64,000 bases of DNA from Diphasiastrum complanatum (Eukaryota; Streptophyta; Lycopodiopsida; Lycopodiales; Lycopodiaceae): the NCBI GenBank assembly GCA_029204225.1, contig CM055101.1:40895427-40959426 (forward strand), given 5' to 3'. The notes beneath the pieces are model-generated. The model was not told the DNA's origin. It worked only from the letters and a program-made list of their open reading frames with translations, and made no database searches. The position numbers and the translations under genes are program-made. Positions 1-64,000 of the stretch are shown here, piece after piece; positions within the stretch are counted from its first letter, which is position 1, and every line of letters starts with the position of its first letter.

Positions 1-1198
1 CTCTCTCCATTCATGAAGGGTCCTGTAGGTGTATTTTTATCTCCTAACCAGACGGTTAAGGCTTGGCGTAGGGGTTTGAAATTCTTCAACACATCACCTA
101 AGGGCAGGGCGATATGACTGGACAATAAAGCAGTTAAGGCTTCGGTCCCACTCCATCCTAGTTCTAGGGAGGCGAAGGGTTCTTCATCAAACTCAGGTTG
201 GATAAGCCCTTCCTAGTTCATGGTTGAGGTAGGAGCATTCACAGCTCGGTTCGAGTGTACAAGCGAATCATGATAAGTTCTATTGGCCGATTGAGATCAC
301 CAATAGGGGCCTTAGCTTGCTCCTCTTGTATCCACTTTTTTACCTTGATATAACGATCTTTTTCTTTTTGTGGGTTGGGATACTCTTCTGGTCCAGTGGA
401 TTTAGTGTAATGGCTTATAGTATGGGGTTGACTATGCTCCTCGTTCAAAATTCTCTCTACCACTGGAGACTCTTTCAAGTGTTGGGAACATGTCTGAATG
501 TAGATAGGGGCTTCTAGTTTTGTGGATTTCGCTCTCCTATCATGTACAATAGTTGCAAGGTTGACAGGTGCGTCAACTTGCGGCTCTACTAGTCGGGATG
601 GGCAATCTTTATAGTAATGGCCATGGCCACATTCTCTACAGATAGGTGTGTAGGTGCCTTTATATGGGCACTCGGCAATGCGGTGGTTCTCTCCACAGCC
701 ATAGCATTGGATAGGTGCTCTATTTCCATAGAAACGTTGTTGTGTGATAAATAAAGGATAAATAGAAGCTTCAGTTCCATCTGAGTAAAAATAGGAGAAC
801 CCTTGATCCTCAGGCATATAGACATTCTCAAGGCTGAACTCTAGCTGAGGTTGAGGATCATGACTTGTGGTAGCAAGGTTTGCTGGGATGATTTGACGGT
901 TCATCTGAGGCCCAGGCTGTCGCACTACTAAGGCTGGTGCTGCGTTATTCGGTCCAGGTAGTGCTAAGCGTTGTTGAGGTGCTTGTTGGAATGTGGGCCT
1001 TTGGTAACTCGTAATTTGGAGACCCTGTTGTTGCATCCTCCATTGGTATTGTCGTGCAACAGCTTGTATTCTTGGATTGTAGATACAAGTAGATGTATCA
1101 TGATTGTTGGTGTTGCAAAAGATGCAAAACCTTTGGGCTATCTGTCTATTTTGTGGGCATCGTTTGCCGGGTGATTTTGTTGACATGTGGGACACCAA
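1..1198 (-). pseudogene. Ty3/gypsy gag C-terminal zinc-knuckle region running toward pol (partial)
   Basis: This is the nucleocapsid end of a retrotransposon Gag, which packages element RNA. Reading leftward from 1198 it contains two clear CX2CX4HX4C zinc knuckles (CYGCGENHRIAEC and CRECGHGHYYKDC) and a third, CIFCNTNNHDTSTC, nearer its start. A further CPTCQQNH half-knuckle lies just upstream in another frame, so a one-base indel near 1170 separates this part from the gag core. The frame closes at 239-241, but positions 1-238 still read as protein in another frame, so the polyprotein continued beyond the left edge of the window. Protease and reverse transcriptase are not visible. Seen: knuckles and frame break. 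Known: knuckle arrays are typical of Gag. Inferred: non-functional copy. Confidence 0.85.
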
Positions 1199-1260
1199 AC
1201 ATTATCACGCTTGGAAAATTGGTTGACAATAGGCCCTTGTGGTGTGGTATTTTTCAATTT

Positions 1261-2175
1261 CTATTCAAAATCTTTGGATATCTTATCCATCTGTGCCTGG
1301 TGGGTTTTATTCATGGTTTCAAGTTGTTGTAACAACAACTGTGTGGCAACATCGGCAAAGGATCCTTCACCTTGAGATATATGCCTTTGGTCAGAGACAA
1401 TGGCTCGAGAACATTGGGGTTCGTATTCTTCATCGGAGCCTTCATCCTCGTCATGGATGACATCATCCATAGCATCACGTAAGGTAGCATAGGATTCTGG
1501 AGGTCTAAGTTCACGTCGGATAGATTTCGGGAGGCCAGCCATGAACCATATGAGCACGGCCTGATCAGGTGCTAAGTGGGCAGGGCATTCAGTCTTAAGA
1601 CGTTTGAGTCGTTCGATGTAATCGCGTACCCTCTCATCCTTTCTCATTTTGATCTTACTAAACAATAAAAATGGGCTTTCAAGGAATCCGGATGATTTGA
1701 ACCTCTTAACGAAGGAGTCCTTGAGTGATTCCCACTCGTTTCGTTCGTGACGCTCAAGGTTGAAATACCACTCGCGAGCGACATCAGTGAGGGTCATACT
1801 AAAGAGTCAGAGTTTTTCTTCCGGAGTTGTCTCTCCATAAACTTCACATGCTTCCTCATAAATCTGAAGGTAGCGTGCTGGGTCGGTAGTACCATCATAT
1901 CATGGCAGATCGAGTCTAGGAGCTCGTCGATTATGTGGAATGGCTCCTGGTAATAGTACAACAAAGGCTAATGAGTTGGGGATCCTTTGAGCTCCTGGTG
2001 CCTCAGGTGGTACTGGATTCTCTTGAGGTTGGTTTGGATTATTGGCAGCCATGTCGAACTGCTCTTGGAGATTCTGGGATTGGGGATGGCTAGTTGATGG
2101 TTCCTGGTCTCCAAGTGAACTTTCTTCCTCTCTTGAGATCCTAGATTTAGTCCTTCGACCTGATCTTAGTTTCAT
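1261..2175 (-). pseudogene. Ty3/gypsy gag core (N-terminus and retrotrans_gag domain)
   Basis: The start MKLRSGR at 2175 resembles the basic start of plant gypsy Gag proteins. A central domain with the retrotrans_gag pattern (AREWYFNLERHE, then W-x3-K-D-x-FVKRF) lies at about 1640-1800. The frame is interrupted by a TGA at 1900-1902, where a Trp codon is expected, and by a second TGA near 1810; both fit C-to-T or G-to-A decay. The end near 1261 is a frameshift before the zinc-knuckle part. It lies about 1.86 kb downstream of the primer-binding site on the same strand, so order and direction fit a 5' LTR-PBS-leader-gag arrangement. Dead copy; the family assignment is firm but no clade is claimed. 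Confidence 0.87.
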
Positions 2176-4033
2176 CCAAACAAAAGATCTTGTCTAAGTT
2201 CGCAGCTTAGAAAAGTATCTTGTTTGGGGATCCAAGAATTCAAACTCTGGGAATGTGAGATTGGGAATGTACGAATGTAAGCTTTGGAATATGAAATTGG
2301 GGAATGAGATCTGGGGAGGTGGAATTGGGGATTCCAAAATTTTTGGGATCCCATAATTTGGGTGTTGGAATTTGGGGAATGCAGATCTGGGATTTGTAAC
2401 AAGTCTCAAGACATGTGGATTTGGGGATTGTCGAAGAGTGAATGAGGGAAGCAAATCTGGGGATTTAAGATGGAAATGGGGAACGTGAATATGGGAATTT
2501 GGAGAATTGGGGATTGTAGATTTGGGATTCACAAAAGGTCTTGCAGATTTGGAATCCCAAAATGGGAAGGCAATTCTAGCAATGTAGTTGGGTGAAAACA
2601 AAAAGTGTGATGGTTGGAGATAGGGTGAGATTTCTGGATCTCCTCTTTGGCCAATGATAAAGGGTGGATGGATATAGATTATACCCAAGGGGGGAGTCAA
2701 GATATCAAATTTTGGAGTCCTGGGGTGATTTTGGGATTGTAGGAAGCTAGGAGTGAAAAAAAGTCCAGATCTATGGATCCTTTGGGAGGTATGGCTCGCC
2801 CTTCTAGGGATGTCAAGAAAAGTATTAGATCTCGCAGATCTGAAAGAGACGAGTCAAAATATCCAAAACTGAAGCCTGTAGGCCAAAAATAGTAAATTTT
2901 GGGTTTTCTCCTGTTCTGGCCAATCCTGTGGGTATCTTGGTTCCCCTGACTCAAATTAGCTTCTTCACAAGTAGAGGATGCCACTTGCAAATAGGCAAAC
3001 CAAGACCTTGAGGGAACAATGAGATGTGACACTCACAAAAAGTCTATCAGATTGGGGATCCCAAAAAGTGCAAAAATTAGGATTTTCACACTTTTCAATG
3101 CAACATGATGGGTACTTGGGCTCTTGGATCGCCCTCTGGATAGTGTACTAAACTCAATGAGATCTATCAATGGTGAAAGAGGCGAGCCAACATATCCAAA
3201 AGTGAAAAATGTAGACCAAAAATAGTAAATATTGGATTTTTCGACTTTCTGACTGATTCTTTGGGTGTCTTGGCTCTCTTGACTCAAGTTAAGCTCTTCT
3301 TGAGTGGGGAATGCAACCTGCAAATAGGCAAATCAAGACCTTGAGAGAGTAGTGAGATATGACACTTTGGGATTGTACAAATCTTGAATCCCAGTTGATA
3401 GGCTATTTGGGATTCCAGAAAGTGCAAAAATCAGGATTTCTCCAATGTAAACTGATGGGTACTTGGGCTCTTGGCTCGCCCTTTGGATAGTTTACTGGGC
3501 ATAATAAGATCTATCGAGAGTGAAGGAGGCGAACCAAGATGGGTTTTTACTGAGGCTATAGAGGCAAGTTTCTCAAAAACTTTGAAGTGAGATATCTCGG
3601 CAATGGTGCAAGCTCTTGGCTCGCCCTTTTGATACAGTCTTCAGCAAGTAATTATCTCTCTAATTTGAGCTAGGCGAGCCAAGCTGAGTAGTTTTGGAGC
3701 TCTGGGAAACCAAAATAGGTCCAGGGTGTTTTTTTCTGAGTAAAATCTTCAAATCTTACTGTTTAGGCTCGCCCCTCTAATAGATGGTAGTTCAAACTAT
3801 GTTTTATCTCCAGTTAAGAGGGCGAGGCAAGTTGTCAAGATTTAGGCCTCTTTTTTAAACTGTCTTGTGGGGGAATTATAGTTTCTCACATACATATGTT
3901 CCAAACACCCAAACCACAAGCATAACAGTCATAAATGTTTTTTGCAAAGTAACCACTAAAAATTAGTGACCAGTCCCTACAACAAAGCAAGTAGAAAAAA
4001 ATGAAAAACAACAAAAGTTAGCAAGCATTTGGC
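2176..4033 (-). other. 5' leader of the minus-strand gypsy element
   Basis: Untranslated stretch between the primer-binding site and gag. It holds no convincing coding region; the short open frames in it simply follow tandem repeats. Short blocks such as CTTGGCTCGCC and GGCGAGCCAAG recur in both orientations between 3100 and 3840. A 1.86-kb leader is long but not exceptional for plant gypsy elements. Confidence 0.6.
2860..3540. repeat. Tandem repeat, about 333-bp period, in gypsy leader
   Basis: Two diverged copies are recognisable by CCAAAAATAGTAAAT at 2883 and 3216, GCAAATAGGCAAA about 100 bp further on in each, and GATGGGTACTTGGGCTCTTGG in the next part of the unit. The two copies each give similar short translations on the minus strand, which explains the misleading paired ORFs here. 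A partial third copy runs to about 3600. Confidence 0.75.
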
Positions 4034-4051
4034 TCCCCGGCAACGGCGCCA
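4034..4051 (-). promoter_or_regulatory. Primer-binding site, tRNA-Asp type
   Basis: On the minus strand this reads TGGCGCCGTTGCCGGGGA, the type of PBS complementary to the 3' end of plant tRNA-Asp and described for Athila/Calypso-like gypsy elements. It lies upstream of gag on the same strand, with the LTR edge 1-4 nt away, so it would prime minus-strand DNA synthesis of this element. Confidence 0.8.
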
Positions 4052-4052
4052 A

Positions 4053-4219
4053 TGCTGTCAAGAATAAAAAGCTTCCACCTTCTCCTCCTAAGTTGTTTGT
4101 AGCACGAGAAGTAGGGCTTGAACCTAGGAGCCTTGAAGATGCATGCAAAACAAAAGGGGTAACACTATTTCTACTCGCAAGCAAGATGCCATAAACACAC
4201 AACTAAAACCAAATAGTAC
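4053..4219 (-). mobile_element. 3' edge of the gypsy 5' LTR, cut by copia element A
   Basis: Adjoins the PBS and starts TGCTGTCAAG on the plus strand, as the TG/CA end of an LTR would. The second LTR lies outside the window, so the far boundary cannot be set. Element A begins at 4220. A pol III B-box-like GGTTCAAGCCC occurs on the minus strand, without a convincing A box. Confidence 0.45.
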
Positions 4220-4539
4220 TGAAGAAACAAAATGTTTCTAATTACAAAGCTTTGCTAGCTTTCAGCCCTATGCCTGACGAAGATGTTCGCGAACACAAAA
4301 GTCAAGAGACACGAAGCACGAAAGTTTCGCGAACACTTGATGAAAAGACACAAACACGAAAGATTCGCGAACCAGAATCTTTTGCGGTCGAGCACGAAAA
4401 AGTCAGACGACGAAAACGAAACCAACGACGCGACACGAAAAACGTCGCGAAAGACTTTCTGCCCTCACGCTCCAAAGAGTACCAACGAAGATCATGCAAA
4501 TACCCAGAAGTACAGATATCTGATCTGATGACATGACGT
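4220..4539 (+). repeat. Copia A 5' LTR (3' end deleted)
   Basis: Begins TGAAGAAACAAAATG, matching the 3' copy at 7949 along 320 bp up to ...GACATGACGT. Contains the palindrome TTCGCGAA at 4286, 4326 and 4364. Directly followed by sequence leading into the Gag zinc knuckle, with no PBS. Confidence 0.85.
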
Positions 4540-4554
4540 CAACAGATACACTAT

Positions 4555-6310
4555 TCACTGCCACAAGAAGGGTCACGCAGCCATGGATTGTCGCCAGAAC
4601 CCGAGGGACAAATCAGTACAGAACATACAGGAGAATAGCAACAGTTCATCCTATGTCGAGGAGCCCGAGAGCTCAAAAATGGACGAAGAAAGAACGAACA
4701 AAAATTGTTCGACCGCCTACATCTGTGAAGACGTGTGTGCAGCGTCAACATTTGACACACATGAGGTGATCCTAGACTCAGGAGCCACCTCACACTTCGT
4801 GATATCAGGACGAATAATGTCTGATTTCAGAAGTGCAGATCCTTTAAGATTCATAGTTCTTGGAGATGGATCTAAGTATCAAGTGAACGGTATTTATTCA
4901 CTCTGGCTCAACACCAATGGCAGAGACAGACGACTCGAAGACGTTCTATTCGTGCCTATTCTGCAACAAGACTTGCTCTCTGTAGCAAGAATAGCAGATG
5001 CAAGGATGCGTGTGACGTTTTCTGACGAAGCATGCAACGTGATTGATGCCAGTACCAGTACATTGATCGCTCAAGACAGAAGGAAAGAAAACCTATATCA
5101 TATGAAGGTATGCCTGTCTGTAGATCAGGTTCATCAGACTCATGATGACCAACCAGACACTCTGTGGCACAGAAGACTATGCCACATGAACTCAATGAAA
5201 CTTTACCAAGCAAGCCATCATGGAGCAATAATAGGGGTCAGCATCTCGAATGCAACCAGTTCGACCACCTGTGATGCATGTTTGAAGGACAAGATGTCAC
5301 GCACTCCATTCATCAAAGACTTCTATAGAATGACTAAGATTCTGGAGTTAGTGCATTCTGACATCTACGGACCATTCAACGTGATCTCAATAGGAGGTTC
5401 AAAGTATTATATAACCTTCATTGATGACTATAGCAAATTTGCCAGAGTGTATTTTATTCAGAATAAATCTGAAGCACTTGACAAATTCAGAGAATATGTG
5501 AATTGGGCTGAGAGATGTACATGCAACAAGGTTAAGCAGATCAGGTTAGATCGAGGTGGCGAATACATCTCGAATCGCTTCACTTACTTCTGCAATGATC
5601 GTGACATCATTCACAAAAGGACTACAGCCTACACGCCGCAGCACAATGGTGTTGCTGAAAGAAAGAATAGGACCCTGATGAAAGCAGCCAAATGCATGAT
5701 GGCCTACTTGAAGGCTCCAAGGGTACTGTGGGCTGAAGCAGTAGCTATAGCCGCATACATCCAGAACAGGACAGGTAAGTCTGGTGTCCCTCACACGACA
5801 CCACACGGGCTATGGTGGGGTAGAAAGTCTAATCTGTCTCAAGTTAGAATCTTTGGCTGTGCAACTTATGCACACATTCCTGATAAGCTTCGAAAGAAGC
5901 TTCATGAGAAACCCGAGCAGAGATTTCTTGTAGGTTATGACAACAATTCGTCATACTACAAAATCTACATGCCAGACACGAACATTGTGAAAACAGTGAG
6001 AGATGTCAGATTTGATGAGAGCAGGACAATGGCCAATGACGATCCTGTCAGCTATGAAGTTCTGGAGAGACAGTATTATGACCTGCCGCCAATGACAGAA
6101 GGAGCAGAGGACGAACACGAAAACAAAGATTTTCGAATCGTCTCCCATTCGAGCGACGAATCTGAAGAAGAAAGATTCGAGAGGCAGCCTACTGCTACAG
6201 TTCCTATAAACCAAGATGGCTTCGGACCGAGCAGAGCAGACAAAGGCAAAGGCAAAGGCAAAGGCATTGTTGTCCCAGGAGGATCTCCTAGAAGGTCGAT
6301 AAGACCATGA
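4555..6310 (+). pseudogene. Copia A Gag zinc knuckle, aspartic protease, GAG-pre-integrase and integrase
   Basis: The reading begins with a knuckle (CHKKGHAAMDC, about 4560) just before the first ATG at 4583. Then come the protease active site ILDSGATSH (about 4770), the GAG-pre-integrase zinc region (WHRRLCHMN ... CDACLKDK, 5160-5300) and the integrase core with its three acidic residues: HSDIYGP (about 5355), RLDRGGEY (about 5550) and NGVAERKN (about 5650). The product would cut the polyprotein and insert the cDNA. The frame ends at a TGA (6308) where CGA or TGG is likely; the same frame continues into RT. This part is the best preserved coding segment of the element but lacks most of Gag upstream. 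Confidence 0.92.
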
Positions 6311-6328
6311 AGAGCACCAACAAGATAT

Positions 6329-7948
6329 GTGCTAGACAGCTCAGCTTCCGTATCAGAAGAGTTCTACGGATTCAGTGGCGAACCACAGACTTTCGAGAAA
6401 GCGATTGAAAGTCCAGAAAAGGACAGATGGATCCAAGCCATGAACGAAGAGATGGAGTCTATGAGGAAGAACCAGGTATGGACGTTGGAGCCATTACCAC
6501 ATAAGCGCAAGACTGTCAAATGCAAATGGGTTTTCAAGCTCAAATATGGACCAGATGAGAACATCACGAAATACAAGGCAAGACTGGTAGCGAAGGGATT
6601 TTCTCAGAGATATGGTATTGACTACTCTGAAACCTTCTCTCCTGTCATCAAACATTCATCCCTACGTCTGTTATTTGCATATGCAGCAGCTTATGACCTC
6701 AGGATCCACATTGTGGACGAGAAAACAGCCTTTTTGCATGACGAACTAGACGAAGAGGTCTATATGGATCAATCTCTATGATATGTCTCGAATTCACTTT
6801 TTGACTATGCATGCAGAATGCATAGAAGTATCTGCGGTCTGAAACAATCAGCCCAACAATGGTATAAGAAGAAAGATCAAGCCCTGAAATCATTAGGATT
6901 CAAGCCTCTGTTGGCTGATTCCAATGTACATGTCAGAGTTATAGATGGGCAGATCATCATCGTAGCCGTATATGTGGACGACACTCTGATACTTTGCAGG
7001 AGTGAGCAGCTAATTGCTGAAGTGAAGACAGACATCTCGAATATTTCGAGATCGTGGATCTGGGAGAAGCCAGGTGTTACCTAGGCTTACAAATTGAAAG
7101 GGACTACGAGGGAGGTAAGCTACACCTTCACCAGTCCAGATACACCCAGAAGATCCTAGAGGACTTTGGGATGCTGAACTACAAAGGAGCGAATACTCCA
7201 ATGCTCGCAGGGACGGTGCTGAGAAGTGTTGACTGTCCGAAGACTGAGGAAGAGAGAGAACAGATCCAGCTCACGCCTTACAGGAAGCTGATAGGATCAC
7301 TGATGTACAACACACGTCCTGATATTGTTTATGCAGTATTCATGATGAGCCAATTCTACATGAATCCAGGCTCGACACATTGGAAGATTGCAAAACGCAT
7401 TTTGCAATATCTTCAATTAACAAGGGATTATGGCTTGTGTTATTGTCATGATGCAGGTTTCAGGATACTTTTCTACAACGATGCTAGTTGGGCATCTCTC
7501 AAGGACGATGGTAAAAGCGTCTCAGGAAGATGCACTATCGCATCAGGAGCAGTAGTTCTCTAGGTCAGCAAGAAACAGACCATTGTGGCCCAGTCATCTT
7601 GCGAAGCAGAGTACATTGCAACAATAAAAATGGCCAACGAGATAATCTGGCTAAGGCAGTTCCTGGACGAATTGGACGAAACAAGGAACGAGCCTCTGGT
7701 CTTGCAGATGGACAACACCTCTGCAATACACCTGACAAAAGATCTCGTGTTCCATTCCAGAACGAAGCACATTGCGATCAAGTACCACTTGATCAGGGAT
7801 CTAATTGAAAAGAAGATGCTGCAAACCACCTTCATCGGAACGAAGGACATGGTTGTTGATATCTTCACCAAAGCCCTGGACAAAGGACTCTTTGAGAGAC
7901 AGAGGTGTAGTCTCGGGATCGTAAAGCTATCATGCTTTAAGAGGGAGC
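6329..7948 (+). pseudogene. Copia A reverse transcriptase and RNase H
   Basis: RT starts with the typical W-x-A-M-x-E-E-M block (WIQAMNEEMESM, about 6430), then KCKWVFKLKY and KARLVAKGFSQ. After a stop at 6780 it continues with SICGLKQSAQQWY and the catalytic box VYVDDTLIL (about 6970). A frameshift near 7040 moves it into frame with YLGLQIERD and the RNase H part (YNDASWASLKDD at about 7480, QSSCEAEYIA at about 7590, DNTSAIHL and HIAIKYHLIRD). TAG at 7561 replaces the Trp before VSKKQ. Three lesions in RT/RH make the product dead. Order PR-INT-RT-RH is diagnostic of copia. Confidence 0.92.
7937..7948 (+). promoter_or_regulatory. Copia A polypurine tract
   Basis: TTAAGAGGGAGC immediately precedes the TG of the 3' LTR, where plus-strand synthesis would start. 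Copia B has the closely similar CAAGAGGGAG in the same position. Confidence 0.75.
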
Positions 7949-8268
7949 TGAAAAAACAAAATGTTTCTAATTACAAAGCTTTGCTAGCTTTCAGCCCTCT
8001 GCCTGACGAAGATGTTCGCGAACACGAAAGTCAAGAGACATGAAGCACAAAAGTTTTGTGAACACTTGACGAAAAGACACAAACACGAAAGATTCGCGAA
8101 CGAGAATCTTTTGCGGTCGAGCACGAGAAAGTCAGACGATGGAAACGAAACCAACGACACGACACAAAAAACGTCGCGAAAGACTTTTTGCCCTCACGCT
8201 CCAAAGAGTACCAGCAAAGATCATGCAAGTACCGAGAAGTACAGATATCTAATCTGATGACATGACGT
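7949..8268 (+). repeat. Copia A 3' LTR (at least this part)
   Basis: Starts TGAAAAAACAAAATG and is co-linear with 4220-4539. One of its three TTCGCGAA palindromes has decayed to TTTGTGAA by CpG-type changes. The right boundary is a minimum, since the 5' copy used for comparison is truncated. Confidence 0.83.
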
Positions 8269-8699
8269 GACTCTTGTCGTAATAGTATGTCATGCATTGA
8301 AGGAGGATCATCATTCCTCAGAGCCCGACATTTGCATCTATCGAATGCAGTTTTTGTTTGTGTCGACCTTCTTTCCTTTTTCCAACGTGGGAGCTAATGC
8401 AAAGAGAGCATTCAATCTTTTGGTCATGACCTTGAATTGTCTTTATGGCAGCTATTTTATTCAAATCTTAATCTTGAGTCAAGATTTCTTCATTGTGCCT
8501 TCAACAACAACCATCTTAAAAATCTTGATCTTGAATCAAAGTCAACTTGCCAACTTTTGACAACAAACTTCAAGATCACTACACCCTTCATCCAATGCAA
8601 GGGCTACCAATATGTTGAGCAAAACTATATAGTGTAAAACTAAATATTACAATATTTTTGCCACCTTGATGGTTTTTAAAGTTTTCTTGATTTTTTTTT
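8269..8699. other. Unassigned sequence between copia A and a gypsy remnant
   Basis: AT-rich, no protein motif recognised. May include the rest of the copia A 3' LTR or the older element into which it inserted. Confidence 0.4.
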
Positions 8700-9468
8700 A
8701 AGAATTGTTGGATTTGGGATGTGTTTCATTAACAGCTTCCCTATCAATCATCTTGAATTGAAATTTTTTTTTTGGCTCATTAGGCTGGTGATCCCTAGAT
8801 GGCTTAGGTGTGTCATCAAAATACTTTGCAGTGCTTAAAGCATCCTCTAGGGTTTTTGAATGGTTCTTACAAACATCCACTTGGTAATCTTTCGGTAACC
8901 CATCGATAAACATTGACATTTGTACCTTTGGTGGAATGTCACTACAAAGTGGATTCAGGTATTCATGAAAATCTTGAATAAATTGTTTCAAACCTTTATT
9001 CATTGTTAAATGACTCAACTTTTGAAAGTGTTCATAGTCATCTAATAGTGGTATGAAGTATTCCCTAAAAAACTATGCAAAAATCATCCCATGTACTAGG
9101 TTGATTGCCTTTTGCAACTAGGTCATCCCACCATACTAAGGCTCTTTCTTCAAGGAACATAGTTACAGTGAACAACTTTTCACATTCAGGGATTGGTTCA
9201 TGCCAAAGTATTTGTTCCATACATTAAGCCATGAACTTACTACTTGCAAGTTCCTATCTTTCTTCTCTCCCTTAAACAATTTTACGGGAGGTGGAACTAC
9301 ATGCTTCTTCTGGTTGGCTAACCTAGACTCTAAGTCTTGGTTCTTTTGATTAGTTTGAAGAAGTTGTTTATTAGTGGCTTGCATTTGTTGGTATAAAAGT
9401 TCAAGAGCTTGTGCCACATTGGATGGGTTTGATAGATCAAATGATGGGTTTTCATTGGTTTGATCCAT
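8700..9468 (-). pseudogene. Ty3/gypsy-like gag fragment
   Basis: Reads leftward from MDQTNENPSF (9468). The N-terminal part has a Gln/Asn-rich coiled stretch (ALELLYQQMQATNKQLLQ). The retrotrans_gag signature follows, in pieces: FLEERALVWWDD and STWDDF (9050-9140, broken by a frameshift and a stop), then LSHLTMNKGLKQFIQDFHEYLNPLC and MFIDGLPKDYQVDV (8870-9018). The region ends in a Lys-rich tail near 8700; pol is not visible. It lies about 1 kb downstream of an iMet PBS on the same strand. Separate from the gypsy element at 1-4.2 kb (different Gag and PBS type). Confidence 0.82.
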
Positions 9469-10514
9469 TGGGGTTGCTTGTGTGTTTTTGTATTATGCAA
9501 ATACAACAACAAGTAATTCCAATTAGAATTAAAAAAATGCTTCAATTCTTACATAATCCAATGAAAATAAAAACATTTACTTCTACTCATTCAATACTTA
9601 TTGTTTGTAAGCTCAATCCAAGCCTACTTTTTGCAAGCTCAATCCAAGCTTAAGAGAAAACTACATCAAGCAATTTCCTACTTTCGCCTCAATCCAAAGC
9701 AAAAATCAAAACAAGTCTTTATGTAAACTTCAATTAACTACTTCAAGCTAATCTTTACATAAAGTTCTCATTCCAATTCCATTTCCATTTGTCATTTCAA
9801 ATTCAACACAAATTTTCACATTTCTCACTTTTCTAGTTCTTCAAATCCATGAAACTAGTGACTAGAAATGGAAAACCAATGAAGTCTATGAAAACTTCAC
9901 TTTTCATATCTGTTTTTCAAATTTACAGGTCTGAAAATCAAAACTTCAAAATGACAAAAAAACAGAACTTCAAAACCTTTTTTATGCATAAAGTTACACT
10001 ACCTTTTCCTTCCTACATTGCCCATAACATTAAACTAGTAGGTAGAAAGGTATAACTAATGAAGTCCATATGAAAACTTTACTTTTTAGATCTAATTTTC
10101 AGATTTACAGGTCTGAAAAATAGAACTTCAAAATAAAAATCAAAAGTTTTAACGCTTCATTTATGCAAAAAAATAAAAAAAATGTTTTGATCAAAAACAT
10201 AAGCTAGAATCAATCTTTTTCCAAAAAAAAATTTGTGGATGTAGAGGAAGACCTCCTCTAACCATTTCACAAATCTTTTTTCAAAAAGATTCTAAACCAA
10301 AAGCCCACATTCAAACTTCTCTATCATAATAAAAAATCAGCCCCTAAACAATTCTATAAGCGTCACTACTCTTTAACAAGAGAACTAGATTAATTGGGTA
10401 CCTCAACTACAAGCTTCCTACTAGTAGAAAAGCCAATAATCTTCCCCCAAAAAATTTAGTTTGTGATCATAATAGAACTTGAAGAAGGTTAGAAAGATTA
10501 TCATCATTTGTCTA
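9469..10514 (-). other. Leader of the second gypsy remnant
   Basis: Non-coding, AT-rich. Contains a tandem duplication of about 183-bp period: AAACTAGTGACTAGAAATGG at 9850 and the diverged AAACTAGTAGGTAGAAAGG at 10033, both continuing to TTTACAGGTCTGAAAA. Confidence 0.55.
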
Positions 10515-10526
10515 GCTCTGATACCA
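10515..10526 (-). promoter_or_regulatory. Primer-binding site, initiator-Met tRNA type
   Basis: Minus strand reads TGGTATCAGAGC, the standard plant tRNA-iMet PBS, 1.05 kb upstream of the gag fragment in the right orientation. Confidence 0.8.
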
Positions 10527-11330
10527 CTATCACAAATGAAGTCAAGAAGTCCTCCTAATCCAAAGGTAGTGCCTCCAAAGGTCTTCCAAGTAACCTGCAA
10601 GCTCCAAGATGCTTCCCAATTCCAAGCCAGGATGCCTCACCTGCAAGTAAGGATCTTCATGTCTCCATGGATTTCTCCTCCACCTGTGTCCCTAATCTTA
10701 ATAAAAAAGGTAGATAACAAGTGGCCTCAAGTATTCACCACCCAATTATAGCTAGCTAGCACATGCAATCCTGCATCTAGGCTAATCTTGCTAACCAATA
10801 ACTAACCACAAGCATACCACCACACACTATAGCATACTCAAGATCCAAACTCTACTTATGTCCCATACCATAAGCAAGATCCAAATCCTAAACATACTAC
10901 ACACAAGAAAATACTCTATACACTAGTAGCCACACTAGAGCATAAGCATAGCGAACAAAAAAGATCTCTCCCCCTCCCAATGGGTGCCCTACTCCCCTCA
11001 TATAGATGGCAATTGGCACCCTCCAATACACTATGGAGTTCCATTCACAACCAATGAGAAAGAGAGAAGCCTAGGGGAGTTAAAGAACCTTTATAGGCTT
11101 ATGGAAGGTCAAGAGACTTCTTCCATAACCTATGACTCTTTGAATGCTTTTCTTGTGGGAGTTAGGAATTCAATGGACCCTTTGGAAGGGCACCCTCCTA
11201 CCCTAGGTCCCATTGCCCAAGTTGTGCTAGTATACTTTGGTCCTAGACCAATAAAGTGATATGGTTCAAGGTTGAGGCCCAGGATTTAGAAAAATAGCCA
11301 AACACCCATGGTAATGACTTTCTAACACCT
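10527..11330 (-). mobile_element. Probable 5' LTR region of the second gypsy remnant
   Basis: By position this should be LTR, as it adjoins the PBS. No second LTR copy is present and no clear TG/CA end is seen within 10 nt of the PBS, so boundaries are open. A 91-codon open frame at 10984-11259 has no recognisable motif and is not called. Confidence 0.4.
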
Positions 11331-11336
11331 CACTAG

Positions 11337-11553
11337 GTTCCATACCTCCGACCAAGGCATAGACACCTACCTGCCTTTATCCAAGGACACCAGTACTTTA
11401 ATCTAAAGACACATACCCTTAATCCTAAGGTACCCCTTATCTAAGGGTAACTTGATTCCATACCTCCGACTAAGGTATAGTCACTTGCATGTCCTTATCC
11501 AAAGGCACCTACCCTTAATCCTAAGGGTACCCCTTATTCAAGGGTAACTTGCC
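11337..11553. repeat. Tandem repeat, about 118-bp period
   Basis: TTCCATACCTCCGAC occurs at about 11339 and 11457, each followed by an AAGG-TATAG block, CCTTATCCAA and CCTTAATCCTAAGG with ACCCCTTAT. Two copies, moderately diverged. Confidence 0.75.
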
Positions 11554-11623
11554 ATTTAGCCTCCAACACTGAATGGACATATAGAGGTCATTGAAGTACT
11601 GCTAGTTACATAGGCATGTAACA

Positions 11624-11867
11624 ATGCTGAAGTTCCACGTTCTATCAAGCTACTCTGGGATCTCTACAGATCATCTCAAATCCCACTCTTCCAACTGAAG
11701 CATCCGAAAGCAATGAGAAAAAATATACACAGAACATTTCTTCCGTCAAAGGACTTGTTATCGTTGACACGGGTGTAAGCAAAGCACAGATCACGAACAC
11801 TCTTTATGATCAACCTCCTGTGTCAATGTTTGCCATTGACAACGTCCTTCTTCCTCCAGAGTTGTTC
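11624..11867 (+). pseudogene. Fasciclin-like arabinogalactan protein fragment (C-terminal half of FAS1 domain)
   Basis: Fasciclin-like AGPs are secreted, often GPI-anchored cell-wall adhesion proteins. The start of the fragment resembles the FAS1 FHVL motif (KFHVL, about 11635) and, after a one-base shift near 11650, reads LGSLQIISNPTLPTEAS, then TGVSKAQITNTLYD and FAIDNVLLPPELF. The latter is the conserved end of FAS1 (usual form Y-x-V-D-x-VLLP-x-E-I-F). About 75 residues are present; signal peptide, first half of FAS1 and GPI signal are absent. The match stops at the (GT)n tract that begins at 11885. Probably a captured or rearranged piece of a host gene, not a working gene. Confidence 0.8.
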
Positions 11868-11882
11868 GTCGTGTGCGTGTGC

Positions 11883-12004
<122 letters not shown>

Positions 12005-12229
12005 TAAGAGAGTCGTCTGCCTACGCTCAACAAAAAAGCTGCCACAGTCTCCATCCACACCCCTTGCTGGTGATTCAAAGAGAGAGAGGAACGAGCTGTG
12101 TAGAGAACTTTCTTGAGAGAAGCTGCATCCACAATTCTCCAAGGTTGGTAGCCCACCTGGATAGCGTCCACCGATGCAACCCAGCGAGTAATCACAGTCT
12201 CCGAGTCTTCTGAACACGATGTATCACAC

Positions 12230-12734
<505 letters not shown>

Positions 12735-12799
12735 TTCATTAGCATACTTGAATTGGCCTGTTAGTTATTAATGAAAAGGTGGCCAATAAAGGCTTAGGG

Positions 12800-12955
12800 T
12801 CAATGTTGCACTGCAGATTGAAGAGCAACACTACCTTTCAAGAAAATAGGTTTTCCTTAAAACTGAAGGAATGCCCATTTATTTTCTTTCATATTTGAAG
12901 GGTGCATGATTTAAATGTCCTTCATTTGAAGGAAAAAAGGCCTTCTCACAATCAA
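12800..12955 (+). repeat. Dispersed repeat, copy 1
   Basis: The stretch from CCTTAAAACTGAAGGAATGC through TTTGAAGGGTGC and ATTTAAATGTCCTTCATTTG is matched in inverted orientation at 63890-63985. Both copies lie close to long dinucleotide or foldback sequence, so it may be the edge of one mobile family. Confidence 0.75.
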
Positions 12956-14650
12956 GATTTGACTTTATGACTCCTCATGATCCACTTGATGATGATTATA
13001 AAATGTTGATGATTTCATATGCGACTAAAAGGTTGATGTGTGCATGTACTCTTTAGAGTGGTACCAAAGATCCATGCCAACAAGGACTATTGTTTATGAT
13101 CCAATTTTATGGAAGGATTAAGCACATTGTTGTAGTGTGCAAGTATTCTAAGGATCATCACAAAAAATTGATTCTTGAAAAATAGTAAGAATTGATTTGA
13201 AACCATGGATTCGATTCTTAAGGAACCACAAAAACATTGATATGAATCAGTTTTTGAGCTCATTGTAGTTACTATGTTGCAATTTTTGGAGAGATATGCT
13301 ATTTCATGACTCGGGAAGTACACTCATGGATTTCCTATTTGACCAAGACCATTAAGTATTCAAGAAACGAGCGTTTGAACGATGATTAGTGGAGGCCTCT
13401 TTGCATGCCAAAAATAGCTTTTGAGACTTTAAAAATATCCCTTTTCCATATATGACACATACCAACTTGAATTTAGAAACTTCCACTCAAGTACGTCCAC
13501 TCGTTTTGGCATGTATACGACCAATTCCTTCTTCATCAAGTATATATAGGTAATGCCCCCCGACTATTCATTCTAGGTGGTGGCAAGTTTAAGAAATGGT
13601 TTAAGATTTGGAGAGCTTCCAAGAACATTAAACTGTGAGCATACATGCTTTAGGAGTTGACCTTGGCAAGGGAAGTGCTACTTCTAATTTTTTTTGCTCT
13701 TTTTATATCCTATGCTTCCCATATCATGTGCATTCTCACTCTTTGTCTTTTCCCTCTCTAGTTGCCCTCTCCTACATAATTTTTGTCTCTTCTCAAGCCA
13801 CTCCCACATTTTCTTGTTTAACTCTTTGTCTTACCTAACCATCTCCCTCACTTCACTCACAATCCTCTCTAGTGACTTCTTCTCACCAACTTTTTCTCTT
13901 CTATCAAAACCTAATTCCTCTCTTTCAACCCTTCATACTTTACTTTCATTCCCCTCGCCTCAAAAATTCAAGTTGGAAATTGCATGTTGAAAGAAACTAT
14001 TGAAATAGTTTGATCATGATTTTGTAGCAATTTCGAAAGAGAGTTTACTATTTATGAAAAACAAAAACAAGAGATCAAATTTAAAAGATTATTTCCTTGA
14101 GAAGAATTGACTATGTGACCAACTTTTGTTGGTGGACACATGCGTAACACAAGAATAATTTGGAAAGGGAAAAATACAAGGGGAAGATTCCATCTTAACA
14201 CTTCGATAATTTGCATGGATGATTGATGTAATGTGGTGAGTAAAGATATATATTGCATGTTTTGAGAACTCATGCAATGCTTATTTAATAGTGACATCAT
14301 GATGTAATGATATAACAATAAAAATTGCATAATAATTGCACATTGATGGTCCTCAACATTTGATTTTTTGCATTCATTATTAATCAACTAGTGGTTGTTA
14401 TATACAACTTGGCCAAGCCCAAGCCATTTATGAAGCTAACCTCAGAAGTCACTACCCACACTGTGATAGACATCTTCAATATTCAACATCAATACTCCAC
14501 CTTTCAAAATATGATTATACAATCATAGAAAGCTATACTTATTCTCTTCCTCGCTACCATGACATGTCATCACGATAGGCATTGTATGTTCTACTTTCAT
14601 AAGAAGCACCTTTTAATGTTTTTTTTAAAAAAGGGCTAGCAAATTTTGCA
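12956..14650. other. No gene recognised
   Basis: AT-rich. A pyrimidine-rich block (C/T) lies at 13690-13960 on the plus strand. No protein family, intron-exon pattern or known repeat motif is seen. Confidence 0.5.
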
Positions 14651-14652
14651 TT

Positions 14653-14935
14653 TGACTTTCATGCATATATGACAATTTTGGCATGAATAGTTCAAGCCTC
14701 GTCAATTTCTATTATCCACTCGTGAAATATGTAACTTCATGATGATACCCCATTGTGGTATTGATCTCCCCATATAACCTTCCCATTTAGGTTTTATGTC
14801 CATGCATATATGACAATATCAACATGAAAAGTTCACGGCTAGTCATTTTTTGTTATCCACTTATGAAATAAGTAATGATACCCCGTTGTGGTAAAAATCT
14901 TCCCAACTGACCTTCCCATTTAGGTTCAATTGACG
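14653..14935. repeat. Tandem repeat, 141-bp period
   Basis: CATGCATATATGACAAT begins at 14660 and 14801. Each copy continues with GTTATCCACT-like, GATACCCC-TTGTGGT and CTTCCCATTTAGGTT segments. Two diverged copies. Confidence 0.8.
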
Positions 14936-15505
14936 ATATTGTGAACACATCAACCCTCAATGTTGTCCACCTTGACAATTTTTGCAATCCATGCAGGAGC
15001 ATTACTTAAGACATCATTAACACAAGTTTCCTAAAAACTTCGTTCCTAGGTGTAAATTGAAGAACATCGCCTCAACTTTTATCATCAATGCAAGTGCTTG
15101 CCATCCATGTTGTTGACCTCTTCTTCATGCTCAACAACATGCCAATCAAGTGCAATACCATTCTCATGGCCTTATTCTTGTAACTTGGGACTTTCCATTT
15201 TAGACCACTATTTTTTGATGTCAAGGATTTAACGCAAAAAAATTGAGATGAAAAAGATATTTCATGATAGATGAAAGTCACATCAATATCAAGACGAAGA
15301 AATTATAGTAATACTTCAGATACCTATTTTTTAATCCAAAAGGCAACCTTGTTCTAACATATTGAATACTGATCAGTTGTCAAAATAAGGAGAAAAACAG
15401 AACCTCTAACAAAAGCAACAAAAACCTGAAACTTTACTTGGATAGTTTGTTAATTTAAAATGTCTTTCATATCTCTGCAAGATTTTAAGGGTTTTAGAGA
15501 TAGGG
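14936..15505. other. No gene recognised
   Basis: AT-rich spacer between the 141-bp repeats and the GC-rich units; nothing identifiable. Confidence 0.5.
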
Positions 15506-15804
15506 TTGATATATATATATATATATAATAAAGGGATGAGGGTCCGGCCCGGATTGCCTACGTCCGCGTCCGGCGTCCGGACCTGGACGCGTTCGAACCC
15601 CGGACGCGGGGTCGGATGCGTCCAATTTTATTTTATTTTATAAATTAAAAAAAAAAACAAACACAGATGCGTCTGGGGTCCGGGTCCGGGTCTGGACGCC
15701 ATTTTTCTTTTTAAATTTTTTGAAAAAAAAAAAAAAAAAAAAAAAAAACCGGACGCGTCCGGACGCGGACGTACCCTTGACGCGTCCGCGTCCGCCATCC
15801 GCAT

Positions 15805-15854
<50 letters not shown>

Positions 15855-16136
15855 AACATGTGCGTCTGGGCCGGACATGGGCCGTTCGCGTCCGCGTCCG
15901 ATGTCCAGACCCGGACGCGTCCGACCCCTGGACGCGAGCTTGGACGCGTCCAATTTTTTTAAATTTTTTTTAGTTGTTAAAGGCTATAAAACCATAAAAA
16001 ATTTAAATTAAAAAAAGAAAAAAAGAAAAAGAAACGGACACGTCCGGACCCCCGGACGCACCCCTGGTGCGTCCACGTCCGGACGCGGACGCGGACGCGC
16101 GTCCGGACGTGCATTCAAACGCAGCATCTGCTTCCT

Positions 16137-16178
<42 letters not shown>
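15506..16178. mobile_element. Two about 280-bp GC-rich units each flanked by (TA)n (Micron-like arrangement)
   Basis: (TA)n tracts at 15508-15527, 15808-15852 and 16138-16178 delimit two similar units. Each unit opens with CGTCCGCGTCCG and GGACGCGT-type words and reaches GGAYGCGTCCAATTTT. An A/T-rich middle follows (poly-A in unit 1, A/G-rich in unit 2), and then a closing GC-rich block of CGGACRCGTCCGGAC words, ending in CATCCGCATCCTTA or GCATCTGCTTCCTTG. Base composition is far above the surroundings. The plan recalls the rice Micron MITEs that sit inside (TA) microsatellites, but I cannot assign a family. Confidence 0.7.
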
Positions 16179-16179
<1 letters not shown>

Positions 16180-16542
16180 TGTCTAGGATAAGCCAACATA
16201 ACAACTCTTCTTACATACAGTTTCATCCACAATAATTGATGCACAGTAAACCAATGTTCAAGGTAGGCATATTGAAATGAAAACCTCATTAACTATTATA
16301 AAAACCTAGTCCAAAATGCTAAGATCAGATTAATTGCTAGTTTTGGTGGCCTGGTGACTAGTGGAGCTTGCTTTTAACCAGTGGTTTAATCTATAATGGT
16401 GAAAGGCCTTGAACTATTTTGCCCTTTAGTCAAAGCTGTGTCCTATGCCCACCCAAACATAATTTCAGCATGCAGCTGAAGGGGAAAAGAATCAAAATTT
16501 GTAAGCCAAAATAATAAATGTTTCAACGCGCACTTCTGATAA
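16179..16542. other. 3' flank / likely 3' UTR side of the PAG1-like gene
   Basis: Lies downstream of the stop codon of the minus-strand proteasome gene. No polyadenylation site can be fixed with confidence. Confidence 0.4.
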
Positions 16543-19500
16543 CTAATCTGCATCCATATCTTCTTCTAATGCAGCCTTGGCAGCTGCCTTTGCTTCTTCT
16601 AGAAGGTCCGCTGGAACCTGTCAATGGTTGACGCAAAACTACGTTGAAAAAACCAAATGCAAAGCTACAATTTCAAGTGCTTATATAGCTATTTCTATGG
16701 TGAATGTTAGAAAAAAACATTTGACTTTCCATTTAAGTCTAAACCCGAAACCTTAAACCCTGTTCAAAGGTTTTGGGTCTAGGGTAGGGTTCTGTGGTTT
16801 GGGTTTTTGGATTCAGCATCCAAACTCAAGCCTAAACCCTAAAACCCTGTATAGAATGTCTTTCAAGTTGTATTCCAATGCTTGTGTAGCTACAAATGAA
16901 AGAAAGATTCAAAGGCCTATCATGAGACCAAACTCAAACATCCCATGCCTAAAAGCAGACGAGAGAAAAATACCGTTTATATGATAAATCTATCATGAAT
17001 TAGAGTAGAGCATGCTAGCCTCTCATGATAGAGCTAGAGGAGCAAAGGGCGATTGGGTGATTAAAAGATGTTACCCGTTGATGCACTTTATTTGTTTCGT
17101 CGCAAATCCAGCTCATTTCCAGTTCAAAAGCTTTGTCTTTTGCTTCATCATGTATGCCGTAAATACTGAATATGTCAAAATAACACCAAGAATTGCATTA
17201 ATCTTGCAACACATTAGCTTTGCCCAATATTTATTACTTGAGGAGCTAGTAACTCTCAATCAGAAGTACAATTTAGAAAGACCAGATGTTAATGTTCGAC
17301 AAATAGAATGTATAGGATGTAAGTCCTGATCAAGTATACACCTGCAATATCACTCTTTCCCTTCTACACAAGCTGATAAGATTTATTCTTAGGCTAGAAT
17401 AACTCTATAGATCCAAAAGCATGATCAATCTTCAGATCTCAATGTATCACCAACATGATGGTCCCATCATACGTGTGCTACTTGGCTGATTTGGCATCAA
17501 AGCAATTAACGATAAGTAGTTCACTTGCATCCGAGTAGTTATAGGCACTTCCTTGGGCCTTCACCCCGCGTCAGTATCTGACATTGTGTACATGCTTTGG
17601 GCACTTCGGCCCTTCATTTGATGTGTCGTCATTTAGTAGAGATATCTATTAGTGATATGTTTTCAGTATTATCTCGCATTGTTGTGTTGCTTGCTCATAA
17701 CTCTAGTTGCATGGACTAACATGCAAGAAAGTATTCCATAACATGTACAGAGAGCCTTGCAGGAGTAATTGTGCAGGATCGGAGAAAAAAGCTAGACCAC
17801 TTTTATGTTTTTCATATTCTTATAGCATGTTCCTGCAAACACTTGACAAAAGATATCTGATTCACAGCAACAGTAACAATCAAGGAATCCCTGGCACAGG
17901 GAAGCTTGTACTTGGTTATACAGAAGCAAAATCTGTGTATTGGAAGTAATATAACTGGGAACACAACTAGGAAAATTAAGTTCAATCTTCCATTGAAATT
18001 TACAGAAAGGATAAATACCTCTTGAGCTTCTAAGCGGAAGCAATACAACAATGCTGATGAGCTAAAAGAATTAGTAGCTTACATCTTAGCTACTTCTTTA
18101 ACACCTTCTCTGCAAGTTAATTCAGACAGCTTCAACTTCTCAATCTCCCTGTTGCAGACATAGAGCAGGATTATAATCACTGGGGAGGATACACAATCAA
18201 AGGCCACTCTAGGCAATCTGATGCACAGCAAAAAATTTGGTAAGTGAACAACAAGAGGAAATGACCAGATTTAAAACGAAACTCACGTTTTTGCAGCTTG
18301 CCGACCCTTCCCGACTGCTGCTCCAAAATATCGCTGGAAATAACGAACCGGTAAAAATGTTAACCATTATGGATAGCTTCTAAATATCATGATAATGAGT
18401 AGCACTTTCTCTTGCAATCAGATGAGGGATTGATTATAAAGGGGCCCAAAGGTGAAAAAAAACACATTCTGCAGGCTATAATGGTTGATTGGCAACGTTC
18501 GAGAACAACACATACTCGTAAGCAAGCAAACTAAATGTAACATTTTCAGAGAACATTAGGAAGTTTGCTGGTTTTTGCTAGCGAAGGTCGATTCTTTGGC
18601 TTTTAATCTATCCAAATTGATTCTCTATTGTGCATTTGAAAAACTTCTCCTCTTTTCTCAAATTTTGAGAATCCATTAGGGTTTATTTCAAACTGTCTCA
18701 AAGGAGCTTGACTTTAATCTTTAACAGAAATTTTGATTGATTCTGTTCTCCTTTATTTGAATTACCTGAGAATTAGTTCCATTGAAGAGGTAAGTGATGG
18801 ACATGAGGTGTGCTTGGGTGAAAATTCTATGCACAATGTCAAGGGCAAGGGCACAATTCCAGTCAAGCTCCATCAGGAGAGGTAAAGGTCATCATGAATG
18901 TCCTTTATGTCCCAGGGCCTGCAAAATATCTTCTTTCTGTTCAATTACAAGTTCAATAACTTTCCTAATGCCAAACTGTGGTTGTGAATGCCAAAAATGG
19001 CATTTACAACTATACCTTTCTCAAGCAAGATATGAAAGTTAAATTTGACGATTAAGCTTGTCCTTGTCAAGGATGATAGATAGTATGAAGGTTATAGTCC
19101 AGGGGCTGCAAGAAAATGACCTCTATAAACTATGCACAACGATCCCAAATCAGCATGTTGAAGACGGTGATGTCGATAGGTTGTGGCATGAGAGGTATGG
19201 CCATCTAAGTTACAAAAGTATGCATGTGCTAAACAAGCACAATGGGTACTAGGACTTCCATCGATCAAGCTCATCAATTTGTGAGGCTTTCACTGTGGGA
19301 AAGCAGCAGCGGCAAAAATTTACGAAGCGAAGCACTACCAAGGCAAAGGAAATACTTGAGTTGACCCATTCAGATTTGTGGGGGCCAACCCAAACTAGAT
19401 CTACCGGGGGAGCATATTACTTTTTGACCTTTGTAGATGGGGTTTGAGTATATTTTTTGAGGCAAAAATCTTAAGTTGTCAAGTACTTTAAGCTGTTCAA

Positions 19501-22500
19501 GCTTTGGTGGAGAATCCAACAAAGAGGGGATAATGAGCTCAGGCCTGACGGTAGTGGTGAATACATTGCTGGTAAATTTGTTGAACTTTGCAATGCAAAT
19601 ATGGTACTAAAAGGCAATTTACTGCTCCACACACTACCCAGCAGAATGGCATAGCCGAGAAGCAGAACCGAACAAAATTTGAGCTCGCAGCATGAGCTAC
19701 AAATCCAGGTTGACAAGAGCCCTTACAATCATACATCAGATATAAGTATCAAAGTTCTTAAAACAACCAAAGTTCATTCAGAAACATTTTACAGCAATTT
19801 CCAAGGCTTTTGAGACAGGGAAACAAATGAATCGGAGCTTCATGAATACCATTATAATCGATACATTTTGTGCTTTCATGCATATCTGAAGCATGATGGA
19901 AGACATTCAGAATGAAGAACATTTGGAAAGCCACAGTAAAAGGACATGCCAAATGCTTGGAGCGCCCCAGCTTCTTTTGAATGGATGTAAAAGAATCATT
20001 CTAAAAGGGGCTAACATTGTATACGCAGCATTCTGTGTAGTGACATACGGGACGTCATGAAACTACAATGCATATGCATTTCTAGTTTCAGCTCAGCCAA
20101 CATGGGCTCCATGACCTTTTTGTGCATGCAAGGTGGAAACATATGCCATGCTTCCTATTCATGTCAGGAATAGCCATGTAGATTGCAGTTCAATCGCACA
20201 AGCTGGTGCTCTATTCAGCTTTCTCTTAGTGAGTAATTCCTAGTTTCTATCGCAATAACAAAAATCCTTGCCTTGGTGAACTGCCCTTGAGTGACTGGAA
20301 ACTGCCTACTAATCACAAAACATTGCAAAAAGTGTATTGAAGATGGTTTAATTTGTCACTTTATTTTCATAAAAAACTTGAAAAAGGACGTTTGGTGCCT
20401 TACATAAGCAACACCTGAGGGCTCAATCATGTATAACTGAGGCCCATCTCGATCATAGCCTCCTAAAATTGCTGCTGATCCAAAAGGTCTGCATAGAAAA
20501 AGAAGCTCTCTTTTTAAGGTTGAATGTGAAGCCTCGAAAAGCACTAAAACACAAGCTAAATATTGCATAACCCCAAAAATGCACCTGAGCCACCAGTAGA
20601 GAGTTGAAAGGTGAACATAGCTGGCAACACGGTCGCAGAGTTCCTTGATAGGGATTTCGTCGCCATAAAAACTGAAAGAAGAATGTCATTAATTAGAATC
20701 ATGGTAAACCCTTCTATGCTTTCTTTGGTACGCTCCGTTCCATACATATGGAAACAAATGTGTTCCACACATACAGATTATTAATATTGAATTTTTACTA
20801 AAGAACATGGGTTTCATATGGAACATGGGTTTTTCCCGCATTCCAAACTCCAAAGGGAACGAGGTCCATTGAACAACGATCATAATAGATTGTTTGCAGC
20901 TCCAACTCAAATTCATCAATATGATGAGCTATGACTTCTTCCATATTTTCTTAGCCGACAGCGAAGCAGAAACACCAAATTAAATCTCTTGGTTGAGATC
21001 TTAGAAACCCATTCCAAGCCTTTTTGGTCGGAACGTTTTTTTTTTCATCCCCAAAAAAAACATTTGCATGAATATGAATTTTTTCTGCGTTAAACAAATA
21101 CGATTTTTTGTAAAAAAAATTTCTGGCCAACTTCCAGAACGGGCAACAATGGAACTTTCAGATACACTTCATGTTTTATGTTGAAGTTCACAACATAGAT
21201 AACCAAAATAATTTGCCTGTTGATGACACATACATGCTCAGAGAAGTAAGCAGAAACAACTTACTTTTCATAGTTATTTGCCTCTGCTCTGGCACGAGAA
21301 ACTATTTGTCTTCCATCAGCAGCAACTCCTGCCATGGCCTAAAAGACAGAATAACAAAAGTATTAAGTTTACAAAACTGAAAGTGGGAAATTTTGCCTAC
21401 TTTCCCACTGAAAGTGGAAAAGTAATCAATCACTCGCCACTGGCATCTCCTTCTATAGCCTATAACTTGCAAAGTGGAAATAAAAGCATGGGAAGAAAAA
21501 ATTAGTTTCAGGATCCAACTTCATCTTTGATCTGTTTATTCTGTGTCACAGTACTCAATTATACAAGACAAGTACAAATAGAAATGCAAATATGGCACAT
21601 AGTGCACCATGGCTGCATGGCGTTGGACAGCATGTATTCTCCGATTTGATCCTTCTAAAAGCATTTTTGAAACAATAAGCTTTTCCACTCCCTGTGCCCA
21701 TTAGCAATATAGAAATTGAGTCAGTTAAAATACACCACTGACTTATCAAATATAAACAAATTTATGCACTGCAGAGGCCATGTAAGAAAGACATGTAGGA
21801 GAATAATAGTGGTCTATCATGTGGCCACTCATGTGATTCTGTTAGAATAGCAACTATGGGAATATCACAGACCGTGAAAACAGAAAAACATTCGGCAAAC
21901 AGGTAAACTACAGCAAGCAACTTGTGATGTGGAAGCAGCAGTTATTGGTAAATATACCTCTTATTACTAGCCTTTCCACCAAAACATGTAGACATCTATA
22001 ATGAACAAGATTCCTATGCAAAGCATGCTACAAAGAGGATTCAAATGGACGACTAAAAATCAGAATAGCGGGCAAACTCCAGCATTGGTTTATTCAGGAG
22101 GTGAGCTCATACGACATGTCCCAAAGACCAAGAATCTTCATTATTAAGTAATATTAAAATCATAGATTCACGTTCTGGGTTTTCAGGTGCATTTCTTTCT
22201 GTACTTACAAAACAAATTTTTTTTTCAAATTCAAATCTTTTACGTAAAAATTACTGCATGGTCGCACGTTCCGTACAACTACTCATACGAGGTCGCTCCT
22301 TACGTCAGGTTTCTACAATTTAACTGAAAACTGGACACTAAAATAAGTTTAAGGGTGATTACAAAAACAACTCCATCCTTGCACTTGATTCCCACCACCG
22401 TTCTGCAGCACAGATGGACTGCATCAGTTCCCAAAACATCAACAAGAAACACTTTTGGCTGACTCTTTAAAAGTTTCATAAACCTTAAAACCTTAGAGCT

Positions 22501-25500
22501 TCAACTATGGTAAATGTCCTCATTGCGAGACAGCCATATTATTAGAAGCAGTCAATTCAAATAAATGAAATTCTTTGAGAGCAAGATTTGGAATGCTTAC
22601 CCGCTATTGTCAACAGCTTTTGCTGCATATTCAACTTGGAACACACGCCCATCTGGAGAAAAGGTTGTTACTGATAAATCATACTGTCACAAACCAAATC
22701 AAGTGGGTGAATACAAATACACATCATAAGAGCTTCCAATTTGTGTCTAGCAATCACAAATGGAAACAAGTGAAGGCCACAAATATATCCTACTAGCACC
22801 AGTGAAAAACCAAAGCTAGCATAGACACGGCATGGCTAAAAAGAAATCAAATAGGTGTATCTTCCTGATCCATGAGAATGAGGACATAACTTTTTATCAT
22901 GTGCTGCCTACACAAACATAAATTTCTTGATCTGTAGAAAATACAAATCAGCCGCTGTTATAAGAAAATGAACATCCCAGAATGATATATACAGCAACAA
23001 GTAGCAAGCCGCCAGAAATGTATTTCAAACGCTGTCCTTCAACAGCTCATCTACAACTTCAGCTTTCCACATAACAAGAAAAATACTATTACAATGAAGG
23101 CATGAAAAAAATTTGATTGATAGAATAGCAAAAAGGAATCACGACTCCTCCATTTTAGAGACAATTATAATCAAGTATGCACAAGCTTAAATACAATGAT
23201 TTGGCAATATAACAACTAAACTCATTTGTGAGCAAATGAACAATAAGCAGGCTAGTAGATCAATAATTGATAGATATTAAACTATGATGATTATGTGCTA
23301 CTCTATATTTCTGGTCATTATCAATAAATCTATGGATAAATTATATCTTATGTACATGATTGGTCATGATATCAGCAACATATCAAGAGGTCTTAACCGA
23401 TTACAGGTCACTTGAGAAAGACTTTGATGGTGAATTGCAAATTACTAAACGATTGAGATAAACTTATAAGACTTAAGGAGGGAGCGCTCAGCTGAAAGTT
23501 GCAGGTAGTAGAGGCAAAAATAAAAATCTCGAGGCGAAATCGATAACTCGGAATAAGCTACTGATCACAAAGAGTGAATAAGTGGCCTTGCGCTTTAACA
23601 TCATTTGTAGGGTGCATGCCTGCTTCTAATTATATGCTCAGCACAATAGCTCTAAGTAGACATCAGGTAACCGGTAACATAAGAGAATTGGGTGAGCTGC
23701 ACCTCTTCCAATCACTAAACATTTTCGCACAAAGTTATGGACTACTAGGTCCACAGACTGCATGGTATAGTTACCTGAATATGATAATGTATTCTAAGCA
23801 ACAGCCCAAAGAAGGGGACCGTATATGGCAATTTTGACTACACATATGGATGAATATGCCACATCATCAACATTGACAATTTTTTGACGTGAAGATCCTT
23901 GAATGCCTTGATTGTCAGATTTGAGATTGCAAAAAAATTCTTGTGTGCCTCCTCATTTAATCCCTTTGTATATATATCAGCTACCATATACTGAGTTCTG
24001 CAAAATTTCAGACATACCTTCTTGTTGAGAATTCTGCATGTTTGTAGTGATACTTAATTTCAATTTGTTTGCTTCTAGAATGGATCTAGGATTCATCGAC
24101 AGTGCAATAGCACTTTGATTATCACGCTAAATAATTGTTGGAGCACTTTGTCTGAGACCAATGTCAGACAATATATTCCTCAACTAGACTGCCTCTTTGG
24201 TATCTTGTGAAGCTGCAATGTACTCAAATTTTGTCGAGGAGTCAAGGACATTGCAATGGAGGTTTCCTTTCAATTGTAGACTATCAAACCATTGTTGAGT
24301 AGGAAGATAAATCCAAAATGGATTTTCTTGTGTCGACATCACCTGCCCAATTTGCATCTATATATCCATGCGGATGGATCAGTCTCTTCATAGCAGATGC
24401 AGAGGTTGATAGTAGCTCGAACATATCTTACGACTCTTAATAGAGCCTTCTAGTGGATCATTCCAGGACTAGCCATATATTAGCGCAAAGAGGATATCCC
24501 TTCATTTCGTCCTTCTCTTCTTTGGTTTGAGGGCATTGCTCTTTTGATAATTTAAGACCTGGATCCATAGGAGAATGTACAAGCTTGCAATTCATGAAGT
24601 CGAATTTATAAAGCATATTAAAGATATACCTTAGGTGAGTATGTAGAGGAGCTTCTTGTTTGTCTCTGTGGATTTGGATCTCGAGACAATAATGAGCTAA
24701 TCCTAGATCTGTCATCAGTGACAATCCAAGTGTTGTTTTTGATCAACGAGTTGTATTCTTTATCCATAGTTTCCTTCCAAAAATCTGAATCGGGCCTGTG
24801 TGAGTGCTTCTTCGACTGTGATTGGCTCCTGTGAAAGATAGTGAGCATATTCATCAGTGAGCCTGAGGCTGAGTTCGAATTCTGGTAGATCTTCTGGAAG
24901 TGCTTCTGGCTGCAAAATTCGATATTGTGTCGGCTGCTCCTGAGTTGCAGCCATAGTTGCACGAATCGCGGTTCGAACCTCGAACCAAGGTTCGAACCAC
25001 TCGGAGCCGGTTCAAACCGGGGGAAAACAAAAACCCCCAAAAAGCCAAAAAAAAATTGGAAAAAAAAATTCAGTTCGAATCGTTTTTCAGTTTGAACCGT
25101 TTTTCGATTTGAACTAGCCCGGCCAGTTTGAATCGGCCCGATTCGAATCGGCTTGTAACCTTGCAGCAATCTATCTGTGTAAATTGGCTACTTGAAGGAA
25201 TCCAAATTGCACGATATTCATTAGTATTCGAGACAGGAACAACAGGTAGAATCTGGTTCTTGCCCTTTAAGTCGATAAACTGATCTTCAAGAAATGTAAC
25301 ATCCCTACTAGTAAAAACTTTACAGATAACAGGATTATACAGTCTATACATGCCATTTGAAGAAGAATAACCGACAAAATTTGTTTTGATAGAATGCTCA
25401 TCCAGTTTCTTTTTGGTGTCTTTAGGGACATGAGCATAGGCAATGCATTGCAAAACTTTAAAATGCTTTAACGAAGGTTTGGATCCAGTCCAAACTTCAT

Positions 25501-27813
25501 AAGGATATCGATTCTGCAAATAAGCTGTTGTCCAAATAGCATGTTGCCAAAAGGATTTATGCAATGATGCATGAGTAATCATACATTGATTCGACTAAGG
25601 TTTTGTTCTTTCTCTTTGCAAGTCCATTGGACTGAGGAGAATAGGAAGCAGCTAATTGTTGTTCGATACCATTTGTCGAACAATACTCCTTGAATGCATT
25701 GAATATGTATTCACTACCATGTCGGTTCTAAGAGTTTTGATCTTTCTTCTTGTCTGCAGCTCAACATTCTCTTTATAAATTTTGTGCTTCATAAAATAAA
25801 CAGCAGCTCTTCTCAAATAATCGTCAATAAATGTAATAAAGAATTTAGCACCAAGTAAAGATGGTGTTTGCATTGGGCCACATATATCTGAATGAATTAT
25901 GTCTAACAGATATCTAGATACACGTCCTTGATTGAACTTGAAAGGCCTTCTAGTCTGCTTTCCTATGATACACAACTCTAGCAGACTAGAGAGTCAAAAG
26001 TTCAATAATCAAAATCAAGAACTAAAGAGTGTTTAGACATATTAGCAATAAATACATGATTCAAGTGCCCAAGTCTATAATGCCAAATTAATTTTTTATT
26101 GATCAAAACTGAGCTGCTTAAAGCGAGATCAGTCACATAATAGCAATGTGTAAGCCGATTCAGATATCCTTGCCTTTTCCAAGTACAAGGACTCTCTTCT
26201 CTTTATCGAGAATTTTACAAGAATTTGATCCGAATCTACCTTATGTCCTAAATAAGTGATTCTACTGACAGATAGCAGATTGGTTGCCATATTTGGAACA
26301 TACAATACTTTTGAAATGAGTTTGGATTGTCCATGTGGAGGATGAGGATGCACCTTCCTTCGACTCTCCTCCCGCAGCAGCATAGTTATGACTCTAGACA
26401 AAGAAAGTTTTGAGTGGGTCGAGGACGGCAGGCTAGACAATAAGGTCATGACAACACCCGAATCTTCGATGACTGACACTATTGTTGCCATTTGATCAAA
26501 CAGAGTCTTGAATTGATTGATGTGATTCTGAAAAAAATCACTTTCTAACATTGAGTGAGAAAAGTTTCTTCCTCGGATGCAGTTTCGAATTGACGTCCCT
26601 CACTTCGTAGAGTGGGCTCAAAATGTTCCAAGCTTCCTTACAAGATTGGGCTCGTCTGATGTGGCTAATTTGCGTCTGATATATTAACGGTGATTAAAGC
26701 GAAAGCCTTACCATCCCTGAGCTTCCATTTAGAAATGGCTTGCACATCGACACTAGGAAATAGTTCGACACCTACAACTATCTCCTTGGCCATTAGCATG
26801 ACTTTCATCTTGAATTTTCATAGATGGTAATTTGATCCATCGAGCTTGTCTACCATTAGACCAGACTTTGATTGAGAATCCATCAGGAAATTCGAGACAG
26901 GTATATGCAAATAGTAGATTGTATGACTTCTAAATAGTTTAGTGAATGCTCACTCTGTCGGAACAAGAAATGTTCTGATACTGTATGCTTTGATACCATG
27001 TTGGGAATTCGAATGGATGATGAAGTCCTTGATACATGAACTACGTCTATCAGATTCGTGCTATCTTCGATAATTCGATGATAGCTCTACTTGATCAAAG
27101 CTTCGAAGTCGCGAGGATCGAAACAATTGCTTCCGTAGACACATACAAATTCATTCAGTAGCGGAAACGTGTAAAACGGATCAGATAAAGAGCATTACAA
27201 TCAACATACACTATTAGTCATAAAACGATTCAATCTACAAATTGTTTACCTGCAAACCTCGACTTAGACGAAACAGAGAATGATGCAAGTGACACGACAC
27301 GATAATGCACAGTATGTACTTAAACGAATTCAATTAGTTTGAAAGAATGTACATGTCCAAATGCTTACAAACGTGTTAATAGATTCGACAATTGCCTTCA
27401 GCAATTGCCTTCGATGGTTGGCTTCGATTCAATAATTCACCATGCAGACGAATGTTAGCGATTCTCGAGTATTTCTACAAACTATTAGACAATCCCATGT
27501 ATTTCAGCAGACTGTCAAATAACCTTTGTATTTCTACAAACTGTGCGACTGTACAAGTAATTATATACAACAAATGAATGGATCTAGATTTGCTATAGGA
27601 TTAGGGAGAGAGAGGATAATAATCCAACAAATTGTACTGCACCATTTTGGTGCCTTGTGGCCCAAGATTATATGTATACATATTTTACCACATGTGTTAT
27701 CTACACAAAGACTATGTCTCAATGGGATGCCAAGGTTGTTCCTTGAAATTTGCTATGGTTCAATGTGGTTTGCTATGATTTGCGAGGATTCTTTATGATT
27801 TCGGATGGATTAA

Positions 27814-27855
<42 letters not shown>

Positions 27856-29243
27856 GGGGGGGGGGGGGGCAGAAGAGTTCATTAAGGTTCAATATGGTTG
27901 CTATGGTGCGTCGTCATTTCGGATAGGTTCATTATAGTTTGTTGTACTTCTAACTCAAACTTAACATTACGTTCAATCCACAATGGACGTTTCTAATGAA
28001 ATGCACACGATGGCTCTTAGGTTCAATCCACAATAAATGTTTCTTATGAAATGCACAAGATGGACCCATCTTGTGCATCTCGTTTGAAACATCCACTTCA
28101 CCCATGAAGTCACTTTTACTGCTAACAGTAGTTTTAGAATTTCCAACCAGCTTTAGAAGCCAAGGAAAACTTTGGCTGCCCAAAAGTCAAGGGTGGTGCA
28201 CCAGCCACCCAACACTTACAATCTCAACCAACAAAGGGAAAACAATCAAAGAAAACGACGCAGTGCTTTCCAGCGCATGACAAGTTGATGCACAGAGGAG
28301 GACAGAATTTCAGTAATCAACATCTGCTTTCCTCTTTCTAGGTATCATTGGTAAGTCTTAAAGATATTTAACAACACGTCCATTTGGTCGCCTACATGTG
28401 GTAATGCATTCAGATTGTGTTTCCACTGTGCCCAGTACGTGTGTACAAGTAACTAAGTATGCCAAAGTTTGTCATACCAGTATGCCACAGAGTAGCAGTT
28501 TGATAGAAATACATATGATCTTTAACGAATTTACAATCAAGAAATCTAGCTTGTTATATTCCAATTTTAAGCTTATCAGAGTTGTTTTAGTGTTTGGTAT
28601 ATTCGTTTTTTAGTTTTGTCGGGTCTTGTATAATGCTAGGAGGCAAAAAAAAATTTCATAATTAATGACCTGGCATCAGACGATAAGCATACTACGACTT
28701 CTGTAACACAGATTTGTGTTTGACAGCATAAATATTTGTTTCGGTGCACGTATTTTGCCAACTATGTCACACCAGTTCTCCTTGAAAGAAACTTATGGTT
28801 TTGGTAATTCATACTAAAAGCATGGCACTATTTGCAGCTACGTGATCCAAAAACAATCAAGCATTTCCCAGAGAAGCTAAACCTACTTGTGCTTATGCAT
28901 GTTTCCCCCCTGTAGTAAGAAAATAACTGATCCAGGAACCAAACCATTAGCAGACACGGAAAACACTTAGATGAAAGGTAAGCGCCCGGAGCGTACAGAG
29001 GCTTCGCCGATAATACACAAAAATCTGACATAACATTTGAAAAAACTGACACGACATTTGATTATGAAAAAGCAGCAAGGAGTCGGCATAAAATGCTCAC
29101 CAGTCAGCAGATAGACAGACAGATAAAATTTAGACTGCGATGACCAAAAATCAGGCAACCCTAACAAGAACAGCAACCAAAAAATTGTAGCTCTATTTTA
29201 AAAGCGGAAAAACGAGGCTCACCCCAGTGCCGATGCTGCTCAT
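16543..29243 (-). CDS. PAG1: 20S proteasome subunit alpha type-3 (alpha-7 / PAG1), 11 exons, intact
   Basis: Structural alpha-ring subunit of the 20S proteasome; it helps gate the chamber where ubiquitinated proteins are degraded in cytosol and nucleus. Exons read leftward: 29223-29243, 22601-22683, 22363-22402, 21608-21691, 21265-21338, 20585-20671, 20404-20488, 18287-18333, 18083-18148, 17075-17165, 16543-16617. They sum to 753 nt (250 residues plus TAG; Arabidopsis PAG1 is 249), every junction is GT-AG and in phase, and there is no stop or shift. It starts MSSIGTG, then the alpha signature YDLSVTTFSPDGRVFQVEY, VVGIKCKDG, SNRRIHAVQRHA, STLYWWLRPFG, GGYDRDGPQLYMIEPSG, HDEAKDKAFELEMSWIC and an acidic tail ending EEDMDAD. 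HAAM and FGSA replace the usual HAGM and FGCG. Introns 1 (6.5 kb) and 7 (2.1 kb) hold retroelements. The only intact host gene here. Confidence 0.97.
18860..19700 (+). pseudogene. Copia integrase fragment in PAG1 intron 7 (antisense to host)
   Basis: Recognisable GAG-pre-integrase and integrase pieces: LYKLCTTIPNQ, DRLWHERYGHLSYKSMHVL (about 19180), ILELTHSDLWGPTQ (about 19360), YYFLTFVD, and SGEYIAGKFVELC (about 19555). Many stops and shifts. No LTR found on either side; an old fragment carried by the host intron between exons 7 and 8. Confidence 0.85.
23850..24945 (-). pseudogene. Copia C reverse transcriptase and RNase H
   Basis: Reads leftward through ARFRFLEGNYG, a Gly-Asn version of the RT start region (about 24770-24790), MTDLGLAHYCLEIQIHRDK (about 24715), NMLYKFDFMNCKLVHSPMDPG and an RNase H region extending to about 23880. 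The YVDD-containing part is missing between these blocks, so RT is internally deleted. Many stops. Confidence 0.78.
24952..25160. mobile_element. 209-bp hAT-like MITE nested in copia C
   Basis: Flanked by the direct 7-bp repeat TTGCAGC (24945-24951 and 25161-25167), with copia coding sequence resuming on either side. Ends are loosely inverted (ATAGTTGCACGAATCG against GGTTACAAGCCGATTCG). The interior is rich in CGGTTCGAA and CGATTCGAATCGG words, so it can fold back on itself. TSD length suggests hAT (usually 8 bp); no coding capacity. Confidence 0.72.
25170..25990 (-). pseudogene. Copia C integrase
   Basis: Shows C-x-x-GKQTRRPFK, LLDIIHSDICGPMQTPS (first catalytic Asp), FFITFIDDYLRRAAVYF, TLRTDMVVNTY (normally RTDNGGEY, so the motif is damaged) and the C-terminal VWTGSKPSLKHFKV and FVGYSSSNGMYRLYNP stretches (25300-25500). 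Several stops and shifts interrupt it. Its 3' continuation is split by the MITE at 24952-25160. Confidence 0.83.
26030..26890 (-). pseudogene. Copia C gag and start of pol
   Basis: Starts MDSQSKSGLMVDKLDGSNYH (about 26880) followed by a stop where Trp is usual, then KFKMKVMLMAKEI, the copia Gag N-terminal pattern. Further left, the 26129-26551 stretch reads in two frames with VLYVPNMATNLLSVSRI, the segment that follows the protease in copia elements. Frames shift several times. Confidence 0.75.
26987..26998 (-). promoter_or_regulatory. Copia C primer-binding site (iMet type)
   Basis: Minus strand TGGTATCAAAGC directly abuts the LTR end CAACA; one base differs from the canonical TGGTATCAGAGC. 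Confidence 0.85.
26999..27629 (-). repeat. Copia C 5' LTR
   Basis: Bounded by TGTTGG...CCAACA inverted ends, with the PBS directly adjacent on the left. Possible target-site sequence AATTG follows at 27630; its partner at the truncated end was not identified. Confidence 0.75.
27819..27869. repeat. (GA)n(G)n tract in PAG1 intron 1
   Basis: GA repeat running into about 25 consecutive G. Such a G-run can form a quadruplex and is a likely site of sequencing or assembly error. Confidence 0.95.
27966..28066. repeat. Short tandem duplication in PAG1 intron 1
   Basis: GTTCAATCCACAATGGACG at about 27970 and GTTCAATCCACAATAAATG at about 28020, each followed by TGAAATGCACA-GATGG; about 50-bp period, two copies. 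Confidence 0.75.
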
Positions 29244-29349
29244 GACTGCAACAAGAATAATGTAGTCCTTGATCGGAAACGAATCCAAAATCAAACTATC
29301 GATCGATCCAACAGCAGCAGAATACAAAGAGAAAAGAGAGAAGAAAGGG

Positions 29350-29395
<46 letters not shown>

Positions 29396-29400
29396 TGTGG
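29244..29400 (-). promoter_or_regulatory. 5' UTR / core promoter side of PAG1 with (CT)n tract
   Basis: On the sense (minus) strand a (CT)20 run (29352-29391) and further pyrimidine-rich sequence lie 100-150 nt before the ATG. Pyrimidine tracts are common in plant core promoters and 5' leaders. No TATA box is claimed. Confidence 0.55.
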
Positions 29401-30101
29401 GGGAAGAAGCCTGGTCACGTGCTCGCCAAGACATGGCAATTTTCTATAGTAGAATGGTCACTTTGTATATGTGCATGTAGGGGCCTCTAGGCTATGCTCT
29501 CTTGAATCACTCTCGCCATCAATGGAGCTTAGAGACATGCTCCACTCTCTTGAGTGAGAGACTTTTGCTTGGCCCAACGAATATTTGTAATGTGGTGAAT
29601 CTTCAAATTTCAATGGTTCAAATTCTCATTAATGATGTGCATGTTGTGTCTCTCATACCTTCCCAAAGCATGAACTCTGCTACATATGCGCAAGTATGAC
29701 CGCCAAGTTACGTCACACGTGTAAACTGATGGAAAGGCCCCTCCCCTCTGTGCATTTGGCTTCTGTTGTGTGCACATGTATATCCACTTTAATGAAAACT
29801 TTGTGCTGGTTTACGGGATTAAAAACCATTGCTTCACCATATCTCGCAAATATCCCAAATTGATGTGCTACTTAAGGAAATGTCAGTTTCCCTTTACATG
29901 CCTAGAAGATGTGAGGGCCCTCCACCATCCAAGGATGAGAAACCGAGGAAGCCAGAGGAAGGTTGATGGATGCTAAAGGTAGCTCGATCGAATGTTGGTA
30001 GCAAGTTGTAGCCTCCATATATGTCCTTAATGACACACGTTGGACATAGAACCCGTTATCTTCAACACAATGTGGTGCAAAGTCATTACGGGATATTAGA
30101 A
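29401..30101. other. Intergenic, no gene recognised
   Basis: Between the proteasome gene promoter and the candidate large transposon. No motif or repeat identified. Confidence 0.5.
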
Positions 30102-30536
30102 CTCAAAATGGGCCCTTTGTCAAGATGTTGTTTTTGACTTCGCACGCTTTCAACGCTTATGTGTCCCAATGAATGGTGTCCATCTGTGACGAACTATAAC
30201 AGTGGTTGACGAATTGTATTTAACTTTCTCAGCCAAATTTTCGTGATTTTCAAATATCCCGAGGGGCAGAACAAACAATTGTGATTGGACCACAGTTACT
30301 ACCCGAATACTCTTATGTTGCCCGTCATTGTTCACTCGAGGCTGATTTGACATCAATAGTCATAAACTGTAATTAACTAATCCTTGTAGTTAAGGAACTT
30401 CTTGTCATTCATAGGCATACCTCTCATTTTCTTCATTCTATCTCTCATTTTCTTGTCATTCTTAGGTTTACCTCGCAATTACTACATTCTCTCCGATCTC
30501 AGCTTGCGTACTCGTATTTTCGACTAATGGCTACAC

Positions 30537-31861
30537 ATAATCGGAGACCAAGAGGGAACCATTGATGCAATCAATATTTGCAATGAAAAAAATGCAGAAG
30601 ATCAATGGATACCAAGAAGATATCGAAAATACCAATGGATCTTGATGCATTCCTCTGCAAAAGGCTCATTCCGAAAAAGAAAAAGATTGGATAACATCTA
30701 TAGAAGCTCTTGGAAAGGTAGGATAATGGATTTTAAAGTATCACCTGCCGGTCAATCTATCACGGAAGTTTTAGTTCAGCATGCTTATATTCACAATGAG
30801 CTCAACATTCATGATCTGAATCCAAATGATAGAAGGAAATGCAATTGTACGTTTTCAGATTCAATTTCTTTAGATTTAGCATTTTCTTTAAATTATATTT
30901 TTCATGAGATGTTTTTGTTGGTTTTGCAGATTTGTATCCATCAAATTTCGTTGAATGGCAATCAATTCAATCGATTGCAGGAATAATCGATGTCATACAT
31001 TCGGATATCGGTATTTTACAATATAAAGGTCGTTCTCCAAAATCACTTTTAGAGTCAGGCGTTTTTTTTTTATGATCACACCTATTTTCCTGATAAAAAT
31101 GGTTTAGTTGGTAGATTAGAGCCATATCCTCTACCAGATTTTTTGAACGAGGATGCAACAATTTCAGAAAGTTTTCGATCTAGGCTATATATTGATATTC
31201 AGAGTATATTAAAATGTAGCACTGGATCAAAGAATAATAGATTAAGTTGGTATCTACCTTTTACTATTTTTGTTGATTTCTTTTCCAAATGCAATGTTTG
31301 GCAAACGAAAACAATGTTTATTTATAAGGACTTGAGTGCTGATATAATCGCCGAGTTGTTGGATGATGGTTGGGATACAAAACAAAATCAGCAAGTTGAG
31401 TGCAGAGTATGTTACTCAATTATGACATTTAAATATCACATCAAAAAACAAATGCTCACTTTGCTGCTGTATTATAGAAGATGGATTAAATGCAAAAATG
31501 TTTGGAAGCCACTTGATCAAGATTTTGGTATAAACCCTCAAGAGCAACTTCAGATAACAGTGAAAAGAAATGACAACATTCTTGCAATGGTTGATGTCAA
31601 GGAAGATTGGTGTCTCAATCACATTCGATCAGAACTAGACATGTTGCAATTCGATCTACCTCAGTACTATCAATTTTTCAATGGTGTAAAGGTACGTTAG
31701 CCATATAAAAATATTCATTTTTTTCTATTTTTAAGTGAATCGGTTTCATAAAATATATAACTAAAACAATTTCTCTTGTGCAGGTAAGAGTAAGGCAGGA
31801 AGAGCATATAAATGCAAAGACATTAAAACATCCATCGAAATTGAAAATCCATAGATTATGA
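30537..31861 (+). pseudogene. Gene A: unknown protein with C-terminal ubiquitin-like pattern
   Basis: Not a family I can name. Exon 1 (to 30846) reads MATHNRRPRG, then after one shift DAINICNEKNAEDQW and SPAGQSITEVLVQHAYIHNE. An intron with GT at 30847 and AG at 30929 leads into YLYPSNFVEWQSIQSIAGII. A ten-T run near 31065 breaks the frame before DHTYFPDKNGLVGRLEPYP. A second intron, 31692-31783, leads to a last exon of 26 codons ending at TGA 31861. The last about 75 residues (LQITVKRNDN ... FFNGVKV ... LKIHRL) line up strand for strand with ubiquitin: hairpin, helix, then LP-x-x-Y and F-x-G. That fold is inference. Its spacing from gene B is convergent. Confidence 0.6.
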
Positions 31862-31944
31862 ACTATGGAATTTTGTATTATGTAATACAATTTTTTGTAT
31901 ACATCATTTTTGAAAATATATGAGCCACTTTTTCTATGAGGCTC

Positions 31945-32095
31945 TTTCATTTCTATGATCTCCATTTCCATGGTGCAAAAGACAATGTAATTGTAACTGG
32001 ATAATATGAGTTTTCGATAGCAAGATTCATTGTCTCCTACAGGAAATGCACTATCTCCATTGGGGAGATCTTCAGTCACTTGAACTCCAGTGATC
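31945..32095 (-). pseudogene. Extra copy of the last exon of gene B
   Basis: Reads KISPMEIVHF, stop, ETMNLAIENSYYP, closely matching VSPMEIMHFRQETIKLVIENS of the true terminal exon at 32528-32671. A TAG replaces the Gln codon region and the similarity fades after about 30 codons. A decayed duplicate, or an abandoned alternative last exon. Confidence 0.65.
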
Positions 32096-32527
32096 ACTAC
32101 AATCGACGCTTGCCCTTGTTGATGTCTCATATATATTGGTTGTATTTTTGGTCTTCATTGTCTTGGTCTGTATTGTCCTTGTCTTGGCATATTTGGATAT
32201 GTTCAGAAGATGAACTGATGAAAGCTTTGTTCTAACAAATCTAAGTTTGTCGCATGTTTGGATTGGTTGTGGCAAAGGTTCCATCAGATCATCTTTCTGA
32301 ACTTATCCAAAAAAAAACCATGGTAAAGGCAAGGCAAACCAAGGCTATGAAAAACAAACATGTCGAAAAACCGTAGAAGTTGATGATGAATGTATCATAA
32401 CCTGAATTAATAACAGGAAAAAAAAAAAAAGTAAGAACAACCATTGAAAAACTGTAAATATATTTCTATAAAAAATTTCTATACATGTGTCTCATCCACA
32501 TCAAGTGAGACGAATATTTAATCAGTA

Positions 32528-33570
32528 TCAACTATCTATGATCTCTAAATCCATTTCTCCAGTTGGAAGTAGCTTGGGTGGAGAACACTCGGCCACTGCA
32601 ATTGGATGTGAATTTTCAATCACAAGCTTTATGGTCTCTTGCCTGAAGTGCATTATCTCCATTGGGGAGACCTTCGGACATTTAAATTTGAAAAAAAACA
32701 TACACACAGTTAAATGTAATTATTCAAAGATCAGTTAATAGGAATTTGAATATGAAAAAAAGCAAAAACACAATTAAAAGTAATTAATTGAAGATTACCT
32801 CTTCCAGATTTGGAAGTCCATCTTGTAATGCAAGCCAATTAAAGAAGTGTTTGGCAATGCATACGGTATACCAACGACAGCTGATTGAATCAACCTGCTG
32901 GGAGGATTGCAAAAATCCAAATTTTAACATTATGAGATATCGGATCAAAGCGCAAGATGTAAGAATAAAATCTACAACGGAAACAAGTGCGTATCGAACC
33001 GATATAAAAAAAATTGATTGAATATCGGACCAGCGCGCACGTTATGATAATAATCCAATCAATAACTACAAGGGCGCGTCGAACCGATGTTGAAAAATTT
33101 ATACCTCTGCATCAACCATTTTCAGCTTCGAATATGCTTTTGCATTTGGTACTGGAAAGAGTTCCAGTATTTTCTGTATATGGGTCCTGGCAATTTTGTG
33201 TGTGTGTGTGTGTGTGTGTAATAGAGTTCATTTTTAAACAAACTGGATTACACACACCCTCATCATTGACGTACAAGGACAACACATATAAGCTCCAATG
33301 ATTACTGAAGAATCAATGTAAAATCAAAAAATTCAAGAAAATAAAATCTGAAAAAAAAAAGACACTTACTTTGTTATGTATGGCAGCACAAGAATTGGAG
33401 TATCCAGTCTGACGTATTGGAACATATCATTGTGCAGACTTTTAAAATCAGGAAAATCAAATGCAGCCATGAATTGAAGGGGAAACAATGCAACATCTAT
33501 AAACAATGGGGTCTGGAAGAACTCCATCCAGTACTGAATTGCCCCACCTCCTACATTGTCCCCTAGTTTC
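32528..33570 (-). pseudogene. Gene B, C-terminal part: Ulp1/SENP-like (C48) cysteine protease
   Basis: Ulp1-family proteases cleave SUMO or other ubiquitin-like modifiers. Read leftward: YWMEFFQTPLFIDVALFPLQ and RLDTPILVLPYIT, then a GT-AG intron (33305-33369), then NNHWSLYVLSLY with the catalytic His codon at 33298-33300. MNSI stands where D-S is usual, so the catalytic Asp may be Asn. A (CA)10 run shifts the frame before FPVPNAKAYSKL. Exon 32799-32897 reads QVDSISCRWYTVCIAKHF: Gln six residues before Cys, exactly the Ulp1 Q-x5-C spacing, but with Arg after the Cys instead of Gly. The final exon, 32528-32671, begins VSPMEIMHFRQET and ends at TGA. Splice sites are canonical and in phase, so decay is recent. 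Confidence 0.75.
32936..33090. promoter_or_regulatory. 18-bp motif cluster 1 (four copies, inside a gene B intron)
   Basis: Copies at 32936-32953 (+), 32987-33005 (-), 33022-33038 (+) and 33074-33090 (-), all variants of GATATCGRWTCARCGCGC. They lie in the 207-bp intron between the His and Cys exons of the protease. Confidence 0.7.
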
Positions 33571-34518
33571 TAATTCACCTAGTATCTAAACTAGAAAGGG
33601 GGAGACCAGCATTGGTCTTTGGCATCCTAAAACTGTATCGAGGACCTAAACCTTTAAGATACGTGTTTAACAATTGGTCATATTGTACATATTGAGGAGT
33701 ATTTACAAAGGCAAGTGCAGGGGGTGACGGAAGTAATACCTGATAAACCACATAAAGAATTGTCATTCAAAATTGAATCTACCTTTACACTAACAAAATC
33801 ATCTAAATCGCTTCCAAGAACAGGAGGAGAGGAACTAATATCTATAGGTTTAGGAAGAGGAGGAGATTTAGGAGGTGGAGAATTATTAGGAGAGGAAGAT
33901 TTAGCAGGAGAAGTTAAAGATGGAGTGAGAGGAGAAGAAGGAGACTTAGGAGGAGAATTATGAGGAGAATGCCTAGAAGAAAGAAGAGTATTCATAGGAG
34001 ATGGCTTGGAAAACTCCCTCGCTTTAAATAGACGGTCAAGAGACCTCCTCTTCTTTGAAACACTCCCGCTCTGGGTTGGATGAGATTGCTTTCATTTTTT
34101 TCTCTCTGAATCTTTTTTTGGAGGAGAGGAGGGAGCAGGTCTAAAGTGTTCAGCAAACTTGTCATATGTGTCCTGAAGCCTGAACACAATGTTGAAATCC
34201 TTGGGCATGATGGTCACCCTCTTGGCATGGATAGCTGCAACAACAATATCTGAAAAAAAATTCACCTGAAAATCCTCATATGTTGTGTACAGTGCCTCAA
34301 TTGCCATTACAGTCCATCTCACATCTAGATAGACTGCTAAGATTATTTGTCTTCTGAAGCTTCCAAATATCCTTGAGCCAGGGTGGGTCTCTTCTTTTGC
34401 CCCTTGGCCTAGGAGGTAGTGGTGGTGGATGAGGTGGTGGTTGTGGATTTTCCTGACCCGCACCTGAAATTGGTATTCCACCTGAATGCCCTCGTGCTGT
34501 CTGCTTGGTCAGCGCCAT
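33571..34518 (-). pseudogene. Gene B, N-terminal part: histone H3-like domain and Ser/Pro-rich linker
   Basis: ATG at 34518 gives MALTKQTARGHSGG, closely following the H3 tail MARTKQTARKSTGG (Lys4 kept, Arg2 to Leu, Lys9 to Gly). A Pro-rich insert replaces the rest of the tail, then KDIWKLQKTNNL matches the start of the H3 core (REIRKYQKSTELL). After a one-base shift near 34340 it resumes at RWTVMAIEALYTTYEDFQV and AAIHAKRVTIMPKD, the last almost identical to canonical H3. The LPF-x-RLVREI helix is missing. The frame continues past one TGA (about 34092) into KKRRSLDRLFKARE and a long Ser/Pro-rich linker (33700-33990), then SFRMPKTNAGLPLSSLD and the protease. A divergent H3 fused to a Ulp1-like enzyme; function unknown. 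Confidence 0.8.
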
Positions 34519-34528
34519 TACTGTGAAG

Positions 34529-36090
34529 TAGCGGATCAGCACGCAATAATGTTGATTTTAGGATCAGACCTCAGGTTGGCCGCGTCGAAGCAATACCTGA
34601 GCTCAACAAATCCGTTAGCTGGTAGCAGATGGGCGCGAGCGAGTAGTAACGGATTGAAGGAAGTTGTTTTTGAGCGCGCTGAATCGATATCGCATGGATG
34701 CAAATAACTATAAGCAAAAAAATTTCAACGTCGTCGATCAGTATATATGGAAAAAATAAGAAATGATTGCAAACGTGGTGATTTGGATATCCGAGGTTCA
34801 GATTACGATGATGATTACCCATAGGCTTGTCAATCAAATCAATCTAAATATCCATCAATCATTAAAATGATTAGTCCATACAAGAAATAATTTCAAATAA
34901 AGAATGGTCACATCTACAATTAATGCTACAAAAGTATACTATCACACTTCTACCATTAAATGCTGAAATTGACAATGTTAAGCTTTAAATATCAGACCTT
35001 TTTTTATATCCAATAATTATAATTTTGAAAAATTCCGAAGGCCAGATTTTCACCTGATAGCTAATCAACGCGCATATAAAGCATTTGAAAACCAGAGTAT
35101 GTATTCTCATGCGCTCATCCGATATTGGACGGAATATGAATGATCAGAGCTTGATTTGATAGATTCTGCATAACTTTGGCCAGTATGAAGAGTCTTCCGA
35201 ATCAAGCTTTGATCATGCATATAGGGTCCAATAGTTTCAAAATTTTCAATAGTATTTTGGTCCTGGAATAGCGATTCGACGTGCGCAGTCCAAATGCAGT
35301 AAATACATCATCTGCCAAGCGCGCTGATCCGATATCTCATATGCAAAAAAATCATACTGGAACACATAATGAAAGACTTATGAAAATGTTCTGAATGAAC
35401 GTTATCTCAAAAGAAAAAAATTTGTCTTTACGGTGCTTAAATAGGATGAGAGATTGAAATAATTCTCCTCGTACATGTTTTTCAATGATATCCATTAATC
35501 ATTTGTTTATAATTTTTTTAATGATTATTCTAGAAGGCTAGTGATTGTCTATTTAATGTATTCCGACGTAGGTACATATTCTCGGGTCAGGGCTAATGAG
35601 GATTCATTGAATCTAGTGATAGACTAGTTAATGTATTCCGGCGTAGGTACAAATTTGTCTCACTCTGATTGGTGGATAAATATATTGAATCTAGTGATAG
35701 ACTAGTTAATGTATTCTGGCGTAGGTACAAATTTTTCTCACACTGATTGGTGGATAGATATAGGCTGTAAATTTCAATTCATTATTTGACAAATGTATGG
35801 TTGTGATCAACAGGAATTGGCTATAAATATGTGCACCACTTTCTATATTTCGATTCCGTGATCTTTTATTCTGAACTCTCTAGCCTTCTTGTTTTTTTTT
35901 TTTTCATTCTCGCGATATCGAATCGACGCGCGCCATCCCTTGTTGTGCATGCTCGTATTCATTCAGACGCGCTGAATCGATATCAGCCATCTCCGACAAC
36001 AACTTTTCAGAAAATTTCATTCTCAATCTCAGCGCGTGTACTTTACTTTATTCCTCTACCGATATTTATCTGTCGCGTTGAACCGATATC
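34529..36090. promoter_or_regulatory. 18-bp motif cluster 2 in the divergent promoter of genes B and C
   Basis: Nine copies of the motif in either orientation: 34529, 34674, 35056, 35111, 35268, 35319, 35914, 35967 and 36072. The first is 11 nt before the gene B ATG and the last 10 nt before the gene C ATG (36100), and the rest fill the 1.58-kb spacer. The core GATATC-G plus CGCGC is far more GC-rich than its surroundings. Likely a shared protein-binding site (transcription factor or transposase); inference. Confidence 0.7.
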
Positions 36091-36099
36091 GGATTCAAT

Positions 36100-37579
36100 A
36101 TGGCTAGTTCTTCCATGGCCTCAGATGACAAACTTATGGATTTTTTTTAATGCCAGTGACATTCCATCTGACAAATTAGAGTATTTTGCTAGTATTTTTT
36201 TTTTAACCCTTCGATGTCGATAAGCTAGTTTATGATAATCGTTATAATTTAATTTCTTATCTTGATAATTTTTTTCAGATTATTAGTACTCATGTTTTGG
36301 ATATAGATAATTTCTGTTTCGTTCATTTTCAGGACCTTGTACATTCCCAACCATCCTGTAAGCATAAACACAATATATACTATGATATCCACAAAAGAAT
36401 ATGTCGCCTTCTAATCAAAGGAATGGCTTTTGTCTTCTACATATCTACTGAAATTTCAGATGATGAGTCTGTTGGATCTTCAACTGTTCCATTGATCGAA
36501 GCATCTGCACCTGCTCCAGTTGATGTAAATGATGCAGATATTGATATAGGGGTTGAAGCTGAAGCTACTATGGCTTCAGATTATAAAAAAATTCTTCCTC
36601 GTTCTATAATCCTCTCTGATTCTCTTCCATTTGCATCTCTGTCAATTAATTAACTCTACTCGATGTTCTTTTATATTTTATAAATAATGAATGTTATATT
36701 TCATATAATGATATAGAAGATGTATTGAATTTGAGAGAGGATGAAATCCTCTCAATTTTTGCTTAAAATTTATCAGAATTTTTTGACATTGTTGATTACT
36801 CATATGATGACCTTGAAAGTGAGATAGATTATGATAAAGATGGCAATTGGAAATCTGGCAATGAGACCTTGGAGGCCATGATTGAAAAATCTAAAGCCTA
36901 TAAAGAAACTTTGCCTACAGAGGGAGAATTTTTGGAATTTCAAAAATAATATTTCCCTAGGACTAGATATATCCCCTCCGGAAATGTAGAGGCCATTGGA
37001 GGACATGACATCAACAAAGCAAACGTCGTTGATTACGATGATTATGATCTGGTAAGTAGATATTATATTGGTATTGATATTGTTCAGTTTTCTTATTGAG
37101 TTTGCAGTGTTATGTAATTTATTTTCTTTTCTCATTTACAGGATGCTATTGAAATAGATGCCTTTGGTATGAGACATGGAGGCGTCCGAGGTGTATCAGC
37201 CGGGAGAAAAGATGTTTCTCTATCTCATTATTTGAAAAACTTTCAAAATAATGAGATTTGTATATATCATTCATCTTATAATCCATATGCAACCACTGTC
37301 ATTATGGCCATCAAATCATTATCAGTTTGTTTAGGAGGCCATAAGTACGCAAGAGGAACATATTAAATAATTTTTGTGAAGAGATATTTGGCTATTAAGA
37401 TATTGGGTTATACTCTTAATGAGACTACGAAAAGATTATCTGCAATGGCCCTTTATTCGAGTTACATTGATATGAGCAAGAGGAAAAATTTAGAATTTTT
37501 AGATCCATATGAAAGGAGATTATTCCTTCATGACAATACCATCCGTCTGAATCTTGAAGAGGATGATGATGATAATTAA
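36100..37579 (+). pseudogene. Gene C: unknown protein with acidic stretches and acidic C-terminus
   Basis: I do not recognise the family. Begins MASSSMASDDKLMDFF, shifts in a T-run near 36145 into NASDIPSDKLEYFASIF, then FVHFQDLVHSQPSCKHKHN and an Asp/Glu/Ala-rich segment (36450-36600). After further breaks comes LREDEILSIF, then YSYDDLESEIDYDKDGNW and PRTRYIPSGNVEAIGGHD. A canonical intron (37052-37141) separates DYDDYDL from DAIEIDAFGMRHGGVRGVSA, HYLKNFQNNEICIYHSSY and a last part ending EEDDDDN at 37579. One in-frame TAA at 37364 and several T-run shifts. Acidic proteins often bind histones, which would suit its neighbour, but that is speculation. Convergent with gene D. Confidence 0.55.
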
Positions 37580-37614
37580 ATAATTTTCTGTAATAATTTT
37601 TTGATATATTACAA

Positions 37615-40264
37615 GGATCTCTCTTTTGTAATGAATTTAAATGCCTTTTGAAATATCGTAATACTTGGCGAGTTTTTAGCTTGATATCTAAATTTTGCTC
37701 TTCTGTAAAACCACTGAAAAAGTTGAACTAAATATTTATTTCTTGAATTGTGTCCTCCATGATTTGTTGCTCTATGAAATGCTCCCCTTGCTTGCCAATG
37801 AGATTTTTCCATGTCTTGTGATGACCAGATACTTAAGCTCTCATATTCCTTTGCAAAATAAGTTGTATGATGAAGAAGGATGTGCTGCAAACAATAGTTT
37901 TGATTAGTTACATCAGTAGAAAAAAATATAAGCTTGAATGAGAATATTACCAGATAATGATATAGATTAGCACCATGTAATAAGTAACATTGTTTTTTCC
38001 CCAACAATCATGTACAAATTTTACAAATGTGGTGCAATGATTTTGCAAAGTCCTCATATCTTCTGATGATAGGTTTTCTTTCCTGATAACACCTATGAGT
38101 TTGTCTAAATTGGTCCACACTTGTCCTTTTTCCACGCGATTACTTCCTTCCAGTGTTCGTGTGGCTTGAACAATTTCTCTTCATATTTCATATCTGACAC
38201 TTGATTCTTTGCATGTGTGATTGGATAAGAATCTTCTTGCTTTAGCACCTCCAATTGATGGCTTATTAGGAACGTTTCCTTTTTTTCCGGAGAGTCTGTC
38301 ACTTTTTTCAATCGTGACATTCCCTTTATGTAGTCTTGCATTTGACAGAACTATATCCAACCTCCTAATTGCTACTTTAGCCACTGACTCTAATTTATGA
38401 TTCCATGCTAGTAGAATATGCAAGTAAATTAGTTTTACAATAATACGAACCTCAGCATGCAATGTGCATATGTGAACATATTTCAATGGAATTGGCAGAA
38501 CACTTTTCATATTTGGATCTTTAGCTTCTCGTGTTGGGCCGGTGTTTGTTGATCATCCCAAATTCATATTGTAACAATCCTTCATGCAATAAAGACATGG
38601 ATGCTTTGATGTTGCCCCATGAGAGACATTATACATACATTTTAATGTTTTCAAATCCCCTACAAGGTGCCATTGAACTTAAAAACTTCCATGGTTTTCG
38701 ATTGTAAATTTCTCACCCTCCAAATGTCTCTTTATAATCTCGCCATAATTTGTCCTTGAAAATATCCATGATAGTATTTTATGGTCCTCTTTCAAGACTT
38801 GTAGAAAAACAAGTAATGCATAACATGTCAATAAAAACTGGCAAGGTATGAATTGTTAATATAGATATTCTAAATGAAAATGGAAATGTATATCTGGAAT
38901 GCCACCAACCACCATATGTGATTTTTCGATTGAACACTAAACGTTCGATCATCTGTATCTGAAATTTTGTTCATCAAAGTGACACTCACACGTTCCAACT
39001 TCTGACCCTTGATGATTTCAGATTCATCCAATTTTATTACAATAATGATCTTTCCATTTACTTGATGTTCGTCTAGTTTATAGAATCAAATAATGTATTT
39101 TAGAACATTTTCAATATCAAGGAAAATATTATTGCAATCGTTGTAATTGAGCTCACAATATTCTGATTTATATAATTCAGTTATATGAAGTGGTTGGCCA
39201 ACTACTTTGAACATTCCGTCATTATAAAAATTCTAGCTAATCTTACTCGATATGGACGCGGAAGATTAATTTTCTTCACCATCACTTGGGAAAAAACTTT
39301 TTTAACTATTCTAAAAAAATAGAATAAGCATTTCTGTTAATTCCAGATAATTACATGCACCTTGTATCACATTCGCATCCAAGTATAATTGAACCTTAAT
39401 CAAAACAGTCTCTACAATTTCATTTTTCATTTTTTCAAACTGAGCATTTTTTATCATTTCCTTTGCTGACTTTCTTGGTAAAACATGACTTAAAGATGAT
39501 CCAATGCATGAACGATCTGTTAAATAGTTTTTTGCCACCAAACATGATCTGCAGCAAACATATGAAACTCAAATTATGTTTAATAAATAAATAATCCATG
39601 TTATCAGTGCAAATCAAACCTAAATGACATATACAAATCAAATAAACAGTCTAGATGACAACATACTTGAATGTTCGAATTCTTTTTTTCTGTGTGTAGA
39701 TAGGTCATCAATATTCTTCATCAGTACTCTCTTTCTTTTCCTCTTCATCATTGTGTTATTGATAACTTTTAGATCAACATCAGACTTTAAACTCTCGGAT
39801 CGCAACTTTTCCATGGATTCTAATATTTCTTGGTTTGATTCTCAAAGAGTAGTGATAGTAGCATTCAACTCTGACATAGCATTCTTGAGTGCATTGTTTT
39901 CAGCACTAGTGTGTTGCACATAATGAAGCAATTGTTGATTTGCACGTTGTAATTGTTGATTCAGACAATATATGCTATGCATTCCAATATCATGCAACTT
40001 TTGACAATATCCAAATAATCCGCTATTTCCTTCACATACATATCTGAGAAGATGAGTTACGGACTTAAAATCTGGACACAAATTGGTAGCTGGATCATTA
40101 GGATAAATTGATCCATCCACCCACAAATCTATATTCATATGATCATTCATTCTCAATTCTCTAACTATTGCTGCAGCATTCTCTAAAACTTTTGCATTTT
40201 TCTTAATAATTGGAGTGCATTCAACATGCAAATGGAACATTGCCATTGTTAAAGCTACAATCAT
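37615..40264 (-). pseudogene. Gene D: long coiled-coil, Cys-motif protein resembling an uncharacterised transposase
   Basis: Read leftward from ATG 40264: LWVDGSIYPNDPATNLCPDF, a Gln-rich coiled coil (QQLQRANQQLLHYVQ), a TGA at about 39842 in place of Arg, and a basic stretch KRKRKR. Further on come KIIIVIKLDESEIIKGQ (about 39040, a possible first acidic residue), VGDLKTLKCMYNVSHGATSKHPCLYC (38600-38680, a D-L-K block followed by C-x2-C), IPLKYVHICTLHAEVR, and a C-terminal SIWSSQDMEKSHWQARGAFH and LVQLFQWFYRRAK. The order of D-L-K, C-x2-C and a late S-Q-x-x-E-K-S-H block recalls transposase-like proteins of several eukaryotic DNA transposons, from memory only. Several stops and frameshifts. 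It would be the mobility gene of the inferred element. Confidence 0.55.
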
Positions 40265-40653
40265 GTAAATGAATCTACCTACAGTAAATCAATATGAATA
40301 GATCTAGCATTCCTTACTTTTGTAATGTTTATGTCGCATTGAAAAATTGTCCTGCCTCATATTTCACTTTTAGCATACAGTGATTTCAAAAGTTTTGCTT
40401 CTCCCGCTTCAGTTTTTGCATTGAGCACACCAAGATTTTCAGTCTTAAAGCTCTAGTCCCGAACTTTGGAACGAGCATGAAGAGAAGTTATTACATCTCA
40501 TGCTAAACTAACTATTGTCTGAAGTTAACCATACTAGTTAAACGTCGGGCAAGGTCGAAAACAAGAAAAACGGCGACCAGAAGTTACCGGTTTGCATTCT
40601 CTCTCTACGTAACCTCTCTCTAAAGTGAAATTTCCTAAAGAGCCCATTTTGAG

Positions 40654-41426
<773 letters not shown>

Positions 41427-41829
41427 AATCTTTCACTTATTTATGTTGAATATCGAATCGATAAATGTATGGCAATCATAGACACCTAAAATTTCACATT
41501 CATCACAATTGTCATAGACGCCTATAATAATACTCAACTAAATTAAATTGAATGATATCAACAAATTAGCAAGATTAAGTTTGTTAGAATTGTGAAAATA
41601 GTCCTAGGTATAATTATATCAATTCTTTCTTCTTGGGCGGCAAACAATTTTCAGGTTCAAGCTTGTCAAAAAGCTAGATCTCTATTGAGAATCGGGCTTC
41701 CTCTCCTGAATAGTAGCATCAAAGCCACAAGTTCATTTGTTCAATATACATTCTTAGATTCAATCCTTAGAGATTCTTGTTTGTTTACATTCTTTTATAT
41801 CATTCTATCATCCATTGAAGGTTCATCGT

Positions 41830-42360
41830 ATGAGATTTGTTTGATCAATAAATTCAACGGTGATGACTTTCACATGTGGAAGTTCAAGATGAGGATGATC
41901 TTGATTGAGAAATATTTGTGGGAATATGCCAATGGCACAGCCAAACTAGAGAATTCAAAATTGTTGACCAATTGGAATGCAAAAGATGGTAAAATATATA
42001 ATAAGATTATCAAATAGCCCATATGGTTACTTGTTCCACTTTAAAAATAAGCTATACTAATTGACATGTATGAACAAATTTAACTACTTGTCTCTTTTTT
42101 AGAAAGAAGTTCCCAGCTTTGAAAATGAGTAAAGGCACTTCAGTAGGTGATCACTTTAATAGTTTTATACAATTGTTAAATCAACTAGGGGCTATTGATG
42201 TTCCAGTATCAGATGATTATGTCATTATGACACTTTTGTCTAGTCTTTTTACTTCTTATGAAAATTCAATACTATTTTTGGACAATACTCTTATCACTCC
42301 AAAAGGTGGCAACAAGTTTGTTACATGACTAAATAAGAAGGAAGAGTTCATTTTCTTCAA
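41830..42360 (+). pseudogene. Copia gag fragment (DUF4219/UBN2 type)
   Basis: KFNGDDFHMWKFKMRMIL followed by LWEYANGTAKLEN is the copia Gag N-terminus. After a gap, KMSKGTSVGDHFNSFIQLLNQLGAI and DDYVIMTLLSSL match the UBN2-type middle domain. Stops at 42017 and 42328. No LTR or pol continues from it; an isolated scrap. Confidence 0.82.
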
Positions 42361-43329
42361 ATAACAAGACTCTTGTTGTCATGTCCACGTCCTGTATATA
42401 GGATTTAGTATAGTCCTAGACTTGGATACACGGTACTCTAATGAAACAAGCTTATTATTTATGCCACGTCATACTGGACGTGACTCGAAAGTAATTAATA
42501 TCCTTGTGAGGCCCAAAACACACTAAATGGAGTTAGTACAAGGGTTGGGACCATATGTGCATGTGTAGAGTATCAATTGTCATAAATAGGTGAGTAATAG
42601 AATGCAAAAACTTCCTACTTCCAATGCATGACTACGCCTATCAAAAGCAGTAGTGATAGAAATCATGTTCAATCTTTAGCAACTAACTCTCGCTAGATAC
42701 TAAGTGATTACGTAGCCAAACATAAAGTATTGAATTCTCAGACAATTTCTATCAGTTACAAAGGCAATATAGAGATGCATGCATTATGACACAAACTGAA
42801 TGCAATAAGAAAATAGTATTGATTCAGAAAAACAAGATCATATGCTAATGAGCGCAAGACAATAGCAGATAGAAACCACGCACTCTAAATCTATCTCTGA
42901 GTAACTGAGAATAAGTCTGAAATAAGCAACTCTACTGATAGCAGTAGCGCAATAGCAACTCTAAATAAATATCTAAAAGACTGAGCTAGATTGCTCAAGA
43001 GAGTTCAAGCTTGAAAGCTTGATAGAGAGTTAACAACAATACTTTCTGATTGTAAACGATCTGCGTGATGAGAGCGTAGGAAGCGTTGTGTAATAACACT
43101 CAACTCCTTCACAATTCACAATGTTGATTGATCATTGACTTATTGAAAATGAGATGTATGAAAAACTGATTTGTACTAAGTAATTAGGTCATCAAATGTG
43201 ATTGCCAGTTGGCTAGAGTCCGCTGGCATTCATCTAGTTCTTCTCAAAAGTTGCTTGCTAATAAGCGGCGACAATTGCCCGTAAACAGTTTGTCTGCATA
43301 AATGAAGACCCTATAATAGAATGGTAAGG
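42361..43329. other. Unassigned, possibly LTR-derived
   Basis: No coding motif. Lies between a plus-strand copia gag scrap and a minus-strand copia RT scrap, so it may contain an LTR, but no second copy is in the window. Confidence 0.35.
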
Positions 43330-43610
43330 ATACTCACGCATCTGCTCCTTCTCTTGAATTGTTTGAGGACACTTGTCTTTTGACAATTTGAGACATGGTT
43401 CCATTGTGAGAGAGCTAACTTGCAATTAATCGGATTATATCTGATTAACATATTGTAGATGTACCTCTATTGAGTAATGTAGATCAACTTTCTATTTCTG
43501 TCTCTGTGGATTTGAATACCAAGGCAGAAATGAGCTTCGCCTAGATCGGTCATGTCAAATTCAGAAGATAGCATTGTCTTGTCTTCTTTTATCAGATTGG
43601 TATTGTTGTT
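43330..43610 (-). pseudogene. Copia reverse transcriptase scrap
   Basis: Reads leftward FDMTDLGEAHFCLGIQIHRD, then RYIYNMLIRYNPINCKLA, the conserved RT thumb/connection region after the YVDD box. Short, with stops. Similar in sequence to the same region of copia C, so perhaps the same family. Confidence 0.8.
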
Positions 43611-43718
43611 GAAACGACAACATTCTTTGAACTAAACAAAAGTGGTGATTCGAAGGCTCAAGAGTTGTTGTACCATGACTTGCTGATGCAGTATTGATAC
43701 AACAGCGATACCATTTCT

Positions 43719-45236
43719 ATGAGTCAGGTTTTGGTAGACAAATATGTTCTTGACGTGGAGTCGGACATGCAGACAGCTAGAAAGTCATTGGTGAGTTTTG
43801 GGTTTAGGGTCCTCGATGTCGATTTTGATTCATCTCCATTGTTTCGCGAGGAGATGTTTGTCGACAAGAACCCTTCAGAGGTTGAAGTTGACATTGAGAG
43901 ATTGAACGTGGATTAGCGAAAGATTTTCGACCGTGTAGTACGTGAGCATGTTGTTCGAAGAGTGGGTGGAGGTAGATGGACCGGGTGGTATAGGCAAGAC
44001 ACACTTGTATGGTGTCATGTTGTCATACGTGCATGCACAAGGGTAGAAAGCATTGGCAATTGCATCACGTGGGATTGTTGCACTATTGATGAAAGGTGGT
44101 AGGACCGCACATTCTTGGTTTAAAATTCCTCTGACGGAATCGAATGAGAGCTCGACATGCAACATCTCTAAGCAATTTGCGCTAGGTACGCTTTTGATGG
44201 CATGTCGACTCATCATTTGGGATGAGGCTCCCATGGCGCCTAAGTATACTATAGAGTGTGTGGACCGATCTCTGCGAGATATATTGAGTATCGATGCTCC
44301 ATTTGGAGGAGTTCCAGTTGTTTTCGGGGGTGATTTCCGATAGATTCTACCAATGTACTACGTGTTAGTCGTGCGTAGATTGTCAATGCTTCACTGAAGT
44401 GTTTGCGTTTGTGAAAAAACATGGAGGTGCACAAACTAACAAAGAACATGCACGTCATGGGTGTGGAGGGTGGCGATAAGGATGTTGAGGTTTGTAGATT
44501 ATTTGTTGAGTGTGGGAGATGGTCGTGAGCCCACATTCGTGCATCGCGATTTGGACCTGATCATGTGCCTAAGGACGTCTGATGTGGACGAATTGATTTC
44601 ATTCACATTTTTCAATGTTGCATGGCGTTTTATGAGATCATGCGAGGGTTGTTGAGCAGCTTCTGTGACGTTTGCACTTTTTATAGTGTCGATAGTGTTG
44701 TTGAGTGTGAGGGCTCTAATGTGCACCCTGTAGAGTATTTGAATAGCCTGCAACCGAGTGGATGTCCTCCATATAAGTTGGTGTTGAAGTTTGGAATGAT
44801 TGTGATGTTGTTACAATCGATAGCATCGCACAAGGGATTGTGCAATGGCACAAGATTGATCATCCTTAGATTAGGTAGACTGGTCATAGAGGCGGAGATA
44901 GTGATCGGAAAGAATATAGGAAGTAGAGTCCTTATTTCATGTATCCCTATAGTGCCAAGTGATTCGAACATATTGTTTGAATTGCAAAGGTGTCCAGTTT
45001 CCTATCAGAGCAACATTTGCCATGACAATAAACAAAGTACATGGGCAAACTATGGACATGATTGGATTGTATTTGCCTCGGCCTGTATTTAGCCATGGGT
45101 AGTTGTATGTTGCACTATCGAGAGTGCAAAATGCAACAAGTCTTCGTGTGTTGATTACTGACAAGGACAATCTATTTACGGATGTGGATGGACTGACGAG
45201 GTACACTCAGAACATGGTGTATTCAGGAGTGTTGTA
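43719..45236 (+). pseudogene. Helitron Pif1-like helicase (Rep-Hel C-terminal part)
   Basis: Helitrons move by rolling-circle replication using a fused Rep nuclease and Pif1 helicase. Seen in order: RKSLVSFGFRVLDVDFDSSP and NPSEVEVDIERLNVD, Walker A GPGGIGKTHLYG (about 43985), TAHSWFKIPLTE, STCNIS, Walker B LIIWDEAPM (about 44215), PFGGVPVVFGGDFR (about 44305), NGTRLIILRL (about 44845), [14 protein letters not shown] (about 45010) and SHGQLYVALSRVQNA (about 45095). At least three frame changes and several stops. The Rep domain upstream and Helitron ends (5'-TC, 3' CTRR hairpin) were not found. Confidence 0.9.
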
Positions 45237-45284
45237 GTGGTAAGTTTGAAGTGATGTTTATGGTTTATGGTTTCAGGATGCAAG

Positions 45285-45385
45285 GCACAATTATAGTTAG
45301 AGTTAGGGTTAGACTTAGCATTTGGGATGTAGGGTAGAGTTAGAGTTAGAGTTATGGTGGAAGTTAGGGTTAGATTTGGAGAAAA
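45285..45385. repeat. Degenerate GTTAGRG repeats (telomere-like)
   Basis: Irregular run of TTAGGGTTAGA, GTTAGAGTTAGAG and GTTAGGGTTAG words over about 100 bp. Too irregular to be a telomere array; plant telomeres are TTTAGGG. Confidence 0.6.
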
Positions 45386-45559
45386 AAACTATCAAATTTT
45401 GTACAAGGAGAAGGGTGTGTAGAAGGAGGTTCTTGGATATAGTTAGGATTTAGAGTTCAGTATTGGAAGCTTGTACTTAAAGCTTGACCATACCAGCTGA
45501 TTGCAGGCCAACTGTATCAAAGAGGGGCGGATAATATCATTCGACAATGTATCTTGTCT

Positions 45560-45894
45560 TCCTCATAATACAAGTCAGATCATGTCCCTCTCGCATGAAC
45601 CAATGGGAGGTGGTGGAGAATTTGCATCAGAAGTTACAATACATAATATTCTACAATCCTGGTGGCCAACAATGCATAAGGATACTAAAGTGTATATCAA
45701 CTAATGTGATGCATGTCAAAGGGCATGTAGACCAACGAAGGCGAACTATGAGCCGTTACGTTCTGTATTGTCTCAAGCGCCATTTGAAAAATGGGGACTC
45801 AATTCTATTGGCCTCATGTAGAAGACAAACGCGATCAAAGAAAGGCTAAAGCTCACTGGTGAAGGCCCTTATCGCATCACTGACATTCTATCGC

Positions 45895-45905
<11 letters not shown>
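45560..45905 (+). pseudogene. Ty3/gypsy integrase zinc-finger scrap
   Basis: EFASEVTIHNILQSWWPTMH followed by CDACQRACRPTKANYEPLRS and FEKWGLNSIG is the HHCC zinc-binding region leading into the gypsy integrase core. It then jumps to LKLTGEGPYRITDI, a sequence found near the end of Pol, so the catalytic core is deleted. Plus strand, two shifts. Confidence 0.85.
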
Positions 45906-46895
<990 letters not shown>

Positions 46896-47708
46896 CACCT
46901 CTTTCTCTCTCTAGGTCCACTCAGGCCTACGTGGCAAAGCTTGGTTGGCTTGCCACACAAGCCTATGTTAGGACCTACGTGGTTTGCTATATGGCAAACC
47001 CCAAGCTTGCAAGACTTGTCACGTGGTAGACCTACGTGGCTTTCCACGTGGCAGCCTACGACAAGATTGATAGATAGTAGATCTATGACATGCCTATGTG
47101 GCTTGCTACACAAACCTATAGTAGTCCTACGTGGCTTACGACATGGGAAGTATCAACCCTACATGGTTTTCCACGTGGCAGGCCTACGTGGCTTGGCACG
47201 TGGTAGATTGCAAGTCTCACCTCTTTCTCTCTCTATGTCCACTCAAGCCTACATGGCAGAGCCTGGTTGGCTTGCCACACAAGCTTGTGGCAAGCCTATG
47301 TCGCAACCTACAATATGCTTGCATGGTAGACATGAGGCCTATGCCATGCCTATGTGGTCTGCCATGCAAGCCTATGGTAGGCTTACATGGCTTGCCATGT
47401 GTCAGCTTTTGAACCCACCTCTCTAGATCTCTCTCTCTAGGTCCACTCAGGCCTATATGGTAGAGCTCTGTTGGCTTGCCGCACAAGCCTATGGTAGGCC
47501 GACATGGCTTGCCATGTGGCAACCTATGATAGGCTTGCTAGATAGTAGGCCTATGTGGCCTACTACATAAGCCTATGGTAGGCCATGTGGCAAGCCACAC
47601 AAGTCTATGGTAGGCCTACGTGGCTTCCCACATGGACAGTTCCAAGCCTACGTGGTTTTCCACATGGCAGGCCTACGTGGCTTGCCATGTGGCAATTTTT
47701 GAGGCCCA

Positions 47709-47772
<64 letters not shown>

Positions 47773-47975
47773 GTCCACTCAGACCTACGTGGCAGAGCCT
47801 GGTTGGCTTGCCATGCAAGCCTATGTTAGAACTACGTGGTTTGCCACGTGGCAAACCCCAAGCTTGCATGACTTGCCATGGGGCAGGCCTACATGGCTTG
47901 CCATGTGGCAGTCTGCGATAGGCTTGTAGATATCAGACCTATGACATGCCTATATAACCTGCTACACAAGCCCAT

Positions 47976-48975
47976 CGAGCCAGAAATTGGTTAAATTTAG
48001 TAAAAAATGGTCAAAACTTCGAACGGGAGGTGTCCACAGGTTTGTGCGCTCCACACGAACCCACATGTTTATTTGCAGCTCAATTTCAACGCCGTTTGTC
48101 TGAAAACGCCTTTTCTACCGAGGGAAATGCCACTAAATGGACTACTTTTTAACATTCCTGAGAACTGGTCCAGTGTCGTTGAACGAAGTCCGTTTTTCAA
48201 ACCCTCTATTTCATCCTGTGCTGCATGTCGAGACGAACCTACACGACTGAACTAGGCTCCAAACGGTTTAGTACTCACAGAAAAACGTGCGTCCGAACCA
48301 GAAACCCTAAACGCAGTCCTGGGATTCTAGGCTCGTCGAGCCAAAAATTGGTCGGATTCAGTAAAAAATGATCAAAACTTCGGACGGGACGTGTCCACAA
48401 GTTCATGGGCTCAACACAAACCCATAGGTTCATTTGCAACTCAATTCCGATATCGGTTGTCCAAAAACGCCCTTTTTGCCGGAGGGAATGCCACGAAATG
48501 GACTACTTTCCAATATTCTCGGGAATTGGTCCAGTGTCGCCGAATGGAGTCTGTTTTTCAGACCCTCTATTTTGTCTTGTGCTACCATAGAGATGAATCC
48601 ACATAACTAAATCGGGCTCCAAATGATTCAGTATTCACAGCAAAACGTGCATCTGAACCAGAAACCCTAAATGCAGCCCTGGGATTCTAGGCCCGTCGAG
48701 CCAGGAATTGGTCAGATTCAGTAAAAAATAGTCAAAACCTTGGACGGTAGGTGTCCAGAGGTTCGTGGGGCTCAACGCGAACTCACTGGACCAATTGTTG
48801 CTCAATTTTGACGTCGTATGCTTGAACACACCCGTCGTGTCGGGAGGAACGCCACTAGAGCACAATAAATGGACTACTTTTTGGCATTTTCGAGACATGG
48901 TCTAGTATCGTCGAAACGGGCTCCGTCTTGTATGCCGTCTGTTCCATCCAGTGCTGCACGTCGAGACAAACCCGC
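47976..48975. repeat. Satellite-like tandem repeat, 360-bp unit, about 2.8 copies
   Basis: CGAGCCAGAAATTGG and its variants begin at 47976, 48337 and 48697 (periods 361 and 360). Each unit carries AGTAAAAAATGGTCAAAAC, a GGTGTCCAC block, ATGGACTACTTTTT, CTGGTCCAGTGTCG, TGCTGCATGTCGAGACGAAC and GAAACCCTAAACGCAG. Divergence of 10-20 percent by eye. The unit length is twice a nucleosome repeat. Confidence 0.85.
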
Positions 48976-49755
48976 ATACACATACATGCAGTAGCAGTAG
49001 TAGCACCCGTAACAACAGCTTATTGTATTGTTGAGAGAGATCAATAGATCATTGTCACAATTTCTTCCTCCATTAAGAGCATTGCTTTGTGTATTGTCTT
49101 CAAGCTTTTGTGTATGATCTAAAGAGGCTTCCAAAAGTGGTAGGCTGCTATTGTAGGGCTGGTATGCTATTGTTTTTGGTTGCCATCAGTACCTTTTATT
49201 AGTTTCTTTTGTCTCTTGAATGCTTTGTCAAGTGCATGTGTATCAAAGGTAGCGTTAGAATGCTTTGCCATTTCTAGCTTTTGTAGCTTGTTATGCAAAG
49301 ATCTTAGCCAAGTATTTTGGGAGTTTGGATCCGTTCAAGATCCACTTTTTTCACATACCATACTTGCATAAAGGTTTTTTCTAAAATAAGGGTTTTTTTC
49401 CCACTTCCAATTTTAAAAGGACTCTACAAAATTTTAAAATTTAATTCCTAAATGGAGCGAAAGTAGTTTTTCCACCCTCACTAAGCTGAACATGACCTTT
49501 TGGAAAACCTCACTGCATGACACTATATAAACATGCAGTTTCGACGATTGTTCCTCACAACACCATGAAGAGTTCTAAGGTCTCTCACCTACGGCGAGTG
49601 CGCCCTACCAGTTCATTATTTGTCTCCTTCAATTCAACACTTTACTATATCAACACTCTCTCTTCATGCTTGTCACATTCAGTATGATACTTCCATGCTG
49701 ACTCTCATATGTGGTTACAAATTACTCATTACATAAAGCTTTGTATGAAAGTTTT
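48976..49755. other. No gene recognised
   Basis: Nothing identifiable between the 360-bp repeats and the GATGGACA field. Confidence 0.5.
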
Positions 49756-50290
49756 TTGATGGCTGATGGACATATCAAATTTTTTGATATGTCCATCAGT
49801 TTTTTTTATGGCAACGATGGACATAGCAATTTTTTTTAAAAAAATAGATATGTGTGCATCCTGCCTGAATGGCAGCGATGGACATACTACATCTATTTAC
49901 ATCTCTTCAAGATTGTTTTTTAGCTCATGTGGCCATGATGAACCACTAGTTGCCTCTTCAACTATGAGTTTGGTTTTATGTGTCTGATGGACAGCGATGG
50001 GATGGCCCTATCATAAGCTATCTTGTGGCTTCAAATAAACATAAATAATTGCCTCTGTCCACCAGCGATGGACAGATGGTTGACTCTTATACTTCTGAAA
50101 ATTGTTTCACAATGGTTGATAGACATTCTTTCCACCAGCGATGGACAACAAGTTCTATCAACTTTTTCAGTATGTAAATTTGGCAAACACACCTCTTACT
50201 ATCCAACGTAGACGGTAGGAGCATTTACTTTTGTTTCTTTGATCTTTTATATGATTCACAGGCTCCCTGTCCAACGATGGACAACAAGCC
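49756..50290. repeat. Interspersed CAGCGATGGACA motif with one hairpin
   Basis: The word (C/T)RRCGATGGACA or its close variant occurs about eight times in 530 bp (about 49764, 49817, 49876, 49994, 50063, 50139, 50273), irregularly spaced by AT-rich sequence. At 49763-49799 it forms a perfect 17-bp inverted repeat with a 3-nt loop. Confidence 0.75.
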
Positions 50291-50367
50291 AAAATAATCA
50301 ATTTGGATTGAAGCTTTTTATATATACACTTCTACTGTCATGCAAACCCTACACAGCATGTACAAGC

Positions 50368-51152
50368 TGTCAGAAATGTTGAACTCCTGCAACTTTGTCG
50401 CAACACGAACAAGACACGAAGGTCGAATGAGAACAATTCGCGACAGTCAATGTGTCTTTGACTCGAAGCACGAACGATTTGCAAATCAATTGCGAATCCT
50501 AAACACACCTCTAGGATCGCAAAGCACAAAATGGACGCAAAACGAAAACTACGAAAAGAATGAAAACACGCGAAGAGAAATTTTTTGCGCTGCCAGCTGG
50601 CAGCTCAACGAGCTTCATGCCCAGCTGAAACGAATAGCAACGACAGAGACTAACTAACTAGTTGATTAGCATTAACTAGTCTTGTGATTCTACGTTTAGC
50701 TATCTTGTAAACTCCACACAGTAGAGGTATAAACAATCCTATCTAGATCATAACCAAAGAGAGAGAAAAAGTGATGAGAATTGTACAGAGATTTATAAGA
50801 AATAGAGAGAGACGTAACGAATAGAGTAAGAAAGCAAAAATACCGTAGTTGTGCATGAAAGTCTGCCAACGAGCATAACATAACAAAAGAGCAGAGAGTC
50901 AATCCGCCAACAAACGAGACACTGACGATATCGCTCTAAAACCAAACTGACGATATAGTCGCTCTATTTCATGTATCTCTTGGTCTTGTGCTGTGTCTCT
51001 TGATTGCTAGAATAAAATATGTTCTGTGATGCGTAGTCGAGTGTTTGGGATCCCGTAAGAGCTTCTGCATGAAAAGAAAATTCAAAGACAGAAAATTGTT
51101 CGTGAATCAGAAGAGAGAGGACGAACACGAAACAAAAAAAACTTCCGCGACA
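50368..51152 (+). repeat. Copia B 5' LTR
   Basis: TGTCAGAAATG...TTCCGCGACA. Has about 31 bp (roughly 50390-50420, including GTCGCAACACGAAC) that the 3' LTR lacks. Confidence 0.95.
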
Positions 51153-51165
51153 TAGTATCAAAACC
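51153..51165 (+). promoter_or_regulatory. Copia B primer-binding site (decayed iMet type)
   Basis: TAGTATCAAAACC directly follows the LTR; it matches TGGTATCAGAGC except for G-to-A changes. Confidence 0.75.
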
Positions 51166-51217
51166 TACAAGTTATCACTATTGATATCCCAGCAGTGATT
51201 CTTCCAAACAACAAAAT

Positions 51218-52110
51218 ATGGCTACAACAATCCAGACAAGAGAAGCAATCAGTCTTGATGGCAAAAATTACAGGATCTGGAAATTCAAAATCAAAACACT
51301 TCTGAAGGGCGAAGGCATCTGGTCAATGACTGAACTTTCAGAGGTGCAGCCTCCAGAGGGAGACCCGAGGAGAGCTGAATGGATAAAAAAAGATGAGCGC
51401 ATTATGGCGATCATTGTTTCGTCCATAAATGAAGATCTACTCATGTAGATTGAAGACTGAGAAAGCAGCCATGCAGCGTGGGAAAGATTAAAGCAGAAGT
51501 ATGAAGCGAGGACTGCAACTTTAGTCATGCACCTTCACAATCAGCTACAATTCATACGATGGGATGAGAACCAATTAGATCAGCACGTTGAAAATATCAG
51601 AATGATCTTCGCTCAACTCAATGCATCAGGACAAGAGCACCAGGTCCCAGCACCAAAGCAGCTGATGTACTTCATGAAATCTCTACCGACATCCTATCAA
51701 CCGCTGAGAATGCTCATACTTAGTCTACCAGATATGACATTCGACAAAGCAGTTAGTCTTGTCGCTGATGAGAAACTAATGAGAGACGAAGGAGAGAGAA
51801 GTAGTGATCAAGAGAAGGCTCTCTTCATGAAAGGAAAGAAGAAGAACAAAAACAAGCCAAGATTCGAGAAGATGAAGTCCTCAAATCAACAATCTTCTTC
51901 CTGCGATCACTATCACAAACCAGGCCATACGGCCAACAAATACTGGTTCAACCCAGCAATACCTTGCATGCACTGCAAAAAGAAAGGGTATTCTGCATAC
52001 GACTGCAGATTCAACCCAAAAAGAAAAAACAAAGCTGAAAAGGCAAACATTGCAGAGTCATCAAAGGATGCTGAAAGAGGTGACGAAGCTTTCACGATAC
52101 TCGACGAAGC
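51218..52110 (+). pseudogene. Copia B gag
   Basis: ATG at 51218 begins MATTIQTREAISLDGKNYRI, then WKFKIKTLLKGEGIW: the copia Gag N-terminal domain. After two stops near 51446-51460 the UBN2-like middle continues (LKQKYEARTATLVMHLHNQL, MYFMKSLPTSYQPLRMLILS). Two zinc knuckles follow at about 51900-52010, both damaged: CDHYHKPGHTANKYW has Tyr for two Cys, and CMHCKKKGYSAYDC has Tyr for His. G-to-A or C-to-T changes explain each. Confidence 0.9.
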
Positions 52111-52560
52111 TTCGACAAGCTACTCTGAACATGAGTACGATGTAGTCATCGATTCAAGAGCAACATCTCACATAACCTGCAACAAGAAGATCTTGATAAA
52201 CTTTCGCGAAAAAGAAAATGACAGAGCAGTCATTCTAGGCGATGGAAGCAGACACGATGTCAAAGACATCGGCTCTCTATAGCTACGGACACTATTAGGC
52301 CAAGAAGAGCTGCCATGAGCACTTTAACATTGAAAGAGCATACTTGGATTGACATACAAAAGCTTTATCTTTAAGAAAGTCAAATCTCTAATCCTAGACT
52401 CTATGTGCCTTCACTCAGAAAGGATCTGCTATCTGTCTCCAAGATGGCATATCTAGACATTCGAGGTTTGTTCGACGACAACACTTGCCGTATGCTCGAG
52501 AAGACGACAAACAAGTTGCTGACGGTCGGATGCAAAGAAGGAAATCTCTACCAAGCCAAA
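52111..52560 (+). pseudogene. Copia B protease
   Basis: YDVVIDSRATSHITCNKKI contains the aspartic protease triad with Gly replaced by Arg (DSG to DSR), followed by AVILGDGSRHDV. A TAG at 52280 and further stops separate it from LRKDLLSVSKMAYLD, the usual link to the integrase. Confidence 0.85.
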
Positions 52561-53626
52561 ATAATCAGCAACTCTGAAAGCATATAAAATGCTTCAGAAA
52601 ACGAAGATCAGCTCTAGCATAGAAGAATGTATCATCTGAACATGCGGAGCCTGTATGACATGAGCAGAAAGGACATTGTCACAGGTCTCAAGATTTCAAG
52701 GCCAGAGGCTGAGTTCTGTGAAGCTTGTCATAAAGGCAAGCAACATCGGAATCCATTCACACACGAGGGAAGAAGAGCCAAAGAAGTTCTTGAGCTTGTC
52801 CACTCTGATGTGTGTGGACCGATGAAAACATATTCACTCTGGTTCGAGATATTTTCTAACGTTCATAGATGATTACAACCGAATGACCACGATCTACTAC
52901 TTGAAGAAGAAATCCGAAGTATTTGATTCTTTTAAGAAGTTTGTGGCATTCGCAGAGCAACACACCTCGAAAAAGATACAGATCCTTAGATTTGACAATG
53001 GAGGTGACTACAAAAGCATAGAATTCTCAAGATTCTGCAAAGAATAGGGGATCGAACACCAGTTCACTCCTGCATACACACCAGAATACAACGGTGTGGC
53101 AGAAAGAAAAAACAGAATGCTAGTCGAAGGAGCTAGATGCATGATGGCATAGGCTCAATTGCCAGGTCAATTCTGGGCCGAGACAATAGCTGCAGCTGTA
53201 CACCTACAAAACAGATCTACAATGACAGCGCTGGAGAACAAAACACCATACGAAATGTGGACAGGCAGAAAGCCTGATCTGTCATACGTACAAGTGTTTG
53301 GATGTGCAGCATACAAGCACATTCCAAAGGAAAAGATAAGCAAGCTCGATAACAAATCCGAACAAACAATCATGGTCGGCTACTCAAATGGAACACATGT
53401 GTACAGACTCTACGATCCAACCACGAAGAAGGTTGTTTCGAGTAGAGATGTGAAGTACGACACATTCCCTGGACTGAAAGACAAAAAAAGCCATGAGATC
53501 TTCACACTGCTATCTATTCAAGAGAGATATCGAGGACATACATCAAATCAGAATGCAGAGCCCCAGATTCCAGAGCAGCAGGAAGCAGAGAATCGACCTT
53601 ACAAACAAGAAATGTTTGAGCAGTGA
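52561..53626 (+). pseudogene. Copia B GAG-pre-integrase and integrase
   Basis: HRRMYHLNMRSLYDM, then FCEACHKGKQHRNPF (zinc region) and LELVHSDVCGPMKTYS (first Asp, about 52800). After a shift at about 52855 come TFIDDYNRMT, RFDNGGDY (second Asp, about 52990) and NGVAERKNRM (Glu, about 53100), with stops at 53045 and 53150. The C-terminal part FWAETIAAAVHLQNRS to VYRLYDPTTKKVVSSRDV (53159-53470) is open. All three catalytic acids are recognisable. Confidence 0.92.
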
Positions 53627-53639
53627 CAAAACGAACCTC

Positions 53640-55300
53640 GAAGGTCAACAAGACAAAGAAGAGCTCCAGACCGCTATTCTGACAATCTTCAATGGAGTGA
53701 AGACACGTAGTTCAAGTACAGAAGCTTCACAGAAGAGCCAACAACATACCAAGAAGCTATCTAGAGTCTAGAGGGATAATTCTTGAAGCAGACAATGTCA
53801 GAGGAGATTGAGTCGATGAGGCAAAACGAGGCATGGACATTAGAGCCACTGTCAGAAAACAGAAAAATAGTCGACTGCAAGTGGGTGTACAAGAAAAAGC
53901 TAAAATCAAATGGCACTATTGGCCGCTACAAGGCAAGGCTTGTCGCAAAGGGCTACACGTAGAGATATGGTGTCGACTATTTCGACACATATTTGTCCAT
54001 GGTGAAGATGACAAACATAAGGTTACTCCTTGCATATGCCACATAGTACAATCTGGAAGTTCACCAGATTGACGTGAAAGCAGCCTTTCTCCATGGAGAC
54101 CTAGAGGAGGAAATCTTCATGAAGCAACTTGAAGGCTATGAAGACCTCGACAACAAACAATATGTCTGTCAATTACAGAGATGCATCTAGGGTCTAAAAC
54201 ATGCATCACGGGCCTGGTACAAAAAGCTTGATGGTCTTTTGAAGTCTCTAGACTTCAACCCTACTGTCTACATCAAAAGAGTAGGAAAGGTTTTTGTAAT
54301 ACTGACCATTTTCATGGATGATTCGTTGATGATAGGAAATTCCTTGATGCTGATCAAAGACAAGAAGAGTCAGATTTCTGAAAGCTACGAAATCACATAT
54401 ATTGGAGAAGCAACAAAATGCCTAGGGCTGGAGATCATAAGAGATCGATCGAATGGCGAAATGCACTTGAGTCAGCCAGAATACACCAAAAAAGTGCTGA
54501 AGCAGTACCACATGATAGACTGCAAAGAGAAAGCCACACCAATGATAGCTGGAGCCAAGCTCACGAAACATGATTGCCCAAAAACAGGAGAGGAAGAACA
54601 GAAGATGGCAGGTATATCCTATCAGAACTTAATCGAGAGTCTGATGTACTTGACAATTTGTACCAGACCGGATCTGGTCTTTTTTGTTTATGCATTGATC
54701 CAATTCTGTTCCAATCTTGCGCTAGCACATTGGCAAATGGCCAAACGAATCCTACAGTATCTAAAGGGTACCCAGAATATTGGATTAACCTACAGAGCTA
54801 GAAAATAGGAGAAATAATTTGAGCTATGTCACTATAGTGATGCGAGCTGGACGAGTTGCAAGGATGACAATAAGTCCATTACTGGAGGATGTACAATAGT
54901 GTGCGAAACTGCAATCAGCTGGATATGCAAAAAGCAAACCTTGGTAGCTCAATCCTCTTGCGAAGCTAAGTATGTCGCAGCCTCGAAAGTGGCGAATGAG
55001 GTAGTGTGGCTGCGGATGATGTTGGAGGCAATCGGGATACCACAAGAGTGGCCAAGCACGATGATGATGGACTCCTAGAGTGCCACCTATCTGTCCCAGG
55101 ATCCTGTCTTCCATTCAAAGATGAAGCACATTCCTTCGAAGTACCATTACATTCGAGATTTGATCTCGAAAGGAGAGCTCTAGGTCCAATTCATAAAATC
55201 AGAAAGTATGACTGTAGACCTCCCCACGAAACCGCTCGACAAGCCACTCTTTACCAAGCAAAGAGAGGCAATTGGATTGAACGAACAAAGCTGCAAGGTT
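53640..55300 (+). pseudogene. Copia B reverse transcriptase and RNase H
   Basis: RT: EEIESMRQNEAWTLEPL (about 53800), CKWVYKKKL, KARLVAKGYT with TAG for Gln, HQIDVKAAFLHGDLEEEIF (about 54060), GLKHASRAWYKKL (about 54195) and FMDDSLMIG in place of Y-V-D-D (about 54310). The stretch from 54239 to 54805 is open. RNase H: YSDASWTSCKDDNKSITGG (about 54835), AQSSCEAKYVAASKVANE, VFHSKMKHIPSKYHYIRDLI (about 55110). Stops at 54807, 54815, 55076 and 55183. Inactive. Confidence 0.93.
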
Positions 55301-55310
55301 CAAGAGGGAG
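55299..55310 (+). promoter_or_regulatory. Copia B polypurine tract
   Basis: TTCAAGAGGGAG directly before the 3' LTR. Confidence 0.8.
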
Positions 55311-56060
55311 TGTCAGAAATGGTGAACTCTTGCTCGAATGAGAACAGTTCGTGACAGTCAACGTGTCTTTGACTCGAAGCACGAACGATTCGTGAATCAA
55401 TCGCGAATCGTAAACACACCTCCAGTTCCGCAAAGCACAAAATGGACGCAAAACGAAAACTACGAAAAGAACCGAAAAGAACGAAAACACACGAAGAGAA
55501 ATCTTTCGCGCTGTCAGCTGGTAGCTCAACGGGCTTCATGTCCATCTAAAATGAATAACAACGATGGAGACTAACTAGCTAGTTGACTAGCGTTAACTAG
55601 TCTTGTGACTCTACGTTTAGCTATCTTGTAAACTCCACACAGTAGAGGTATAAACGATCCTCCCTGGATCATAACCAAAGAGAGAAAAAAAGTGATGAGA
55701 ATTTTACAGAGATTTGTAAGAAACAGAGAGAGATGTAAGAAAGCAAAAATACCATAGTTGTGCATGAAAGTCTGCCAACGAGCAGAACACAGCGAAAGAG
55801 CAGAGAGTCAATCCGCCAACAAGCGAGACATTGACGATCTTGCTCTAAAACCAAACTGACAATATAGTCGCTCTATTTCGTGTATCTCTTGGCCTTGTGC
55901 TGTGTCTCTTGATTACTAGAATAAAATATGTTATGTGATGCGTAGTCGAGTGTCAGGGATTCCATAAGAGCTTTCGCACGAAAAGAGAATTCAAAGATAG
56001 AAAATTGTTCACGAATCAAAAGAGAGAGGACGAACACAAAACGAAAAAGCTTCCGCGACA
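55311..56060 (+). repeat. Copia B 3' LTR
   Basis: TGTCAGAAATGG...CTTCCGCGACA, followed by the target duplication CAAGC. Confidence 0.95.
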
Positions 56061-56084
56061 CAAGCATGGGATTTGATTACTTGC

Positions 56085-56345
56085 GCTATTACTCGCCTAT
56101 GCTCATTACTCGTGCTATTACTCATCGGTGCCCATTACTCGCGCTCAGCTATTTACTTGCCTTCAGAGACCATTACTTGCCTTCAAAAATCATTACTCCC
56201 GCTCAGTACATTTCTCGTCCCCTTTGTGATTACTCGTCCCATTGATTACTCGTCGACGCCACATTACTCGCCAACTGACTTTTACTCGCACCCTATTTAT
56301 TACTCGCCCATAGTACATAGCTCACCCTCAATACATTTCTCGCCC
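56085..56345. repeat. Degenerate short repeat of ATTACTCGCGCT type
   Basis: TTACTCGY, CATTACTYGC and related words recur about 20 times at spacings of 10-20 bp. Begins shortly after copia B. Confidence 0.7.
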
Positions 56346-56379
56346 TCAGACCCTATCCATCACCGTACCAGTTTTCACC

Positions 56380-58510
56380 GATGGCATCGAAATGTCATCT
56401 TTTGCTACTGTCCCACCTGGTCAACGGGTCCAAACCACTCGAACCACTGCCACACCTACTGGACCCAGCCATTCCTCCAGCTCGTGTATGTCCACACACA
56501 CTCAACCTCACCATCTACATCCCAGCAGATCGGATCCGCCTCTTCATTCTCCCCAATCTCATCCACATCCCCTAGCCGAGAGGAGGGAGAGACATCTCCC
56601 CGATCTACCCGCCAACCTGTTGCTCGTGTCGCATGCGCACCATCACAGTACACCATTCTGCCTTATGGAGCAGGAGATTGTTGCTCTTCGCACCGACGGC
56701 TGCCTCGCGGTCTTGACTGCCACAGGCCTCCATAATATGCAAGTGCCCCTTTTCCAGGAGCTTGCCCTAGTCCGGTGCCACCGACACTTTTACCGTCACC
56801 TACAAGGGACAAGGCCATGTGATCCCCCTCGACCCGCAACTAATTTCCATTGCTCTCACGCTTCCACACTCCGCTCATCTACCAGCCACCCACATACTCG
56901 CCAAATATGACATATCTGCATTTCTCAACCCAGACCAGGACAATATTAAGACCAAAACCAACAATGGGTACATGATCTCACGGCTTAGAAATCCTCATCT
57001 CTGTGACGCGATAGATTTTCTATCTGCCACCATCATTGATTTTCAGTTTCCACCATCTCCTCCGTGTGTCCAAGTAGGTCATCGCCATGGCGACCATGAT
57101 GGAAAGACCAAAAACAGTCTATGATTGGGCCTCGTTTCTTATGAAACAGTTACAAGCTGCTTTGAAGCGCTCCTTGCGGATCACTTGCGGTGGTCTCATC
57201 ACCGTCATCGCCTATATGCATCTAGAGCATTTAGGTGTCAAAACGCCCCTACCATCCTCTCCATCTGCCAACTCTCCCCGTAGGATGCCCTCGCGCAACT
57301 GTTGGTCGACCAATCGCCTACCTTCATCTCCTCTCCTATGCCATCTATTTAAACACGCACTAGCCCGGTGCATGATAGCCCCAAACTCTAGATTGTGACC
57401 CTGTGCATAGCCCCAACCGCTCTTCCCCCTTAGTTCAGATCGTCTCTCCTGTGCATAGCCCTATCCGCCCTATAATCACTTTCACTATCTCGATCGTCGT
57501 CACGAGTCCTGTCGCTTCCACCATCGCCACCTCATCTTCCCTCTCTGTCTCTATTCCAATTGTTTCCTCTCTTGTTCGTCCCACGCTCATCTCTATCATC
57601 ACTGCTCCAATCGCCTCCATAGTCACTCCCATTGTTACCACTGTTTCCACCACCATTGTTCCACCAATCACCACCATCTCTGTCACCGCGCCTCTTCTAC
57701 CACCCGTCATAACCTTGCCAATATCCGCCAACTGGGATACTCAAGCACTAGATTGCTAGACCGCCTTAACATGCCTTCAGAATCAACTCTACCAGATGCT
57801 CTCTATAAGAGCTACTGAGCAATCCCATGGCCAATCAGTGGCGGGACAAACGTTGTAGGCCTTGACTGATTAGGTCAAGCATCTGAACAAAGAGAGAGAA
57901 AGAGTGTTAGGAGCTGGTCCATCAATTGACCGAGCAGCTCAAGAAAGCAGAGCAAGCAGCTCAACAACAGCAACAACATATGGACAACCTCAAGTCCCAG
58001 ATCCTCCAAGAGAAGACCGTCCGACAAACTTATCAATCCGACCGCCAGCACCTCGTCCTAAAACAAACAGCGCTAGAACAAGAACGTGAATCTCTCCAAG
58101 CTCAGAGAGATCGCTCAAGGATTACGTCTGCCAATTGGAACGTGATGTCTCAAAGGAGCGAACAGAGAATCAAAGGGCCCAAACCAACTTCCAGACTCAA
58201 TAGGCGGCCCTGAAATTAAAAGTCCAACAAGCAAACTCGCAGGTGCAGGCCTTCTAGGCTACCCTAGATCAAATGGTATCCGCGGCAGAAGACGAATCAC
58301 CGGCCTCTCAAAAGTTGCAAAGGAAGCGCGCCGAATATTATAAGGACCACTTTGGCCGCGTGCTACAAACTTACCAAGATCAGAGGAAGCTTCGGCACCA
58401 AGGATACCGAGTTGACAACCCTACATGCCACATTCTAAGAAGATGAGCAAGCGCTCCAAGTAGCAGAAGGCCAGTTAAGAACCCTCAAAAAGCAGTTCAA
58501 TTGCGTTCTA
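56380..58510 (+). pseudogene. Unrecognised TE-like coding remnant (Pro/Ser-rich, globular and coiled-coil parts)
   Basis: Composition (C-rich, codon-like third-position bias) and patches of protein-like translation suggest old coding sequence. A Ser/Thr/Pro-rich start (56395-56600) leads into YKGQGHVIPLDPQLISIALT (about 56800) and DAIDFLSATIIDFQFP, then TVYDWASFLMKQLQAALKRS (about 57115). After a Ser/Thr/Ile/Val-rich stretch (57410-57750) comes a heptad coiled coil (EQLKKAEQAAQQQQQHMDNL, 57926-58210) and EYYKDHFGRVLQTYQDQRK (about 58340). Frames change repeatedly. It faintly resembles the N-terminal ORFs of some plant TEs with a plant-mobile-type domain, but I cannot name it. Confidence 0.45.
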
Positions 58511-58825
58511 GAGTTTCTCACTACTTTAGATGATAAATCACCTCTTATTTTTCAATATTTGAGTAGAATAGCTTTTTATTATTTCTCTCTGTCTTTTTCG
58601 GCTTCCCCCCTCTCTAATTCGGATCTCATTCACATTTATCAGATTGCATCAAAGGTCAATAAAAATATTTTTATTTTTGTCGTCCTTACTGGCTTTATCC
58701 AGGTTTAGGATTTCGGCTAATTTTGCAATATTTTCGGGAGTCCTCCGCTCCGCTTTGTAGTCGGCCTTAGTGCCATCATTAATTTTTCGCACGATCGACG
58801 CTTCCAATTGGAGCTAGATCATATG
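58511..58825. other. Spacer, no gene recognised
   Basis: AT-rich; separates two parts of the C-rich coding remnant and may be an intron or insertion. Confidence 0.4.
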
Positions 58826-59620
58826 CATCAACCCCCCCTCTTTGTTCCACCTTCGTTTATCCCTTCATCTTCACAACACCAGCAGGTACGATACGCGCCA
58901 GAGTACCAGCCAACATGATTAGGGAAGCCTTCTGATGCCCTAGAAAAGCATATTAAGCATTGCCAAACTACCACCACCGCACTTCCTGATGCCCTCTGTC
59001 TCGCTTATAACGAGCTCAAAGCCCTGTATTACGATTGTCACCAGTATTTTCCAGTGTCGCTCATTGTATGCTATAACGCGGCCTTGGCTCATTATAATGC
59101 CATTGTCCAAGATCCATTCATCAGACATCCCTGCCAGATTTCTAACTTTTCATTCATCGAATCCGCCTCCACATTCGACTACCACCAACTTCAGCTAACC
59201 TTCCCTCACTTCGACCTTCAAACTGGCGGAGATCGCACCTTCGACCAGGATCTTTGGTATGACTCTCAGACAAAAGCCACTACAACCTCTTAGATTTATG
59301 CTAACATGCCCAAACTCGAAATTGCATCTCCTCCTCGCGGCCTCTCACCATCTCGCACCATCTCACCACCTCACGCCAGCTCTCCTCCTCGTGCCTCTTC
59401 CCCTCCTCTCACCTCCTCTTCTCCACCCAAATCTGATCTTCCATCAACTTCCACAGTTCCTTCTCACCCAGTGGATAACTTCCCTGATCCTGTGGCGGTG
59501 CACAAACACTGGTACAATAAAGTTTTTATGGTACTTGACTCAAAACAGTTGGCCCTCTTCGAAAAGAAATATACAAACATCACCACCAGAGGCAGCTACA
59601 CACTACTAGGAAAGTAGCAC
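58826..59620 (+). pseudogene. Unrecognised coding remnant, second part
   Basis: Reads MHQPPLFVPPSFIPSSSQHQ, a stop, then LPDALCLAYNELKALYYDCH and FSFIESASTFDYHQLQLTFP. A Ser/Pro-rich linker (59330-59470) leads to VAVHKHWYNKVFMVLDSKQLALFEKKY, with a TAG end at 59615. One stop at 59291. Probably the same ancestral unit as the preceding remnant; no known domain. Confidence 0.4.
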
Positions 59621-59764
59621 ACGTTACTAGTATATATATAAAGATATTCTAGAGAGAGAATGTAAGGGTGCTGCCCAGTCTACTCTCCCTATGTCACACC
59701 TAGACCCTACTCTTTGCTTATTCATACATACAATACATATGCACACACATACAAGCTTATTTTT

Positions 59765-60235
59765 TAACACACACACACACACACATGCAAGAGCACACAT
59801 ACACACATGCACATATATACAAATACACATACACATAAACAATATATATACACACATACACATACACACATACATGTACACATACACATACACATATGCA
59901 CACATACACACATATGTACACACACACACACACACAAACATAGACACGTACACATATACACACATATAGATACATACACATATGCATATACACACATATA
60001 CATATACATACACATACACACACATACACATACACATACACATATACACACATATAGATACATAACATACACATACACGTATACACAAATATAGATATAT
60101 ACACATACACAGATACACACATACATACCCACATCCACATCCATACATATACACATACATACACTTACACATGCACATACATACACACATGCACATACAT
60201 ACATATACACATACACATACATATACTTACTAGTG
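59765..60235. repeat. Complex (CA)n / (TACACA)n microsatellite
   Basis: About 470 bp of interspersed ACAC, ACATAC, ATATAC and ACACAT words. The long open frames on both strands are low-complexity artefacts. Confidence 0.97.
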
Positions 60236-61119
60236 GATATGCTCGTCGTGGATGATGGCCGATGATTATATGGCGGCCGATGGTCATTGACGGGTGGCCG
60301 ATGTATGTGTGCTAGTGTATTTAATTGATTGGATGTGTGAATGTATGTGTATGTGTGAGAATGTATGTATATTTTAGAAGACCATGCTCCCAATTTCAAA
60401 ATTTTAATATGTGGGTTATAATCACATGCAGTGCAAACTTCAAAAGATTAGCCACTTTGAGCTAATTATGCATACAAACATGTAAAGCCATTCTATATGT
60501 AGGGTACATGTAAAGCCACATATCCACTATGAAAAACATGTGGAAGATGCATTAGTATTGTACAACATTGAGTTTTGTGCATATTAATCAAGAAAGGAAA
60601 ACATTCCACATACATAAAATTTAAAAAACGAGTATATTATATTTCTATTTAAAAAATCAATACTTCTCGAAAAATTCCTCCCACGAATCACATCCAAAGG
60701 CTTGGGATCGTCTGTGATGCATCAATATTTTCTACAACCAATACTGTTCTATAAATTTATGTTAGATTTTGTACCAACAAAATTCACATCTAATAACAAT
60801 TGGTGTCGTCGTGAAATCAAATATCCGACATCTTGTTGTTCCTTTAAAAACTCCTTGTATTGCTGCAACAACCCAGAAAATTGTGCAGATGTATTCATGC
60901 TCCATAAAGTCCCATTCGTCGATTGACAATGACCTTCAGCATATGCGAAAACATACACATGCGTTACTTAATGTGCTTACCTAAAACATACTCAATAGCA
61001 AGTCGAATAAAAATACTTGCTCGTTCCAACAGCCTGCACGACAAAATCTGCAAAAAAAAAAAACACAATGTTAGTATAAGCATTATGAATGTTATATGAG
61101 ATGCTCTTTTTTTTCCTTC
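60236..61119. other. No gene assigned
   Basis: AT-rich. A 69-codon minus-strand frame (60749-60958, with LLQQYKEFLKEQQDVGYLI) may belong to the same TE as the fragment at 61120-61265 but has no recognised domain. Confidence 0.4.
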
Positions 61120-61265
61120 TTTTTTTTGTGAAGTAAGCAACATGTCATAGACATAAGTAATACGATCTGATGATCTTTGACCCCAATATTGTCGTCGAGC
61201 TTCCTTTATTTGTTTTCTCTTGACATGTTGGCAACAATACTTATCACAACAATCTTTAGTAGCAA
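61120..61265 (-). pseudogene. Cys-rich TE-like fragment
   Basis: Minus strand reads TKDCCDKYCCQHVKRKQIKE then ARRQYWGQRSSDRITYVYDM. The pattern CC-x3-C-C followed by R-x-x-Y-W and a D-R-I-x-Y-V resembles the N-terminal Cys region of several eukaryotic transposon-encoded proteins; family not named. Its upstream end runs into the hairpin. Confidence 0.4.
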
Positions 61266-61311
61266 CTTCATCTCAAAAGTTGCTACTAAAGATTGTTGTG
61301 ATAAGTATTGT
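61234..61311. repeat. Perfect 35-bp inverted repeat with 8-nt loop
   Basis: Arms 61234-61268 and 61277-61311 are exact reverse complements; loop CATCTCAA. The left arm lies in the Cys-rich TE-like fragment, the right arm is its inverted copy. Confidence 0.97.
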
Positions 61312-61656
61312 GACTTGTTTGATTGGACATCTCAAAAGTTGAACATTCATGTTCTCCAAGTTGCTAGCGTCACCTGCTAAATTATTATCCATGTTGGCAT
61401 GGATTGTGGAGATTGTGACACTTACATGTTCATCTCCAAGCTCTTTGAATTCTATAGCCTCATGATTTTGTGTCTACATATTTTTATCCAAAATTTCATA
61501 ATAATTTTTGAGAGAGTCCATTAGAACACCACAAACCACCAAAATAAAATTTTGTTTTACAAGTATATTTTGTTTATCTTTGATGAATAGAAATAAAATT
61601 CTGGCTATTAATTATCGTCAACCAAAGCTAACGTCAACATTGCATGGTAGTACTTT
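61312..61656. other. No gene recognised
   Basis: AT-rich, nothing identified. Confidence 0.45.
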
Positions 61657-62240
61657 GTGAAGGCGCAATCATCCCATGCAGGGTCCCAAGTTTCATAGCA
61701 AAATAAATAACCAAGAGTTTGCTATTGTCCCAGCTACCATGATGCGTTATTACTACCAGAATCTTTCCATGTTCGTAGAAGAACAAAAATTAGTTCTTTA
61801 GAGCAGTATCTAAATTCTGTGTGCGACTGATGGAGCGGTGAGTCCAAGTGATACAAATGAAGAGATGAGTTGCTGGCAGCTGTTTGGCTTTACGTACTGT
61901 GGATTAACTTGCTACTGTTTCCCTCTTGATCGAAGAGGTTTAAAGAAGGGAACCAGGTTTCGTGAAGGCACAATCATCCCGTGCAGAGTCCCAAGTTTGA
62001 TAGCAGAATAAGTAACCAAGAGTTTGCTATTGTCCCAGCTACCATGATGCCTTATTACTACCAAAATCTTTCCGTGTTCGTAGAAGAACAGAAATTAGTT
62101 CTTTACAATAGTATCTAAATTCTGTGTGCGACTGATGGAGCGGTGAGTCCAAGTGATGCAAATGAAGAGATGAGTTGCTGGCAGCTGTTTGGCTTACGTA
62201 CTGTGGATTAACTTGCTACTGTTTCCCTCTTGTTTGAAGG
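61657..62240. repeat. Direct duplication, about 280-bp copies, 305-bp period
   Basis: GTGAAGGCRCAATCATCCC begins at 61657 and 61962. Both copies continue through TTTGCTATTGTCCCAGCTACC, GACTGATGGAGCGGTGAGTCC and TTGCTACTGTTTCCCTCTTG with about 5 percent difference by eye, separated by about 25 bp. No terminal TG/CA or inverted ends stand out. Confidence 0.9.
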
Positions 62241-62525
62241 CTTGGGTTTTGTTGATTCCTGAGTGCTCAAGCCTCAATGGTTGCGCCTCTGAGACTCGCA
62301 ACTATAAACAAAGCACATTTTTTAATATTTTTGGGCAAAGCGCTTACTAGCCAATCCAACAGGTACCCGATTCTAAATTTACTATCCAAATGTTTGTGTG
62401 AACAAAAAGCCTAAAACAAAGGCAAGCAAATATGAAATCGAACTGGAGATGCAAACATATTATGTATTTTGTACTGTATATACATTTCCATAGCTAGATG
62501 TTCACGCAGTCTCCACCACCAGGCA
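62241..62525. other. No gene recognised
   Basis: Spacer without identifiable features. Confidence 0.45.
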
Positions 62526-62735
62526 AAGCCTCACACACACTGATTTGAAGAGAACGACGAACCATCACACTCTTTGATTTTGAAGAACAAGAGAAGGAAA
62601 GCCTCACGCACACTGATTTGAAAAGAACGACGAACCACCACAGCCTCTTTGATTTCGAAGAAGAAGAGAAGGAACATGCGATTGATCTTGTTTGTTTTTG
62701 AAGAACAAGAGAAGGAACAAGCGATTGTCAAAAGA
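62526..62735. repeat. Tandem repeat, about 73-bp period
   Basis: GCCTCACRCACACTGATTTG at about 62528 and 62601, each with AAGAACGACGAACCA and TTTGAAGAACAAGAGAAGGAA; a shortened third unit ends at about 62735. Confidence 0.85.
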
Positions 62736-63249
62736 TCAAGAAACAAAAGCCCTTCCAAAAAAAATCTAGAAACCATTGCATGCAGTGACAATCGCCACCT
62801 TGAAAATGGCAAGTCACGTGAAAATGGGAATATGCAAATCCGGAATAAAAATGAAAACAAATCCGAATCCAGGTGTCAATCTGTTCATATCGAAGCACTC
62901 CCAAATCCAAAAAGGAAAATATTGTAATAATATAAAGTGAATAAAAAAAAAACAACAATAGGTAGCTCAAAAATCCTAGAAAAATACTCAATTTATTTTT
63001 AAATGCCAGATGTCATAACCACGAAAACCAGGGAATAAAAAAAAAACACATTCACATATGTCATTTGAGTTAAAACCAAAACACAAGCAGGTCAATGTTG
63101 CAAATGAATGCTAAGTCCTCCTTGCAAGCAAGGCAGGGCCTCATGTATAAGCATTTAGACTTTATGGAGCTACTCAAATTCGAAGATCTGCTTTGTGAGA
63201 GAGGGCTGGATCGATGGAGTCTAGAGGAGGGAGATGAATTTTTGAATAA
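62736..63249. other. No gene recognised
   Basis: AT-rich spacer. Confidence 0.45.
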
Positions 63250-63638
63250 GCAAGCATGGGAAGGAGGGCCATGGCCATGCATACTCCTCAACATACATGC
63301 ATCCACTTTTTTTTAATCTTTTTAAAAAAAGGGTGTATGCATGGGTGAGGGGAGGAGGATTTATGGGGTCCTCACCCGTGCGCAAAACTGGATGTAAGTT
63401 AAATATATATATAGATATATATGTATATGTATATATCATAGTGGCCCTCTGGTACCGCCAGTACCATAATGGTGGTACCACCATTATGATGCCGCCCTCA
63501 TATCCGCGGTACCAGGGCGACACGAGAATAAAAATTTAAAAATTTTTTTCGTGTTATTTTCATAATTTTTTTTTTTTGGTATTGCAGTACCACGATACCA
63601 TACTGGTACCGCAGGTATCGGGATCCGCGGGACCTATG

Positions 63639-63681
<43 letters not shown>

Positions 63682-63850
63682 TCTATATATATATTTAAAC
63701 TTACGTACAATTTTGCGCATGTGTATGGGTGCACCCATGCATCCTCCTCCCCTCACCCATGCATGAGCTTTTTTTGAACTAAATTTAAAAACAGGATGCC
63801 ATGTATGGGGAGGAGGATGCACGGCCCTCCTCCCCATGCATTCATGCATA
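63250..63850. mobile_element. Foldback element with (TA)n and GGTACC-rich centre
   Basis: Perfect 23-nt inverted pair TGCATGGGTGAGGGGAGGAG.. at 63338-63360 and 63741-63763. Weaker pairing extends outward (GGAGGGCCATG near 63265 against the complement near 63825). The centre has a 24-bp perfect palindrome (63465-63488), many GGTACC words and (TA)n at 63636-63680. The same TGCATGGGTGAGGGG arm words occur in the foldback element at 46.2 kb, so the two are related. Confidence 0.72.
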
Positions 63851-63869
63851 TTGATCACCTAAGTCACTG

Positions 63870-63990
63870 CTGCAAATTGAATGGCAAAATGCCCATTGTA
63901 GGCCTTTTTCACTTCAAATGAAGAACATTTAAATGAGGCACCCTTCAAAAATGAATGGGCATTCCTTTAGTTTTAAGGAAAACTAATTTC
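63870..63990 (-). repeat. Dispersed repeat, copy 2
   Basis: Inverted match to 12830-12950: ACTTCAAATGAAGAACATTT, GGCACCCTTCAAA, ATGGGCATTCCTT and AGTTTTAAGGAAAA are shared in the same order. Runs to the window end. Confidence 0.75.
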
Positions 63991-64000
63991 AAATTTTTTT

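Follow-up and report, generated by a model that had tools for sequence, protein, structure and literature searches.

A probable inverted-repeat DNA transposon of Diphasiastrum complanatum carries a predicted histone H3-like/Ulp1-type protease fusion gene

Introduction

Does one plant gene join a histone H3-like domain to a Ulp1/SENP-like protease, and if so, does that gene belong to the host? The question is raised by a minus-strand locus of the lycophyte Diphasiastrum complanatum, which lies in a stretch of 64,000 nucleotides (contig CM055101.1, positions 40,895,427 to 40,959,426, assembly GCA_029204225.1), here called the window. The original prediction, made from the letters alone, read the locus as a single open gene with an H3 tail and core, a basic linker and a C48 protease, interrupted by canonical introns that keep the phase. 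We know of no cellular Ulp1/SENP member with a histone domain. The literature searched, by titles and abstract openings and with most subscription journals and preprints outside its scope, held no H3-Ulp1 fusion, and that prediction likewise knew of none described.

Results

A repeated locus with an H3-like part

The region 32400-34620 of the window was compared with its own genome (1.74 Gb in 5176 contigs) and gave 62 matches including itself, the best 40 of 2138 candidates being scored. At least 14 other places are near full length (query 1-3 to 2192-2221), at 82-87% identity. Five copies of the same family, termed W with the window copy, were fetched (L032-L036; four near full length, L034 partial) and are 91.4-92.6% identical to the window over ungapped columns. 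The features of the window copy are collected in Table 1.

A minus-strand ATG at 34518 starts the tail MALTKQTARGHSGG, the frame of which reaches WLKDIWKLQKTNNLSSLSR and closes at a stop at 34299, while the core, RWTVMAIEALYTTYEDF...AIHAKRVTIMPKDFNIVFRL, is read in another frame that ends at a TGA at 34094. The open reading frame with AIHAKRVTIMPKD matches the Pfam Histone family (PF00125) at an E value of 2.3e-9 and 38 bits, against a curated cut-off of 26.4, and the predicted H3 tail and core on this strand are thereby confirmed. A frame-tolerant alignment of 34560-34100 with H3 scored 117, compared with 29 ± 4.5 for 20 shuffles, so the H3 signal in the window is not a product of chance. An initial alignment that ran continuously through α1 and α2 in the core frame was rejected: its α1 half was spurious, since α1 is deleted in the window, and its middle was marginal, with 1 of 60 shuffles and 2 of 60 random places scoring as high or higher.

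The window copy has lost 45 nt and a further 2 nt in the H3 α1 region, near 34339-34327, relative to at least four of the five other W copies. The gap at the LPF-x-RLVREI helix is therefore an accident of this copy as compared with the aligned ones. Together with the loss of Lys9, the missing helix had been taken as a sign of a histone mimic; as far as this argument uses the helix, its basis is a local deletion and not a trait of the family.

Table 1. Features of the H3-Ulp1 locus and of the surrounding element in the window.
Feature	Position	Strand	Evidence or remark
Mobile element, 10,589 bp, with the H3-Ulp1 locus and three other decayed genes	30084..40672	-	Terminal inverted repeats
Left terminal inverted repeat, start CATTACGGG	30084..30115	+	Homology start in other copies
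ORFX, convergent gene	30528..31697	+	Pieces 41-64% identical to the L023/L027 counterpart
Protease exon 4, VSPMEIMHFRQET..DLEIIDS, stop	32528..32671	-	
Intron 3, GT..AG, 127 nt	32672..32798	-	Position as in family B
Protease exon 3, Q-x5-C	32799..32897	-	
Intron 2, GT..AG, 207 nt	32898..33104	-	Position as in family B
Protease exon 2, NNHWSLYVLSLY..KMNSI, frame-breaking CA microsatellite, then HIQKILELFPVPNAKAYSKLKMVDAE	33105..33304	-	
Intron 1, GT..AG, 65 nt	33305..33369	-	Position as in family B
N-terminal part of the C48-like domain, KLGDNVGG..LVLPYIT, end of exon 1	33370..33569	-	Profile match in related copies
Basic, Ser/Pro-rich linker and start of the protease region	33575..34172	-	TGA at 34094
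H3-like part	34173..34518	-	Tail MALTKQTARGHSGG, linker to αN-like WLKDIWKLQKTNNL
H3-like part, second frame	within 34173..34518	-	α2-α3, end AIHAKRVTIMPKDFNIVFRL
Gene 3, divergent, decayed	36207..37576	+	Syntenic with L023:2173-3601
Putative transposase gene, CLYCMKKAK..HAEVR region, decayed	37612..40288	-	Synteny with L023/L027
Right terminal inverted repeat, inward CATTAGGGAAAAATATGGGCTCAAAATGGGCTC	40640..40672	-	Inverted repeat alone

Decay of the linker and protease exons

The linker of the window copy is read in the frame of the core, and the protease pieces lie in additional frames. Relative to at least four of the five copies, the linker has an 18-nt deletion at 34074 and single inserted nucleotides at 33740 and 33580; a 14-nt deletion at 33567 (again relative to at least four of the five other W copies) is among the further lesions. 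A short GT..AG intron near 33780-33740, considered as a way to rescue the linker frame, was discarded: the other copies read through it, and the window has its extra nucleotide there. Both the HW motif and the Q-x5-C spacing are present as predicted, and the CA repeat that follows HW shifts the frame within the second protease exon. The residue after the cysteine in exon 3 gives C-R in the window, against C-G in the five W copies and in two copies of a related family, B (L023 and L027). The three introns are canonical (GT..AG) and their positions recur in family B, but they do not keep an open phase: once they are spliced out, all three frames from 33569 onward run into stops before the end. 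With tail and core in different frames, stops at 34299 and 34094 and the shift at the CA repeat, the window holds no single open gene. Its protease part matched no Pfam family at E<=1, no PDB sequence at E<=10 and no homologue at E<=10 among 5.8 billion proteins, within the length and word limits of that search. These frames, the dispersed copies and the element ends described below mark the locus as a dead transposon copy and not a host gene.

The other W copies are damaged in other ways. In L036, H3 and linker share a frame that a single TAG interrupts; L035 connects the H3 α3 region and the protease start in a frame with two stops; and in L033 and L034 the CA repeat leaves the frame unbroken, with stops close by in L033. 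In none of the W copies fetched was a fully intact gene seen.

A mobile element with inverted-repeat ends

Dispersed units bounded by terminal inverted repeats are present in families A and B and in the window element. At the left end of the latter, the homology of other copies begins exactly at 30084 (L039:565, at its CATTAGGG; C7:16084609), and the query 28000-39900, which gave 55 matches on many contigs (best 15 of 8095 candidates scored), had no match left of this position among the matches listed. The homology of L042 ends at window position 40517, and the right end is placed by the inverted repeat at 40640-40672 of the window copy. Six flank stretches from three copies were compared with the window element: L039 and L042 match it, L038 consists of simple repeats only, and L037, L040 and L041 show no match. 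The lack of an element match in four stretches points to copies of another length or to truncated ones. Both ends were read in four copies (window, L011, L023 and L027), and in none of the four was a target-site duplication of 3 bp or more seen.

Translated open reading frames of the window, aligned with L023 and L027, form one colinear series of four genes that agree in order and orientation: the putative transposase (40288-37612, minus), gene 3 (plus), H3-Ulp1 (34518-32528, minus) and ORFX (plus). Conservation among the four peaks in parts of the putative transposase gene, at up to 97% over 33 aa; this gene comes near no Pfam cut-off and matches nothing in the PDB. Neither a MULE transposase domain nor a hAT transposase or dimerisation domain was found by Pfam in the element pieces searched, and a plasmid collection, from which records of the same genome were possibly excluded, gave no match. 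Two short motifs accumulate in the element: 11 of 17 window occurrences of CGATATC fall inside it (2.8 expected by length), as do 14 of 25 of GCGCG (4.1 expected). Many of these sites lie between the starts of H3-Ulp1 and gene 3 and in intron 2; we regard the clustering as a lead only.

Two of the family B copies are complete, with lengths of 8681 and 9305 bp. Family B ends start CATTAGAGGAGTTCTC..., with 35 identical bp at both ends of copy L030/L023. Family A ends start CATTAGGGCCCTTTTTGG..., and both families begin CATTAG.

An open fusion gene in family B

In L023 and L027 the H3-Ulp1 gene has four exons and 467 codons with no stop, and three GT..AG introns (splicing inferred from sequence) at the same positions as the three of the window. 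In these copies exon 1 runs from the H3 domain through the linker into the protease. Spliced L023 matches Histone at 97.3 bits over residues 27-123 (cut-off 26.4) and Peptidase_C48 (PF02902) at 32.8 bits over residues 316-439 (cut-off 20.7), the latter match beginning 12 residues before the end of exon 1; spliced L027 gives 94.3 and 30.6 bits against the same cut-offs. The profile search proposed with the original prediction thus finds Histone and no C48 in the window copy, and both in the spliced sister copies. The proposed fusion, lost as a gene from the window copy, holds in L023 and L027, where an H3-like domain and a Ulp1-like protease are predicted to occupy one gene. The case set out as a refutation, that the parts are always separate genes or have no profile match, is contradicted by these two copies.

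The spliced B copies were L023, L027 and L016. Exon 1 of L016 is open; exon 2 contains a stop, and the catalytic Cys is gone. L018, left out of this set, carries deletions. The stretches fetched from families A and C gave no significant protease match, the best being 7.9 bits at E 0.21 (family A), so H3-only and H3-protease elements seem to coexist.

Identity of the protease domain

A protease alignment of five rows from families B and W, without L016, was used to characterize the domain. PF02902 was matched by two of the five rows at E<=10, both from family B, and by none of the W rows. The His-Trp, Gln and Cys-Gly residues are invariant in all five; the catalytic Asp was not recognised, and KMNS lies in its region. 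NDHWS, KMNS and Q-x5-CGWYT are invariant between the two families, which share about 35% of their protease residues overall. Compared with the PDB, the profile of this alignment gave weak matches, SENP8 being best (two top matches, 0.0072) and SENP7 third (0.027), followed by SENP2 at 0.088, with unrelated proteins scoring between or near SENP7 and SENP2. The likeness to the Ulp1/SENP group thus consists of HW, Q-x5-CG and a profile match above the cut-off in family B; the window copy departs from it, being dead and reading C-R.

Selection on the two parts

Among the six W copies (window included; raw counts, uncorrected for mutation bias, each variant counted once), synonymous and non-synonymous variants number 47 and 63 in the protease (P 2.6e-7 against neutrality), 17 and 45 in the H3 core (P 0.28) and 26 and 84 in the linker (P 0.91). 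The protease differs from the linker at P 0.004 and from the H3 core at P 0.05. Among the copies, the protease part shows purifying selection, and on the H3 core none is detectable. The pair L023/L027 yields ratios of 1.4 for H3 (15 non-synonymous versus 3 synonymous changes), 3.3 for the linker, 0.43 for the protease and 0.81 overall, all from small counts. The constraint suggests that the protease was probably functional while the copies multiplied.

H3-like domains across the genome

A genome search with the Histone profile gave 153 matches (best 150 of 6325 candidates scored). Thirteen are near-identical and strong, at E<=2.6e-45, and the eight of these that were fetched are canonical H3 genes (L001-L008). 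The remaining matches reach at most 109.5 bits, and many lie within long open frames; L009 scores 101 bits. Among the lower-scoring loci, 19 were fetched, picked by hand and not at random, and 18 belong to the repeated families A, B or C.

Lys9 of the tail, reported as lost in the original prediction, is replaced in 13 of the 14 element tails counted (Gly in 7, Asp in 5, Glu in 1), although L012 and L015 are close duplicates, so that not all 13 are independent. The fourteenth, L043 of family C, keeps it. The more diverged family B tail (MDRRKQTRRD) was left out of this count. All eight canonical genes fetched and the near-canonical L028 have Lys9. The genome has 26 exact MARTKQTARK starts, of which L043, at least, lies within an element. 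Loss of Lys9 in element tails is common, not universal.

A tree of H3 cores groups families B and W with P0029 (90/92) and families A and C with each other (96/93); its deep branches are weak, P0029 and the C core form long branches, and no confirmed CENH3 of this genome was found for it. P0029 is a protein of 391 aa from another data source. It was considered as a fusion in a second organism and set aside, its tail having no significant alignment to linker or protease; it is a lead only. In one protein search, 34 matches covered 25-48% of the query, corresponding to the H3 part, and the portion of these proteins that was inspected had no linker or protease match; seven matches in another search covered 10-13% of the query. 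Loop 1 of family B has one residue more than canonical H3, and no extra residue is apparent in the W cores. The fast-evolving core recalls CENH3/CENP-A, and the extra loop 1 residue of family B may be a further likeness, but the element H3 is repeated in mobile elements and fused to a protease. Direct descent from CENH3 is possible, the deep forks of the tree being weak.

Discussion

The locus is very probably a dead family W copy of a TIR DNA transposon with four genes, one of which fused an H3-like domain, a basic linker and a C48 domain. As deduced from the synteny and the family B copies, these genes are a putative transposase, two further genes and that of the predicted H3-like/linker/Ulp1-SENP-type (C48) cysteine protease. 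The two motifs and the plausible introns of the window would also suit a functional host gene fusing H3 and Ulp1, a reading that is refuted for the window copy by its frame breaks and stops and, given the many dispersed copies and the inverted repeats at the element ends, deserves hardly any credence. Nor is much left of the notion that an H3 pseudogene and a protease remnant are neighbours by chance. The window copy on its own cannot join the two in one frame, but L023, L027 and L016 have H3 and the start of the protease domain in one uninterrupted exon, and the pair recurs in families B and W; the three B copies with this intact exon refute it. An endogenous large DNA virus or a Polinton-like element, with a histone and an adenain-like protease, would share the multi-gene layout on both strands, the histone gene and the protease fold, Ulp1 and adenain proteases being one fold group. 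We consider such an origin very improbable: the genes are spliced, the terminal inverted repeats are short, Pfam gave nothing convincing for a capsid, a polymerase or an ATPase in the pieces searched, and a scan of 2.9 million viral contigs with L023 exon 1 (records of the same genome possibly excluded) gave 8 pattern matches and no confirmed relative.

It is a real possibility, to be taken seriously, that the transposon does carry the fusion and that the H3 part, captured long ago, rides along as a passenger; the protease alone would then matter, perhaps by processing element proteins or making them stable. In family W, selection can be detected on the protease and not on the H3 core or linker, and the L023/L027 pair follows the same trend. 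On the other side, H3 is in frame at 97 and 94 bits in two B copies in spite of the low protease identity between B and W, and the A and C loci keep an H3-like domain with no significant protease match, so H3 has been retained alone too.

We tentatively suggest, at less than even odds and about as likely as the passenger reading, that the protein is a counter-silencing factor encoded by the element. SUMO supports heterochromatin silencing in many eukaryotes. The H3-like part, with a tail that usually lacks Lys9, the residue that takes a silencing mark, would gain access to chromatin by binding H4, a histone chaperone or an H3-tail reader; silencing factors in the neighbourhood of the element would then lose their SUMO, or a similar modifier, to the protease, and this removal would help the element to be expressed and to spread. 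A bolder form of this model, which we regard as unlikely though worth stating, is that a class of transposons encodes its own histone-variant enzyme, H3-like, with Lys9 usually replaced and with a built-in SUMO protease that undoes silencing at the element. Such an enzyme would enter or dock on element chromatin, a histone-guided and self-protecting form of counter-silencing.

Captures of H3 by fungal hAT elements and of Ulp1 by plant MULEs are known separately, as far as the accessible text of the reports goes. hAT transposons of Dothideomycetes (Pyrenophora tritici-repentis, Pseudocercospora fijiensis and others) carry an H3-like gene, and the H3-carrying copies of P. fijiensis are heavily mutated by RIP (PMC3538342, PMC6710886). 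As in the present case, a TIR DNA transposon thus carries and multiplies an H3-like gene; in the accessible parts of those reports, however, H3 is a separate gene and no protease is mentioned, whereas the H3 described here belongs to a fusion with a C48 protease, and its element, from a plant host, showed neither a hAT match nor an 8-bp duplication. The KIU (Kaonashi) genes of plant Vandal/MULE transposons are described as VANC-type genes with a captured Ulp1 domain, placed in a counter-silencing setting in that VANC relatives counteract silencing (PMC13317346), and VANC proteins are reported to bind short motifs piled up in the non-coding parts of their own elements (PMC5735166). By these accounts, KIU resembles the protein predicted here as an accessory protein with a Ulp1 domain, encoded by a multi-gene plant DNA transposon, and differs in that its partner domain is VANC, not a histone, and its elements are non-TIR MULEs.

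The two captures, of H3 and of Ulp1, are here joined in one predicted protein, within a multi-gene element family of many copies that matches no known superfamily in the searches made. In this family one can test directly whether a mobile element turns a histone-like domain against the chromatin silencing of its host, and in such a genome many H3-like matches can be transposon genes, not host variants.

Related H3-like elements and a near-canonical H3 gene

Family A elements carry a long ORF that opens with MARTKQTAR or a near form at loci with the start in view; its H3 core ends in RRERN in most loci and its linker is a long polyproline stretch. The copies are mostly >90% identical, and no protease part was found in the stretches fetched for these loci. 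In family C, L019 holds an additional decayed, B-like H3 at ~6301-6590. The pieces of the near-canonical H3 gene at L028 look as if they were intron-split exons. A transposase-like fragment of the window element's superfamily lies ~3 kb from this gene, a proximity that may reflect either chance or a capture intermediate.

Loci, remains and protein noted alongside the window element
Feature	Location	Description
Family A	L009-L015, L017, L020-L022, L024-L026	13 loci
Family C	L019 and L043	H3-like gene, tail MARTKQTAREPQ or MARTKQTARKPQ
L028	C7:39675000-39684000	near-canonical H3 gene, in pieces
Copia-like retrotransposon remains	window 4.5-8.0 kb and 51-55 kb	ORFs named by eye (gag, integrase, reverse transcriptase-like)
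P0029	contig of 3375 bp, source lgn	unnamed protein, 391 aa

Features of the window element

Sequence comparison showed part of the last protease exon to be doubled (32004-32084 versus 32606-32686, 77% identical), the second, decayed piece lying ~600 bp downstream of that exon. By motif count over the whole window, 11 of 17 CGATATC and 14 of 25 GCGCG occurrences fall in the element, a concentration reminiscent of VANC target motifs. Many of these sites are non-coding, with stretches at 34.5-36.2 kb and 32.9-33.1 kb.

A possible fusion elsewhere

P0029 has the N-terminal tail MARTKQTMRK and a divergent H3 core that grouped with the fusion families. The rest of the protein is a long stretch for which no match was found; it contains ILPYV at about residue 350. 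This protein may represent a fusion in another organism.
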